Origin: Polynucleobacter meluiroseus
Lineage (GTDB): Bacteria; Pseudomonadota; Gammaproteobacteria; Burkholderiales; Burkholderiaceae
DNA: 64,000 nt
Assembly: GCA_945901245.1 (NCBI GenBank)
Contig: CAMDKY010000003.1
Span: 18,911 to 82,910, forward strand
Direction of reading: 5' to 3'
In this document: piece after piece, positions 1-64,000 of the stretch
Layout of the letters: each line of letters begins with the position of its first letter
Numbering within the stretch: the stretch's first letter is position 1
Program-made: the position numbers and the translations under genes
The notes under the pieces: generated by a model
What the model saw: the letters and a program-made list of their open reading frames with translations, nothing else
Told to the model about the DNA's origin: nothing
Database searches by the model: none

Positions 1-57
1 AAGTCGCTGATCAATGCGGCCTTTGCCAAACTAAAAGGATATGTCGTTACTAAATAG
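1..57 (+). CDS. sucA: C-terminal end of 2-oxoglutarate dehydrogenase E1 (partial)
   Basis: Frame 1 reads [18 protein letters not shown]-stop, immediately upstream of the E2 and E3 genes; identity rests mainly on context. Confidence 0.6.
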
Positions 58-98
58 GTAGCGGCAAATTCAAATCACATTATTTATTAGGAAGAATC

Positions 99-1328
99 AT
101 GGCTATTTTTGAAGTTAAAGTTCCCCAGTTGTCTGAGTCGGTTGCTGAAGCAACCTTATTACAGTGGAAGAAAAAAGTAGGTCAAGCGGTTGGTCAGGAT
201 GAAATCCTGATTGAGATTGAAACGGATAAAGTGGTGTTGGAGGTGCCATCTCCATCTGCTGGCGTACTGGTTGAGTTAGTGGTTGGCGATGGCGGTACCG
301 TTGTTGCTGACCAAGTGATTGCCAAGATTGATAGCACGGCTACCGCATCTGCGACAGCGGCGCCAGCCATCGCGGTCGCTCCTGCACCTGCCGCGGCGAG
401 CGCAGGGCCTGCTACCAAACCTGCCGCTGCTCCGATTGCGGGCGCCAGTGCAGCGCCTTCTGCCGCCAAAATGATGGCAGAAAATAATATGAGTGCAGCC
501 CAGGTTGCTGGTACAGGACGCGATGGCCGCATCACTAAAGGGGATGTCATTAGCGCTGTTGCGGGGGGCTCAAAGCCTCCAAAAGTAGCCTCACCCGCTT
601 TGCCCGGAATTGCAGTGCCCATGGGCGAGCGTCCAGAAGAGCGCGTACCGATGAGTCGGTTGCGTGCGCGGATTGCGGAGCGCCTACTTGAGTCCCAGGC
701 AAACAATGCCATTCTGACGACCTTCAATGAGGTCAATATGGGCCCTGTGATTGCGATGCGCAACAAGTACAAAGATGTATTTGAGAAGACCCATGGCGTC
801 AAGCTGGGTTTCATGTCCTTCTTTGTTAAAGCAGCCACCCATGCTTTAAAGAAATTTCCCTTGCTGAACGCATCGGTCGATGGCAATGACATTGTGTATC
901 ACGGCTACTTTGATATTGGTATTGCGGTTAGCTCGCCGCGCGGTTTAGTGGTTCCGATTCTGCGTGACGTGGATCAAATGAACTTAGCTGATATTGAAAA
1001 GAAGATTGCGGAGTATGGCGCGAAAGCCCGTGACGGCAAGCTGTCGATCGAGGAATTAACAGGCGGCACATTCTCGATCTCCAATGGCGGCGTGTTCGGG
1101 TCGATGTTATCGACGCCAATCATTAATCCACCGCAGTCAGCAATCTTGGGTATACATGCAACCAAAGAGCGTCCTGTAGTCGAGGATGGTCAGATTGTGA
1201 TTCGCCCAATCAATTACTTAGCCCTATCGTATGACCACCGCATTATTGATGGTCGTGAAGCGGTACTTGGTTTGGTTGCTATGAAGGAAGCATTAGAAGA
1301 TCCTTCACGTCTCCTGCTTGATCTGTAA
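99..1328 (+). CDS. sucB: Dihydrolipoamide succinyltransferase (2-oxoglutarate dehydrogenase E2)
   Basis: Lipoyl domain with [11 protein letters not shown], Ala/Pro linker, E3-binding domain, C-terminal [12 protein letters not shown]. Confidence 0.97.
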
Positions 1329-1339
1329 GGGGCGAACAC

Positions 1340-2776
1340 ATGAGTCAAGTATTTGATGTGCTGGTTATTGGTGCGGGTCCTGGTGGTTATATTGCTGCGA
1401 TACGGGCTGCTCAGCTGGGTTTTAAAGTGGCTTGCGCAGAATCCAATGCCTACGATGATCCCAAGGGCGAGCCACGCTTAGGCGGCACCTGTTTGAATGT
1501 CGGCTGTATTCCCTCGAAGGCTTTACTTGCCTCCTCAGAGGAGTTCGAAAAGATCAGCCACCATGTCGCTGATCATGGCATTACCGTCGGTTCGGTTAAG
1601 CTCGATTCGAACAAAATGCTCGCACGCAAAGATTTGATTGTGACGAAGATGACTGCAGGCATTCAGTTTTTGTTCCGCAAGAATAAAATCACGACCCTCA
1701 AAGGCCATGCCTCTTTTGTTGGTAAAACTGCCGATGGGTATCAAGTACAGATTGATGGCAAAGATGCCGGTACTGTCACGGCGAAAAACGTGATCATTGC
1801 AACCGGATCGAAGGCGCGCCATCTGCCCAATATCCCAGTTGATAACGTCCTGGTTTGCGACAATATCGGTGGACTCAAGTTTGATTCCATTCCCAAGCGT
1901 TTAGGAGTGATTGGCGCTGGTGTCATTGGACTGGAGCTAGGATCGGTTTGGCGCCGAGTGGGCTCTGAAGTGACAGTCTTAGAGGGCCTGCCTACATTTT
2001 TAGGTGCGGTTGATGAAGGACTCGCTAAAGAAGCCCATAAGATTTTTGTGAAGCAGGGCCTCAAGATCAATATGGGCGTCAAGATTGGTGAAGTCAAGGC
2101 CGATAAAAAAGGCGTTGTGGTTCACTATGAAGATGCTGAAGGCAAGGCACAAAAGCTGGAATGCGATCGGTTGATTGTGTCGGTTGGCCGGGTTCCCAAT
2201 ACCGATAAACTCAATCTGGAGTCCATCGGACTCAAAGTGGATGAGCGTGGTTTCATTCCAATTGATGACCATACTTGCGCTACTGCAGCCCCAGGAGTCT
2301 ATGCAGTGGGTGATGTGGTGCGCGGTCCGATGCTTGCCCATAAGGCGGAAGACGAGGGCGTCCTGGTCGCAGAAATCATTGCAGGCCAAAAACCCCACAT
2401 TGACTACAACTGCATTCCGTGGGTGATTTACACCGACCCCGAAATTGCTTGGGTAGGTAAAACCGAGCAGCAGTTAAAGGCCGAAGGTATTACCTACAAA
2501 GCAGGTCAATTCCCATTTGCTGCGAACGGACGTGCCCTTGGCATGGCTAGAGCCGAGGGATTTGTCAAGTTTTTAGCGGATGCAAAGACCGATGAAATTC
2601 TCGGTGTGCATATTATTGGGCCTAATGCCTCTGATTTGATTGCTGAGGCTGCGGTTGCAATGGAGTTTAAGGCGGCTGCCGAAGACATCGCGCGCATTTG
2701 CCATCCACATCCTAGCCTATCGGAAGTAATGCGTGAAGCAGCATTAGCTACGGATCAACGCGCATTAAATATGTAA
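1340..2776 (+). CDS. lpdA: Dihydrolipoyl dehydrogenase (E3)
   Basis: GAGPGGY FAD motif, GGTCLNVGCIPSKALL redox disulfide, C-terminal HPHPSLSE. Confidence 0.97.
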   Translation: MSQVFDVLVIGAGPGGYIAAIRAAQLGFKVACAESNAYDDPKGEPRLGGTCLNVGCIPSKALLASSEEFEKISHHVADHGITVGSVKLDSNKMLARKDLIVTKMTAGIQFLFRKNKITTLKGHASFVGKTADGYQVQIDGKDAGTVTAKNVIIATGSKARHLPNIPVDNVLVCDNIGGLKFDSIPKRLGVIGAGVIGLELGSVWRRVGSEVTVLEGLPTFLGAVDEGLAKEAHKIFVKQGLKINMGVKIGEVKADKKGVVVHYEDAEGKAQKLECDRLIVSVGRVPNTDKLNLESIGLKVDERGFIPIDDHTCATAAPGVYAVGDVVRGPMLAHKAEDEGVLVAEIIAGQKPHIDYNCIPWVIYTDPEIAWVGKTEQQLKAEGITYKAGQFPFAANGRALGMARAEGFVKFLADAKTDEILGVHIIGPNASDLIAEAAVAMEFKAAAEDIARICHPHPSLSEVMREAALATDQRALNM

Positions 2777-2777
2777 G

Positions 2778-3881
2778 TTGAGCACACTCGCGTTTTACCG
2801 CAAAGAGCTGGAGACGCGCGGGTATCATTCCGACCCCGCGCAGGAGCGTGCAGTGGAGCGTCTGCAACGTTGTGAGGATGAGTGGGTTGCTTATAAGGAT
2901 GTTCGTAGCAACGCCCTCACCAAAAAATTATTTCACCCGGCCCTCCCCAGGGGGGTCTACCTCTGGGGCGGAGTCGGTCGCGGTAAATCCTTTTTGATGG
3001 ACTGCTTTTATGCGGCCTCGCCACTCGAAAAAAAGATTCGCATTCATTTTCATGAGTTTATGCGCGAGGTACATCGTGAGTTGCATGAGCTATCCGGTAT
3101 GGCTGATCCCTTAGATGAATTGTCTAAGCGCATTGCCCAGCGCTATCGCCTCATTTGCTTTGATGAGTTTCACATTAACGATATTGCGGATGCGATGATT
3201 CTGTATCGGCTGTTGAGTGCACTGTTTGAAGATCGGGTGCAGTTCATCATGACCTCGAATTACAAACCCGATCAGCTCTATCCCAATGGCCTGCATCGGG
3301 ATCGACTGTTGCCGGCGATTGCCTTACTTGAGAGTAAATTGGATGTTCTGAACGTGGATGCGGGCAGTGACTACCGCCAAATGCAAATGGCGCAGGTGCA
3401 AGCCTACTTTCAGCCACTCACATCGGTGAATGATGTGCTGATGATGCAAACCTTTCGCTCGGTAGTGGGCAAAGAGCCGGAAGAAAAGAATCCTGTCTTG
3501 CGGATTGAATCGCGCGAAATCAGACCCATGCATCGTGCCGCTGGGGTGGTGTGGTTTGACTTTAAAACTCTGTGCATGGGGCCGCGCTCACAGAACGATT
3601 ATTTAGAGATCGCCAATCTCTTTCATACGGTCTTTTTATCTGGGGTACCGTATATGCCACCGCGCATGACCAACGAGGCAAGGCGATTTATCTGGCTGAT
3701 TGATGTGCTGTATGACCATAAAATCAAGTTGATTATGACCGCAGAACTGCCCGCAGACCAGCTTTATACCGAAGGGCAAATTGTGGGTGAGTTTGCCCGA
3801 ACCGTCTCCCGCTTGGTTGAAATGCAGTCCCGTGACTATTTAGATGCGCCGCGCCGTGTGGTTCACGCTGGCTTGACCTAA
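2778..3881 (+). CDS. zapE: Cell division protein ZapE (AFG1-family ATPase)
   Basis: Walker A GGVGRGKSFLMD, RLICFDEFHINDIADAMIL; TTG start directly after lpdA. Confidence 0.92.
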   Translation: MSTLAFYRKELETRGYHSDPAQERAVERLQRCEDEWVAYKDVRSNALTKKLFHPALPRGVYLWGGVGRGKSFLMDCFYAASPLEKKIRIHFHEFMREVHRELHELSGMADPLDELSKRIAQRYRLICFDEFHINDIADAMILYRLLSALFEDRVQFIMTSNYKPDQLYPNGLHRDRLLPAIALLESKLDVLNVDAGSDYRQMQMAQVQAYFQPLTSVNDVLMMQTFRSVVGKEPEEKNPVLRIESREIRPMHRAAGVVWFDFKTLCMGPRSQNDYLEIANLFHTVFLSGVPYMPPRMTNEARRFIWLIDVLYDHKIKLIMTAELPADQLYTEGQIVGEFARTVSRLVEMQSRDYLDAPRRVVHAGLT

Positions 3882-3890
3882 AATAGGGCT

Positions 3891-4739
3891 ATGTCTACCT
3901 CTTTTACTCTGAATGCCGATTTGCACTGCCATTCCGTGGTCTCGGATGGCACACTCACGCCAGAGACCTTAGCCTTACGTGCATTTGAGAATGGTGTTCA
4001 CTTATGGGCACTGACCGACCACGATGAGTTGGGTGGCCAAGCACGGGCTCAGCGCGCTGCCCGGGATTTAGGAATGGATTACCTCTCGGGCGTTGAGATT
4101 TCAGTCACGTGGATGGGCCATACGATTCACATTGTGGGTCTTGGTATCGATGCCGAGCACATGGGGATTTTGGAGGGCCTGCGCCGCACCCGGGATGGTC
4201 GTCAGAATCGCGCCAAGATGATGGCTGAACAACTGGCGAAAGTCGGCATTGCCGGTAGCTTTGAAGGCGCACTGATGTATGCCGGTAACCCCGAGCTGAT
4301 CTCGCGTACCCACTTTGCACGCTTTCTAGTCGAGCAGGGCGTTTGTCGCGATACCGAACAGGTGTTCAAGAATTATTTAGTTGAGCATAAACCAGGCTAT
4401 GTTCCGCACCAATGGGCTAGCCTAGATGACGCGGTAGCGTGGATCAAAGCGGCAGGCGGTGTTGCCGTGATTGCGCATCCAGGGCGTTATAAATTAACGG
4501 CCATGCAGCTCGATGAACTGTTCAAGCACTTTAAAGAGCTGGGCGGGTTGGCAATCGAGGTAGTGACTGGCAGCCACAGCGCCGCACAATATCAAATCTA
4601 TTCAAAGGCTGCCGTGCATTATGGTTTCATGGCTTCGCGCGGCTCCGATTTTCATGATCCGCAAGAAAGTTACATCGACCTTGGTAAGTTACCCCACCTG
4701 CCGGAGCACTTAACCCCGGTATGGTCGGTCTTCCATTAG
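3891..4739 (+). CDS. PHP-domain phosphoesterase (YciV/Rnm-like)
   Basis: DLHCHSVVSDGTLTPE, ALTDHDELGG, IAHPGRY, GSDFHDP metal-binding motifs. Confidence 0.9.
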   Translation: MSTSFTLNADLHCHSVVSDGTLTPETLALRAFENGVHLWALTDHDELGGQARAQRAARDLGMDYLSGVEISVTWMGHTIHIVGLGIDAEHMGILEGLRRTRDGRQNRAKMMAEQLAKVGIAGSFEGALMYAGNPELISRTHFARFLVEQGVCRDTEQVFKNYLVEHKPGYVPHQWASLDDAVAWIKAAGGVAVIAHPGRYKLTAMQLDELFKHFKELGGLAIEVVTGSHSAAQYQIYSKAAVHYGFMASRGSDFHDPQESYIDLGKLPHLPEHLTPVWSVFH

Positions 4740-4785
4740 ACTGCATCTTGCTAATGACTACCATGCCGAAGAAGGCCACTTAATT

Positions 4786-5988
4786 ATGTTTGCAGAGCGC
4801 GTACTTTCTGGAATGAGACCAACCGGCCATTTGCATTTAGGTCATTACCATGGGGTTTTAAAAAATTGGGTGCAATTACAGTCCCAATACCCTTGTTTTT
4901 TCTTTGTAGCTGATTGGCACGCGCTTACCACCCATTATGAAACCCCGGATGTGATTGAGGCATCGGTGTGGGAGATGGTGATCGACTGGTTAGCTGCTGG
5001 TGTTGATCCAAAGCAAGCAACCCTATTTATTCAGAGCCGTGTGCCAGAGCATGCGGAACTGTTTTTGCTCCTGTCGATGGGAACCCCGCTGGGGTGGTTA
5101 GAGCGTGTGCCTACCTACAAAGACCAAATTGAAAAGCTCAAGGAAAAGGATTTGCAGACCTACGGATTTTTAGGTTATCCCTTACTGCAATCAGCCGATA
5201 TTCTGATTTACCGTGCGCAGCATGTTCCTGTTGGAGAGGATCAGGTCCCGCATGTGGAGATGACGCGTGAGGTGGCGCGCCGTTTTAATAATTTATACGG
5301 GCGTGAGCCTGGCTTTGAAGCCAAAGCCCAAGAGTCCATCAAGAAACTTGGCGGCAAAGCTGCCAAACTGTATACCGAGTGCCGCGTGGCTTACCAGGAG
5401 CGTGGAGAGGTTGACGCGCTGGAGCGGGCCAGGGAACTGCTGCAGCAGGCCCAAAGCATTTCTAATAGCGATCGGGAGCGTCTCTTTGGTTATTTAGAGG
5501 GGTCGCGTAAAGTCATTCTGCCCGAGCCGCATGCTTTGCTCACTGCGGCCTCGCGTATGCCAGGTTTGGATGGGCAAAAGATGTCCAAGTCCTATGGAAA
5601 TACCATTGGTATTCGGGAGGAGCCGGCGGTAGTTGAACGCTCGATTAAAACCATGCCTACGGATCCAGCGCGCATTCGCAGAACCGATGCGGGTGATCCA
5701 GCGCGCTGCCCTCTATGGCAACTGCATTTGGTGTATTCGGATAAAGCAACGCAAGAATGGGCTGAAAAAGGCTGCAAATCAGCAGGTATTGGCTGCTTAG
5801 AGTGCAAGCAGCCCGTAATTGATAGCATTTTGCGAGAGCAGCAACCGATGTTTGAGCGTGCCCAGCAATACTTGGATGACCCGAGCTTGCTCAGAGCCAT
5901 CATTGCCGATGGCGGCGATAAGGCGCGTGCGGTTGCACAAGAAACCATGCGCGATGTTCGCGAGGCCATGGGTCTTGTCTACACATAA
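4786..5988 (+). CDS. trpS: Tryptophanyl-tRNA synthetase
   Basis: SGMRPTGHLHLGHYHG (HIGH-like) and KMSKSYGN (KMSKS). Confidence 0.96.
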   Translation: MFAERVLSGMRPTGHLHLGHYHGVLKNWVQLQSQYPCFFFVADWHALTTHYETPDVIEASVWEMVIDWLAAGVDPKQATLFIQSRVPEHAELFLLLSMGTPLGWLERVPTYKDQIEKLKEKDLQTYGFLGYPLLQSADILIYRAQHVPVGEDQVPHVEMTREVARRFNNLYGREPGFEAKAQESIKKLGGKAAKLYTECRVAYQERGEVDALERARELLQQAQSISNSDRERLFGYLEGSRKVILPEPHALLTAASRMPGLDGQKMSKSYGNTIGIREEPAVVERSIKTMPTDPARIRRTDAGDPARCPLWQLHLVYSDKATQEWAEKGCKSAGIGCLECKQPVIDSILREQQPMFERAQQYLDDPSLLRAIIADGGDKARAVAQETMRDVREAMGLVYT

Positions 5989-5993
5989 GGCGT

Positions 5994-6599
5994 ATGCCCA
6001 ATTTAAAGTCAGATCTTAGTTTGCCAAGCCATTCGGCGATTGCTCATCCATCGGAATGGGTGAGGCGCTTTAGCTCTTTGATTGCGAATGGGGGTAGGGT
6101 ATTGGATTTGGCTGCAGGATCCGGTCGTCACAGCCTGTATTTAGCTAGTCAGGACTTTTCGGTGTTGGCAGTGGATCGGGATGTGGCAGCGCTTGAGATC
6201 CTTTTGCAATCAAAAACAGACCTCGATATTGAAATCGAGCAACTCGACTTAGAGGGACCCACGTGGCCCTTGGTAAATAGAGTAGGGCTTTTTGATGCTG
6301 TGGTGGTGGCCAACTACCTTTATCGACCTTATCTGCAATGTCTCCCTGATTTGCTCGCTGAGGGCGGTATTTTGATGTACGAGACCTTTGCTATCGGCAA
6401 TGCCGCCTTTGGCAAGCCCAGCAACCCCGATTTCCTTCTGCAAACAGGGGAATTACTCGATTTTGCAGCGCGCCACAGTCTTCATATTCTTGCTTACGAG
6501 GATTTATACGAAGCGCAGCCCAAGCCCGCTATGGTACAACGTCTTTGCGCCGTAAAGGGTAAGCTAAAAGAGCGCCATCCGTTACAATTTCAGGGATGA
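5994..6599 (+). CDS. Class I SAM-dependent methyltransferase
   Basis: [19 protein letters not shown]-binding motif I. Confidence 0.8.
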
Positions 6600-7540
6600 G
6601 TACGACCCAATCCCAGCCCCATTCCGTAGCTAGCCTAAAGCCTAAATCCAAGCCGATGCACGGCAGCATGGTGGCGATTGTCACGCCCATGTTGGAGGAT
6701 GGCAGTTTGGATTACCCTGGTTTAAGAAACTTACTGGATTGGCATGTTGCTGAAGGAACCGATGGCATTGTCATCGTAGGCACTAGCGGAGAGTCGCCTA
6801 CGGTTTCGGTCGCAGAGCATTGTGAGCTGATTCGAGTTACGGTTGAGCACATTCATGGTCGTATCCCGGTGATTGCGGGCACTGGTGGTAACTCTACCTT
6901 GGAGGCCATTGAACTTACCGAGTTTGCTAAAAAGGTCGGCGCTGATGCGAGCCTGCAGGTCGTGCCGTATTACAACAAGCCGACCCAAGAAGGCATGTAC
7001 CTGCATTTCAAAACCATTGCTGAAAAAGTCGACTTACCCGTTATTTTGTACAACGTACCCGGCCGGACGGTAGCCGATTTGGCGGGCGAGACCACGGTGC
7101 GATTGGCTGCTGTACCGGGAATTATTGGCATTAAAGACGCTACTGGTAATTTAGAGCGCGGCAGTATGTTAATAGCAGACTTAAAAGCAGCAGGCCGAGC
7201 GGACTTTGCAGTCCTTTCCGGTGATGATTTGAGTGCTATTTTATTAATGTTCATGGGTGGAAATGGCAATATTTCCGTTACTGCTAACGTGGCTCCGCGC
7301 CTGATGAGCGAACTCTGTGCTGCAGCAATGGCCGACGATGTTGCAAAAGCCAGGGCAATTCAATATCAGTTACTCGGGGTACATAAGGCCATGTTTACCG
7401 AGGCCAACCCAATTCCAGTTAAATGGGCTCTGCATCAAATGGGTAAGATTACGGCCGGTATCCGCTTGCCATTAACCCCACTCAGTCCCGCCTTGCGCGA
7501 GCCGCTCAAACACGCATTAATACACGCCGGACTATTATGA
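6596..7540 (+). CDS. dapA: 4-hydroxy-tetrahydrodipicolinate synthase
   Basis: [23 protein letters not shown] motifs. Confidence 0.96.
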
Positions 7541-8676
7541 AAAACGCATTTCTTATCGTACGCCGTGCCCTGATTGCTGCCAGCATTACTAGTCTGCTTG
7601 CCTGTACTTCGGTGACAACAAATGATACGGTTGACTACAAAGCGGCCGGTGCAGTGCGCGGACCCAACCTAACCCTGCCTCCCGATTTAATTACGGCGCA
7701 GGCCGACCGTCGTTATATTGTGCAAGATGGCTCCGCAACCATGTCGGAGTTCAGTGCTGCGTCCAAAAAAATCAGTCAGACACGTCAAAACGTGCTCACC
7801 GGAATAGCGGGAATGCGCATTGCGCGCGATGGTGAAAAGCGTTGGCTTGTGGTTGAGCGGCCAGCCCCAGAACTGTATCCCCTCATTAAAGATTTTTGGC
7901 AAGAGAATGGCTTTTTATTGGTGATTGATTCGCCATCCACCGGCATTATGGAAACCGATTGGGCAGAAAATCGCTCGAAGATCCCCCAAGATATTATTCG
8001 GAGAACCTTGGGTAAGATGATGGATTCACTGTATGACACGGGGGAGCGTGACAAATATAAAACCCGCCTAGAAGTACCAAGGCCTGGAGAGACTGAGGTC
8101 TACATTACGCAGCGTGGCGCATTAGAGAAGTGCGTTTCTGATAGTACAGGCTCCTGTATTTCTACGGTATGGACGCCACGCCCGAATGATCCGCAATTAG
8201 AGGCAGTTTTCTTAGCCCGCTTAATGGAGCGCCTGGGCGTTTCACAAGAATCAGCCCGTGCTCAGGTGGCCGCCGCGACTTTGGCACCCCCAAAAACACC
8301 CAAAGCGAAGTTTGTACAAGAAGGCAATAACACCGGCCGCATTGATATGAGCTCTAGTTTTGACCGGGCCTGGCGTGATGTTGGTCTTGCGTTAGACCGC
8401 TCCAACTTCACAGTAGAAGATCGTGATCGTTCCAAGGGGATTTACTTTGTGCGTTACGTCAATCCGAAAGAGGTTGGTGAGTCCAAAGGATTCTTTTCAA
8501 AACTATTTGGTAGTAAGGATGACTCTAGCCTAAAAGCAAAACGCTATCGTGTGGTCCTCAAGTCGAGCGGTGAAAACCTAACTCAGGTAACTGTTCAGGA
8601 CGACGCAGGTAAACCAGAAAACACACCCGCCGGTTTTAGATTGCTTACTTTATTAGATGAGCAGTTGATTAAATAA
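7537..8676 (+). CDS. bamC: Outer membrane assembly lipoprotein BamC
   Basis: Lipoprotein-type signal (SLLACTS) with NlpB/BamC-like repeats; dapA-bamC order. Confidence 0.88.
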
Positions 8677-8691
8677 ATCAACTGCGCCAAT

Positions 8692-8720
8692 AAAAAAAGC
8701 CGCTATGAAGCGGCTTTTTT
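8692..8720 (+). terminator. Rho-independent terminator
   Basis: aaaaaaagccgctatgaagcggctttttt. Confidence 0.88.
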
Positions 8721-8735
8721 CTCTTCAGAGGAAGA

Positions 8736-8960
8736 TTACTTGCCGGCAGGTGCTGGAGCAGCAGCTGGAGCAGCAGGAGCAGCGCCAGCAGCAGGAGCAG
8801 CTGGTGCAGCGGCAGGAGCGGCATCAGCTGGAGCAGCTGCAGGAGCAGGTGCTGGGGCAGCGGCAGGAGCAGGTGCTGGCTTTGCTTCTTCTTTTTTACC
8901 GCAAGCAGCCAAAGAAACTGCGAACAATGCTGCGAGTACGAGCGAGAGTGATTTTTTCAT
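8736..8960 (-). CDS. Small Pro/Ala-rich lipoprotein
   Basis: MKKSLSLVLAALFAVSLAACGKKEE: signal peptide and lipobox, then low-complexity PA tail. Confidence 0.8.
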   Translation of the reverse strand: MKKSLSLVLAALFAVSLAACGKKEEAKPAPAPAAAPAPAPAAAPADAAPAAAPAAPAAGAAPAAPAAAPAPAGK

Positions 8961-9021
8961 TTGAATAATCCTTAAATAAAGAACAACAAGTAGTATTAAC
9001 CAGAATATGGCTTTAAAACGC

Positions 9022-9037
9022 TACGGGTTTCCCCGTA
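9022..9037 (-). terminator. Possible terminator downstream of the cupin hydroxylase gene
   Basis: TACGGG-tttc-CCCGTA hairpin, followed by gcgtttt on the minus strand. Confidence 0.5.
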
Positions 9038-9053
9038 AAACATTCCTCCGCAA

Positions 9054-10328
9054 TTATAACGATCCTTCGGTTTTATCTGCCAGTAATAACCAGCCGGAGC
9101 AGTAGGCGTCATAAAGGGAATTGCTATCCTTGCCAATATCCTTCAAATACCCTGTATTTTTATTGCCGAGGGCGGGCAAGCGATGTTGCTCAGAAAGTAC
9201 GTTCCAGCACAGTCTGACGGCTAGGGACTCGCCTTCCGTTTGATTTTCACCATTGCAAAAGACGGTATTTTCCAGGCGCATGAGCCGTGTCAACGGGTGC
9301 AATCGGAGTGACTTGGCTTCAAGGTAGCGAGCAAAAGCCCTGATGGAAAGGGGCTTATCTGGGCCGTTAAAAAAGGCGTGGGGCTTGGGTTCGCTGAGGT
9401 AAGCTGCGATCCCTGGCAACAGCGTTGCGCCGGATTCTAGCTTGAGGTCCTTTAGGTGGCCCTTCAGCTGGCGTATTAGCTCCATAGGTAAAGTATCTGG
9501 GCTTGCGCTTGCAGTCTGTTGCGGATCCTGATAGTGCTCGGCCAGGCTGGGTTTGCTATCCAGCGATTCTGCTAAGTGCCATAAACCCTCTTGAATAAGC
9601 TCCCGATAGGAGGCTGCCCGAAAGCCAACCGACCACGTTTGGCAGCCTGCATCGAGTGATACCCCCTCATGCGCAATGTGGGGCGGTAAGTAGAGCATGT
9701 CACCAGGCTCTAAGACCCATTCTTCGGTCGCCTTAAAGTGAGCCAGGATTTTTAATGGCAAGTGGGGTTTTAGGCTTAAATCCCCTTGGCTGGAGATCCT
9801 CCATCGGCGCCTACCTGACATCTGAATTAAAAACACATCGTAGGAATCAACATGAGGGCCGACGCCGCCGCCAATGCCTGCAATGCTGATCATCACATCA
9901 TCTAGGCGCGCGTCCGGAATGAAGCGAAACCAGGATAAAACCGTTTTAGCTGCCGGATGAAGTGCATCTGCGCCCTGTAGCAAGAGGGTCCAATCCGGTT
10001 TGCTAATGGAAGGGATGGTTTTGGATGAAAAAGGCCCTGTACTTAGCTTCCACGGTTTGCGTTGAATTAAGCGGCATTCGCTATCGGGGTGACCAGCAAG
10101 TACCCGTAACTCTGCGGCAGAGATTGGGCTATCGAGGGCCTTACCAGCAGCCTTAGCAAGCTGAAAAGCCGGTATAGCCGCGCGTACCAGTAAGGGCTTT
10201 TTATGCCAGTATTGACGCATAAATTGCTCAGGACTAATCCCTCCCAAGAGGGCCCAGGGGGCCTTGATCGGCAGGGGTTGCGGGGGTGTTGGAGGCACGT
10301 ATGGCGTGCTCAAGTAAAATGGCTTCAT
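9054..10328 (-). CDS. roxA: JmjC-like cupin protein (ribosomal protein L16 arginine hydroxylase, RoxA/YcfD family)
   Basis: PEQFMRQYWHKKPLLVRAA; GGGVGPHVDSYDVFLIQMSGRRRWRI; EPGDMLYLPPHIAHEG. Start set at MKPFYL (10328), not the ORF maximum. Confidence 0.88.
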   Translation of the reverse strand: MKPFYLSTPYVPPTPPQPLPIKAPWALLGGISPEQFMRQYWHKKPLLVRAAIPAFQLAKAAGKALDSPISAAELRVLAGHPDSECRLIQRKPWKLSTGPFSSKTIPSISKPDWTLLLQGADALHPAAKTVLSWFRFIPDARLDDVMISIAGIGGGVGPHVDSYDVFLIQMSGRRRWRISSQGDLSLKPHLPLKILAHFKATEEWVLEPGDMLYLPPHIAHEGVSLDAGCQTWSVGFRAASYRELIQEGLWHLAESLDSKPSLAEHYQDPQQTASASPDTLPMELIRQLKGHLKDLKLESGATLLPGIAAYLSEPKPHAFFNGPDKPLSIRAFARYLEAKSLRLHPLTRLMRLENTVFCNGENQTEGESLAVRLCWNVLSEQHRLPALGNKNTGYLKDIGKDSNSLYDAYCSGWLLLADKTEGSL

Positions 10329-10375
10329 CTGCAGTTCGTAATTAATCTGAAAATAGGCTTTTGGCACACACGCGC

Positions 10376-11005
10376 ATGAAGATCGAAAAAAATACCGTCG
10401 TATCGCTTCGTTACAAATTAACCGACGCGCAAAACAATGTGATTGAAGAGCCCGATTCCCCGATGGTATACCTTCACGGTGGATACGATGGTACTTTTCC
10501 GAAAATAGAAGCTCTACTAGATGGTCGTGAGTTAGGTTTTGAGACCGCCATTCAATTGGAGCCGGGCGATGCTTTTGGTGAGTACGATCCTGACCTATTA
10601 AAAATCGAGCCCCGTGCACGCTTTCCGGAGCCAATTGAAATTGGTATGCAGTTCGAAGGCATTCCGGAAGCGCTTGATGAGCATGGCGCGATTATTGAAA
10701 GTGAAAACGATGCGGATGAGGATGAGGATGACTTGCAGCCCTTGATTTATACCGTGACGGATGTCGCTGATAGCCAAGTTGTACTCGATGGAAATCACCC
10801 TCTAGCAGGCATGGCCCTTCGCTTCACGCTGCAGGTTACTGATGTGCGCGCAGCAAGCGAAGAAGAAATTCAGAATCGCCACCCCGATGGCGTCGATAAC
10901 ATTACCTTTGGCATGCCCAACGATGATGAAGATGATGTGGATTTAGATCAGTTGATTGATGCGGCAGTCGATACCGGAAAAAATAATCCGCGCACCTTGC
11001 ACTGA
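10376..11005 (+). CDS. FKBP-type peptidyl-prolyl isomerase (SlyD-like)
   Basis: MKIEKNTVVSLRYKLTDAQ, GDAFGEYDPDL; ATG at 10376 preferred to TTG at 10361. Confidence 0.88.
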   Translation: MKIEKNTVVSLRYKLTDAQNNVIEEPDSPMVYLHGGYDGTFPKIEALLDGRELGFETAIQLEPGDAFGEYDPDLLKIEPRARFPEPIEIGMQFEGIPEALDEHGAIIESENDADEDEDDLQPLIYTVTDVADSQVVLDGNHPLAGMALRFTLQVTDVRAASEEEIQNRHPDGVDNITFGMPNDDEDDVDLDQLIDAAVDTGKNNPRTLH

Positions 11006-11012
11006 ATTAAAC

Positions 11013-11810
11013 CTACTCTTTAAGCCATTGTTTAATGGTGTCCAGATCATGTCTGGTCTCTTGGCCGCTAGGCTGTAGGGATGGGGCATTTGAATCGTCA
11101 GTTGGAGCACCACTCAGCTTGGCAAGCTTCGCCTCGAGTTGCTTAATCTTAGCCTCTTGCTCTAGTGTCGCGTCAATCAGTCCTTTGAGCGCCATGGATA
11201 CCGGGTCGTCGACATTCGGTGTGATGCCGTAGGCTGAAAAGTAAGCCTTCTTATCATTGACATCGCTGCCATGTTCGCTCGATGGTAAATCGGGATGCAA
11301 GATGCGTGCCGGTACGCCCACCGCAGTAGCACCTGCAGGAATTTCTTTTAGAACAACGGCATTCGAGCCAACGCGCGCACCATCGCCTACCGTAAAGCCG
11401 CCCAACACTTTTGCCCCCGCACTAATCACCACCCCTTTACCTAAGGTTGGGTGGCGCTTCACGCCTTTGTAGAGTGAGGTACCACCAAGGGTAACGCCCT
11501 GATAGATGGTGCAATCATCGCCAATCTCAGTAGTCTCACCAATCACAATGCCAAGGCCATGATCTAAAAAAACACGGCGCCCGATTTTTGCCCCCGGATG
11601 AATCTCAATGCCGGTTAACAGCCGAGCCAACATCGACCAAAAGCGGGCGACCCACTGCAAGCCACTATTCCACAAAAAGTGTGCTACCCGATGCAGCCAA
11701 ACGGCGTGCAAACCGGGGTAGCAGGTAATGACCTCCCAGCGATGACGTGCCGCAGGGTCACGAACAATAATGGAATCAACTTCATCAAAAAGGGCTTTAA
11801 ACATAGTCAC
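11013..11810 (-). CDS. cysE: Serine O-acetyltransferase
   Basis: Hexapeptide repeats, [26 protein letters not shown]. Confidence 0.95.
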
Positions 11811-11827
11811 AGTTTAAAGCGAACTGC

Positions 11828-12628
11828 CTACTTTCTCAGAAGCATCTGTTTTGCTATGCCGCGAAGCAGGTCAATTTCTTCGGTTTGCAGCTCTGCCCGC
11901 GCAAAAAGGGCGCCGAGCCGAGCCATGAGTTTTTTTGGATTTTCAGGGTTCAAATAGCCGATGGACTCGAGCCCTAAACGCAAATGCGCTAGCATCGCTG
12001 CAACCGCAGCTGGATCGGCCAGACCATTCACGTCAGGTGGGGGCGTCGAATCAGTATTGGGGGCGTTTAAACCTTCGATTAAGGCTTCCCGTAGGCCATA
12101 GGCACACACCATGACTGCTTGCGCCAAATTAAGCGATGGGTACTCTGGGTTTGCCTCGAGCCATACCCGATGCGTGCAAAGCGCCAGGTGGGCGTTATCA
12201 AGACCAGTACGTTCTGGGCCAAACATTAATGCAACGCGCTTTCCTGCCGCTAATTGCGCTGTAATGCGAGCGCGCGCCTGGGACCAATTCAGGCCCGGCG
12301 GCCCAAACTCACGGTTGCGGCTGGTTAATCCCAGTACCAAGGTGCAGCCAGTCACCGCTTCGTTGAGGTCGTTTTCTTCATGGCTGGTTTGTAAGATATC
12401 CAAGGCCCCGCTGGCTAAGGCCACTGCCTCTGGTGCTTGTGCCATCCCTGGCGTTTTTGGATTGACCAAACAAAGGTCATGAAAGCCCATGGTTTTTAAT
12501 GCCCGCGCCGTTGAGCCAACATTGCCAGGGTGACTGGTTTCTACCAAGATAGTACGAAGCTGGGTAAAAGCGGCTGCACTAGATTGATCTTGGGCTTGTG
12601 CTTGGGATAAGGCGGCGTTGTTTTTCAT
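11828..12628 (-). CDS. trmJ: tRNA (cytidine/uridine-2'-O)-methyltransferase TrmJ
   Basis: SPOUT motifs: [40 protein letters not shown]. Confidence 0.92.
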
Positions 12629-12715
12629 AGGGCGGTCATCGGATCGTTTAGAATCAAGCCGTTAGCTCGGTATTGGCTTCGAGCTTGTTCTTATTTAATT
12701 TGTTCACCACTATAT

Positions 12716-13504
12716 ATGCACCCCATGTTAAATGTGGCCATCAAGGCTGCCCGTCGTGCTGGAAACGTGATAAACCGTGCCTCCCTCAATTTGGAGCGGC
12801 TGCAGGTTGACCGTAAGCAGCACAATGATTTCGTGACCGAGGTGGATAAGGCGGCAGAGGTAGCCATCATTGAAATGCTCAGTGATGCGTATCCCACGCA
12901 TGGTTTTTTAGCAGAAGAAACCGGTGAACACAATTCAGGTGCGGAGTCTATATGGATCATTGATCCACTCGATGGCACCACCAATTTCATTCATGGTTTT
13001 CCACAGTATGCGGTGTCGATTGCCCTCTCGGTTGCGGGCGTTACGCAACAAGCAGTGGTGTATGACCCCAGTCGCGATGAACTCTTTACGGCAACGCGCG
13101 GTAGCGGCACCTACTTGGATCGCCGCCGCTTACGAGTCGCTAGTCAAACTCGCTTAAGCAATTGCTTGCTCGGCACGGGCTTTCCGTATCGGGAAGACCA
13201 AGATCTACAGACCTACTTAAAGATGTTTGCCGAGATGACAGCGCAGTGCGCTGGATTGCGCCGGCCTGGGGCAGCTTCCTTGGATTTGGCCTACGTTGCC
13301 GCAGGTCGATACGATGGCTTTTTTGAGAGTGGCTTAAAGCCGTGGGATATGGCAGCAGGCGCCTTGCTCATCAGCGAAGCGGGCGGCTTAGTAGGTACTT
13401 ATCGCGGCGAGGAAAATTACCTTCATAGCGGAGAGATCATGGCAGGTAATCCCCGCATTTTTGCCCAGCTTGCACAGAGCCTGGCGAAGTACAGTAAAGC
13501 CTAA
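12716..13504 (+). CDS. suhB: Inositol-1-monophosphatase family protein
   Basis: [24 protein letters not shown]. Confidence 0.94.
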
Positions 13505-13532
13505 GCTCAAGCCCAATCGCTTAATTCTTGAA

Positions 13533-14324
13533 TTACTTTTTTACTAAATCTAAATAGCGTACTCCGCTTTGATCAATGCATAGGGCGCTGGCTTTAGGTA
13601 AATACGTTTCGGGGTGATCGAGGTCCCAGTCTGACAAAACCCAGCGTTGCCATTCCTGTGTATTGTGGTTTTCATGGTGCTGCGCTGGTAAATGCGTATG
13701 CCCATGAATTAATTTACCGATTGATTGGGATTGAACGAGGTCAGCACAGGCCTCTAGGGTGACATTGCCTTTTAGATTTGCGCCCTCAAGGCTAAACCGC
13801 GTATCGCGGCGATACTGCGCCTTGCTATTTTGTCGAAGATGATCCGCAATTGCATGACGCCAGGGAAGCGGTAAGCGCAAAAACGTTATTTGAATCCACG
13901 GCTTACGTGTCCAAGTTCGATATAACTGATAGCCAGGATCGGCAGTACATAAACCATCACCATGACTAAGTATGTACTGATCACCAGCAATTTCTACTGG
14001 GGAGGGATCAGATAAAAGCGTCATCCCCGTTCTTTTTAGAAAAGCACTGCCTACTAAAAAATCGCGGTTGCCATGCATGTAATACGTTTTAGTACGTCCA
14101 GAAAGCCCAGTTAGGGCATTCTTCACTTCGCTATGAAATGGCGACTGTGCATTGGCATCATCGCCCACCCAATACTCAAATAAATCACCCAGAATGAAAA
14201 CGGCTTCGACTTCACGTGCTTCTTTTTCACAAAAGTCAAAAAAGCGTTGCGCCGTCAAAGGCATTGACGGCGTTAGGTGCAAATCCGAAATCAGAAAGGC
14301 GCTGGCGTGATTGGGTGGCATCAA
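13533..14324 (-). CDS. lpxH: UDP-2,3-diacylglucosamine diphosphatase
   Basis: ISDLHL, GDLFEYWVGDD, HGNRDFL, GHTHLP. Confidence 0.95.
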   Translation of the reverse strand: MMPPNHASAFLISDLHLTPSMPLTAQRFFDFCEKEAREVEAVFILGDLFEYWVGDDANAQSPFHSEVKNALTGLSGRTKTYYMHGNRDFLVGSAFLKRTGMTLLSDPSPVEIAGDQYILSHGDGLCTADPGYQLYRTWTRKPWIQITFLRLPLPWRHAIADHLRQNSKAQYRRDTRFSLEGANLKGNVTLEACADLVQSQSIGKLIHGHTHLPAQHHENHNTQEWQRWVLSDWDLDHPETYLPKASALCIDQSGVRYLDLVKK

Positions 14325-14357
14325 GCAATGGCATCCAGGATCGATTGATGATCTTGA

Positions 14358-14861
14358 TTACTCAGCAAGAATACTTGCTTTCTCAATCACCACATCTTCG
14401 GTTGGTACGTCTTGATGAAATCCGGAACTTCCCGTTTTGACTTTGCGAATCGCATTGACTACATCCATACCGTCGCTAACGGCTCCAAACACAGCGTAAC
14501 CCCAGCCTTGCGAGGTGGGTGCGGTGTGGTTCAAAAAATCATTGTCATTGACATTAATAAAAAACTGGGAGCTTGCCGAATGGGGTTCGTTGGTACGCGC
14601 CATCGCCACAGATCCGTTGACATTTTTCAGGCCATTGTTGGCTTCATTTTCAATCTCGGCTTGGGTTGGCTTTTGTTTCATGCCAGGCGCCATGCCGCCA
14701 CCTTGAATCATGAAGTTATCAATTACGCGATGAAAGATTGTGCCATCGTAGTGGCCGCTTTTGACGTAGTCTAAAAAACTAGCGACGGTCTTGGGTGCTT
14801 TTGCAGCATCCAGTGTGAGGGTGATGTCGCCTTTATTGGTTTTGAGGAGTACTTGTGCCAT
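14358..14861 (-). CDS. ppiB: Peptidyl-prolyl cis-trans isomerase, cyclophilin type
   Basis: [24 protein letters not shown]. Confidence 0.96.
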
Positions 14862-15744
14862 TGCTTGGTTTACTTTCTTGAGGGTTGGGAATGGGTTTGG
14901 GTGTGCTGGGTGAGTTGGGTGCAGATGCGTTGTTACTGGCCTGAGGCGTTTTCAAAATACCAAGCAGGGCGGTGGCACGGCGTTGGTATTCGCGCTGGTT
15001 AGTACGTTGCTTGGCTGCATCGATGTAGGATTTTGCAGCTAGGCGGGTATAGACCTCGCCCAAATTAGCAGACGCAATCGCGTAATTTGGTTTGAGTTTG
15101 AGTGCGAGCTCCAAATAATCGCGCGCTTCAATCCACTGGCCTTGATTAGCGGCAAGCGCTGCTAAATTATTGTAGGGCTCAGCCAACTCCGGAAACTGTT
15201 GGGTAATTTCAATCAAGGTTTTCTGTGCTGCTGCGTATTGCTTTAACTCAATCTGAAGGCGCGCTTGCACAAAACGCAGTTGTACATTGCGGGGATTTTT
15301 GAGGAGCAACTCATCAATCCGCTTAATTGCTTCAGGATATTTTTTGGCCTTGACGAGCTTTTCAATTTCGCTGGGAATGCCATTACGCACCACGGGATCC
15401 GGTTCAATAATCAGAAAAGATAAAAAGGGTAGGGCCACCGTTTCAGAGAGCTCTGGCGGCAAAGGATCAAATCCAGCATTGGGGGAGAGCCTGGGCGGCT
15501 CATTCGGGCCAAAACCACCCAAAAAGGGGGCTAATATTGGACTGGGTTGCTCTTGCACAGCAGCTGGATTACCAAAGGCTTGGGCGTTCGCATTATTGGA
15601 TTGTGCGAGTGTAAATAAAAGAAGGAAGAGGGACGCCGTTACTGACCAAAGCGCCATAGCGGATGCACTTGTTTTTGAGGGCATCTGCAGAGAGGGGCAA
15701 AAGGGCATGGTGGTCGGGGGTAAAGGGGGGAAGGAGGGGCGCAT
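14833..15744 (-). CDS. TPR-repeat periplasmic/secreted protein
   Basis: Tetratricopeptide pattern ([29 protein letters not shown]), N-terminal hydrophobic segment; overlaps the ppiB start by 29 nt. Confidence 0.8.
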
Positions 15745-15813
15745 TCGATATACTCAGCGCTCAGTCTAACAAATCAGGATTGTTTTATCCGACTTGCCCT
15801 TCCTTTAGTCCCT

Positions 15814-17250
15814 ATGCTGCAAATTTACAATACCCTCAATCGCTCAAAACAGATCTTCACCCCTTTAATTCCGGGGCAGGTGAAAATGTATGTCTGCGGC
15901 ATGACGGTGTACGATTTCTGCCATATAGGGCATGCCCGCGTCATGATTGTGTTTGATATGGTGGCCCGCTGGCTCAGAGCTAGCGGCTATGCGGTGGTGT
16001 ATGTCCGCAATATTACGGATATTGACGATAAGATTATTCAGCGAGCTATTGAGAATGGCGAGCCCATTGCGACCCTGACACAGCGCTTTATTGATGCCAT
16101 GCATGTCGACTCGGATGCGCTGGGCCTCATGCGCCCTGACCAAGAGCCACGCGCTACCGCTTACATTGAACAAATGCAGGGCATGATTGGTCGGCTAATG
16201 GAGCGCGAAATTGCATACCAAGCAGAGGATGGCGATGTCAATTACGCTGTTCGACTCTTCCCAGGTTACGGCCGCCTTTCTGGTAAGTCCCTTGACGATC
16301 TCCATGCGGGCGAACGGGTTGCCGTCGGTAGCGGCAAGCGTGATCCACTGGATTTCGTTTTATGGAAAAGCGCAAAAGAAGATGAGCCTAGCGATACTCG
16401 CTGGAATTCCCCATGGGGCGAGGGCAGGCCGGGTTGGCACATCGAATGCTCGGCGATGTCCTGTGAGCTCCTGGGTCAGCACTTTGATATTCATGGGGGC
16501 GGTGCTGATTTGCAGTTTCCGCACCATGAAAATGAGATCGCGCAAACCGAAGGCGCGCTCTATGGTCAAGAGCGCAGTGATAGCGATGCCCCTTGGGTCA
16601 ATTACTGGATGCACAATGGCCACATCCGGGTCAATCAAGAAAAGATGTCCAAGTCTTTGGGCAATTTCTTTTTGATTCGGGATGTATTAAAACTATATGA
16701 TCCCGAAGTCATTCGCTTCTTTATGTTGCGCGCCCACTACCGCAGCCCCATTAATTACAGCGATGCTCAGCTAGATGAGTCTCGCTCCGGACTCGTGCGC
16801 CTCTACACTGCCTTGGCCCAAGCGAATGCAATAACAGCACCTGCCAATCAGAGTCCGGTATTAACCGAGCCCTGGGCTGAGCGCTTTAATGCGGCGATGG
16901 ACGATGACTTTAATACGCCAGAGGCCATTGCCGTTTTATTTGATCTTGCAACGGAACTGAATCGTAAACATGCCGCAGGTGAGCAGGGTAGTGTTAACGC
17001 CCATGCTGACCTCATGCGCCGTCTTGCTGGTGTGCTGGGTTTTCTGGGGCGTGATCCTTCCGCATTTTTGCAAGGCGGAAACCCAGATGAACTTGGCGCA
17101 TCTGCGATCGAAGAATGCATTGTTGCTCGGGCGCAAGCAAAGCAAAGTAAAGCTTTTGCAAAGGCCGATCAAATTCGGGCCGACTTGCTTAAACAAGGTG
17201 TAGTGCTGGAAGACAAGCCAGGAGGGATCACTGAATGGCGACGAGCGTAA
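15814..17250 (+). CDS. cysS: Cysteinyl-tRNA synthetase
   Basis: [25 protein letters not shown], zinc-site HHENE. Confidence 0.97.
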
Positions 17251-17999
17251 AAAAACCAGCAGTTAAAAAAGTAGTAGCTAGTAAGGCTGCGGCGACGAAA
17301 AATCCCCCATTACCCGCAATTATAAAAGCAGCAGAGGGTAAGTTAAAGCCCGATACAGGCGAGCCCAACTTAACCGTGATTGCACCGGATTATTGGGATC
17401 AGGCGTGTCAAGAGCTCATGAAGCAAGACCGCATCCTTAAGAAACTGATTCCAAGCTATGGCACCGGGTTTTTAGTGACGCGCGGCGATCCGTTTACAAC
17501 CCTCGCTAGAGCGATTGTGGGTCAGCAAATTTCCGTATCGGCTGCTCAGGCAGTATGGGATCGAATGGTGATTGCCGTTGGAAAAAAAGTGAACCCTAGC
17601 CGTGTTTTGGCGGCCACACCCGAATCCCTGCGGGCCGCAGGTCTCTCAGGACGCAAGGTGGAATACATCCGTGACCTAGCCGACCACTTTGCTTCGGGCC
17701 GTTTGCATGCAAACCAATGGCAGGATATGGACGACGAAAGCGTGATTCGGGAGCTCAGCGCAATTCGGGGTATTGGTCGCTGGACTGCAGAAATGTTCTT
17801 AATATTCAATATGATCCGGCCCGACATTCTGCCCTTGGATGACATTGGGCTGATTAAGGCCATTTCCCTTAATTACTTTAGCGGCGAGCCGGTGAGTCGC
17901 CATGAAGCGCGCGAAGTGGCCGCCAATTGGGCCCCTTGGCGCACGGTTGCGACCTGGTATATGTGGCGAAGTATCGACCCCATTCCCGTGGAATACTAA
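17235..17999 (+). CDS. DNA-3-methyladenine glycosylase, AlkA/HhH-GPD superfamily
   Basis: [29 protein letters not shown] (HhH), LPLDDIGL. Confidence 0.9.
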
Positions 18000-18008
18000 A
18001 ATCAAGCC

Positions 18009-18980
18009 ATGAAGACCACTTTTTTGGATTTTGAACAATCCATCGCTGAATTAGAGGCGAAGATTGACGAGCTGCGTTTTGTGCAAGATGAGTCCTCGGT
18101 TGATATCTCCGATGAAATTAAGACGCTCTCTGAAAAAAGCCAACAGCTGATTAAAGACATTTATGCCAACCTTACCCCTTGGCAAGTTTCTCAAGTAGCG
18201 CGCCATCCACAGCGTCCTTACACCTTAGATTACGTCAGCGGTCTGTTTACGGATTTTCATGAGTTGCATGGCGATCGCACCTTTGCTGATGATCAGTCGA
18301 TTATTGGCGGCTTAGCCCGTTTTAATGATGTACCGTGCATGGTCATTGGCCATCAAAAGGGGCGCGATACCAAAGAGCGCGCCTTGCGTAATTTTGGTAT
18401 GAGCAGGCCCGAGGGCTATCGCAAAGCGATGCGCCTCATGCGCCTCGCTGAGAAGTTTCAGATCCCTGTTTTTACCTTTGTGGATACCCCAGGCGCATTC
18501 CCTGGTATTGATGCCGAAGAGCGCAACCAGTCGGAAGCCATTGGCCATAATCTGTATACCCAAGCCGAACTCACTGTACCAATCATTGCCACCATTATTG
18601 GTGAGGGTGGGTCTGGCGGCGCCTTGGCGATTGCAATGGGGGATGCGGTATTGATGCTGCAAAACTCAACCTACTCCGTTATTTCGCCCGAGGGCTGCGC
18701 CTCTATTTTATGGAAGACGGCTGCAAAGGCACCCGAGGCCGCTGAGCAATTGGCGCTGACGGCGCAACGCTTAAAGGGTCTTGGCTTGATTGATAAGATC
18801 GTGGCAGAGCCTACGGGTGGAGCCCACCGTGATTATGCTGGCATGATGGACAATATGCGCAAAGCTTTGACCGACTCGCTGAAACCATTTCAGTCGATGG
18901 ATGTAGATGCATTACTAGAGCGCCGTCATGAGCGGTTAATGAGCTATGGCAAGTTTAAGGAAATCAGTCCCAAAGCCTAA
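18009..18980 (+). CDS. accA: Acetyl-CoA carboxylase carboxyltransferase subunit alpha
   Basis: [38 protein letters not shown]. Confidence 0.97.
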
Positions 18981-20367
18981 GTCCGCAGCAGGGCGGACGC
19001 CATCCAAGCGCAGCCCTTTGCATTTGGAAGCGGAAAGTTATCTTAATAAAGCACCACGCATTGCAATTGCCTTGAGTGGCGGTTTGGATTCAGTGGTATT
19101 GCTGGATTCGATTTGCAGGGCTATTAACAAAGCAAATCCCTCTCCCACTATTTTTGCATTTCACATTCACCATGGCCTACAAAAAGCAGCCGATGAGTGG
19201 CTTCTATTTTGTGAGGCGCTAGCCAAAAAATACCGGGTTGCATTTGATTTTCGCTTGCTTCATATCGATACTGCACAGAATGCAGGAAACATCGAGGCGA
19301 GAGCGCGTAGCGCTCGGTATGAGGCGCTCACTGAGCTGTGTGCATACCACGGCATCGAAGACCTCTTGCTTGCACACCATCAAAACGATCAGGCTGAAAC
19401 CATTTTGCTGCAATTGCTGCGTGGCGCTGGAGTAGCTGGCTTATCCAGCATGCCCGAAAGCAGAATCCGAGCGTCAACTACTAAGCAGGTGACCAGCATT
19501 ACGCTGTGGCGACCCTTATTGCAATTAAGCCGGGCCGAGCTAGAGGCCTATGCCCGCGCACACAAGCTTAAATGGATTGAAGATCCCAGCAATCGTAGCA
19601 GTAAGTACCGGCGCAATGCCATTCGGAAGACGGTATTGCCGAAGCTTGAGATCATTCAGCCAGGTGCTACTGCTAATTTAGCGCGCAGCGCTGAATTACT
19701 CGCGCAGGCACAGCATTTACTAGACCGTCTTGCCCTGCACGATGGTAAAAAAATTCACAACCTAAAGCGTAATTCCTTAAGCGCGCAGCCGTTACTTGAC
19801 TTAAATGCAAGTGATCCCGCAGCAGCAAACAATCTACTGCGGTATTGGCTAAAGGCTGCTGGCCTAGCCATGCCCTCGCAGGAACGTCAACAAGCGTGGT
19901 GGGCAGATTTAGTGAAAGCACGCAGTGATGCCAAACTGGAATTGCTTCACGATGGGTACAGTATTCGATTATGGCGCGGGCAACTCCAGATCAGTGCATC
20001 GGTACAGTCAGAAGAAAGCGAGCAGGGTGAGTGGACTTTTGTATCGATACCAGCAAAGAGTGATCACGGGGGCTTGCCGGCCGCATGGCTCACGAAGGCG
20101 AAGAAAACGGGTGCCATTGAGTTTCGTGAGCGCAGAGGTGCTGAACGTTTGCAAGTCACTGCCACTGGGCCACGCAAGACCCTGAAAAACCTTTACCAAG
20201 AAAATGCAGTACCACCTTGGCAACGGCATACTCCGCTTCTCTACATTGAGGATGAGCTGATTGCAGTAGCTGGGGTGGGGGTGAGTTACCCCCATTTGGT
20301 CTTCACGGGCAGGCGGATGTTGCCGGAGTGGAAGCCAACATCCGATGCGAGGGGCACTGCCTCCTAG
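18946..20367 (+). CDS. tilS: tRNA(Ile)-lysidine synthase
   Basis: [14 protein letters not shown]-loop, [28 protein letters not shown]. Confidence 0.95.
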
Positions 20368-20669
20368 AGCGTTATGCCAGCCTCACGTTGGTGCCGGATT
20401 GTCAAAATCCAAACCTGCGCATCATCTTCAATGCTGTACAAAGCCACGTAGCCTGTTTTGCCATACGAAATAACCAGCTCGCGCAAATCGCCTTCGATTA
20501 TCTGATCGCTTTGTACTAGCCTGCCAATAAATGGATGCTGTTTTAGGATCAGTAGGCCATCTTCAATGAGGTCGATTGCCTTGCTTGCCGCAATTTTGTC
20601 AAATTCAAGTAAAAAGTCAGTTAGGCGGATAAGGTCGTTGTAGGCGCGTTCTGTGAGGGCGACCTTCAC
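20364..20669 (-). CDS. RelE/ParE-superfamily toxin
   Basis: Small basic protein, ParE-like YNDLIRLTDFLLE and ELVISYGKTGYVALYSIEDDAQVWILTIRHQREAG; overlaps the upstream antitoxin by 4 nt. Confidence 0.85.
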   Translation of the reverse strand: MKVALTERAYNDLIRLTDFLLEFDKIAASKAIDLIEDGLLILKQHPFIGRLVQSDQIIEGDLRELVISYGKTGYVALYSIEDDAQVWILTIRHQREAGITL

Positions 20670-20971
20670 CCTTGCTTCACCTTCGGCGTTTTTTTGCTTG
20701 TTATTTGTGATCGTAGCCGTTCAAACGCATCGCCCAACTGAATTACTTTGCCAGTCTTGATTGTGGATTTGCGCGATTCAATTGCATCCTTGATAAAACT
20801 ATGACGCATCGATTGCTGCTCGGTTGCGCGCTTAATGGCCTCGACCATGAAGGCATGGGTTGTCATACCCAGTTCCTTCGCTGCCGTTGCAGAATGCTTC
20901 CTTAGCGTCTCGCTCAGCTTGATCGAGGTTGTGCTGGATTTGTTATTTGTTTTGCTGCTGATTTTGCTCAT
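20666..20971 (-). CDS. Ribbon-helix-helix (CopG-type) antitoxin
   Basis: TTSIKLSETLRKHSATAAKELGMTTHAFMVEAI; 5' gene of the pair. Confidence 0.8.
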   Translation of the reverse strand: MSKISSKTNNKSSTTSIKLSETLRKHSATAAKELGMTTHAFMVEAIKRATEQQSMRHSFIKDAIESRKSTIKTGKVIQLGDAFERLRSQITSKKTPKVKQG

Positions 20972-21036
20972 GGATACTTTCTGCGGTATTAAACGATCGA
21001 TAAGAGCAGGTGTGAGTGCAAAATGATTGCCTCAAA

Positions 21037-21054
21037 GTGTTACTTTAGTAACAC
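21037..21054. promoter_or_regulatory. Candidate TA autoregulatory operator (palindrome)
   Basis: GTGTTACT-TT-AGTAACAC, perfect 8-bp arms, 66 nt upstream of the antitoxin start. Confidence 0.5.
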
Positions 21055-21164
21055 CTATTCTAATTAGTCAGTAGGCTGTCGTCAAGCCATCAAGGCGAGT
21101 TGCGATAAGAAGACTGTAAAATAGCCTTTTAGGCAATTCGCCCCCTTTTTTAACTGCATACCCT

Positions 21165-22415
21165 ATGGCATTAATTGTTCACAAATACGGCGGCACCTCG
21201 ATGGGCTCAGTTGAGCGCATTCAGAATGTGGCCAAACGCGTCGCTAAATGGATGCGCGCCGGTCACCAGGTCGTGGTTGTGCCATCGGCAATGTCCGGTG
21301 AAACCAATCGCTTACTTGGCCTTGCTCGCGAAATCGAACCGAACGCTAACCCCAGGGAACTCGATCAAATCGCCTCGACGGGCGAGCAGGTCAGTTCGGG
21401 TTTATTGGCCCTAGCACTCCATAAAGAAGGCATTGATGCAGTCAGCTACGCAGGTTGGCAGGTGACTATTCGTACGGACTCTGCTTTTACCAAAGCGCGC
21501 ATCATGGGAATCGATGATCAAAAGATCATGGCTGATCTCAACGCGGGTAGGGCAGTGGTCGTAACGGGTTTTCAGGGGGTTGATCCCGAGGGCAATATTA
21601 CGACCCTGGGCCGCGGCGGCTCAGATACCTCGGCAGTGGCCATGGCGGCTGCACTCAAGGCAGATGAATGTTTAATCTATACCGATGTGGATGGGGTCTA
21701 CACCACAGATCCACGGGTATGTGAAGATGCTCGCCGCCTAGATCAGATTACGTTTGAAGAGATGTTGGAAATGGCTAGCCTCGGCTCTAAAGTATTGCAA
21801 ATTCGTTCGGTTGAATTTGCGGGAAAGTACAAAGTTAAAACTCGGGTTCTGTCTTCCCTGACAGACCCGCTGATACCCCTCGACATGGAGATGAAGTCGG
21901 GTACCTTGATTACATTTGAAGAGGACAGCACCATGGAAGCCGCCGTTATTTCAGGCATTGCCTTTGCACGTGACGAAGCCAAGATTACCGTACTTAGCGT
22001 GCCGGATCGCCCCGGCATCGCTTATCAAATTCTGGGACCCATAGCCGATGCCAATATTGATGTTGATATGATTATTCAGAATCAGTCTGTCGATGGCAAA
22101 ACCGACTTTACATTTACTGTACCCAGAGCCGATTACCAAAAGTCCATGGATCTATTGAAGAATACGGTTCAAACGCACATTGATGCAAAAGAAATTGCTG
22201 GAGACCCGAAGGTCTCAAAAGTCTCCGTGGTTGGTGTAGGTATGCGCTCCCACGTGGGTGTCGCGAGCAAGATGTTCCGCACCTTATCGGAAGAGGGCAT
22301 CAATATTTTGATGATTTCGACGAGCGAGATCAAGATTTCAGTGGTGATTGATGAAAAGTACATGGAGCTTGCCGTACGTGCCCTGCACAAGGCGTTTGAG
22401 CTTGATCAACAGTAA
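21165..22415 (+). CDS. lysC: Aspartate kinase
   Basis: VHKYGGTSMGS, FQGVDPEGNITTLGRGGSDTSAVA, two ACT domains. Confidence 0.97.
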   Translation: MALIVHKYGGTSMGSVERIQNVAKRVAKWMRAGHQVVVVPSAMSGETNRLLGLAREIEPNANPRELDQIASTGEQVSSGLLALALHKEGIDAVSYAGWQVTIRTDSAFTKARIMGIDDQKIMADLNAGRAVVVTGFQGVDPEGNITTLGRGGSDTSAVAMAAALKADECLIYTDVDGVYTTDPRVCEDARRLDQITFEEMLEMASLGSKVLQIRSVEFAGKYKVKTRVLSSLTDPLIPLDMEMKSGTLITFEEDSTMEAAVISGIAFARDEAKITVLSVPDRPGIAYQILGPIADANIDVDMIIQNQSVDGKTDFTFTVPRADYQKSMDLLKNTVQTHIDAKEIAGDPKVSKVSVVGVGMRSHVGVASKMFRTLSEEGINILMISTSEIKISVVIDEKYMELAVRALHKAFELDQQ

Positions 22416-22467
22416 GAAAATCCCACAGAAACGGCGCATCCGTTAAACTGTGGGCTGTTAGAAATAC

Positions 22468-22562
22468 GGAGACGTGGCCGAGCTGGTCGAAGGCACGCCC
22501 CTGCTAAGGGAGCATCGGGGCTAAAACTCTGATCGGAGGTTCGAATCCTCTCGTCTCCGCCA
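22468..22562 (+). tRNA. tRNA-Ser (anticodon GCT), CCA encoded
   Basis: GGAGACG/CGTCTCC acceptor stem, anticodon loop ctGCTaa, long variable arm, T-loop ggTTCGAATcc. Confidence 0.95.
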
Positions 22563-22574
22563 GATTGTGCATAT

Positions 22575-22594
22575 GAGCCCCTGTATTGGGGCTC
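22575..22594 (+). terminator. Terminator downstream of tRNA-Ser
   Basis: gagcccctgtattggggctc followed by tttgttttt. Confidence 0.8.
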
Positions 22595-22669
22595 TTTGTT
22601 TTTATTGGTTTTTGTGGCTTAACCGCAGTTGTCGCAATTGATGAGAGCAAAACCCTGATCGTGAATCCA

Positions 22670-23713
22670 ATGATTACCAACCGTCTTGCTGTACTGCTCG
22701 CCTTAATTGGCCTTGGGCTGGGTTGCATATTGGTGATTTGGCCTTTCTTGACCTCATTGGCCTGGGCAGCTATTTTGGTCACCAGTACTTGGGGTATTTT
22801 TAAGCGCTTGGATCGCTTGTTGGGCAATCGCCGCCTTCTGACTGCAACGCTGATGACCTTGCTAGTCACGGTAGTCTTACTTGGCCCAATATCAACGGTT
22901 GCATTGGCGATCTCAGGCAACATCAGCGACCTGAATGCCAATATTGTTGCTAGCTTTCAAGATGGTTTACCAGAACAGGTATTGACGTGGACTCAATACG
23001 TGCCTGTATTAGGCGGCGCAATTGAAAACTACCTTCAGCAATTTGTTCATGACAAAGCGCGACTCAAAGCAGAGTTACAGACCTTAGTGGCTCCTTTACA
23101 TGGGTTTGCATTGGCTAGCGGCCGGGCGGCATTGCAAGGTGTAATCGACATGGCTCTGTCTGTTTTTTTCACCTTCTTTTTCTTTTTGCATGGCAGTAGC
23201 CTTGTGACAAAACTCTCTGTTTTTGCCAAGCGACTCAGTGGCGAGCGCGGCGATAATTTGATTGCCGTTGCCGGAGAAACAGTACACGGCGTTATTTATG
23301 GGGTCCTCGGCACTGCAATGGCGCAAGGCGTTTTGGCCGCGATTGGATTTGCGATTGCCGGCGTGCCGTCATCGGTATTGCTGGGCTTGATTACGTTTTT
23401 CCTGTCAGTCGTGCCAGTAGGGCCTCCATTAGTCTGGGGTGGTGTTGCTTTCTGGCTCTTTCAGCAAAATGAAATGGGCTGGGCCATTTTTGTTTTGATC
23501 TGGGGTTTTTTATTGGTGAGTACGGTTGACAACATTATCAAACCCTTCATTATTAGCCGCGGTTCGCGCCTGCCTTTCGTGGTGGTGTTCTTGGGTGTGC
23601 TGGGTGGCGTGCTTGCTTTTGGTGTGATCGGGGCATTCTTGGGTCCCGTGTTACTGGCGGTTACTTACCAACTCGTTATCGAGTGGACTTCCGATCCAGG
23701 TGAGGGGCGCTAA
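22670..23713 (+). CDS. AI-2E family transporter (PerM/YdiK-like)
   Basis: Multi-TM protein; AAIGFAIAGVPSSVLLGLITFFLSVVPVGPPLVW. ATG at 22670 preferred, since the track start lies in the tRNA terminator. Confidence 0.88.
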   Translation: MITNRLAVLLALIGLGLGCILVIWPFLTSLAWAAILVTSTWGIFKRLDRLLGNRRLLTATLMTLLVTVVLLGPISTVALAISGNISDLNANIVASFQDGLPEQVLTWTQYVPVLGGAIENYLQQFVHDKARLKAELQTLVAPLHGFALASGRAALQGVIDMALSVFFTFFFFLHGSSLVTKLSVFAKRLSGERGDNLIAVAGETVHGVIYGVLGTAMAQGVLAAIGFAIAGVPSSVLLGLITFFLSVVPVGPPLVWGGVAFWLFQQNEMGWAIFVLIWGFLLVSTVDNIIKPFIISRGSRLPFVVVFLGVLGGVLAFGVIGAFLGPVLLAVTYQLVIEWTSDPGEGR

Positions 23714-23935
23714 CTTAAGCGCAATTGATACCCCCATGCATTTCTGGGTATAGCAATTTAATTTTCCAGTGTGGCAGTCGTTTTTGATGTACGCACGCCC
23801 CAAATGATTGATTTGCTTACTTGAGACTGGATTTAGGTGCTGTATGAGACATCACGATTGAATTTTTGTGGTGCGCCGAAATCATGCACGCCTAAAATAC
23901 ACAGATAAATGAATGACGTTTGGAAATGAACTGCC

Positions 23936-25129
23936 ATGAGCAATAGAAGCAAACACACCTCCTTCTTTGAATTCTTTTCCAAGGAATCGTCTGGCGGCAT
24001 TATTTTGGCATTGGCTGCCGTTGCTGCCCTCATCATCAGCAACTCATCCTATGGCGATTTATACCAAGCCTTTTTATCGATTCCAGGGCAAGTCATCGTT
24101 GGCGATGCTGGCTTGGTTTTAAATAAGCCCCTGATCGTTTGGGTAAATGACTTATGGATGGCTGCCTTTTTCTTTTTAGTCGGCCTTGAGATAAAGCGGG
24201 AGTTCTTAGCAGGGGAGTTATCGGGTCCAGGTCAATTGACCTTGCCGGCATTATCAGCTCTAGGTGGTATGGCGGTGCCTGCTTTAATCTACGTCGCCCT
24301 CAATCAGGGTGACTCTGCAGCTTTGCAAGGCTGGGCCATTCCAGCGGCAACCGACATTGCTTTTGCGCTCGGCATTGTGGTTTTGTTGGGCAGTAAAGTC
24401 CCGCTGTCGCTTAAAGTATTTTTGACTGCAGTGGCGATTATTGATGACTTATTGGCCATTGTCATCATTGCATTGTTCTATACCTCTTCCTTATCCCTAA
24501 CCATGCTATTAGGTGCTTTTGGCGCCGGATTCGTTTTGTTTATTTTGAATCGCCTCAAAATTACGCGAGTGGATGTATATATCGTCGTGGGCATCGTGAT
24601 GTGGCTCTTTGTATTGAAGTCAGGCGTGCATGCCACCTTGGCTGGGGTGGCTACTGCGCTGGCTATCCCGATGCGCGATAGTCGTGGTAACTCCCCGCTT
24701 GAAACGGTCGAGCATGGCCTGCATCCTTGGGTGGCATTCTTAGTGTTACCTGTCTTTGCATTTTCCAATGCGGGGGTAGTTTTGAGTGGGGTGACACTCG
24801 ATACCCTGCTGGCACCGATTCCGCTGGGCATTATTTTGGGCCTCTTTGTCGGTAAAACCATTGGGGTCTTCGGTGTGAGTTATTTACTCATCCGCTTAGG
24901 CTGGGTGAAAGCACCCGCGGGTGCCAATACCCTGCAATTATTGGGTATTAGTATTTTGTGCGGCATTGGCTTTACGATGAGCCTGTTTGTGGGCGGCTTG
25001 GCTTTTATTGGGCTAGATCCCAGTTACACATTGCAACTCAAAATTGGTGTGCTGGGGGGTTCTTTAATATCTGGCGTCGTTGGTACCGTACTTCTGCTGA
25101 TTGCAGCAAAGCGTAAGAAATCAGTCTAA
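23936..25129 (+). CDS. nhaA: Na+/H+ antiporter NhaA
   Basis: FFLVGLEIKREFLAGEL, IPAATDIAFALGI, IIDDLLAI. Confidence 0.96.
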   Translation: MSNRSKHTSFFEFFSKESSGGIILALAAVAALIISNSSYGDLYQAFLSIPGQVIVGDAGLVLNKPLIVWVNDLWMAAFFFLVGLEIKREFLAGELSGPGQLTLPALSALGGMAVPALIYVALNQGDSAALQGWAIPAATDIAFALGIVVLLGSKVPLSLKVFLTAVAIIDDLLAIVIIALFYTSSLSLTMLLGAFGAGFVLFILNRLKITRVDVYIVVGIVMWLFVLKSGVHATLAGVATALAIPMRDSRGNSPLETVEHGLHPWVAFLVLPVFAFSNAGVVLSGVTLDTLLAPIPLGIILGLFVGKTIGVFGVSYLLIRLGWVKAPAGANTLQLLGISILCGIGFTMSLFVGGLAFIGLDPSYTLQLKIGVLGGSLISGVVGTVLLLIAAKRKKSV

Positions 25130-25133
25130 ACAA

Positions 25134-25799
25134 TTACGCCAGTACGCGCCGTAAAAAATGGCCAATGTCGATCACTTCAATCGGGTGCAGCGAGTGCTCC
25201 ATGGGGTAGTTTTTCCACTGCACATCATAGCCATTGGCTTGCAGGAAGTCGCGCGAGCGTTCACTGCGTTCTGGAATAATTACGGCATCCCAATCGCCAT
25301 GCGCCAAAAAGATAGGGGTATCTTGATTGGCTGGATTGCGCTCTGCCAGCAATGTCGAGGCCAGAGGCAGATAGCCAGAGAGAGCCATAATGCCGCCTAA
25401 GCGCTCCTTAAAACGCAGACCCGTATGCAATACCATCGCACAACCTTGCGAAAAGCCAGCCAACACAATGTGTTTGTATGCAATACCGCGGCTCGCCTCA
25501 CGCTCTATCAATGCATTGATCGCTTTAGCCGAGTTCTGAATGCCCTTTGCATCTTCAAGATCGTTATCGCTTCTACCGATGATGTCATACCAGGCTGGCA
25601 TCACATAGCCGCCATTGACAGTAACTGGCATACTTGGAGCGCTCGGAAACACAAAGCGAATACCAGGTAGGCCATTGAGGTCCAATTGGGGAACAAGGGA
25701 GGCAAAATCATTGCCATCGGCGCCCAGACCATGGAGCCAAATAATGGCGGCAGTAGGCTTGTCGGCGGTCTCAATTTCAATACAGGGCAGCAGTTCCAT
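25134..25799 (-). CDS. Alpha/beta hydrolase (carboxylesterase/phospholipase family)
   Basis: IIWLHGLGADGNDF, VLAGFSQGCAMVLH (GFSQG), HGDWD. Confidence 0.92.
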   Translation of the reverse strand: MELLPCIEIETADKPTAAIIWLHGLGADGNDFASLVPQLDLNGLPGIRFVFPSAPSMPVTVNGGYVMPAWYDIIGRSDNDLEDAKGIQNSAKAINALIEREASRGIAYKHIVLAGFSQGCAMVLHTGLRFKERLGGIMALSGYLPLASTLLAERNPANQDTPIFLAHGDWDAVIIPERSERSRDFLQANGYDVQWKNYPMEHSLHPIEVIDIGHFLRRVLA

Positions 25800-25877
25800 G
25801 GAATTCTCGATAAAAGTGAAAAGGGTATTTTAAGTCGAGTATGCTGATGTCAACTTAACTCACTGGATTCATCCTTC

Positions 25878-26384
25878 ATGACTATTTCTATGTACCAGGC
25901 CAGCGCGCCACGCCTCATAAACAGTATGCGTAATTTATCCGCCATTTTGGATAAAACCCAAATCTACATCGATATTAAAAAAATCGATCCAGCAGCCTTA
26001 CTGCAATTTAGACTCTTCCCAGACATGCTGAATTTGACCCGGCAAATACAAATCGCCAGCGATACCGCAAAAGGGGTAGTGGCCCGTTTAGCAGGAGTCG
26101 ACATTCCAGCCTTCGAAGACAATGAAACGAGCGTGGCGGAATTGCAGGCACGGATCGCGAAAACCATCGCGTTTATTGAAGGCTTTACACCAGCCCAGAT
26201 CGATGGAACCGAGGATAAGGCGATTGTGACCAAACGGGGCGATAAAGAAACCCATTACACCGGCATGCAGTTTTTGCTGGGTCATGCCATTCCGAACGTG
26301 TACTTTCATGTATCGATTGCCTTTGCCATATTGCGCCATAACGGGGTGGAGATTGGCAAACGGGATTACTTGGGTAATCCATAA
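25878..26384 (+). CDS. DUF1993-like protein
   Basis: Family recalled from overall pattern (MYQASAPRLINSMRNLSAILDK; HYFH-like C-terminal YFHVSIAFAILRHNGVEIGKRDYLG). Confidence 0.75.
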   Translation: MTISMYQASAPRLINSMRNLSAILDKTQIYIDIKKIDPAALLQFRLFPDMLNLTRQIQIASDTAKGVVARLAGVDIPAFEDNETSVAELQARIAKTIAFIEGFTPAQIDGTEDKAIVTKRGDKETHYTGMQFLLGHAIPNVYFHVSIAFAILRHNGVEIGKRDYLGNP

Positions 26385-26404
26385 GACGGACTCCGCAGGA
26401 TACG

Positions 26405-26905
26405 ATGCTGGGTCGCATTTACCGTTTTCTATCTGGCCAACATATTGCAGCCCTTGGTTTTGTTCGTAACGACGGCGGCAGACTGGCTGCAGGATTTCAG
26501 GGAGGAGCGGGGGATTGTGTGGTGAGGGCCATTGCGATTGCTGCTGAGCGGCCGTACATCGAGGTCTATGAGGCCCTGCGCAATGCCAATGCACACTACG
26601 CAGAGCGTAGTACCAGTCGCCTTGCGAAACATATTGCTGCGCGTGGTTCAAGCCCTCGCAATGGTAACCACCGTTCCGTCTTCCACGATTACATTTTGAG
26701 TTTAGGATTTGATTGGGTGCCAACCATGGCAGTGGGACAGGGTTGCCAAGTACACCTGCGCCAAAATGAAATACCAGCAGGCAGGCTCATTGTCAAAGTA
26801 TCCAAACACCTGAGTGCCGTGATTGATGGGGTAATTCACGATACGCATAATCCGGCGCGCGGCGGTAGGCGCTGCGTGTATGGCTATTACATTCAGAAGC
26901 GATAA
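26405..26905 (+). CDS. Putative papain-like (Cys/His) hydrolase, uncharacterised
   Basis: GGAGDCVVRAIAIA (candidate Cys38) and KVSKHLSAVIDGVIHDTHNP (candidate His, Asp/Asn). Confidence 0.55.
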   Translation: MLGRIYRFLSGQHIAALGFVRNDGGRLAAGFQGGAGDCVVRAIAIAAERPYIEVYEALRNANAHYAERSTSRLAKHIAARGSSPRNGNHRSVFHDYILSLGFDWVPTMAVGQGCQVHLRQNEIPAGRLIVKVSKHLSAVIDGVIHDTHNPARGGRRCVYGYYIQKR

Positions 26906-27429
26906 CTGTTGGTTGCTTTGGCTGCGCGAGCCTGCTCTTTAGTTTCTTTACGAAAATCCCACGGTGGCACCGGATTGGGATCGGCCCACAATCCTTTTTG
27001 TTTTGCGCGCGCATCCTGCTCAGCTTTTGCATAGCGCAGCGCTTCTTCCTTGGGCTGCTCTTTTGCGTAGTGCTTATAAAACCAAGCATAACCATCCTGA
27101 ATCATCAGTTGATTGATGTCGACACCGCTAAGGTAAATCACGCCGAGGTGGCGTCCATATTGGTCTTTCTTGCGCAGATCCACTTCCACATCTTGTTTAA
27201 AGATGCGGCTCGCTAAATGCTCCCGCGCTTTCGAGCCATAGGCCTGCTTTTTTTCAGGTGTATCAATTCCCACTAAACGAATTTTGAGCTGCTGCTTATC
27301 TTGGGTTAGCAGAGTAATGGTGTCACCGTCACTAATGGCCACAATCAGACCTGGGGTTAGGGGCGCTGCACCAATAGTCGCAGAAGCGAACAGAACAAGG
27401 CTAATCAGCAGGGAGCGAATGGCGATCAT
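26893..27429 (-). CDS. Thermonuclease (SNc) family protein
   Basis: Signal peptide; VAISDGDTITLL, IRLVGIDTPEKKQAYG, DQYGRHLGVIYL. Confidence 0.93.
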   Translation of the reverse strand: MIAIRSLLISLVLFASATIGAAPLTPGLIVAISDGDTITLLTQDKQQLKIRLVGIDTPEKKQAYGSKAREHLASRIFKQDVEVDLRKKDQYGRHLGVIYLSGVDINQLMIQDGYAWFYKHYAKEQPKEEALRYAKAEQDARAKQKGLWADPNPVPPWDFRKETKEQARAAKATNSYRF

Positions 27430-27558
27430 CCGATTATTGTTACATTTTTGGTGATTATTGCCGAATTATTTTGGGTAATTTACCAAAATAAACACCCCTA
27501 ATTTAGTAGGGGCTGCAATTTAGGTGACAATTGTGAATACCGTTTTTTTACTGTTTTT

Positions 27559-28593
27559 ATGCAGAGTGAGTTAGATATGCCCTCCTATTGGTCCAGTAGC
27601 CCGTATCGCCACCTTATCGTTAGCCCCGATCGCCAGCTGATCGTAACGGATGATTTTTTGCGTACCTATTTGGATCGACCCGAGCTTGCCTTGATTCCGG
27701 AGTCATGCCAAGCGGAACAGGCCCTTCATCAGCGCTTGGTCGACAACCCCAAAGCAGATATCAGTGAGGCAGAAATTGCACAAATGCAGGATGCTGATAT
27801 TCAGGTGAACTACGGCATTTGGCTCCGCTACCGCAGCAAGCTGCTGAAGGCGCCGTCATTAGAGGCCTTCTACATGAGCCTGTTTGAAGGTGAGGGGGTT
27901 GATGTGCCACCCCTATTTATTAGTCAACTGACTCAGGTCTTTATTCAGCATATATTGGGTGAGGATGCGCCGCCACTCGAGCTCCGCATGGCTGAACTCT
28001 TTTTTAGAACCCAGGCAATCTCGATTCAGGAGGGCGGCGTCGTAATGGCTGCTGATGCCCAAACCATTGAGCAAAGCTCGAAAGCCGATGAATTTGGTAG
28101 CATCGTCGACCTACTGAAGCAAGGCACTATGGCTTCGCAATCGGTTGATTTGGATGTATTGCATGAAGAAAATGCCACCAACTATTGGACGCGCGATGAG
28201 GATTTTGATTTTGCTGTTCAGCTCAACTACAGCCAGCCCACCACCCGGAGTTTTTGCACTGTGCTGCAAAAGTGGATTAATCACTTTTTAGGTGTCGATG
28301 TCAAAATTAAGCCCCTAAAAGAAGTCAGCGATCCGAACTGGGTATGGCATGTTGGATTAGATGCCGCCTCGACTGAAATTTTGAATGCGCTGTACAACAA
28401 AGAGCCTGTGGATGAATCGGATATGGCTCGCTTACTCTGTTTGTTCCGCTTGGAGTTCATCAATTCGACCGATACCCGTCCGGAGTTTGCTGGACGTAAT
28501 GTCTATATGGCTATTGCAATGAACGAGAAGAACGAGCTCAAGTTAAAGCCGCAAAACGTCCTTTTCAACCTACCCCTGGCAAAAGCATCTTAG
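27559..28593 (+). CDS. Conserved hypothetical protein (possibly DUF6352 family)
   Basis: Long ORF with good coding character; family name is from memory only. Confidence 0.65.
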   Translation: MQSELDMPSYWSSSPYRHLIVSPDRQLIVTDDFLRTYLDRPELALIPESCQAEQALHQRLVDNPKADISEAEIAQMQDADIQVNYGIWLRYRSKLLKAPSLEAFYMSLFEGEGVDVPPLFISQLTQVFIQHILGEDAPPLELRMAELFFRTQAISIQEGGVVMAADAQTIEQSSKADEFGSIVDLLKQGTMASQSVDLDVLHEENATNYWTRDEDFDFAVQLNYSQPTTRSFCTVLQKWINHFLGVDVKIKPLKEVSDPNWVWHVGLDAASTEILNALYNKEPVDESDMARLLCLFRLEFINSTDTRPEFAGRNVYMAIAMNEKNELKLKPQNVLFNLPLAKAS

Positions 28594-28670
28594 TTTAGGC
28601 ATACAACTCTGAATTCAGGTATGATCTAAGTATTAACCCTTAGATATTTACCCTTAAATCGGAGCATTAT

Positions 28671-28838
28671 ATGAGCCAGACCATTGCAAGCCCAGCAGTA
28701 AAAATTGAATTAAACACATCATTTTTATCAGAAATGATCAATAAAATCAGTAATATAGCTAGAATCATCCATGAGTCTTCCGTCGAAGCAAAAGAGCAAT
28801 ACAAGAAGCACTCTGTTTTAGGTGGCGGCTGGGAATAA
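28671..28838 (+). CDS. Unannotated 55-aa small protein
   Basis: MSQTIASPAVKIELNTSFLSEMINKISNIARIIHESSVEAKEQYKKHSVLGGGWE*; GGAG upstream of the ATG; terminator 44 nt after the stop; below the ORF track size cutoff. Confidence 0.65.
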   Translation: MSQTIASPAVKIELNTSFLSEMINKISNIARIIHESSVEAKEQYKKHSVLGGGWE

Positions 28839-28881
28839 GTAGCAAATTGGTCTAATCTGGGCTAATTGGAAGGTTCTACGG

Positions 28882-28910
28882 AAGGGGTGAGTCAGCTTGG
28901 CTCACCCCTT
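28882..28910 (+). terminator. Rho-independent terminator
   Basis: AAGGGGTGAG-tcagcttgg-CTCACCCCTT, 10-bp perfect stem followed by cttctttt. Confidence 0.88.
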
Positions 28911-28954
28911 CTTCTTTTCCGCTTTAAGCCCGCTTCCTTCGATATAGTGCACAC

Positions 28955-29413
28955 ATGCCTAAACTTCAGCGAATGCTGCCTGCAGAGTGCCTTGAGTGCG
29001 GCAATCCACGCTACTTGCTCGGAAATTGCTTGAATTGCGGCAGTACGGATTTGCCGCAGGCCCTAACGGATACGGTAGTGCTCAATTTAGAGGCAGGCGG
29101 GCCATCAGCCGAAGCAGCCTTAGAGCGCCTAACGCTGCATGTGCGCGCCGCCAGTGAAGCAGGTATTCGGGCTTTAATCGTGATCCATGGCTACGGCTCG
29201 AGTGGCGCAGGCGGAAAAATTAAGTGGCTTGTGCGGGATGCTCTGGAAAACAACTTTTTCTCCGACCGAGTAGACGAGTACTATTTTGGAGAAGATCTCT
29301 CCGCGGGAAGCGCTGGATACCATGCTGTTATTAAGCGCCGTTCTTCTTTAAAGCAGCACTTAAGTCAGTTTAAGATAGGCAATGCTGGCATGACTGTACT
29401 TCTGATGCACTAA
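28955..29413 (+). CDS. Zinc-ribbon plus Smr-like domain protein
   Basis: CLECGNPRYLLGNCLNCG Cys4 ribbon; GIRALIVIHGYGSSGAGGKIKWLVRDAL resembles the Smr H-G-x-G core. Confidence 0.7.
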   Translation: MPKLQRMLPAECLECGNPRYLLGNCLNCGSTDLPQALTDTVVLNLEAGGPSAEAALERLTLHVRAASEAGIRALIVIHGYGSSGAGGKIKWLVRDALENNFFSDRVDEYYFGEDLSAGSAGYHAVIKRRSSLKQHLSQFKIGNAGMTVLLMH

Positions 29414-29430
29414 ATACGAAAGCGTAAACC

Positions 29431-29772
29431 ATGACAAGTAAGCATTCTCAGGACGGAATAAAGCCCACCCAATCTGCAGTGGATACCGATCAACTGTTGG
29501 CGGACTTTAAGGCCTTGGTCGCAGATGCAGAGGCGCTGATTGGCGCGACTGCCGATCAGGGCGGCGAAGGCATTGCGCAAATTCGGGCACAAGCACAAGA
29601 CTCACTGGCACAAGCCAAGGCCAACTTAGCAGATGTACAAGACGAAATTACCTCAAAAGCCAAAGCGGTTGCAGCCGATGCAGATGCGTTTGTGCATCAG
29701 AAGCCATGGCAGTCCGTCGGCATTGCGGCTGGCCTTGGGCTACTGATTGGTTTACTGATCAGTCGCCGCTAA
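29431..29772 (+). CDS. DUF883/ElaB/YqjD-like protein
   Basis: Ala-rich coiled region, C-terminal KPWQSVGIAAGLGLLIGLLISRR membrane anchor. Confidence 0.88.
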   Translation: MTSKHSQDGIKPTQSAVDTDQLLADFKALVADAEALIGATADQGGEGIAQIRAQAQDSLAQAKANLADVQDEITSKAKAVAADADAFVHQKPWQSVGIAAGLGLLIGLLISRR

Positions 29773-29783
29773 AAGGAATTGCC

Positions 29784-30149
29784 ATGTCAGTAGACGCCAT
29801 GCTCTCGTCCATCAAAAATCTAGGGTCCACTGCAGTTGAGATAATCCAAACCCGCTTAGAGCTTTTTTCAAGTGATATTCAGATTGGCTGGCAGCGCTTA
29901 CTCTCGGTACTAGTGCTAGTGATCATCACTCTTTTTAGCCTCTTGTTTGGTTTAGTACTGCTGGCAATCTTAATTGTGGTGTTGTATTGGGATAGCCATC
30001 GGGTATTTGTGCTCTCCTTGATGACGGGCAGTTTTTTATCCATCGGCATTTTGCTTGCACTATTCGTGCGCGCACAAATCAATGCGATTCCCAGATTATT
30101 TGAAGCCAGTTTAGGTGAGCTAGCAAAAGACCGTGACCATCTGACATGA
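29784..30149 (+). CDS. YqjE-like phage-holin-family membrane protein
   Basis: TAVEIIQTRLELFSSDIQ, two TM segments; start set at ATG 29784. Confidence 0.82.
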   Translation: MSVDAMLSSIKNLGSTAVEIIQTRLELFSSDIQIGWQRLLSVLVLVIITLFSLLFGLVLLAILIVVLYWDSHRVFVLSLMTGSFLSIGILLALFVRAQINAIPRLFEASLGELAKDRDHLT

Positions 30150-30457
30150 ACACACGCCTAAAGCAATTGCTAGAGCGTCAGCAGCGCTTGATTGCTAAAT
30201 CAGCCGAGCAGCGCGCCAGTATGGCAGACGACATGCGCGTGTGGCAAAAGCCCATCGCATGGCTTGATCGTGGACTGGGAGTGATTGAGTTGATTCAAAA
30301 GAATCGCGTGTTGCTGTATGCCGCATTTGCGCTATTGGCGAGCTACAAGCCAGCTGGCGCACGCAAGGTAGTGGTCTATGCGGTGAGCGCCCTTAAGCTG
30401 GTGCATCATGTGCGTGATCTAATTTCATCAGGTTCATCGTCGAAGTCCAAAACGTAA
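30146..30457 (+). CDS. YqjK-like hypothetical protein
   Basis: Third gene of a YqjD-YqjE-YqjK-like trio; overlaps yqjE-like gene by 4 nt. Confidence 0.65.
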   Translation: MNTRLKQLLERQQRLIAKSAEQRASMADDMRVWQKPIAWLDRGLGVIELIQKNRVLLYAAFALLASYKPAGARKVVVYAVSALKLVHHVRDLISSGSSSKSKT

Positions 30458-30504
30458 TCGTTGGGCGGTCGAGGGTGAATGGAATTGCGACTAAAATAGC
30501 CTGG

Positions 30505-31014
30505 ATGCCAATAAAACCCGACGAAGACGATTTAGGACCCAGTAAGTCCGAGCTGAAGCGTGAGATGACCGAACGCCAAAAATTGGCGGAGGTATTGTCA
30601 AAATTAAGTAGCGATGCACTGAAGAGCGTTCCGCTTGAAGACAATATTCGCGATGCCATAGCGCAAACCCAAAAGATTAAAACTTTCGAGGCCTTACGTC
30701 GCCATAAGCAATACCTTGGCAAATTGATGCGGGCACTCGATGCAGACGAAATTGCCGCAATTGAAAAGCGGCTCGAAATCATTGAAGGGCCTGGAAAAGT
30801 AGAAACTGCAAAGTTGCATCAGCTCGAAGCACTACGCGATCGACTCATCGCAGATGATGCTGCCTTTACAAAGCTCATCGAGCGATTCCCGGACTTGGAT
30901 GTTCAGTTAATTCGGACGCTGATACGCAATGCACGCAAAGAAAAAGAACTGAATAAGCCACCCAAGGCCTATCGTGAAATCTTTCAGTTGCTGCGCAATT
31001 TAGAACTCAATTAA
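30505..31014 (+). CDS. darP: DUF615 family ribosome-associated protein (DarP/YjgA)
   Basis: GPSKSELKREMTERQKLAEVLSKL, IAQTQKIKTFEALRRHKQYLGKLMR. Confidence 0.88.
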   Translation: MPIKPDEDDLGPSKSELKREMTERQKLAEVLSKLSSDALKSVPLEDNIRDAIAQTQKIKTFEALRRHKQYLGKLMRALDADEIAAIEKRLEIIEGPGKVETAKLHQLEALRDRLIADDAAFTKLIERFPDLDVQLIRTLIRNARKEKELNKPPKAYREIFQLLRNLELN

Positions 31015-31017
31015 TAC

Positions 31018-32313
31018 TCAGTTTGGTTTGCGTGCAGGCCTGGATTGCGGCCGGCGTGGAGCGTTACTCGGCTTTGCACCGCTAGGTGATCTGCCTTGGC
31101 GCGCCTGACCCTGACCTCGACCTTGCCCGCTGCGTAATTGAATTGGCTGTGGTTTTGCATGGGGATCTGGCTCAAAACCGGGCACCACTTCCTGCGGTAC
31201 CTTTTGCTTGATAAGGCGCTCAATGTCGCGCAGCATCTGATGCTCATCGACGCATACCAACGAAACGGCTACGCCATTTGAGCCGGCACGACCGGTACGG
31301 CCGATGCGGTGAACGTAATCTTCGGGCACGTTTGGCAAGTCATAATTAACCACGTGGGGCAACTGATCAATATCAATCCCGCGGGCCGCAATATCGGTAG
31401 CAATGAGCGCGGTTAGCTTGCCCGCCTTAAAGTCAGCCAATGCTTTGGTTCGGGCAGATTGGCTTTTATTGCCATGAATGGCCATGCAACTGATGCCGTC
31501 TTTTTCTAATTGCGTCACCAGCTTATTAGCGCCATGCTTCGTACGGGTAAAGACGAGCACTTGCTCCCAGTGATTCGATTTGATCAAATGCGCTAATAAA
31601 GGGTGTTTAGCAGTGCGGTCCACTGGATAGATCTTTTGGGCGATGGCCTCATTAGTACTATTGCTGCGCGCCACCTCGATTAAGGCAGGCGAGTTCAATA
31701 GGCCGTCGGCAAGGGATTTGATTTCAGTAGAGAAGGTGGCAGAAAACAGCAGATTTTGCCGTTGGGGTGGCAAGGCTGCTAGGATTTTTTTAATGTCGCG
31801 TAAAAAGCCCATGTCCAGCATGCGATCTGCCTCATCTAAGACGAGAATCTCGACTCCCTTGAGGGAGACGGCATTTTGACCCATAAAATCCAGCAAGCGG
31901 CCTGGTGTCGCTACCAAGATATCGAGACCACTCTGTATTGCTTTGAGTTGCGGATTGGGGCCGACGCCCCCAAAAATGACAGCAGACTTTAGTTTGGTGT
32001 ATTTGCCATAGGTCATGACGGATTCATGTACCTGCGCCGCCAATTCCCGGGTTGGCGTCAAGATTAGCGCACGAATAGCGCGGCGAGCACCTGCTACCGG
32101 CGGAGCGCCAGTAATGAGGCGTTGCAAGATGGGCAAGGTAAAGCCAGCGGTTTTGCCAGTGCCCGTTTGGGCTGCAGCCAACAAGTCGCCGCCCTTTAAT
32201 ACAGCTGGGATCGATTGACCTTGAATCGGAGTAGGGGTGGTATAGCCATGTTCTTTAATGGCTAGAAGGATGGGATCGGACAGGCCGAGATCAGTGAATA
32301 ACATGAAAACCAA
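31018..32313 (-). CDS. rhlE: DEAD-box RNA helicase (RhlE-like)
   Basis: [35 protein letters not shown], basic RG-rich tail. Confidence 0.92.
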
Positions 32314-32495
32314 TGCAAAAAAAGGAAAAACAAAAAAGCAGGAAGATGGGAAATGGCAATCCGAATGAAGGAGATGAAGCTAAACGCGCTAGGCATTTAG
32401 TGTGGATCCCTTGAATGCGTTTAGGCGATCTGGCTCTTCGAGCGCAAGAGGAAATAAAATCCTCACAACGAAGAATAGCACAACAGGCATGAAAA

Positions 32496-32518
32496 AAGCC
32501 GCTGTATTAGCGGCTTTC
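32496..32518 (-). terminator. Terminator downstream of the TctC-like gene
   Basis: AAAGCCGC-tgtatta-GCGGCTTT, followed by a T-tract on the minus strand. Confidence 0.75.
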
Positions 32519-32538
32519 TTCGTTAGCGTTGCCTCGAA

Positions 32539-33522
32539 TTAATCGAGTTTGGCACCGGATTTTGCAACGACAGCAGCCCAGCGCTTCACGTTTGCGCTTA
32601 CTTCTTTACCGAATTCTTCACCGTAAAGATTAGGAATCTCGGAGCCGTTCGCAGCCCAGATTGCTTTGAGCTTAGGCGTACTCAAGGCTTTTTTCACTTC
32701 AACAATCATCTTATCGATGATGGGCTGTGGTGTGCCGCGTGGAGCGAAGAGCGAATACCAGGTCGACACGATGTAGTCTGGCATGCCGGCTTCTACAAAG
32801 GTAGGTACATTCGGAATAGCTGGATTGCGATTCTTCGATGCAACTGCAATCGCAACCAATTTACCAGCATTGATTTGTGGTGCTGACGTTGCTAAGCCAT
32901 CAAACTCAAGATCAACCTGACCCGCTAACAAATCGCTCATTGCAGGACCTGCGCCGCGGTATGGGATGTGGGTAATAAAGGTACCCGTTTGAATCTTGTA
33001 AAGCTCACCAGCCAAATGGTGAACGGTTCCGCTTCCTGCGCTTGCAAAGTTATATTTGCCTGGATTCTTTTTCATCAGATCGACAAATTCTTTCGCGTTG
33101 CGGGCGCTGACTTTTTGTGGGTTTACAACCAAGACCTGAGGCACGTTCGCAAGCATTGCCACTGGAATAAAGCTCTTCTCAATGTCATAGTCTAAATTCT
33201 TATACATCGAAGGAGCAATGGTGTGGTGTGTAGCACCGACAAACCAGTTGTAACCGTCTGGGGCTGCCTTTGCAGCGGCAGACGCGCCTACTGTACCGCC
33301 AGCTCCGCCGCGGTTGTCAATGATCACTTGCCTACCCAATTGCTCTGTGAGTTGTGCGGCTAAAGGACGCGCAAAGGCATCGGTACCACCACCGGCTGGA
33401 AATGGGTTCAGGAATGTAATGGGCTTCACAGGCCATTCTTGCGCAACTGCTGCGGTTCCTGTTACCAATGAGACACAGAGAACAGACTTCAGTAGCTTCT
33501 CAATTAATGAGTTCTTAATCAT
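32539..33522 (-). CDS. Tripartite tricarboxylate transporter substrate-binding protein (Bug/TctC)
   Basis: WPVKPITFLNPFPAGGGTDAFARPLA; VIIDNRGGAGG; signal peptide. Confidence 0.93.
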   Translation of the reverse strand: MIKNSLIEKLLKSVLCVSLVTGTAAVAQEWPVKPITFLNPFPAGGGTDAFARPLAAQLTEQLGRQVIIDNRGGAGGTVGASAAAKAAPDGYNWFVGATHHTIAPSMYKNLDYDIEKSFIPVAMLANVPQVLVVNPQKVSARNAKEFVDLMKKNPGKYNFASAGSGTVHHLAGELYKIQTGTFITHIPYRGAGPAMSDLLAGQVDLEFDGLATSAPQINAGKLVAIAVASKNRNPAIPNVPTFVEAGMPDYIVSTWYSLFAPRGTPQPIIDKMIVEVKKALSTPKLKAIWAANGSEIPNLYGEEFGKEVSANVKRWAAVVAKSGAKLD

Positions 33523-33875
33523 TGTTTTTTTATCCTTCGTTAATAAAATCGGTTCATCTATTGCAATGCCTAAATCAAACGGATGCAGTCTAGCTGAGAA
33601 TAAACAATAAAAAAGTGACGAAGATCAACTTCAGCAGCTTCTTTAGGCTAACGGCTTGTGTCTCAATCTAGCGGTATTCCGCTTTATTCTTTTTGCAACA
33701 AAGGAACATTTTTAATGGATTTACGCATTAACCATATAGCGATTTACCCCTAGAATTGAATGATGGTGTTTTAGATCTCCTGTACCCCTTCCTATTGGGC
33801 TGGTACGCAATAGAGGCAGAACATGGCAAGGCTGGGAAGACGATAAAATGAGTTTACTAATTCGATAGCCTAAAC

Positions 33876-34685
33876 CTATTTACCTTGCCAATTCGGGGGT
33901 ATTCCATCCAAAAAAGCATTGACCCCGGTTTTAAAGTCATTACTGCCATAACATTCCCGAATTAAGTTGTCGCAGTTGGGTAACTGACTGCGGAGAATGC
34001 GATGGATGGTCGCCTTGGATACCTTTTGCGTAACGGGCGCGAGGGAGCTGAGTTTGGTTGCTAGGGCTTGTGCAGCCGCATCCATTTCGTCTGGAGCATA
34101 GGTTTTAAGTACAAACCCATTGGCAACTAACTCGGTGGCATTGACTAGCTCGGCCAAGAGCAGCATACGCTTGACCATGCTAACCCCGAGGTGGTGGGTA
34201 AGCCAAGCCACGTTACCAACCGACAGGCAGTTGCCGAGTGTGCGGGCGATTGGGACACCAAAACGAGCATCGTGCGTGGCAATCCGAAAATCACAGCAGC
34301 TGGCAATCGCTAGGCCACCGCCTACTGCCAAGCCCTCAATCACTGCAATGGTCGGAATGGGCAGATCAATTAATGGCGCAAAGTAGGAATCAATCGAGGC
34401 TTCGTAGGCAATTCCATCGTCTCCACTCGTAAAGCCACTAAATTGTGCAATATCACTACCAGATACAAATGATTTGCCGCCGGCGCCGCGCAGTACAGCC
34501 GCCCGAATGCTCGACGTCTCGGCAATCTCCAGGCAAATGCTGCGCAAGCGTTCATACATCGCTACGGTCATGGCGTTGCGTGCCGCGACATGGTCAAAGG
34601 TGATGTGGGCAATGCCATTTTCTACTGAAAAGAGGACTTGAGCTACTTTGGGGCTAGGGGAAGGGGGCGGGGCAGATGGGCTCAT
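33876..34685 (-). CDS. Enoyl-CoA hydratase/isomerase family protein
   Basis: Crotonase pattern: AAVLRGAGGKSFVSGSDIAQF; AVIEGLAVGGGLAIASCCDFRIA. Confidence 0.9.
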   Translation of the reverse strand: MSPSAPPPSPSPKVAQVLFSVENGIAHITFDHVAARNAMTVAMYERLRSICLEIAETSSIRAAVLRGAGGKSFVSGSDIAQFSGFTSGDDGIAYEASIDSYFAPLIDLPIPTIAVIEGLAVGGGLAIASCCDFRIATHDARFGVPIARTLGNCLSVGNVAWLTHHLGVSMVKRMLLLAELVNATELVANGFVLKTYAPDEMDAAAQALATKLSSLAPVTQKVSKATIHRILRSQLPNCDNLIRECYGSNDFKTGVNAFLDGIPPNWQGK

Positions 34686-34751
34686 AAATGATTTATATTA
34701 GGTGATGGGTTCATTCTAATTACAAAAGAACCCGTTACAACCAAAGAGACC

Positions 34752-35996
34752 ATGACCAATTCCACGCAACGTGTAAATAAGCCATTGCAGGCTGCCAATC
34801 GACCCTTACCGCTAGCAGGCGTGCGCGTTTTGGATGTGAGTCAAGTGATGGCAGGTCCTTACTGCTGCATGTTGCTGGCTGATTTGGGTGCTGATGTGAT
34901 CAAGATTGAGCCTCCAGGTACGGGTGATCAAACCCGAGGCGCAATGGGGTTCAAGATGAAGGGTTCCGATAGCATGGGTTTTTTAAACATGAATCGCAAT
35001 AAACGCAGTGTTGCCTTGAACCTTAAAAGTAAAGCCGGTAAAGAAGTTTTTTTTGAGCTCGTAAAAACAGCCGACATCTTAGTTGAAAACTACCGACCCG
35101 GCGTTATGAAAAAACTCGGCATCGACTACGCCGTTTTAAAAGACATCAACCCCGGTTTGGTCTACGCGAGTATTTCTGGGTTTGGTCAAACAGGCCCCTG
35201 GGCCGAGCGTCCCGGTTTTGATTTGATGGCCCAAGCCATGTCGGGTGTAATGAGTGTGACGGGCTACCCTGATGGACCGCCTGTAAAAGCAGGTGTCCCC
35301 GTTGCCGATATTGGCTGCGCGCTCTTTGCCGTCTATGCCATTTTGGCAGCGCACATTGGTAAGAAAAATACCGGGGAAGGGCAGTTCATTGATGCTTCTT
35401 TGTTTGACGCGGCCTTGGCATTTTCCATTTGGGACACTTCGCAGTATTGGGGAACTGGCGTTGAGCCATACAAGCTCGGTACTGCCAACCACATGAGTGC
35501 ACCCTACCAAGCCATGAAAGCATCCGACGGCTACTTTGTCATGGGCGCCACCAATCAAAAGCTATGGGCTTTGCTGTGTGACAAGATTCATCGACCTGAC
35601 CTTCTCAGCGATGCGCGTTTCATGACAAATCCATTACGGCTTGCGAACCGTGAGGAACTCGTTAACGAATTAGAAAAAACCTTTGTGACTAAAACCGGAA
35701 CAGAGTGGGTCGATCTATTGCTCGCTGAGGGTATTCCGGCAGGACCAATTAATACCTATCCAGAGGCATTTGAGAGCGAGCATGGCAAGCACCGCCAAAT
35801 GCGCATGGAAATCGATCACCCAATTGAAGGCAAAGTCCCCAACATTGGTTTTGCAGTGAAGTTATCCGGCACACCGCAACAAGTGCGCATGCATCCCCCA
35901 TTATTAGGCGAGCACACCGAATCGGTCCTCGCAGAAATTGGCATTACGGGTGACGCATTAAAAACCTTTGAATCAGGCGGCGCTTTTTTGCCTTAA
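34752..35996 (+). CDS. CaiB/BaiF (class III) CoA transferase
   Basis: VRVLDVSQVMAGPYCCMLLADLGADVIKIE; NRNKRSVALNLKS; FGQTGPWAERPGFD. Confidence 0.95.
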   Translation: MTNSTQRVNKPLQAANRPLPLAGVRVLDVSQVMAGPYCCMLLADLGADVIKIEPPGTGDQTRGAMGFKMKGSDSMGFLNMNRNKRSVALNLKSKAGKEVFFELVKTADILVENYRPGVMKKLGIDYAVLKDINPGLVYASISGFGQTGPWAERPGFDLMAQAMSGVMSVTGYPDGPPVKAGVPVADIGCALFAVYAILAAHIGKKNTGEGQFIDASLFDAALAFSIWDTSQYWGTGVEPYKLGTANHMSAPYQAMKASDGYFVMGATNQKLWALLCDKIHRPDLLSDARFMTNPLRLANREELVNELEKTFVTKTGTEWVDLLLAEGIPAGPINTYPEAFESEHGKHRQMRMEIDHPIEGKVPNIGFAVKLSGTPQQVRMHPPLLGEHTESVLAEIGITGDALKTFESGGAFLP

Positions 35997-36021
35997 TTAA
36001 ATAACAGCACAGGAACTCCCC

Positions 36022-36420
36022 TTGAATACCTTAATCGATCGCATTGACCACATTGTTTTAACCGTCACCGACATTGAAGTGACCACGCAGTTTTATGAAA
36101 AAGCCTTTGGCTTTGAGCGTGAGTTTTTTAGAGGACCTGAAGGTCAACCTCGCCACGCTTTATTGTTTGGTCAATTGAAAATCAATTTACAAGATCGCGA
36201 TACGGAAACGCCGACGAAGGCCCGCATTCCGACGATTGGTTCGGGCGATTTTTGCTTGATCGCTTCGGTACCGCTAGATGACTTTATCAAGCACCTCGAA
36301 GCACACCAAATCCCAATCGATGTGGGTCCGGTATCGCGCAGAGGCGCTTTGGGTCCAATACGCTCAGTCTACCTTCGCGATCCCGACGGTAACTTGGTTG
36401 AAGTTGCTGAATACGTTTAA
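36022..36420 (+). CDS. VOC/glyoxalase family protein
   Basis: IDHIVLTVTDIEVTTQFYEKAFGF; LRDPDGNLVEVAEYV; TTG start. Confidence 0.9.
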   Translation: MNTLIDRIDHIVLTVTDIEVTTQFYEKAFGFEREFFRGPEGQPRHALLFGQLKINLQDRDTETPTKARIPTIGSGDFCLIASVPLDDFIKHLEAHQIPIDVGPVSRRGALGPIRSVYLRDPDGNLVEVAEYV

Positions 36421-36426
36421 GTCAAG

Positions 36427-36915
36427 ATGAGTACGCCAAGTAAAGCAAGCACAAAAGGCAGTGGAGTTGGCTTTGTTGTAGTGCAAGCCATCTTATTGGG
36501 GCTACTTTTCTTTGGCCCGGTTCGTCTCAATGCGGGCGAGGCTTGCGGTATTCAAAATGTGCTGCTTCAATGGTTTGGCTATGCTGTTTTTGTTATTGGC
36601 AGCAGCATTGCAATCATTGCAGCATTTCATTTGGGCAAAAATCTCACGCCACTACCCAAGCCAAAAGACAATGCCGAGTTCGTGCAAACTGGCTTATACC
36701 GCTGGGTGCGCCACCCGATTTATTTCGGGGTGATTGTCTTGTGCCTTGGTTGGGGATTGATTCAGCAATCGACCTTGGTTTGGCTGTATGTGTTGATTAT
36801 TGCCATCTTCTTTGACATCAAATCACGCAAAGAAGAGCTGTGGTTGTGCGAGCGTTTTTCTGAATATCCAGAATACCAAGGACGCGTTCGAAAACTCGTG
36901 CCTTGGATTTATTAA
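36427..36915 (+). CDS. Isoprenylcysteine carboxylmethyltransferase-family membrane protein
   Basis: LYRWVRHPIYFGVIVLCLGWGL; KSRKEELWLCERFSEYPEYQGRV. Confidence 0.88.
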   Translation: MSTPSKASTKGSGVGFVVVQAILLGLLFFGPVRLNAGEACGIQNVLLQWFGYAVFVIGSSIAIIAAFHLGKNLTPLPKPKDNAEFVQTGLYRWVRHPIYFGVIVLCLGWGLIQQSTLVWLYVLIIAIFFDIKSRKEELWLCERFSEYPEYQGRVRKLVPWIY

Positions 36916-36935
36916 AAGCGTTCACGGCGAAGTAC

Positions 36936-38534
36936 TTAGAACGCAGCAACAGCCCCATCACTTCGTGGATCCCAGCCGCCACGCAGCACGCCTGAAGGTT
37001 CACGAATGATGCAGCCCGCATGGCCAACGGTCTCATCAAAATCAGCGAGCATTTCAATATCATGACCCATGGCGGCAAGCTGAGACACTACTTTGCTATC
37101 AAAGCGGGACTCCAGTTTTAGACTGTCACTGGTTTGCCCCCAGGTTCTACCGAGCAACCAGCGTGGTCTACTAATTGCATCCTGTGGGTTAAGTCCATAG
37201 GTCGCGGTTCGCGTAAATACGGCGCACTGGGTTTGCGGTTGACCATCGCCGCCCATGGTGCCGTAGACCATCGAGCGGCCATCCTTAAATAATGCCATGG
37301 CCGGATTAAGCGTATGAAACGGTTTGCGATGAGGCTCTAAGGTGTTTAAGTTATGCGGGTCTAGTGAAAAACTACAGCCCCTGTTTTGCCAATTCACACC
37401 GGACTTGGGCAACACAATGCCAGCGCCAAACTCGTGATAAATACTTTGAATAAAGGATACGCAACGGCCTTCGCCATCCACAACGCCCATCCAAATGGTA
37501 TCGGCGGGTCCGCGGCCGGCGCCCCAAGGTAGGGCCTTTTGACTATCCACTTTGTTAGCCAAGCCCTTTAAAAAGTCAGGGGTTAAAAAGTGCTGTGCGT
37601 GATGGGACATATAGGCAGGATCAGTTACGTGCTGGTCACGTACTCTAAAAGCCTGCTTGGTTGCTTCAACGCAGTGGTGGATGTATTCAGCGCTATCCAC
37701 ATCAAAGCGTTTTAAGTTGAGTTGATCCAGAATGCCTAAGATCATCAAAGAGACAACGCCTTGTGTTGGTGGCGTCATGTTATAGACATTGCCTAAGCTG
37801 TGTTTGAGTTCAAGTGGGTCAATTAGTTTTGCCCGATGGCGCTGCAAGTCCGCTAAGCGCAATGGACTACCAATGGCAGTTAACTCTTTTGCAAGTAACT
37901 CAGCTAGTTCACCGCGGTAATAGTCGTCGGTTCCTTTTTTTGCAATCTGCCGGAGGGTGGCTGCAAGCCTTCCTTGCTTAAAAATACTACCGACTTCTGG
38001 ACTTTTGCCATTAACTAAAAAGGTTTCAGCAAAGCCGGGGATGGGTGTTAACTCGGCCCGTTTTTTTTCGGTTAGGCTGGATTGACTTAATGTAACTGGA
38101 ACGCCGCTTTCAGCGTAATGAATTGCATCTTGTAGCAGCCGGGATAAAGGCAATTTGCCACCCAAGCCTTTTTTGGAGAGGGCGTGCGCTGCTCCCCAGC
38201 CCGAAATCGTTCCGGCAACCGTATTAGCTGCGATGGGGCCGCGAAACGGGATGGATTTGGTAACGCCTTGATCTGCGTACCACTGTTTGGTTGCCAGGCC
38301 AGCAGAGGCGCCACAGGCATCAATGCCCCCCATCGCTTTGCCTGGAGCATGAATAACCCAGAAAGAGTCGCCACCAATCGAGTTCATGTGGGGATAAACC
38401 ACTGCGATGGTTGCGGCTGCTGAAATCATGGCTTCCAACGCATTGCCACCTTCACGCAACACCGCAAGCGCTGACTCCGATGCGAGTGAGTGTGGCGCTA
38501 CCGCCATTCCTTGAATACCCCATTTTGCTTGCAT
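36936..38534 (-). CDS. Gamma-glutamyltransferase-family Ntn hydrolase, HpxW-like
   Basis: MGGIDACG, ADTIWMGVVDGEGRCVSFIQSIYHEFG, YGTMGGDGQPQTQ; start set at MQAKWG. Confidence 0.85.
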   Translation of the reverse strand: MQAKWGIQGMAVAPHSLASESALAVLREGGNALEAMISAAATIAVVYPHMNSIGGDSFWVIHAPGKAMGGIDACGASAGLATKQWYADQGVTKSIPFRGPIAANTVAGTISGWGAAHALSKKGLGGKLPLSRLLQDAIHYAESGVPVTLSQSSLTEKKRAELTPIPGFAETFLVNGKSPEVGSIFKQGRLAATLRQIAKKGTDDYYRGELAELLAKELTAIGSPLRLADLQRHRAKLIDPLELKHSLGNVYNMTPPTQGVVSLMILGILDQLNLKRFDVDSAEYIHHCVEATKQAFRVRDQHVTDPAYMSHHAQHFLTPDFLKGLANKVDSQKALPWGAGRGPADTIWMGVVDGEGRCVSFIQSIYHEFGAGIVLPKSGVNWQNRGCSFSLDPHNLNTLEPHRKPFHTLNPAMALFKDGRSMVYGTMGGDGQPQTQCAVFTRTATYGLNPQDAISRPRWLLGRTWGQTSDSLKLESRFDSKVVSQLAAMGHDIEMLADFDETVGHAGCIIREPSGVLRGGWDPRSDGAVAAF

Positions 38535-38787
38535 TGTTTTTTGCTCTCTGCTGTTGCCACACAATAAAAGACACAGTTTAAATTGATGGATTCACCAAAT
38601 TGAAGCATGAACACCATCTGCCCCCAAAATAGTGCAATAAATGCACCTAACTAGGGAATGTCCCGATTAGAACAAGTTGGGTTTGTACTAAATTGAATTG
38701 CAATCATTTAATTTTGATATTTTAGTTGCACCGCACAATATTAATCACAATTTTTTAATTAAGTTCAACTTCTTAGGAGATTTAAAT

Positions 38788-39888
38788 ATGGAATCAAACC
38801 GCCGCAAGTTTTTAAGTACCGGTATTGGTGCAGGCGTTGCCGGTGTTGCTCTTGGAGCACCAGCCATCGTGCAAGCCCAATCAGCACAAACGTTTAACTG
38901 GAAAATGACCAGCGCCTATCCGAAAGGCTCACCTTTCTATATGGACGGTCCTGGAAGTGCAACGGACCTTGCCAAGCGCATCAGCGATATGTCTAATGGC
39001 CGTTTGAAGATTCAGGTTTTCGGCGCTGGCGAGTTAATTCCAGCGTTTGAGGGTTTTGATGCGGTGCGTTCAGGCACGGTCGAAATGAATCACGCTAATA
39101 GTTATTTCTGGACTGGCAAAACCTTTGCTGCACAGTATTTCACGGCAGTGCCATTTGGCCTTAACTTTCAAGGCATGAATGGCTGGTTGTATGACGGCGG
39201 TGGTATTGATCTGTGGAATGAGACCTATGCCCCATTTGGTATGGTGGCTATGCCGTGCGGTAATACTGGTGTGCAAATGACCGGTTGGTTTAAAAAGAAA
39301 ATCAATACCGTTGCCGACCTCAAGGGTCTAAAGATGCGCATTCCTGGTCTAGCTGGTAAGGTGTATGCGAGTTTGGGTGTGGATGTGAAGGTATTACCAG
39401 GCGGCGAGATTTTCCCGGCGCTAGAGCGTGGTGTGATTGATGCGGCTGAATTCGTTGGGCCATTTCAGGATCGTCGCCTTGGTCTGCAAAAAGCGGCCAA
39501 GTTTTACTACACCACCGGCTGGCACGAGCCTGCAACTACCTCTGAGCTCCTCATTAATAAAGCAGCATGGGAAAAATTGCCAAAAGACCTGCAAGCCGTC
39601 GTCCAAAATGCGTCTGCAGCGTGTAATGTTATTGGAGAGGCATGGTGTCAGCGAAACAATGCGGAAGCCATGGAGGATTTGGTCAAGAAACAGGGCGTCA
39701 CGGCTTTGCCATTGCCTGATTCCATTGTTGCTGCAATGCGTACCGAAACCAAGAAAATTTTGGATGCTGCCGCAGCGGCTGACCCAATGACTAAGAAGGT
39801 GCATGATTCGTATTTTGCTTTTAAGCGTAACTACGATACGTGGGCTTCTTATAGCGAGGCAACGTATCACAGCAAAGTTCGCGGCTAA
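38788..39888 (+). CDS. TRAP transporter substrate-binding protein (DctP/TakP-like)
   Basis: Tat-like SNRRKFLSTG signal; FGAGELIPAFEGFDAVRSGTVEMNH; LKGLKMRIPGLAGKV; start set at MESNRR. Confidence 0.92.
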   Translation: MESNRRKFLSTGIGAGVAGVALGAPAIVQAQSAQTFNWKMTSAYPKGSPFYMDGPGSATDLAKRISDMSNGRLKIQVFGAGELIPAFEGFDAVRSGTVEMNHANSYFWTGKTFAAQYFTAVPFGLNFQGMNGWLYDGGGIDLWNETYAPFGMVAMPCGNTGVQMTGWFKKKINTVADLKGLKMRIPGLAGKVYASLGVDVKVLPGGEIFPALERGVIDAAEFVGPFQDRRLGLQKAAKFYYTTGWHEPATTSELLINKAAWEKLPKDLQAVVQNASAACNVIGEAWCQRNNAEAMEDLVKKQGVTALPLPDSIVAAMRTETKKILDAAAAADPMTKKVHDSYFAFKRNYDTWASYSEATYHSKVRG

Positions 39889-39921
39889 TCTACTTTTTTA
39901 TTTTTTTGAGTTAGGAATTAA

Positions 39922-40446
39922 ATGCAGAAGTCCTTGAATACAATCGCAGTTCGTATTGAAGGCTTACTCGATCACATTGGCAGGGCCACGTCATATGTGG
40001 CCCTTGCCATTGTGGGCTTGATAGTCGTCAACGTAACACTGAGATACAGCATGAGTGTGGGATCCGTTTGGGCGCAGGAGCTTGAATGGCATTTGTTAGC
40101 TGCATTAATCTTATTTGGGATGAGCTACGCATTACTCCGAGGCGACAATGTCCGGGTTGATTTGTTTTATGCCAACTACACACCTAAAACAAAGTTTTAT
40201 GTTGACCTTTTATCGGCTTCATTAACCGTGGTAGTTGCAATCTTTTTTATATTGCTCTCCATTAAGTATGTCAATCAATCCTTTTCGATTGGGGAAATGT
40301 CACCCGATCCAGGCGGAATTCCATATCGTTGGATCGTGAAAGGGCTCATTCCAATTGGATTCTCTCTTTTAGCGTTACAAGGAATTGGTGAGTTTTGTCG
40401 GGTAGTCGTGAACTACCAAATAAAAGCCGGGAGCAATCATGTTTGA
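39922..40446 (+). CDS. TRAP transporter small permease (DctQ)
   Basis: WAQELEWHLLAALILFGMSYALLRGDNVRVDLFY. Confidence 0.9.
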   Translation: MQKSLNTIAVRIEGLLDHIGRATSYVALAIVGLIVVNVTLRYSMSVGSVWAQELEWHLLAALILFGMSYALLRGDNVRVDLFYANYTPKTKFYVDLLSASLTVVVAIFFILLSIKYVNQSFSIGEMSPDPGGIPYRWIVKGLIPIGFSLLALQGIGEFCRVVVNYQIKAGSNHV

Positions 40447-41764
40447 GATGCAAACCATGGCTATTTTTATGCTCATTGGCTTTTTTATATTGTTGATGAT
40501 CGGTGTACCTGTAGCCATTTCCTTGGCTACGGTTGGTTTCGTATTTGGGTACTTGGGCTTTGGAGCAACGCTATTTAATCTATTGCCGGCTCGAGTATTT
40601 GGTGTAGTAGCAGGTTACCAGTGGCTTGCCATACCCTTATTTATCTTTATGGGCATCACACTTGAAAAATCGGGATTAGCGGATGATTTATTGGATGTAA
40701 TCGGACACGTTGCCGGCGGTGTTAAGGGCGGTATGGCGGTTGGCATTATTCTATTTGGGGCCTTAATGGGGGCCACCACCGGTATTGTCGGTGCAACGGT
40801 TATTACCTTGGGACTGTTGACCTTGCCAACCTTGATTCGGCGCGGCTATGACAAAAGTATTGCGTGTGGGGCAATTTGTGCATCCGGTACCCTTGGGCAA
40901 ATTATTCCGCCGAGCCTCATTCTGATCTTGCTCTCCGACATCATGCAATTATCGGTTGGTACTTTATTTGCTGCTGCGGTTGGCCCGGGCATGATGTTGG
41001 TTGTTGTATATATCGTATTCATTTTAATTTTGGGCTGGATTAAGCCTGACTTAATGCCACCCATTCCCAAGGAAGAGCGTAGCCGAGTTTCTGGTAAGGA
41101 ATTAACAATCCGCTTTTGGAAGGTGGTCGTACCGCCGATCATGCTAGTCGTTGCGGTGCTCGGGTCGATTGTGGGTGGTGTTGCTGCACCTACAGAGGCT
41201 GCAGCTATGGGGGCAATTGGCGGCGTGATAGTGACTATTTTTTCAGGGCGCTTTAGCTGGGCTAAGTTGAAATTAGTTGCGCTGGATACGACCAAAATCA
41301 GTGCCATCATGATGTTTATTTTGATCTGCGCACAAGTTTTTGCGCTGTCATTCCGTGGCCTGAATGGCGAAGAGCTAATCGCTGGCATGTTTGAGGTTAT
41401 TCCAGGCGGTATTAATAGTGATATTTGGTTTATGTTGCTACTTATATTCATACTGGGCTTCTTTATCGAATGGATTGAGATCAGCTATATTGCAGTCCCA
41501 TTGTTTTTGCCGGTCTTGTTAGCGCAAGGTGCTGACCCGGTCTGGGTGGCCATGATGATTACAGTGTGTTTGCAATCGTCCTTTTTAACGCCTCCCTTTG
41601 GTTGGGCTCTCTTCTATTTAAAAGGAGTTGCGCCGCCTGAGGTGAAAATTAATCATTTATACAAGGGCGTTATTCCATTTTTATTTATGCAAGGCGTTGC
41701 CTTATTCTTGGTTTTCTATTACCCACAGATTTCGCTCTGGTTACCAAAGGCGATTGGTTGGTAA
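40439..41764 (+). CDS. TRAP transporter large permease (DctM)
   Basis: SGTLGQIIPPSLILILLSD; multi-TM; APTEAAAMGAIG. Confidence 0.94.
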   Translation: MFEMQTMAIFMLIGFFILLMIGVPVAISLATVGFVFGYLGFGATLFNLLPARVFGVVAGYQWLAIPLFIFMGITLEKSGLADDLLDVIGHVAGGVKGGMAVGIILFGALMGATTGIVGATVITLGLLTLPTLIRRGYDKSIACGAICASGTLGQIIPPSLILILLSDIMQLSVGTLFAAAVGPGMMLVVVYIVFILILGWIKPDLMPPIPKEERSRVSGKELTIRFWKVVVPPIMLVVAVLGSIVGGVAAPTEAAAMGAIGGVIVTIFSGRFSWAKLKLVALDTTKISAIMMFILICAQVFALSFRGLNGEELIAGMFEVIPGGINSDIWFMLLLIFILGFFIEWIEISYIAVPLFLPVLLAQGADPVWVAMMITVCLQSSFLTPPFGWALFYLKGVAPPEVKINHLYKGVIPFLFMQGVALFLVFYYPQISLWLPKAIGW

Positions 41765-41796
41765 GCTAACCTGCTCAAATCTACTGTCTGCAAATG

Positions 41797-41823
41797 AATC
41801 AGGACCGCATTGCGGTCCTGATT
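41797..41823 (+). terminator. Bidirectional terminator after the TRAP operon
   Basis: AATCAGGACCG-cattg-CGGTCCTGATT followed by ttcttta. Confidence 0.85.
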
Positions 41824-41827
41824 TTCT

Positions 41828-42364
41828 TTACGTTTTGGTTTGAGATCCAAACAAAATAGTATGGACTGCCTCATCTCCCATGGATTGTTGCAAGCCAAGC
41901 AAAATGAGGTAGGGCCAAAGAATAAGCCAATACATAATGGCTATAGAGGTAATATAGATTGGATCACCACGGCCGAATGAAGCAAGGGATTCAAGAAATG
42001 ATTTCCCGTGGAGCAGGCCATCGATGCCGGACTCAACAAGGCTTAGCGCAATCACAATAAGTAAGTAAGCAATCGAGTGCCAAAAGATTGATTTAATCAG
42101 GCCGCGATTGGTATCTAGTTTTAATGGATAGATCGCTTTTCCTATCATCATAAATTTGGCACATAAGCCCGCTTTAATAAGTGCTAAACCAAATGGGGTA
42201 ATGGAAATTGCAGCCTCTCGTAATACAGCAAGCGTAAAAAATGCGATGGCACAAAACCACGCCGCAAAATACAGGGCCAAGAGTGAGGCCTGGATAAATT
42301 CGTCTTTAATCCGGTGGCGCAGACTTGGTTTTAGATTGTGTGCTGGGGCGTTTTGGTCTGTCAT
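41828..42364 (-). CDS. Uncharacterised multi-TM membrane protein
   Basis: 178 aa with about four hydrophobic segments; no family recognised. Confidence 0.7.
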   Translation of the reverse strand: MTDQNAPAHNLKPSLRHRIKDEFIQASLLALYFAAWFCAIAFFTLAVLREAAISITPFGLALIKAGLCAKFMMIGKAIYPLKLDTNRGLIKSIFWHSIAYLLIVIALSLVESGIDGLLHGKSFLESLASFGRGDPIYITSIAIMYWLILWPYLILLGLQQSMGDEAVHTILFGSQTKT

Positions 42365-42419
42365 CGCTAAATTGTAGCGATCTTCGTGTGGATGACTGGC
42401 TTTGATTTATGCTTGAGTT

Positions 42420-43076
42420 ATGGATATCAATACTGACTTTAAACAGCGCGTGGTTTTGCATGCTGATCAATTAGCATGGCAAGCTTCTCCTGTTGCTGGA
42501 ATTGACCGTAAATTGCTCGATCGCGTAGGGGGTGAAGTGGCCCGCGCTAGTTCGATTGTGCGATATGCCCCCAATACCGTGTTTACTCCGCACCTCCACG
42601 ACGGCGGTGAAGAGATTTTGGTGCTCGATGGTTGCTTTTCAGACGAAAGGGGTGATTACTTCGCCGGAATGTATTTACGTAATCCACCCGGCAGTAAGCA
42701 TGCCCCATTTTCAAATGATGGCTGCACTCTATTTGTAAAACTGCGGCAATTTGCCCAAACGGATAATCAAGAACTACGCATCAATACTAAAACCAAGGAT
42801 TGGTATCCAGGTCTGGTACCAGGCTTATCCGTGATGCCACTGCATGAACACGATGGCATTAGTACAGCATTGGTTCGCTGGGCCCCCAATACGGTGTTTA
42901 ACCCCCATGTGCATCCTGGCGGCGAGGAGATCTTTGTTCTGGAAGGTATTTTTCATGATGAGTTTGGCGCCTACCCCAAGGGAAGCTGGATACGCAGTCC
43001 CCGTTACAGTAAACACGCACCGTTTACCAAGGAAGAGGGTGCGCTGATCTTCGTTAAGGTAGGCCACTTAATATAG
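42420..43076 (+). CDS. Tandem-cupin, ChrR-like protein
   Basis: Two repeats of RYAPNTVFTPHLHDGGEEILVLDGCFSDE / RWAPNTVFNPHVHPGGEEIFVLEGIFHDE. Confidence 0.85.
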   Translation: MDINTDFKQRVVLHADQLAWQASPVAGIDRKLLDRVGGEVARASSIVRYAPNTVFTPHLHDGGEEILVLDGCFSDERGDYFAGMYLRNPPGSKHAPFSNDGCTLFVKLRQFAQTDNQELRINTKTKDWYPGLVPGLSVMPLHEHDGISTALVRWAPNTVFNPHVHPGGEEIFVLEGIFHDEFGAYPKGSWIRSPRYSKHAPFTKEEGALIFVKVGHLI

Positions 43077-43156
43077 GTTCAAATAGCACTCAGTAAGCCA
43101 GCCGTTTGTGCTCCAAATAACGGGCTCCAGTACCCTCCAAGTGTATGATTTGAGCC

Positions 43157-44284
43157 ATGCAAGAAGGCCCTAATTTCACCCAGCCAAAACAAGATGGGCA
43201 GCACATTGTTCAGCTTGTCCGCAACTGGGGCCCAGTCGGAGGCATGGAATCCTATGTTTGGCATTTAAGCCATGCGTTAGCAGAGCGCAATTGCCGCATC
43301 ACGATAGTCTGTGAAAAAGCCCATGCGCAGCCACTTACTGGCACTATTAAAGTGATCGAAATTGGGGTGTTGCCGCCTAAGCCACGTTGGGTTCTGTATT
43401 GGCGTTTTGCGAATCAGGTTGAAGCGGTAGTGCAATCGATTCGGCGTCAAGGCGAATGCCTTGTGCATTGCCACGAGCGTTCCATTAGCCATGACCTAAC
43501 GACTTTCCATTCCATGCCATTTGCTTCAATTAAAGACAAATCCATTTGGCGGCGTTTATCAGTTCGGGTTTGGGCTTACTTGCGCATGGAAGCTCGTGAA
43601 TTGGGTGAGCCGCCATACCCTAGCGTTTGCGTTGTCCCGGTATCTGCCGTAATTGCCAATGCAATTGCCCGTTATTACCCATCGGTTGTAAGGCAAATAG
43701 CAGCCCCCATTTCTCCAGGTGTAATGGCGATGGCGATTCGGCCTCTACGCATTGTTACCGATGACGGCGGCACCATTGGGTTTATTGGAAAAGAGTGGGG
43801 CCGCAAGGGCTTTGCTCTTTTTATGCAAATAGCGAAGCAGTTGCAATTACAGCGCCCTCATTTACGGGTTCTGGTATTGGGACCAGAAGAAGTAAAAGTG
43901 GCACACCTCTGTCAAGATTACCCGGGAGAAATCGAGTTTCTCGGTTGGCAAGCGAGCGAACCATTTTTTCAGCAACTGGATTTATTGATACATCCTGCTG
44001 GGAGCGAGGCCTATGGCATGGTGATTGCAGAGGCAATGGCCTGTCAAGTACCCGTACTGGTATCGGATGCTTGTGGCGCTGCTGTAGACGTATCCGTCAG
44101 CCACGGCCGAGTCTTATCCCTCAACGAGTCGGTCAGTCAATGGGCGCAAGCAGGGGATGCATTGCTCTCCAATACACAGTCCATGGCGGGATATCTGCGG
44201 CCATGGGCGCAAGTTGCCGCAGAATACGAAACGCAATATCAAGCAATTTCATTCAAAAAATACAAAACCATCACAAAACCATAA
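43157..44284 (+). CDS. GT4-type glycosyltransferase
   Basis: NWGPVGGMESYVWHLSHALAERN; GFIGKEWGRKGFALFMQ; HPAGSEAYGMVIAEAMACQVPVLVSD. Confidence 0.9.
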   Translation: MQEGPNFTQPKQDGQHIVQLVRNWGPVGGMESYVWHLSHALAERNCRITIVCEKAHAQPLTGTIKVIEIGVLPPKPRWVLYWRFANQVEAVVQSIRRQGECLVHCHERSISHDLTTFHSMPFASIKDKSIWRRLSVRVWAYLRMEARELGEPPYPSVCVVPVSAVIANAIARYYPSVVRQIAAPISPGVMAMAIRPLRIVTDDGGTIGFIGKEWGRKGFALFMQIAKQLQLQRPHLRVLVLGPEEVKVAHLCQDYPGEIEFLGWQASEPFFQQLDLLIHPAGSEAYGMVIAEAMACQVPVLVSDACGAAVDVSVSHGRVLSLNESVSQWAQAGDALLSNTQSMAGYLRPWAQVAAEYETQYQAISFKKYKTITKP

Positions 44285-44288
44285 CAAG

Positions 44289-46328
44289 ATGAAATACAAC
44301 CTACAGCTGACATTTCAATACGGCCTTACTATTTTTCTGAGTGCCTTTTTATTGTTTCAAGTACAACCCCTGATTGGCAAAATGATCTTGCCGTGGTTTG
44401 GCGGCTCGGCATCGGTTTGGACAACCTGCATGCTATTTTTTCAAGCGACCTTGTTGTTTGGTTACGTTTATTCCCACTGGATTGTGAAGGCCCTGAGCCC
44501 CTATCGGCAAAGTATCTTGCACATTGCCTTGCTGCTGATTAGTTTGTCTTTATTGCCATTGGCTGCGAGTGAGCTATGGAAGCCTATGGGTAGTGAAAAT
44601 CCCACCTTGCAAATTCTGGGGCTTTTATTTGCTTCCATTGGCTTACCTTATTTTGTACTGTCGACTACAGGCCCCCTAATTCAGGCATGGTTTGCGCGTG
44701 AGCGTACTGGTGGCATTCCATACCGTCTGTTTGCCTTATCAAATTTTGGTTCGATGCTGGCCTTATTGGCTTATCCGATTGCATTTGAGCCGATGTTACC
44801 AACCCAGTGGCAATCCTATTGCTGGTCGGCCCTGTATGCCGTATTTGTAGTGACCTGCGGTATCTTGGCATGGCGCAACCGCAATAGCGTCGCCTTTTTG
44901 GAAACAGACCACGATAACGCGCCGGCACCATCCGCCTCCAACTTAACCACTTGGATTTTATTGGCAGCCTGCCCATCGATCTTGATGGTAGCTGATACCA
45001 GTTTCTTGACCGAGAACATAGCACCGGTTCCGATGATTTGGGTAGCCCCTTTGGCGCTCTACCTCCTTTCCTTCATTATTTGCTTTGAGGGTAGTGGCTG
45101 GTACAAACGCAAGCTCTTTCTGCCCTTGCTACTCGCATCTTTATTTATTCTGGCTTATTTGCCGACCCTTGGCTTAAATGAATTACCGGTGATGATTTCT
45201 ACCGGCATCAATTTATTTTCATTCTTTGTGGTGTGTATGGTCTGCCATGGCGAGTTGGCAGCGCAGCAGCCAAATGCACGCTACTTGACCACGTATTATT
45301 TGATGTTAGCGGTTGGCGGCGTGATGGGCGGCTTCTTTGTAGGTATCGTTGCCCCCTATTGGTTTACGGAAAACTACGAGCTATCGATTGGAATAGTGTT
45401 GTCTGGGATTGTGGTCGCATTGGTATTTTTATCCAATACGCGCTTTAAAACGAAGCAATTTAAGGCAGTAACAGCCACCGGAATACTTTCTTTCTTAATT
45501 CTGATCAGTGTGATTCGTATTAATGATCACTCGCATGATATTGCCGGTATTGAGTTGAGTCAGCGTAATTTTTACGGCACCCTCAAGGTATATGTTGATG
45601 AGTCGCGTGGCTATAAAACCATGCAGCATGGCCAGATTAGCCATGGCAGTCAGTTTATTGATCCTGCGAAGGCGCAAGAACCCACTACGTATTACGTGCG
45701 CGAGAGTGGCGTTGGTCAGGCCATCTTGGTTAAGTCCCAATCCAATCAGCCTATCAAAGTCGGGGTAGTGGGCTTGGGGGTTGGGACTCTGGCTGGGTAC
45801 GCGAATAAAGGGGATATTTACCGTTTTTATGAAATCAATCCTGAAGTCATTGAGGCAGCAAAAAAACACTTTAGCTTTTTATCGAATAGTGCCGCAAGCA
45901 TTGAACATGTCTTGGGTGATGCACGCCTGCAATTAGAGCAAGAGCCCAATCAGCAATTTGATGTTTTGGTAATTGATGCCTTCTCAGGTGATTCGGTGCC
46001 GATTCATTTACTGACCAAAGAAGCCTTTGCCCAATACTTTAGGCATTTAAAAAGCGATGGCATTCTTGCGCTGCACATTACAAACCGCTTTTTAAACCTG
46101 AGACCAGTGGTTAAAACGGCTGCTAACGCATTTGATCAAGACATCAAGGTCATTAGCTTTACTGCCTCAGAAACAAAGGTAGGCTATCGCTCGGAATGGG
46201 CTCTAGTAAGTAAAGATAAAAAAGCGTTTAGGGATATTCAATTCATCAATGCTCAAGAAATTGAAACCCCCAAACACTTTTCCTTATGGCGGGATGATTA
46301 CAGTAGCCTCTTATCCATACTTAAGTAA
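44289..46328 (+). CDS. Fused membrane domain/spermidine synthase-like protein
   Basis: Multi-TM N-terminal half; VGVVGLGVGTLAGYANKGDIYRFYEINPEV and FDVLVIDAFSGDSVPIHLLTKEAF; start set at MKYNLQ. Confidence 0.9.
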   Translation: MKYNLQLTFQYGLTIFLSAFLLFQVQPLIGKMILPWFGGSASVWTTCMLFFQATLLFGYVYSHWIVKALSPYRQSILHIALLLISLSLLPLAASELWKPMGSENPTLQILGLLFASIGLPYFVLSTTGPLIQAWFARERTGGIPYRLFALSNFGSMLALLAYPIAFEPMLPTQWQSYCWSALYAVFVVTCGILAWRNRNSVAFLETDHDNAPAPSASNLTTWILLAACPSILMVADTSFLTENIAPVPMIWVAPLALYLLSFIICFEGSGWYKRKLFLPLLLASLFILAYLPTLGLNELPVMISTGINLFSFFVVCMVCHGELAAQQPNARYLTTYYLMLAVGGVMGGFFVGIVAPYWFTENYELSIGIVLSGIVVALVFLSNTRFKTKQFKAVTATGILSFLILISVIRINDHSHDIAGIELSQRNFYGTLKVYVDESRGYKTMQHGQISHGSQFIDPAKAQEPTTYYVRESGVGQAILVKSQSNQPIKVGVVGLGVGTLAGYANKGDIYRFYEINPEVIEAAKKHFSFLSNSAASIEHVLGDARLQLEQEPNQQFDVLVIDAFSGDSVPIHLLTKEAFAQYFRHLKSDGILALHITNRFLNLRPVVKTAANAFDQDIKVISFTASETKVGYRSEWALVSKDKKAFRDIQFINAQEIETPKHFSLWRDDYSSLLSILK

Positions 46329-46340
46329 GCCAGTTATTTC

Positions 46341-48071
46341 ATGAGCATTCAGTCCTATCTTGAACAAACCATGAGCTTACCTGCCTCATCCCTTAATTTT
46401 GACACCATTATTGTTGGGGCCGGTAGTGCCGGTTGCCTTTTGGCTAATCGCCTATCGACCGATCCTAAACACCGTGTACTCTTACTGGAGGCTGGGGGAG
46501 AAGATGATTGGTTTTGGATCAAAGTACCAGTAGGTTATTTATTTACGATTAACAATAAGCGTACGGATTGGTGTTTTAAAACCGAGGCCGATCCGGGGTT
46601 GAACCAACGTTCCATTCATTACGCCAGAGGGAAGGGCATTGGCGGATCATCGTCGATTAATGCCATGATTTACATGCGGGGGCAGGCCAGTGACTATTCG
46701 CGCTGGTCAGAACTGACTGGTGATCCAATATGGCAATGGGATACCAGCCTTGAGACCTATAAAGCATTGGAAGATTACTATGCAGGTTCCAATCCATGGC
46801 ACGGCGATTCCGGAGAGATGCGAATTGAGCGGCCCCGCGTGCAATGGGACATTCTGGATGCGTGGCGCGAGGCGGCCGACGAGCAAGGAATACCTAAGAT
46901 TGAGGAATTTAATCGCGGCGATAACGAAGGCTGCGCCTACTTTCAGATGACGCAAAAGCGCGGTGAGCGTTGGTCGATGGCCGATGCCTATTTGCATCCT
47001 ATTCGGCATCGCCCCAATCTCACCATATTGACTAAAGCCCAGGTTTTGCAGTTAAAACTGCGTTCCATTACTTCCGCAACCTTGAATCAGAGTCGCTACT
47101 CTGCATCGGCATGGCACGGTGCCCAAACCGAAGGCTATGGTTTGGATTTTTTACACGATGGCGTTCGCAAAACAGCCCTAGCTCAAGACCAGGTCATCCT
47201 CTCTACTGGATCCATTGGATCGCCGCACTTGATGCAGATTTCTGGGATAGGATCCAAGATCCATCTCGATAGTATTGGCGTCAAAACCCAGGTAGAGCTA
47301 CCCGGCGTTGGTGAAAATCTGCAAGATCACTTGCAAATTCGGACGGTGTATCAGGTTGAAAACTGTAAAACAGTCAATACCCTGTATAAGAATTGGCTAA
47401 CCCGAATGGGTATGGGCCTTGAGTATATTATTAAGCGCACTGGGCCTTTAACCATGCCACCATCTACTTTGGGTGCATTTGCAAAAAGTGACCCGAATCA
47501 AGTTAGTGCCAATATTGAATGGCATGTGCAGCCACTCTCGCTACCTAAATTTGGCGAGCCCTTGCATCCGTTTAATGCCATCACACCGAGTGTCTGTAAT
47601 TTACGCCCCAGCTCTCGTGGCTGGGTGAAGGCGGTATCAGCTGACCCCTTTCACGATCCCAAGATTAGCTGCAATTACTTATCTACCGCGGATGATTTGG
47701 CAGTCGCTGTTGCCAGCCTAAAACGTACCCGTGAGATTATGGCGAGCCCGGCACTGCAGCCATTTAAGCCAAAAGAGTTACTGCCAGGGGCAAACATTCA
47801 AAGCGATGCCGATCTGGAGGAGGCAGCCAGAAATTTAGGCACTACCATCTTTCATCCGGTAAGTACATGTGCCATGGGGAAGGTGGATCAACATGGCAAA
47901 GCAGAAAATCCCCATACCGTCCTAGACTCGGAATGCCGAGTTAGGGGCGTTGCAAGGTTGCGTGTGATCGATGCATCCGCTATGCCCTGCATTACCTCAG
48001 GCAACACCAATGCCCCGGTTATGTTGATTGCGGAGACGGTAGCTCGTAAGATGGTCTCTGAGCGAAATTAA
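46341..48071 (+). CDS. GMC-family FAD oxidoreductase (choline/alcohol dehydrogenase-like)
   Basis: DTIIVGAGSAGCLLANRLS; ARGKGIGGSSSINAMIYMRG; VRGVARLRVIDASAMP. Confidence 0.95.
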   Translation: MSIQSYLEQTMSLPASSLNFDTIIVGAGSAGCLLANRLSTDPKHRVLLLEAGGEDDWFWIKVPVGYLFTINNKRTDWCFKTEADPGLNQRSIHYARGKGIGGSSSINAMIYMRGQASDYSRWSELTGDPIWQWDTSLETYKALEDYYAGSNPWHGDSGEMRIERPRVQWDILDAWREAADEQGIPKIEEFNRGDNEGCAYFQMTQKRGERWSMADAYLHPIRHRPNLTILTKAQVLQLKLRSITSATLNQSRYSASAWHGAQTEGYGLDFLHDGVRKTALAQDQVILSTGSIGSPHLMQISGIGSKIHLDSIGVKTQVELPGVGENLQDHLQIRTVYQVENCKTVNTLYKNWLTRMGMGLEYIIKRTGPLTMPPSTLGAFAKSDPNQVSANIEWHVQPLSLPKFGEPLHPFNAITPSVCNLRPSSRGWVKAVSADPFHDPKISCNYLSTADDLAVAVASLKRTREIMASPALQPFKPKELLPGANIQSDADLEEAARNLGTTIFHPVSTCAMGKVDQHGKAENPHTVLDSECRVRGVARLRVIDASAMPCITSGNTNAPVMLIAETVARKMVSERN

Positions 48072-48081
48072 ATAATGAAAA

Positions 48082-48105
48082 AAGGCCTAGAAGTATCTAG
48101 ACCTT
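48082..48105 (-). terminator. Terminator downstream of tRNA-Asn
   Basis: Minus strand AAGGTCTAGA-tact-TCTAGGCCTT followed by TTTTcatt, one mismatch. Confidence 0.7.
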
Positions 48106-48124
48106 ACATGATTTTCAGTGTTTT

Positions 48125-48200
48125 TGGCTCCTCGACCTGGGCTCGAACCAGGGACCTACGGATTAACAGTCCGGCGCTCTACCGACTGAGCTATCGAGGA
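48125..48200 (-). tRNA. tRNA-Asn (anticodon GTT), CCA encoded
   Basis: Minus strand tcctcgatagctcagtcggtagagcgccggactGTTaatccgtaggtccctggttcgagcccaggtcgaggagcca. Confidence 0.96.
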
Positions 48201-48247
48201 ATTGCGTAAGCCAATATCATACAACATCTTTCTAAATAAGCTCAAAT

Positions 48248-49168
48248 ATGGCTCCCCTCGACCTGCGTGTCATGCTGTACCTGATGTTGGCTGCTTTGCT
48301 GTGGGCAGGCAATGCCGTAGTCGGTCGTATGCTGGTGGGTGAGATCTCACCGCTCCTATTAAGTACCATTCGTTGCATTGTTGCGGCGCTGGTATTGATG
48401 CCACTGGGCTACTCGGTTTTGCGTGCCAATTGCGATCTCTGGAAAAACAAAAAGCGCTTCATGCTTTTGGGTTTGCTTGGTGTTGGCGGCTACAACATGC
48501 TTCTTTACTTAGCGATTCAGACATCCACTCCAATTAATGTCACCCTCATTGGGGCTAGCATGCCCATTATGATGCTGTTGATTGGGGCCGCATTTTTTTC
48601 GACCAAACCCAATTGGTTTCAGGTGATTGGTGCGTTGATTTCGATAACGGGTGTTTGCGTTGTATTGTCCAGAGGCGAGCTTCAAGCGCTTTTGCAGGTA
48701 CAACTAGTCTTCGGCGATTTGCTCATGGTTCTCGCGACTGTATTGTGGGCATTTTATAGTTGGATGCTCGCCCGTCCTGGAAAAAGTACCGAGCGCCAAT
48801 GGCCTTGGAGTGGTTTTTTACTGGCTCAGGTATTAGTCGGTTTGCTGTGGTCATCGGCGTTTACCGTTGCGGAGTGGCAGGGCGGCTATCTGCATTTTGA
48901 GCCCAGTATTATTGTGATATTACTTATTTTGTATGTGGCCATCGGACCGTCACTGATTGCATATCGGTGTTGGGGCTTAGGCGTCATGAAAGCAGGGCCT
49001 ACGATTGCTGCTTTTTTTGCCAACTTCATTCCCCTATTTACCGCTATCTTATCTACAGTGATTTTGGGTGAAGCGCCTCAAGGTTTTCATGGTTTGGCTT
49101 TTCTATTGATCGTTATTGGCATAGTTATGTCTGCTATCTTTACACCCAAATTAGCCAAGACGAATTAA
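48248..49168 (+). CDS. EamA/DMT-family transporter
   Basis: Ten-TM repeat pattern; [39 protein letters not shown]. Confidence 0.92.
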
Positions 49169-49177
49169 GATAGAAAT

Positions 49178-50071
49178 ATGAAATCATCAAAACATACCGC
49201 CGTGCGCATACCAAAGGTTCTAACGATTGCTGGATCGGATAGTGGCGGCGGCGCTGGTTTACAAGCAGACCTCAAGGTGATGACATCCTTGGGTGTATAT
49301 GGCATGACCGTGGTGACTGCTATCACTGCGCAAAATACCCTAGGTGTGAGCAAAATTCAGGGAATTGATTTGGATGTGATTGACGCTCAAATCGATGCGG
49401 TAGTGAATGATATTGGGGTGGATGTAATCAAGATTGGCATGCTTTCCAGCCCCGAGATCGTGCACTGCGTTGCAGCGGCATTGCGCCGGCATGCCATAAA
49501 AATCATTGTGCTTGACCCGGTTTTGCGCGCCACATCGGGTGCAAGCTTAGGCGGTGATACAACGGCGCATTCGATGCGCGAAGTCCTTTTCCCGCTGGCA
49601 ACCATCATTACGCCCAATATGGAAGAGGCATCGATTTTGCTTGGCCGCTCCGTTGAAGAGCCAGACGACTTTGCGCAAGCAGCCCAGGATCTTCTCCAAA
49701 TGGGCCCAGCAGCCGTTTTAATTAAGGGCGGTCACCTCGATCATAAGCACACCCAACTGATTGATTACTTGTTATGGCGTGCAGCCGATGAAGACGGTAA
49801 AGCCATTACTGAGGAGCAGAAGTTACTGCATTACCGCGTTAATACTGCCAATACGCATGGTACTGGCTGCTCTTTATCGTCTGCAATTGCTTGCTATTTA
49901 GCGCAGGGCCATCAGCTCAAACATGCGGTCGCAAAAGCCATTGCCTATGTTGAGGCAGGCTTAGAGGCGGGTATTTATTTAAGTATTGGTGCAGGCTCTG
50001 GACCACTTTGGCATATGCACGCGTTTTACCCTACTGCGTTGCCTGACGACATCAATCCCTCAGTTGCTTAG
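49178..50071 (+). CDS. thiD: Hydroxymethylpyrimidine/phosphomethylpyrimidine kinase
   Basis: [44 protein letters not shown]. Confidence 0.95.
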
Positions 50072-51027
50072 GCAGGAATTGATTGGGATGCTGCTTGTTT
50101 CATGAGTTGAGTTAGGTTCTTGACTGCGGCCTCCGGATCATCCGATCCCGTAATTGCGCGTACCACTGCAACTGATCCGACGCCGGTCTGAGCAACTGCT
50201 TGTATGGTGGATTCATCGATGCCGCCGATTCCAACGAGGGGATAGTGCTGCATTAACTTCGCATACTGGCGCAAGCGCCCAAGGCCTTGCGGTGCGGTTG
50301 GCATCTTTTTCAATTGAGTTGGAAAGACAGCGCCCATCGCAATGTAACTGGGTAAGAAGGTATCGGCATAGACCATTTCGGCATAGCCATGGCTGCTCAG
50401 ACCTAAACGCAAACCGGCCTCACGAATCGCAGCGATATCCGCAAGTGCGAGGTCTTCTTGGCCGAGGTGAACACCATAAGCGCCCGCATCGATTGCTTCG
50501 CGCCAATAATCATTGATAAAGAGCAGGGTCTTGCTGCCCTTGACGGCCAAAATAGCCGCGGTGATCTCCATCATCAGGTGATCGCGGTTAAGGGGCGCCT
50601 CTGTCTTATAACGCAACTGCACAGTAGGCACTTCTGCGTCGACCATGCGCTTTACCCACTCGGCGCTCGGTAATACGGCATACAGCCCGAGCGCATGAGG
50701 GCACTCAGGAAAGGCATTGAGGTTAGCTTGGCGTGGCCTTGGCAATAAATCAAAGTCCTCTGGCAGGGTAGGCCAGCTCGCCGGGTTAAAACCGCCGGCT
50801 TGGTGTGCCATGCGCGACCATGCTTTACCTAATACCTGTGCATCCGTTTCAATAAAGCCCATCTGAATCGCCGCCAAGGCACCAGCCAATTCATAGTGAT
50901 CTCCTGCGTGGGTGTTATCCAAGGCAGGTGGTAGACGCGTAATGTTCGATTCTGGAACGGGTATAGCCAAGTCATCTTGCTGATGGCAGGCAACAATTTG
51001 CTCCGCAAGATCCCGAATTAAACTCAT
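50068..51027 (-). CDS. thiE: Thiamine phosphate synthase with N-terminal extension
   Basis: C-terminal TIM barrel: VPTVQLRYK, FINDYWREAIDAGAYGVHLGQEDL, PLVGIGGI; start set at MSLIRD. Confidence 0.9.
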   Translation of the reverse strand: MSLIRDLAEQIVACHQQDDLAIPVPESNITRLPPALDNTHAGDHYELAGALAAIQMGFIETDAQVLGKAWSRMAHQAGGFNPASWPTLPEDFDLLPRPRQANLNAFPECPHALGLYAVLPSAEWVKRMVDAEVPTVQLRYKTEAPLNRDHLMMEITAAILAVKGSKTLLFINDYWREAIDAGAYGVHLGQEDLALADIAAIREAGLRLGLSSHGYAEMVYADTFLPSYIAMGAVFPTQLKKMPTAPQGLGRLRQYAKLMQHYPLVGIGGIDESTIQAVAQTGVGSVAVVRAITGSDDPEAAVKNLTQLMKQAASQSIPA

Positions 51028-51872
51028 GAGGCTTGATGCCAAAATGGCGTGCCAACCAAGGGCGTACTGGCCTGAGCTGAAGTCTGCGCCTGCATTGCTC
51101 CCGATAGATAGGCAGTCCTACCCGCATCAACTGCTTTAGCAAAGGCATTGGCCATGGCAACTGGATCATCTGCGAGTGCAACTGCAGTATTCAGCAAGAC
51201 CCCATCAAAACCCCATTCCATGACAGTGCAGGCATGGGATGGTAAGCCAAGACCGGCATCCACTAAGAGCGGCACCTGCAAGCGTTCACGCAAGAGTTTC
51301 ATGGCATAGGGATTAAGCGGTCCTTGTCCTGTTCCAATGGGAGCCGCCCAAGGCATCACCGCTTGGCAGCCGACGTCCACTAGGCGCTGGCACACAATTA
51401 AATCTTCGGTGCAGTAGGGCAACACCTTAAAGCCATCTTTAATCAGGGTTTCGGCAGTTTGCACTAAGCGCAAAGTATCGGGATGCAGGGTGTAATCATC
51501 GCCAATTAATTCCAGCTTTATCCAATCGGTTTCGAATACTTCGCGGGCCATTTGGGCTGTTGTAATGGCTTCCTGTGGGCTGTGGCAACCTGCTGTATTA
51601 GGTAAGACCGGCACTGCCATTTTTTTGAGTAAATCCCAAAAGCCCGTATGCGCTTCTGCGGTTGATGTACCTTGGCGCCGCAAGCTCACCGTAATCATGC
51701 CAGGGCGAGATAATGCAACCGCGTTTTCTAAAATTTGCGGCGATGGATAACGCGAGGTACCAAGTAAGAGCCGGCTAGCAAAGGTTTCGCCATACAGCAT
51801 GAATGCATCATTTGAATTAAATGGGAGTGGGGCTGTCATGGCTTGAATAAGATTGATGACAGCATCAGCCAC
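51024..51872 (-). CDS. thiG: Thiazole synthase
   Basis: YGETFASRLLLGTSRYPSPQ; WIKLELIGDDYTLHPD; GFDGVLLNTAVALADDPVAMA. Confidence 0.96.
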   Translation of the reverse strand: MADAVINLIQAMTAPLPFNSNDAFMLYGETFASRLLLGTSRYPSPQILENAVALSRPGMITVSLRRQGTSTAEAHTGFWDLLKKMAVPVLPNTAGCHSPQEAITTAQMAREVFETDWIKLELIGDDYTLHPDTLRLVQTAETLIKDGFKVLPYCTEDLIVCQRLVDVGCQAVMPWAAPIGTGQGPLNPYAMKLLRERLQVPLLVDAGLGLPSHACTVMEWGFDGVLLNTAVALADDPVAMANAFAKAVDAGRTAYLSGAMQAQTSAQASTPLVGTPFWHQAS

Positions 51873-52062
51873 CGGTTACCGGGGCAATGATCTCCACCTG
51901 ATCGTTCTCATGCAGGATATATTCTGCATGACGGGTCTTTGGCACAAATTGTAAATTGACGGCAACGGCGTAGGGCGGCACTGCCTCGATCATTGCTAGC
52001 AGATCAGTAAGGCAGCTATTGCTTGGCAGCTCGCGCGGAATTTGATTGGCTAGGATGCGCAT
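51865..52062 (-). CDS. thiS: Sulfur carrier protein ThiS
   Basis: 65-aa ubiquitin-like protein ending in GG: HENDQVEIIAPVTGG. Confidence 0.93.
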   Translation of the reverse strand: MRILANQIPRELPSNSCLTDLLAMIEAVPPYAVAVNLQFVPKTRHAEYILHENDQVEIIAPVTGG

Positions 52063-53228
52063 GCAATTAACTCACTTAGTGATACTTGCGCAATACGTAG
52101 ATCCAGACGCTGGGCTAATGGACTTGTTGCAGTTGCTCCATCGTTTTCTGCACTTTGGATCAGCTCGATTGCACTATCCATTACCGCCGGTGCGATTAAG
52201 AAACCATGCCGGTACAAACCATTAATCAACATCAATCCCGGTTTGCTGATTCGGATCTCAGGCAAATTATCTTTTAGGGTAGGACGACACTGGGTGCTCA
52301 TTTCTAAAATGCGGGCTTCTGCAAAACCACTGTGCACGGTATAGACCGCACTGAGTAATTCCATGGCAGAGCGAACGCTGGTTGGTGAAAGATCATCCGA
52401 TTCAATTTCGGTAGCGCCAACCACGTACATATCATCCTCTTTGGGTGCACTATAAATGGGGTAACGCGGGTGAATGAGCCGAGTTGGGCGTTTGAGTTTG
52501 ACTTCGGGTGCATGCAGCCTCAGCACTTCCCCCCGAATACCACGCAGGGGATTCGATTCCCAGGCAGCTTTTGCACCGAGGCCGCGGCAGTCAATCACCC
52601 AATCATGCTTTTCTTGGCGATGTAGCTCGTCGGGATCAACAGACTGATTCCAATGCAGTGAAACCCCCATAGCATCCAGCGCATGCAGTACGGAAACTAA
52701 CAACTGCCGGTTATCCAATTGCCCTTCATGCGCCAAAAATAAACCCTGCTGAAAGCGATCGGCTAGGCTTGGTTCGAGCATTTGCAAGGCGGTGCGGTCA
52801 AGTTGCTCTGGCTGTTGTAGCGGGAAGGCAGAAGTACTTATCTGCTGACTCTCTCGGCAATTGCGCTCAAGATGGGCAGTCAGACGCTTGGCTTCAGTCG
52901 CGTCTTGTTGATGCCAAACAAAGACCGTTCCTGCTTGCTGAAAAAACACGGGCAGACTGAGCTCCGCAATCAATTCTTTCCAGCGCGGCAAGCTATAGAT
53001 GCCCATTTGCACGACATTGGCTTCAGTAATAGCCGATTCAGCCAGTGGTGCCAGCATGGCCGCCGCAATCGTTGCAGCGGCATGCTCGCCATCCGGTCCG
53101 CCGCGATCATAAAGCGTTACCTCTGCACCACCTTTTGCGAGGGCGTAGGCCATCATCCGGCCCATGAGGCCAGCCCCGACAATGGCTATTCGCTTGCCAG
53201 AAAAAGATGGGCTGTGTTCAACGAGCAT
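52050..53228 (-). CDS. thiO: Glycine oxidase/FAD-dependent oxidoreductase ThiO
   Basis: IAIVGAGLMGRMMAYALAKGGAEVTLYD; WVIDCRGLGAKA; start set at MLVEHS. Confidence 0.92.
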   Translation of the reverse strand: MLVEHSPSFSGKRIAIVGAGLMGRMMAYALAKGGAEVTLYDRGGPDGEHAAATIAAAMLAPLAESAITEANVVQMGIYSLPRWKELIAELSLPVFFQQAGTVFVWHQQDATEAKRLTAHLERNCRESQQISTSAFPLQQPEQLDRTALQMLEPSLADRFQQGLFLAHEGQLDNRQLLVSVLHALDAMGVSLHWNQSVDPDELHRQEKHDWVIDCRGLGAKAAWESNPLRGIRGEVLRLHAPEVKLKRPTRLIHPRYPIYSAPKEDDMYVVGATEIESDDLSPTSVRSAMELLSAVYTVHSGFAEARILEMSTQCRPTLKDNLPEIRISKPGLMLINGLYRHGFLIAPAVMDSAIELIQSAENDGATATSPLAQRLDLRIAQVSLSELIACAS

Positions 53229-53247
53229 GGTGTGAACAGCCAATACC

Positions 53248-55170
<1,923 letters not shown>

Positions 55171-55192
55171 CTAACTGATTATTAGATGGACG

Positions 55193-55291
55193 AAACCGGG
55201 TACCGGTTTTGATGACACTCCCCACGCCAGCATTATCTGGATCGGGTAATAGGGTCTTTCTCAGCGCCACCAATTACGGAGGGCACCCCTG
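55193..55291 (-). promoter_or_regulatory. TPP riboswitch (THI element) of thiC, aptamer plus following hairpin
   Basis: Minus strand aggggtgccc...gCTGAGAaagacccta..ACCCGATCCAGATAATGCTGGCGTGGGGA, then AAACCGG-tac-CCGGTTT. Confidence 0.95.
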
Positions 55292-55384
55292 TTTCATCCT
55301 TGCAAGCATTTAACCACGAAACGCTGACGGGTATGCTGACTCAAATCAATAATGGTTAATTCATGTGTTCTGACGTGATTCTGC

Positions 55385-56227
55385 TTAGCTAATGTTGCGT
55401 CGCAAAATAAAATCAGCCGTTACCAAGGCGGCATCTGCCGTGAATTCATCGGCCAAAATACGGGCGGCTGCTTCACCGTGGGTAACCGCTATAAAACCAG
55501 CCACTTCACCATCGCGGTTCGTAGGCAAGAGGTTGCTGGGAATTAAGAGGTCATAAATAAACAGGGATTCGGCATGAAAGCCCAGCGGCGGTGTGGGTCT
55601 GCGCATCTCCATTCGGCCAGCCGGCTGAATACCCGCTGCAATCGCCTGCGGAATACCTGCCTCTTCCCACAATTCACGGCGGGCGCAAACCCAGGGTGTT
55701 TCATCGGCGGAAATGCCCCCAGCGCTCAGGTTATCGAGCTTACCCGGGTCAATGTGTTTGTTTTCACTGCGGCGACCCAACCAGATTCGACGATCTTCGG
55801 TAAAGCCATTCATGTGACTGGCCATGCTTTTGAGACCAAAGGTCCGAAACGCAGCCCGCTCGAGCTGAAATAGGGCGTGTCCTTGCTGATCTAAAAAGGC
55901 AAATTCCTCATTTCGCCAGCCGGGTATAAATCCCCCTTCGCGCATCCGCCTGGCTAAGGCATTCCAGGTTTGACTGAGCAGGGCAGGACGCTCCCCGCTA
56001 ACGAGCAGCCGCTGCGGCTCAAGATGAATGCCAGTAATGGGACTAGCCTGAAGCGATTGCTTGATGAAGGCAAAAAAATCGCCTTGTAAATAACCGACTG
56101 TTTGACCTAATTTACTCGCAGTTGGAATGGCCAGGTAAATCGGTACATAGTCAGCAGGCACGGAGCGTGCTGTGTTCTGGAGCATTTCCTCTAGGGCTGC
56201 CAAGGTGCTGGGTGTGAGTGCATTCAT
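55385..56227 (-). CDS. NUDIX hydrolase, DUF4743-containing type
   Basis: Nudix box GGISADETPWVCARRELWEEAGI; N-terminal extension upstream. Confidence 0.9.
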   Translation of the reverse strand: MNALTPSTLAALEEMLQNTARSVPADYVPIYLAIPTASKLGQTVGYLQGDFFAFIKQSLQASPITGIHLEPQRLLVSGERPALLSQTWNALARRMREGGFIPGWRNEEFAFLDQQGHALFQLERAAFRTFGLKSMASHMNGFTEDRRIWLGRRSENKHIDPGKLDNLSAGGISADETPWVCARRELWEEAGIPQAIAAGIQPAGRMEMRRPTPPLGFHAESLFIYDLLIPSNLLPTNRDGEVAGFIAVTHGEAAARILADEFTADAALVTADFILRRNIS

Positions 56228-56462
56228 GTGACTTTAGTGTACGAGAAAATCAACTCTACTTGGTAGATAGCAGTGCCCGATAACTAAGACTACTTTCGTA
56301 TTTATCGATCACTTGATCGAATAAAAAATAACTTACAGCATGATTAAAAAATAAAAAGTCAATGGCTAAATAAAATAAAAAAGGGGAATAAAAGATTGCT
56401 TATTTTTTAAGCAAGCCAGCTCATCCTATAAAAATTCAATACTTAGGAACACTTTTAATAAT

Positions 56463-56485
56463 TTATCCACATCCGCTGTGGATAA
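56463..56485. promoter_or_regulatory. Inverted pair of consensus DnaA boxes
   Basis: TTATCCACA-tccgc-TGTGGATAA in AT-rich intergenic DNA. Confidence 0.7.
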
Positions 56486-56559
56486 CTTTAGGTGAAATAA
56501 ATTGATTGACTTTTAAAATCATTTTGGAATGCAGCAACACTCACTTTTAAATAATACGG

Positions 56560-56634
56560 TGGTCCCGCCGACAGGAATCGAACCTGTATCCCACGCTTAG
56601 GAGGCATGTGCACTATCCATTGTGCTACGGCGAG
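56560..56634 (-). tRNA. tRNA-Arg (anticodon CCT), CCA encoded
   Basis: Minus strand ctcgccgtagcacaatggatagtgcacatgcctCCTaagcgtgggatacaggttcgattcctgtcggcgggacca; acceptor CTCGCCG/CGGCGGG with one G-U. Confidence 0.95.
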
Positions 56635-56656
56635 TAATGGCGTTAAAAGCAGACTG

Positions 56657-56818
56657 TTAAAAACCGCACAGCGCCCAAACTGTATTCGTTAAAGCAACCA
56701 TCATGTCTGGCCTAAAGTAAGCCATAAATGTAAGGGCAAGTACAGCAAGAACGAGAGTGAATAAAGCAAGCTCTTGCCATCGTCGTTTTCGAGGGGGTTG
56801 CGTAAATAGGTAGCGCAT
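56657..56818 (-). CDS. Unannotated 53-aa putative small membrane protein
   Basis: Minus strand MRYLFTQPPRKRRWQELALFTLVLAVLALTFMAYFRPDMMVALTNTVWALCGF*; basic N-terminus then one TM segment; below the track cutoff. Confidence 0.5.
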   Translation of the reverse strand: MRYLFTQPPRKRRWQELALFTLVLAVLALTFMAYFRPDMMVALTNTVWALCGF

Positions 56819-56861
56819 ACTGAATTGTAACCAGCCATCGCATGTTTGCCAGGAGGCCTAA

Positions 56862-58094
56862 TTAAATTGACTGAGGGCGCCCAATAGCACGCTCTTGAAT
56901 CGGCAAATTAATCAACGCAGCAAAAATACCCAGGCCAATTGCAATCATCCATACCAAATCATAAGTTCCAGTGCGATCATATAAAAGGCCGCCGAAATAA
57001 GCACCGCAAAAACTCCCCAGCTGATGCGAAAAAAAAACCAAACCTGAGAGCATGCTCAGGTACTTCACGCCAAAAATTTGAGCGACAATAGCGTTGGTAA
57101 GGGGTACCGTAGAGAGCCATAAAAAGCCCATTACCGCAGCAAAGAGGTAAGTTGAAAAGGGCGTGATTGGCATCAATACAAAGAGTGCGATGGCAATGGC
57201 GCGGCTCGCGTAGATACCCGAGAGTAAATAACGCTTTGGAAAACGCTGGCCCAAGACGCCTGCATAAAATGTGCCGAACACATTAAAGAGACCAATCAAG
57301 GCGAGAGCAGTGCTGGCGACTGCGGGTGAGCCAATCGACGGGACTGCCTTAGATAGATCGCTGAGGTAAGGCGCCAGATGCACTGAAATAAATACCACCT
57401 GAAAGCCGCAAACAAAATAACCCATGGTGAGCAACTGAAAGCTACGGTTATGCATAGCCTCACGCAGCGCCTCTGCAATGGTTTGATTGCCCAATTGCAA
57501 ATGGGGTGACCCCGCAGGCTCCCTAAGCTTAAGGGCAATCGGCAGCATAAATGTAGCCATTAAACCCAGCAGCAGTAATGCGTCTGCAGCACCAAAATAC
57601 GTTATCAAGCCCTGCTCCACCGGAATCATCAGAAACTGACCAAAGGATCCCGCTGCCGCAGCAATGCCCATCGCCCAAACTCGTTTGTCCGCGGTGACGT
57701 TACGACCCAAAATACCATAGACCACGCTATAGGTGGTTGCCGTTTGCGCTAAACCAATCAAGAGGCCGCCAGCCAATGTAAAGTTCAGGGCATCGCTTGA
57801 GAGTGCCATTCCCACCAGCCCTGCGGCATAGAGAATACCGCCCATCACGATGATCCGAAAGGCACCAAAGCGATCCGCTAAGGCGCCAGTAACTGGCTGA
57901 AGTGCGCCCCAGATTAAATTTTGCAGGGCAATAGTAAGGGCAAAGGTCTCGCGATCCCATCCATTGGCAACGGTGATGGGTAAATTAAATAATCCAAAGC
58001 CATGGCGAATACCCATCGATAGGGTAACGAGCAGACCGCCATAAATCAGAACCTGTTTGAGCGGCAGTGACCCGCTGTGAAATTGGCCTGGCAT
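56862..58094 (-). CDS. MFS transporter (monocarboxylate-like)
   Basis: 12-TM pattern; GALADRFGAFRIIVMGG. Confidence 0.92.
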   Translation of the reverse strand: MPGQFHSGSLPLKQVLIYGGLLVTLSMGIRHGFGLFNLPITVANGWDRETFALTIALQNLIWGALQPVTGALADRFGAFRIIVMGGILYAAGLVGMALSSDALNFTLAGGLLIGLAQTATTYSVVYGILGRNVTADKRVWAMGIAAAAGSFGQFLMIPVEQGLITYFGAADALLLLGLMATFMLPIALKLREPAGSPHLQLGNQTIAEALREAMHNRSFQLLTMGYFVCGFQVVFISVHLAPYLSDLSKAVPSIGSPAVASTALALIGLFNVFGTFYAGVLGQRFPKRYLLSGIYASRAIAIALFVLMPITPFSTYLFAAVMGFLWLSTVPLTNAIVAQIFGVKYLSMLSGLVFFSHQLGSFCGAYFGGLLYDRTGTYDLVWMIAIGLGIFAALINLPIQERAIGRPQSI

Positions 58095-58106
58095 GCGATG
58101 AAGTGC

Positions 58107-59327
58107 CTAAATAGCCTGCTTGTTTCGTAATGCGGCGATTTGTTCTGTACTCAGGCCTAGGCGCTCGCGCAGTACTTCATCGGTGTGTTGCCCTAATGTG
58201 GGTGGTGCCATGCGCACTTCGACGGGGGTTGCGGATAATCTCATGGGGCTGTTAACCAATTTCATGGTGCCGGCAGTGGGGTGTGGCAGTTGCATTTCAA
58301 TTTGGCGCGAGACGACTTGCTCGTTTGCAAACACTTCTTCTAAATCATTGATCGGTCCACAGGGTACGTTAACTTTTTCTAAAGTAGCAATCCAATCGGC
58401 TTTGCTTTTGCGCTTGGTCATTTCAGATAGAAGCGGGACTAGGATTGAGCGATGTGCAACGCGTGATGGGTTATCGGCGAAGCGAGTATCGTCTGCTAAA
58501 TCTTCTTCGCCACCAGCCTTTACAAATTGACGAAATTGCTTATCGTTGCCAACCGCAATAATCATCCAGCCATCCGAGGTTGGAAAAGTTTGGTACGGCA
58601 CAATGTTGGGGTGGGCATTGCCCCAGCGTCGCGGTGCAACGCCAGTACACAAATAATTACTCGAGATATTGGCCATCATCGCAATTTGGGTATCCAGCAG
58701 AGCCATATCAATGTATTGACCCTCGCCAGATCGATCGCGATGAATGACCGCGGCCAAAATAGCAGAGCTGGCGTACATCCCGGTAAATAAATCCACAATC
58801 GCAACCCCGGCCTTTTGTGGGCCGCCGCCCGGCAAATCATCTGCCTCACCAGTCACGCTCATAAAGCCGCCAAGGCCTTGAATAATAAAATCATAGCCAG
58901 GACGCTGGGCATAGGGCCCTGTCTGGCCAAAGCCGGTCACCGAGCAGTAAATCAGATCGGGTTTTTGTAACTTCAGGCTGTCGTAGTCGAGCCCGTATTT
59001 TTTTAATTGACCCACTTTGTAGTTTTCGATCACTACATCGGACTCTCGGGCGAGCTCGCGGATGATGTCTTGACCCTCAGGGGCGCTGATATCCACGGTA
59101 ATCGAGCGTTTATTGCGGTTAATCGAGATGAAGTAGGCTGCCTCTGCCGTGTCTTCGCCTTGCGGGTTTTTTGCGAAAGGAGGCCCCCAGTGGCGAGTAT
59201 CGTCCCCTACGTGTGGGCGCTCGACTTTGATGACGTCTGCACCTAAATCCGCTAAATTTTGCGCGCACCATGGTCCAGCAAGAACCCGACTGAGGTCTAA
59301 AACTCGAATATGACTAAGTGCACCCAT
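58107..59327 (-). CDS. CaiB/BaiF (class III) CoA transferase
   Basis: IRVLDLSRVLAGPWCAQNLADLGADVIKVERP; NRNKRSITVDIS; start set at MGALSH. Confidence 0.95.
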   Translation of the reverse strand: MGALSHIRVLDLSRVLAGPWCAQNLADLGADVIKVERPHVGDDTRHWGPPFAKNPQGEDTAEAAYFISINRNKRSITVDISAPEGQDIIRELARESDVVIENYKVGQLKKYGLDYDSLKLQKPDLIYCSVTGFGQTGPYAQRPGYDFIIQGLGGFMSVTGEADDLPGGGPQKAGVAIVDLFTGMYASSAILAAVIHRDRSGEGQYIDMALLDTQIAMMANISSNYLCTGVAPRRWGNAHPNIVPYQTFPTSDGWMIIAVGNDKQFRQFVKAGGEEDLADDTRFADNPSRVAHRSILVPLLSEMTKRKSKADWIATLEKVNVPCGPINDLEEVFANEQVVSRQIEMQLPHPTAGTMKLVNSPMRLSATPVEVRMAPPTLGQHTDEVLRERLGLSTEQIAALRNKQAI

Positions 59328-59457
59328 ATCGCAATTTTGGCATGGATGAGCCAAAAATCCGTCGCAGGGGCCAAAGAGGGTCTTTAAATACGCAAGCAAA
59401 GCCTATGTAGCGGTAAAAAAAAGAGGCTAATCCCAGACATGACTACAATTTCTGCGC

Positions 59458-61446
59458 ATGGCAACCCGTAAAACCTCCGAATACAGCGAATCGTCGATTC
59501 AGGTCCTCAAAGGACTCGAGCCAGTCCGACAGCGTCCTGGCATGTATACCAGGACCGACAACCCCCTTCACATCATCCAGGAAGTGCTTGATAACGCTTC
59601 CGATGAGGCTCTGGGTGGCTTTGGCAAGCAAATCATGGTCACCTTGCATGCTGACGGTAGCGTCAGTGTTGAGGACGATGGCCGTGGTATTCCGGTGGGG
59701 ATGCATCCCACTGAAAAACTACCGGTAGTGCAAATTGTCTTCACTCAGTTGCATGCAGGCGGTAAGTTTGAAAAAGGCAGCGGCGGAGCGTATGCCTTCT
59801 CCGGTGGATTGCACGGTGTCGGCGTCTCGGTCACAAATGCCTTATCCAAACGCTTAGACGTTACTGTGTGGCGTGAGGGCCAAATATCTACCTTGAGCTT
59901 TGCCGACGGCAATGTGATTGAGAAACTCAAAACCAAGCCGGCTGATAAAGGCGATAAGGCCCATGGTACACGTGTGCGCACGTGGCCTGATAGTAAATAT
60001 TTCGATAGCGGCGCTATTCCGGTGGCCGATCTAATTCGCTTACTGCGTTCCAAGGCAGTCTTGTTGCCAGGGGTCAAAGTGACCTTGATTCAAGAAAAAA
60101 GCGGCGAGACCCAAACTTGGCAATACGCGCAAGGCTTGCGCGGCTACCTTAATGAGGCCCTAGCTCAAGCTGGCCACAGCGCCGAAGTGATTCCTGCATT
60201 TGAGTCTGAGCAATACGCCACTGGGAACGCCGATGAAGATACGTTTGCGGAAGGCGAGGGCGCTGCCTGGGTCGTGACTTGGACCGAAGATGGCGCACCC
60301 GTGCGCGAAAGTTATGTGAATTTAATTCCGACGCCGGCTGGCGGTACGCATGAGAGTGGCTTACGCGAAGGCTTATTCAATGCCGTTAAAGGCTTTATTG
60401 AAATGCATGCCTTGCAACCGAAGGGCGTGAAGTTGATGCCCGAGGATGTTTTTGCCCGTGCTTCGTTCATTTTGTCCGCTAAGGTACTTGATCCCCAGTT
60501 CCAGGGGCAAATTAAAGAGCGTTTGAATTCACGCGACGCAGTCCGCTTAGTGTCTAGCTTTTCTAAATCCGCCTTAGAGCTTTGGCTGAATCAGCACGTG
60601 GACTATGGCCGCAAATTAGCCGAGCTCGTTATCAAACAAGCCCAAGCTAGAACCCGCGCCGGACAAAAGGTAGAGAAGAAAAAATCATCTGGGGTTGCCG
60701 TATTGCCAGGCAAGTTAACGGATTGCGAGAGCCAAGACATTGCACTGAACGAACTCTTTTTAGTCGAAGGTGACTCTGCAGGCGGTTCAGCCAAAATGGG
60801 TCGCAACAAAGAGTACCAGGCTATATTACCGCTACGCGGCAAAGTCCTTAATACCTGGGAGGCAGAGCGCGATCGCTTGTTTGCGAACAATGAAGTGCAC
60901 GACATTGCGGTTGCGATCGGCGTCGATCCCCACGGCCTAAATGATGCGCCTGATTTATCCAATTTACGCTACGGTAAGATTTGCATTCTGTCGGATGCCG
61001 ATGTAGATGGCTCCCATATTCAGGTTTTATTACTCACCTTGTTTTACAAACACTTTCCAAAGCTGCTGGATGCCGGACATGTGTACATTGCAAGACCACC
61101 CCTGTTTCGGGTGGATGCGCCAGCACGCGGCAAAAAACCGGCACAAAAAATATACGCCTTGGATGCCAGTGAACTCAATGCGATCGAGGACAAATTGCGT
61201 AAAGATGGTGTTCGCGATAACGCATGGCAAATTTCGCGCTTCAAAGGCCTTGGCGAGATGAGTGCGGAGCAGCTATGGGACACCACCTTGAATCCCGATA
61301 CTCGCCGCTTACTCCCCGTTACTTTAGGCGTCATGAGCGAGCAAGACACTTATAAAACCATGGACATGCTGATGGGTAAATCCGAATCGGGCGCCAGGCG
61401 GGATTGGCTAGAAGAGCGTGGCAATGAAGTGGAGGCAGATATTTAA
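59458..61446 (+). CDS. parE: DNA topoisomerase IV subunit B
   Basis: GHKL ATPase: [68 protein letters not shown]. Confidence 0.96.
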
Positions 61447-63863
61447 TGGCAACGCGCAAACCCAATAAAGCCCCTAGCATGCAAGAGCAAGCGGATTTGT
61501 TTGCTATCGAAGCCATTGGCTCAAATTCTAATTTACCTCCCACTCCACCACGTGGATCATCCGACAGTATGGATGGCGACGGAAGCGATGGATTAACGCT
61601 GGCGGTCTATGCCGAGCGGGCATATTTGGATTACGCCATTAGTGTGGTGAAGGGCCGCGCCTTGCCAGAAGTAGCCGATGGTCAAAAGCCAGTGCAGCGC
61701 CGCATTCTGTTTTCGATGAGTGAAATGGGTTTACGCTCCGACGCCAAGCCAGTCAAAAGTGCCCGCGTAGTTGGTGATGTGCTCGGTAAGTTTCATCCGC
61801 ATGGCGATCAATCGGCTTACGATGCCTTGGTTCGATTGGCTCAAAGTTTCTCCCTGCGTTATCCCCTGATGGATGGGCAAGGTAACTTTGGCTCACGCGA
61901 TGGCGATGGGGCTGCCGCAATGCGTTACACCGAGGCGCGCCTAACCAAGATTGCAACGCATTTACTCCTCAGTGAAATCGATGAGGGTACGGTTGAATTT
62001 GCGCCTAACTATGATGGCTCGTTTCAGGAGCCTAAGTTGTTACCGGCGCGTTTGCCCTTTGTTTTACTGAATGGTGCCTCAGGCATTGCTGTGGGCATGG
62101 CCACTGAAATTCCATCGCATAATTTGCGCGAAGTGGCTGCTGCTGCAATAGCCCTAATGAAATCTCCCAATATGAGCATGGCTGATTTATTGGCGATTGT
62201 TCAGGGCCCTGATTTTCCTGGCGGCGGACAGATCATTTCATCGGCAAGCGATATTGCCCAGATTTACGAAGGTGGTCGCGGCAGCCTTAAGGTGCGGGCA
62301 CGTTGGTCGGTAGAGGAATTGGCGCGGGGCCAATGGCAGATTGTGGTGAATGAATTACCGCCTGCGACATCAACCCAGCGGGTGCTGCAAGAAATTGAAG
62401 AGCTGACCAATCCCAAAATTAAATTAGGGAAAAAATCATTAACGCCGGATCAAAGTAACGTCAAAGCCAGTATTTTGAACGTACTCGATTGCGTGCGCGA
62501 CGAATCCAGCAAAGACGCTGCAGTGCGTTTGGTATTTGAGCCCAAGAGTAAAAATGTGGAAGTCAATGATTTCGTTAATTTACTGCTAGCCCATACCTCG
62601 CTTGAGTCTAATGCACCGATTAATCTGGTGATGATTGGTAATGATGGTCGGCCGCGGCAAAAGAATTTAAAAGACATTATTTCCGAGTGGGTCGCTTTCC
62701 GGGTGGCAACGGTAACGCGTCGCACGGAACATCGCCTGGCGAAGGTGAATGCCCGTATTCATATTCTGGAAGGTCGTCAGATCATTCTGCTGAATATCGA
62801 CAAGGTAATTAAGATCATTCGCAATAGCGATGAGCCAAAAGCGGATCTGATTACGGCATTTAAGCTGAGCGATCGCCAAGCCGAAGACATTTTAGAGATT
62901 CGCTTACGTCAATTAGCTCGCCTTGAAGCAATCAAGATCGAGCAAGAATTGGCCGAGTTGCAGGCGGAAAAAGCGGATTTAGATGGCCTCTTACAGAATG
63001 ATTCGACCTTACGTAAACGCATCATTAAAGAGATTGAATCCGATGCGAAAGAATTCGGTGATGAGCGCCGTACCATAGTTCAAGAGGACAAGCGCGCAAT
63101 TGCCGAAACGAAAGTGATTGATGAACCGGTAACGGTGATTGTGTCGCAAAAAGGCTGGGTGCGGGTACGCCAAGGGCATGAACACGATGCCCAGCAATTC
63201 TCCTTTAAATCCGGCGATGCGCTGTATGCGACCTACGAATGCCGCACCGTAGATGTGATGCAGGGATTTGGTAGTGATGGCCGCGTTTATACCGTCCCAG
63301 TGAGTGACCTGCCTGGCGCGCGTGGCGATGGCGCCCCTCTTACCAGTTTTATTAATCTTGCGGCCGGTTCACAAATGGCAGCCTATTACGCAGGTCAAGT
63401 AGATGATTTGGTTTTGATTTCAACGCGGGCAGGCAATGGATTTTTGGCAAATGTGGCCGATATGCTCACGCGCAACAAAGCAGGTAAGTCGTTTATTGGC
63501 GTCGACAGTTCGTTTAGTGCTGGCGACGCGCCATTGGGTGTAAGTAAGGTGCGCCCCGGCATGAAACAGGTTGCCTGCCTCTCTGAAAGTGCCCGTTTAT
63601 TAGTGTTCCCCCTGACTGAGCTCAAACGATTACCTACAGGTGGTAAGGGCGTTATTTTGATGGGTCTCGAAGACAAAGAACGTCTTTCAGCCGCCATTGC
63701 AGTTGGCCCCGATGGCGCAACGTATTTTGGCGCTGGCCGAGCAGGGAAGCCGTCGCAATTAAGTTTGGATAGCAAAACTTTGAAATCGTTTGCTGGCAAT
63801 CGCGCGCGCAAGGGACATTACTTAGAGCCCCGCTTAAAAGATGGAAAGCTGAGCTCGAATTAA
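61446..63863 (+). CDS. parC: DNA topoisomerase IV subunit A
   Basis: [39 protein letters not shown] catalytic Tyr; overlaps parE by 1 nt (TAATG). Confidence 0.96.
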
Positions 63864-63884
63864 GTTGCCGCTTTCTGCTGGGCC

Positions 63885-64000
63885 TTACTCAATCTCGGCG
63901 ATGAGTTCAATTTCAACACAGGCGCCGAGCGGTATCTGAATTACCCCAAATGCACTGCGGGCATGTTTACCGGCTTCGCCAAATACTTCAAATAAAAGCT
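63885..64000 (-). CDS. RidA-family protein, C-terminal part (partial, runs off the window)
   Basis: Minus strand [37 protein letters not shown]. Confidence 0.85.

Follow-up and report, generated by a model that had tools for sequence, protein, structure and literature searches.

The intergenic block between a nudix gene and tRNA-Arg(CCT) in the Polynucleobacter meluiroseus DNA analyzed here (the window, a stretch of 64,000 nucleotides) raises the question of what function an inverted pair of perfect DnaA boxes has at this place. A first-pass annotation had proposed a DnaA-binding locus resembling either datA or the DARS sites of Escherichia coli. Its description of the pair as two perfect boxes, inverted and 5 nt apart, agreed with the sequence in letters and coordinates (Table 1).

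Table 1. Features of the DnaA-box locus and its flanking genes (window coordinates)
Feature	Position	Strand	Remarks
DUF4743-NUDIX gene flanking the Fis side	55385..56227	-	Context; tctC-type gene instead in some relatives
Fis-consensus 15-mer	56398..56412		GCTTATTTTTTAAGC, 0 mismatches to GnnYAnnnnnTRnnC; 50 bp from the near DnaA box
Linker between Fis-type site and DnaA pair, 50 bp	56413..56462		Conserved; length 50 or 51 in the genus
IHF-like 13-mer in the linker, degenerate	56433..56445	+	AATTCAATACTTA, 2 mismatches to WATCAANNNNTTR
DnaA box, perfect, Fis-proximal arm	56463..56471	+	TTATCCACA; identical in 55/62 distinct genus loci
Spacer between the inverted boxes, 5 bp	56472..56476		TCCGC; length fixed, sequence free
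DnaA box, perfect, tRNA-proximal arm	56477..56485	-	TGTGGATAA; invariant in 62/62 distinct aligned loci
tRNA-Arg(CCT) flanking the module	56560..56634	-	Context, outside the element; islands intervene in several relatives

The DnaA-box pair and its conservation

Within the 1.97-Mb, 79-contig assembly, the pair is the sole perfect inverted one with a 5-bp spacer. In the genome, TTATNCACA occurs 26 times in forward and 18 times in reverse orientation, which gives an expectation of 0.0002 inverted pairs at exactly this spacing, and relaxing the search to three mismatches returned extra matches only at the level of the reversed-pattern control. The concern that similar pairs might abound elsewhere by chance was thus not borne out by the genome scan.

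The first set of relatives comprised 60 genomes, 36 of them from Polynucleobacter, and 150 further genomes of the genus were then drawn; the pair recurred in both. Because the sets compared here and below were picked by perfect or near-perfect pairs, prevalence figures are valid for those search patterns: with at most two mismatches, TTATCCACA-N5-TGTGGATAA was carried by all 117 genus genomes that are at least 90% complete. At most of the aligned genus loci the pair is flanked by the nudix gene on one side and tRNA-Arg(CCT) on the other. Among 62 distinct loci the Fis-proximal arm was perfect in 55, read TAGTCCACA in four and TTGTCCACA in three, and the tRNA-side arm showed no change at all. 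The spacer was constant in length and occurred in 35 different sequences. The palindrome is therefore kept across related genomes, and the objection that it might not be conserved falls away.

At none of the 62 loci was a change in one arm accompanied by a compensating change in the other, unlike what an RNA stem would require. This bears on the possibility that the pair acts as RNA, be it as a factor-independent terminator for tRNA-Arg or as some other hairpin, as a perfect inverted repeat 75 bp beyond the tRNA 3' end might suggest. However, no terminator-like site was called at the pair, seven of the 62 loci alter one arm without compensation and 55 alter nothing while the loop varies freely, and the pair is intact where the tRNA lies 1-13 kb away. 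A terminator or RNA hairpin is hence scarcely credible. An intrinsic terminator of tRNA-Arg, judged by stem compensation, U-tract and linkage to the tRNA, did not emerge and is largely refuted as a candidate.

The Fis-type site and the neighbouring genes

Two further inverted repeats, at 56305-56320 and 56396-56414, are both present in the sequence. The former was absent from both of the two close relatives checked. The latter had been suspected of terminating the tRNA-Arg transcript; the hairpin exists but is better read as a conserved Fis-type site than as a terminator, as it encloses a match to the Fis consensus GnnYAnnnnnTRnnC quoted in PMC8682772. The genus alignment from the pair to this repeat is gapless except for one base in some subclades. 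The dyad symmetry of the repeat is broken in some subclades and the Fis consensus is nevertheless retained, which argues for protein binding rather than for a hairpin. At 61 genus loci the consensus occupies a fixed place, perfect in 49 and with one mismatch in 12, and its distance to the near box is always 50 or 51 bp. The chance of a perfect match, estimated from shuffled sites, was 0.0006 per position. The Fis consensus is permissive and low in specificity, and the weight lies on its fixed position across genomes, not on the match alone.

The IHF-like 13-mer that had been noted at 56495-56507 is present in the sequence but not conserved in relatives, since it sits within the approximately 75 bp between palindrome and tRNA that are missing from most of them, and this right-hand site was dropped. 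For IHF, the genus alignment has its best column at the degenerate linker 13-mer, which averages 2.16 mismatches against a median of 5.66 and is nowhere perfect.

The DnaA pair and the Fis-type site stay together when the neighbouring genes change. In four relatives (G034, G011, G157 and G063) island DNA of about 1 to 13 kb separates the tRNA from an intact module, and in six (G001, G034, G074, G090, G106 and G109) a tctC-type gene, named from its sequence alone, stands in place of nudix next to an intact module. This persistence across islands and nudix replacement speaks against both a terminator and a nudix-specific operator. A second, independent copy of the module with the same Fis distance lies 3' of efp in one Polynucleobacter subclade (G027, G032, G065 and probably G113), and the genes flanking it are convergent in G027 and G065. 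No efp-type second module was found in the genome that contains the window.

The island, tctC and efp contexts weaken the terminator reading and also the promoter reading, in which DnaA (and Fis) would control, with the pair as operator, the gene transcribed away from the pair, be it nudix or, in some relatives, tctC. E. coli DnaA does regulate promoters (PMC11317965), the module at the nudix/tRNA locus is upstream of the gene read away wherever this neighbour was identified, and the linker includes a conserved TATA-like stretch of the right polarity (CTATA at -37 to -33). Yet this stretch is lost in divergent subclades that retain both protein sites, the module remains the same after the unrelated tctC gene has replaced nudix, the efp copy has convergent neighbours in at least two genomes, and modules throughout the class adjoin unrelated genes. 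In addition, the DnaA-bound promoter sites of E. coli are mostly tandem boxes, 2-3 bp apart (PMC11317965). We consider a DnaA-controlled promoter unlikely, and a nudix-specific one was dropped because the neighbouring gene is replaceable with the module unchanged.

Several observations were made on the surroundings of the module. The tRNA-Arg(CCT) gene resembles an integration site, with islands of about 1-13 kb between tRNA and module (locus L097, 2800-16174; L098, L099 and L100); L097 and L099 also have the 3' end of the tRNA, TGGTCCCGCCGACAGG, duplicated next to the module. A plasmid search gave matches over the tRNA only. A TPP riboswitch (Rfam RF00059) lies ahead of thiC at 55202-55300 on the minus strand, so the neighbouring DUF4743-NUDIX protein may be thiamine-related. 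The efp-side modules, each a Fis-type site plus DnaA pair, are loci L288, L289, L290 and L294. Large-genome Polynucleobacter relatives have another DnaA pair with a near-Fis site, 51 bp apart, at a further locus (L094, 205-227; L095, 477-499).

Comparison with E. coli datA and DARS and with cores of other proteobacteria

Like the module, E. coli datA has DnaA boxes beside a tRNA gene. A datA-like site would titrate or inactivate DnaA and so lower the level of free DnaA or ATP-DnaA. The boxes are of high affinity and a tRNA is the neighbour, as for datA beside glyVXY, whose read-through controls datA-IHF binding (PMC10950094). However, datA, which promotes ATP hydrolysis, requires a box cluster plus an essential IHF site, whereas the module has two head-to-head boxes only, the IHF site first proposed is not conserved and islands part the tRNA from the module in several relatives. 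We therefore regard a datA-like function as quite improbable, and this half of the original proposal was given up for lack of a box cluster. The DARS-like half is well supported by the synteny across the genus, the box I/II geometry and the fixed Fis-consensus partner.

The core of E. coli DARS1, in the bioD-uvrB intergenic region, is TTATCCACT-N5-TGTGGATAA-N3-TGTGTATTA, and that of DARS2, between rppH and mutH, is TTATTCACC-N5-TGTGGATAG-N3-TGTGAAGAA. The window pair has the inverted boxes I and II, 5 bp apart, of these E. coli cores (loci L031 and L032). Both E. coli sites need a third box to be fully active; it stands 3 bp beyond box II and in its orientation. No such box III was found in the window at 2-3 bp on either side of the pair, and only two of 62 genus loci offer a candidate within two mismatches. 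Boxes I and II of DARS face each other, which allows head-to-head contact of ADP-DnaA and release of ADP (PMC8682772, PMC5742627). DARS2 depends crucially on boxes I and II and reaches full activity only with box III (PMC4585315), and the site is activated by Fis and IHF (PMC4245941).

DARS1 resembles the window pair in its intergenic location but has box III 3 bp past box II and is without a Fis consensus at the distance typical of the class. DARS2 shares with the module a Fis consensus on one side; unlike it, DARS2 has three or more boxes and the order core-IHF-Fis. Its Fis site is at +145 and IHF is at about +93 and +109, whereas Fis is at +73/74 in Polynucleobacter, and this difference counts against a DARS-like reading. 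Of the partners of DARS2, the module would thus have a putative Fis site, perfect in consensus and rigid in distance although at a distance unlike that in E. coli DARS2, and for IHF the degenerate linker site only.

GTDB was scanned for the perfect pair, and the first 79 sites among the matches listed were examined. A further DnaA box stood at exactly 3 bp in 56 of these 79 listed matches, and any other spacing was seen at most four times. The finding speaks to the idea that some other dimeric regulator binds here, its site coinciding with the DnaA box by chance. Dimeric regulators typically bind palindromes, but the arms are the exact DnaA 9-mer and no symmetric dimer predicts the third box, so that we give this explanation very little credence.

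In 93 three-box cores from outside Polynucleobacter, the perfect Fis consensus started at +86 (20 cores) or +85 (nine cores) from box I; no other offset exceeded three, nor did any in 100 shuffles. Matches to the IHF consensus with at most one mismatch peaked at +119-121 in three-box cores (46 of 95 matches). When the cores were grouped into 83 linker clusters, perfect Fis sites at +85/86 were found in 27 (other offset pairs: mean 0.22, maximum 2) and IHF sites at +119-121 in 42 (other offsets: mean 0.57, maximum 3). A separate search of 274 genomes drawn evenly from the class detected three-box cores, with two mismatches allowed, in 227, and the reversed control gave 0 in all listed genomes. 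Among 28 held-out cores from this search, Fis within one mismatch peaked at +86 (15; next 3) and IHF at +118-122. In Polynucleobacter, no IHF peak was found beyond Fis at the offset typical of the class, which counts against a DARS-like reading.

The class three-box cores contain the same pair and the same 50-51 bp from the last DnaA box to the Fis consensus as the Polynucleobacter module, but differ from it in having box III, Fis at +85/86 and often an IHF consensus at +119-121. Other Burkholderiales also have two-box cores (Achromobacter veterisilvae, L217, and L113, L125 and L126), with box III missing and Fis at +74 in these four loci and at +74/75 overall; they are few and have other gene neighbours. 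The Fis offsets of two- and three-box cores differ by 12 bp, equal to one box plus a 3-bp spacer, so the last box is 50-51 bp from Fis in both. From these data we lean towards the view that nearly all of the class, beta- and gamma-proteobacteria alike, has a rigid DnaA-recharging module, DnaA core-50/51 bp-Fis-approximately 20 bp-IHF. It would have a layout distinct from that of E. coli DARS2 and fall into two classes 12 bp (one DnaA box plus spacer) apart, Polynucleobacter having the two-box, Fis-only form, which in most of its species would be the sole site. DARS sites have so far been studied in E. coli. According to the primary DARS2 paper, its core and Fis are restricted to gamma-proteobacteria close to E. 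coli (PMC4245941), and a later review names beta- or gamma-proteobacteria (PMC5742627). No description of the module was found in the literature searched, a scope outside which most subscription papers, the original DARS paper included, fall. As a separate observation, in two other Burkholderiales genomes (G045 and G043) DARS-like cores follow one another several times within 1 kb (L086 at 2001, 2495, 2674 and 2879; L085 at 1536 and 2001).

A probable two-box DARS-like element near the terminus

The genome that contains the window encodes a DnaA that is 52% identical to the E. coli protein and keeps Leu290, Arg285 and Asp269. Arg227 of AID-1 is replaced by His, which counts against a DARS-like reading. 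Hda is encoded and scores over its family cut-off, and Fis is encoded in a dusB-fis pair. The beta-type Fis model of NCBIfam gave 118 bits against a cut-off of 122 bits, and the identification rests on this near-cut-off score taken together with Pfam HTH_8 and PDB Fis matches.

The conserved intergenic chromosomal position of DARS sites has its parallel in a module that is syntenic across the genus. In G004, a complete genome with a GC-skew flip between 1.02 and 1.05 Mb, the module is found at 0.968 Mb. The other complete genomes examined have it at approximately 0.38-0.49 of the chromosome, as measured from oriC or contig start, in constant orientation. The terminus was located by GC skew in place of dif, as an E. 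coli-like dif pattern with up to three mismatches was absent from 49 of 50 genus genomes and gave one weak match in G027. The module is thus terminus-proximal on one arm, and this constancy could be due in part to the region as a whole being syntenic. Its place is unlike that of E. coli DARS1 and DARS2 and counts against a DARS-like reading.

Taking both sides together, we think it probable, as judged from the sequences compared, that the block is a two-box DARS-like element in which an inverted high-affinity DnaA pair and a Fis-type site 50-51 bp away recharge ADP-DnaA, probably with Fis. The sites, their fixed geometry, their conservation and independence of gene context, and the genes for DnaA, Hda and Fis are observed. 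We infer from them occupancy, ADP release, stimulation by Fis and timing, which could be connected as follows. Two ADP-DnaA molecules would occupy the two boxes head to head, which would bring their AAA+ domains into contact, and ADP would be released; Fis may bend the flank and stimulate this release in growing cells. Apo-DnaA would then depart and take up ATP, providing more ATP-DnaA for the next initiation at oriC. Given its place near the terminus, the element would be replicated towards the end of the round. With box III missing, we file it as DARS-like, not as DARS; the literature search found no data on DnaA binding or nucleotide exchange in Polynucleobacter.

The data suggest that most of the class possesses DnaA-recharging sites whose Fis (and often IHF) partner is fixed, and that the two-box form suffices in this streamlined genus. 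DNAs of 90 bp would allow direct tests of what DARS minimally needs, of what box III contributes and of a link from Fis, and with it growth phase, to replication timing. Apart from the module, the genome of the window and its relatives keep another inverted pair of DnaA boxes near dnaA, with 22 bp between the boxes (G000:C24:8689-8728), presumably at oriC.
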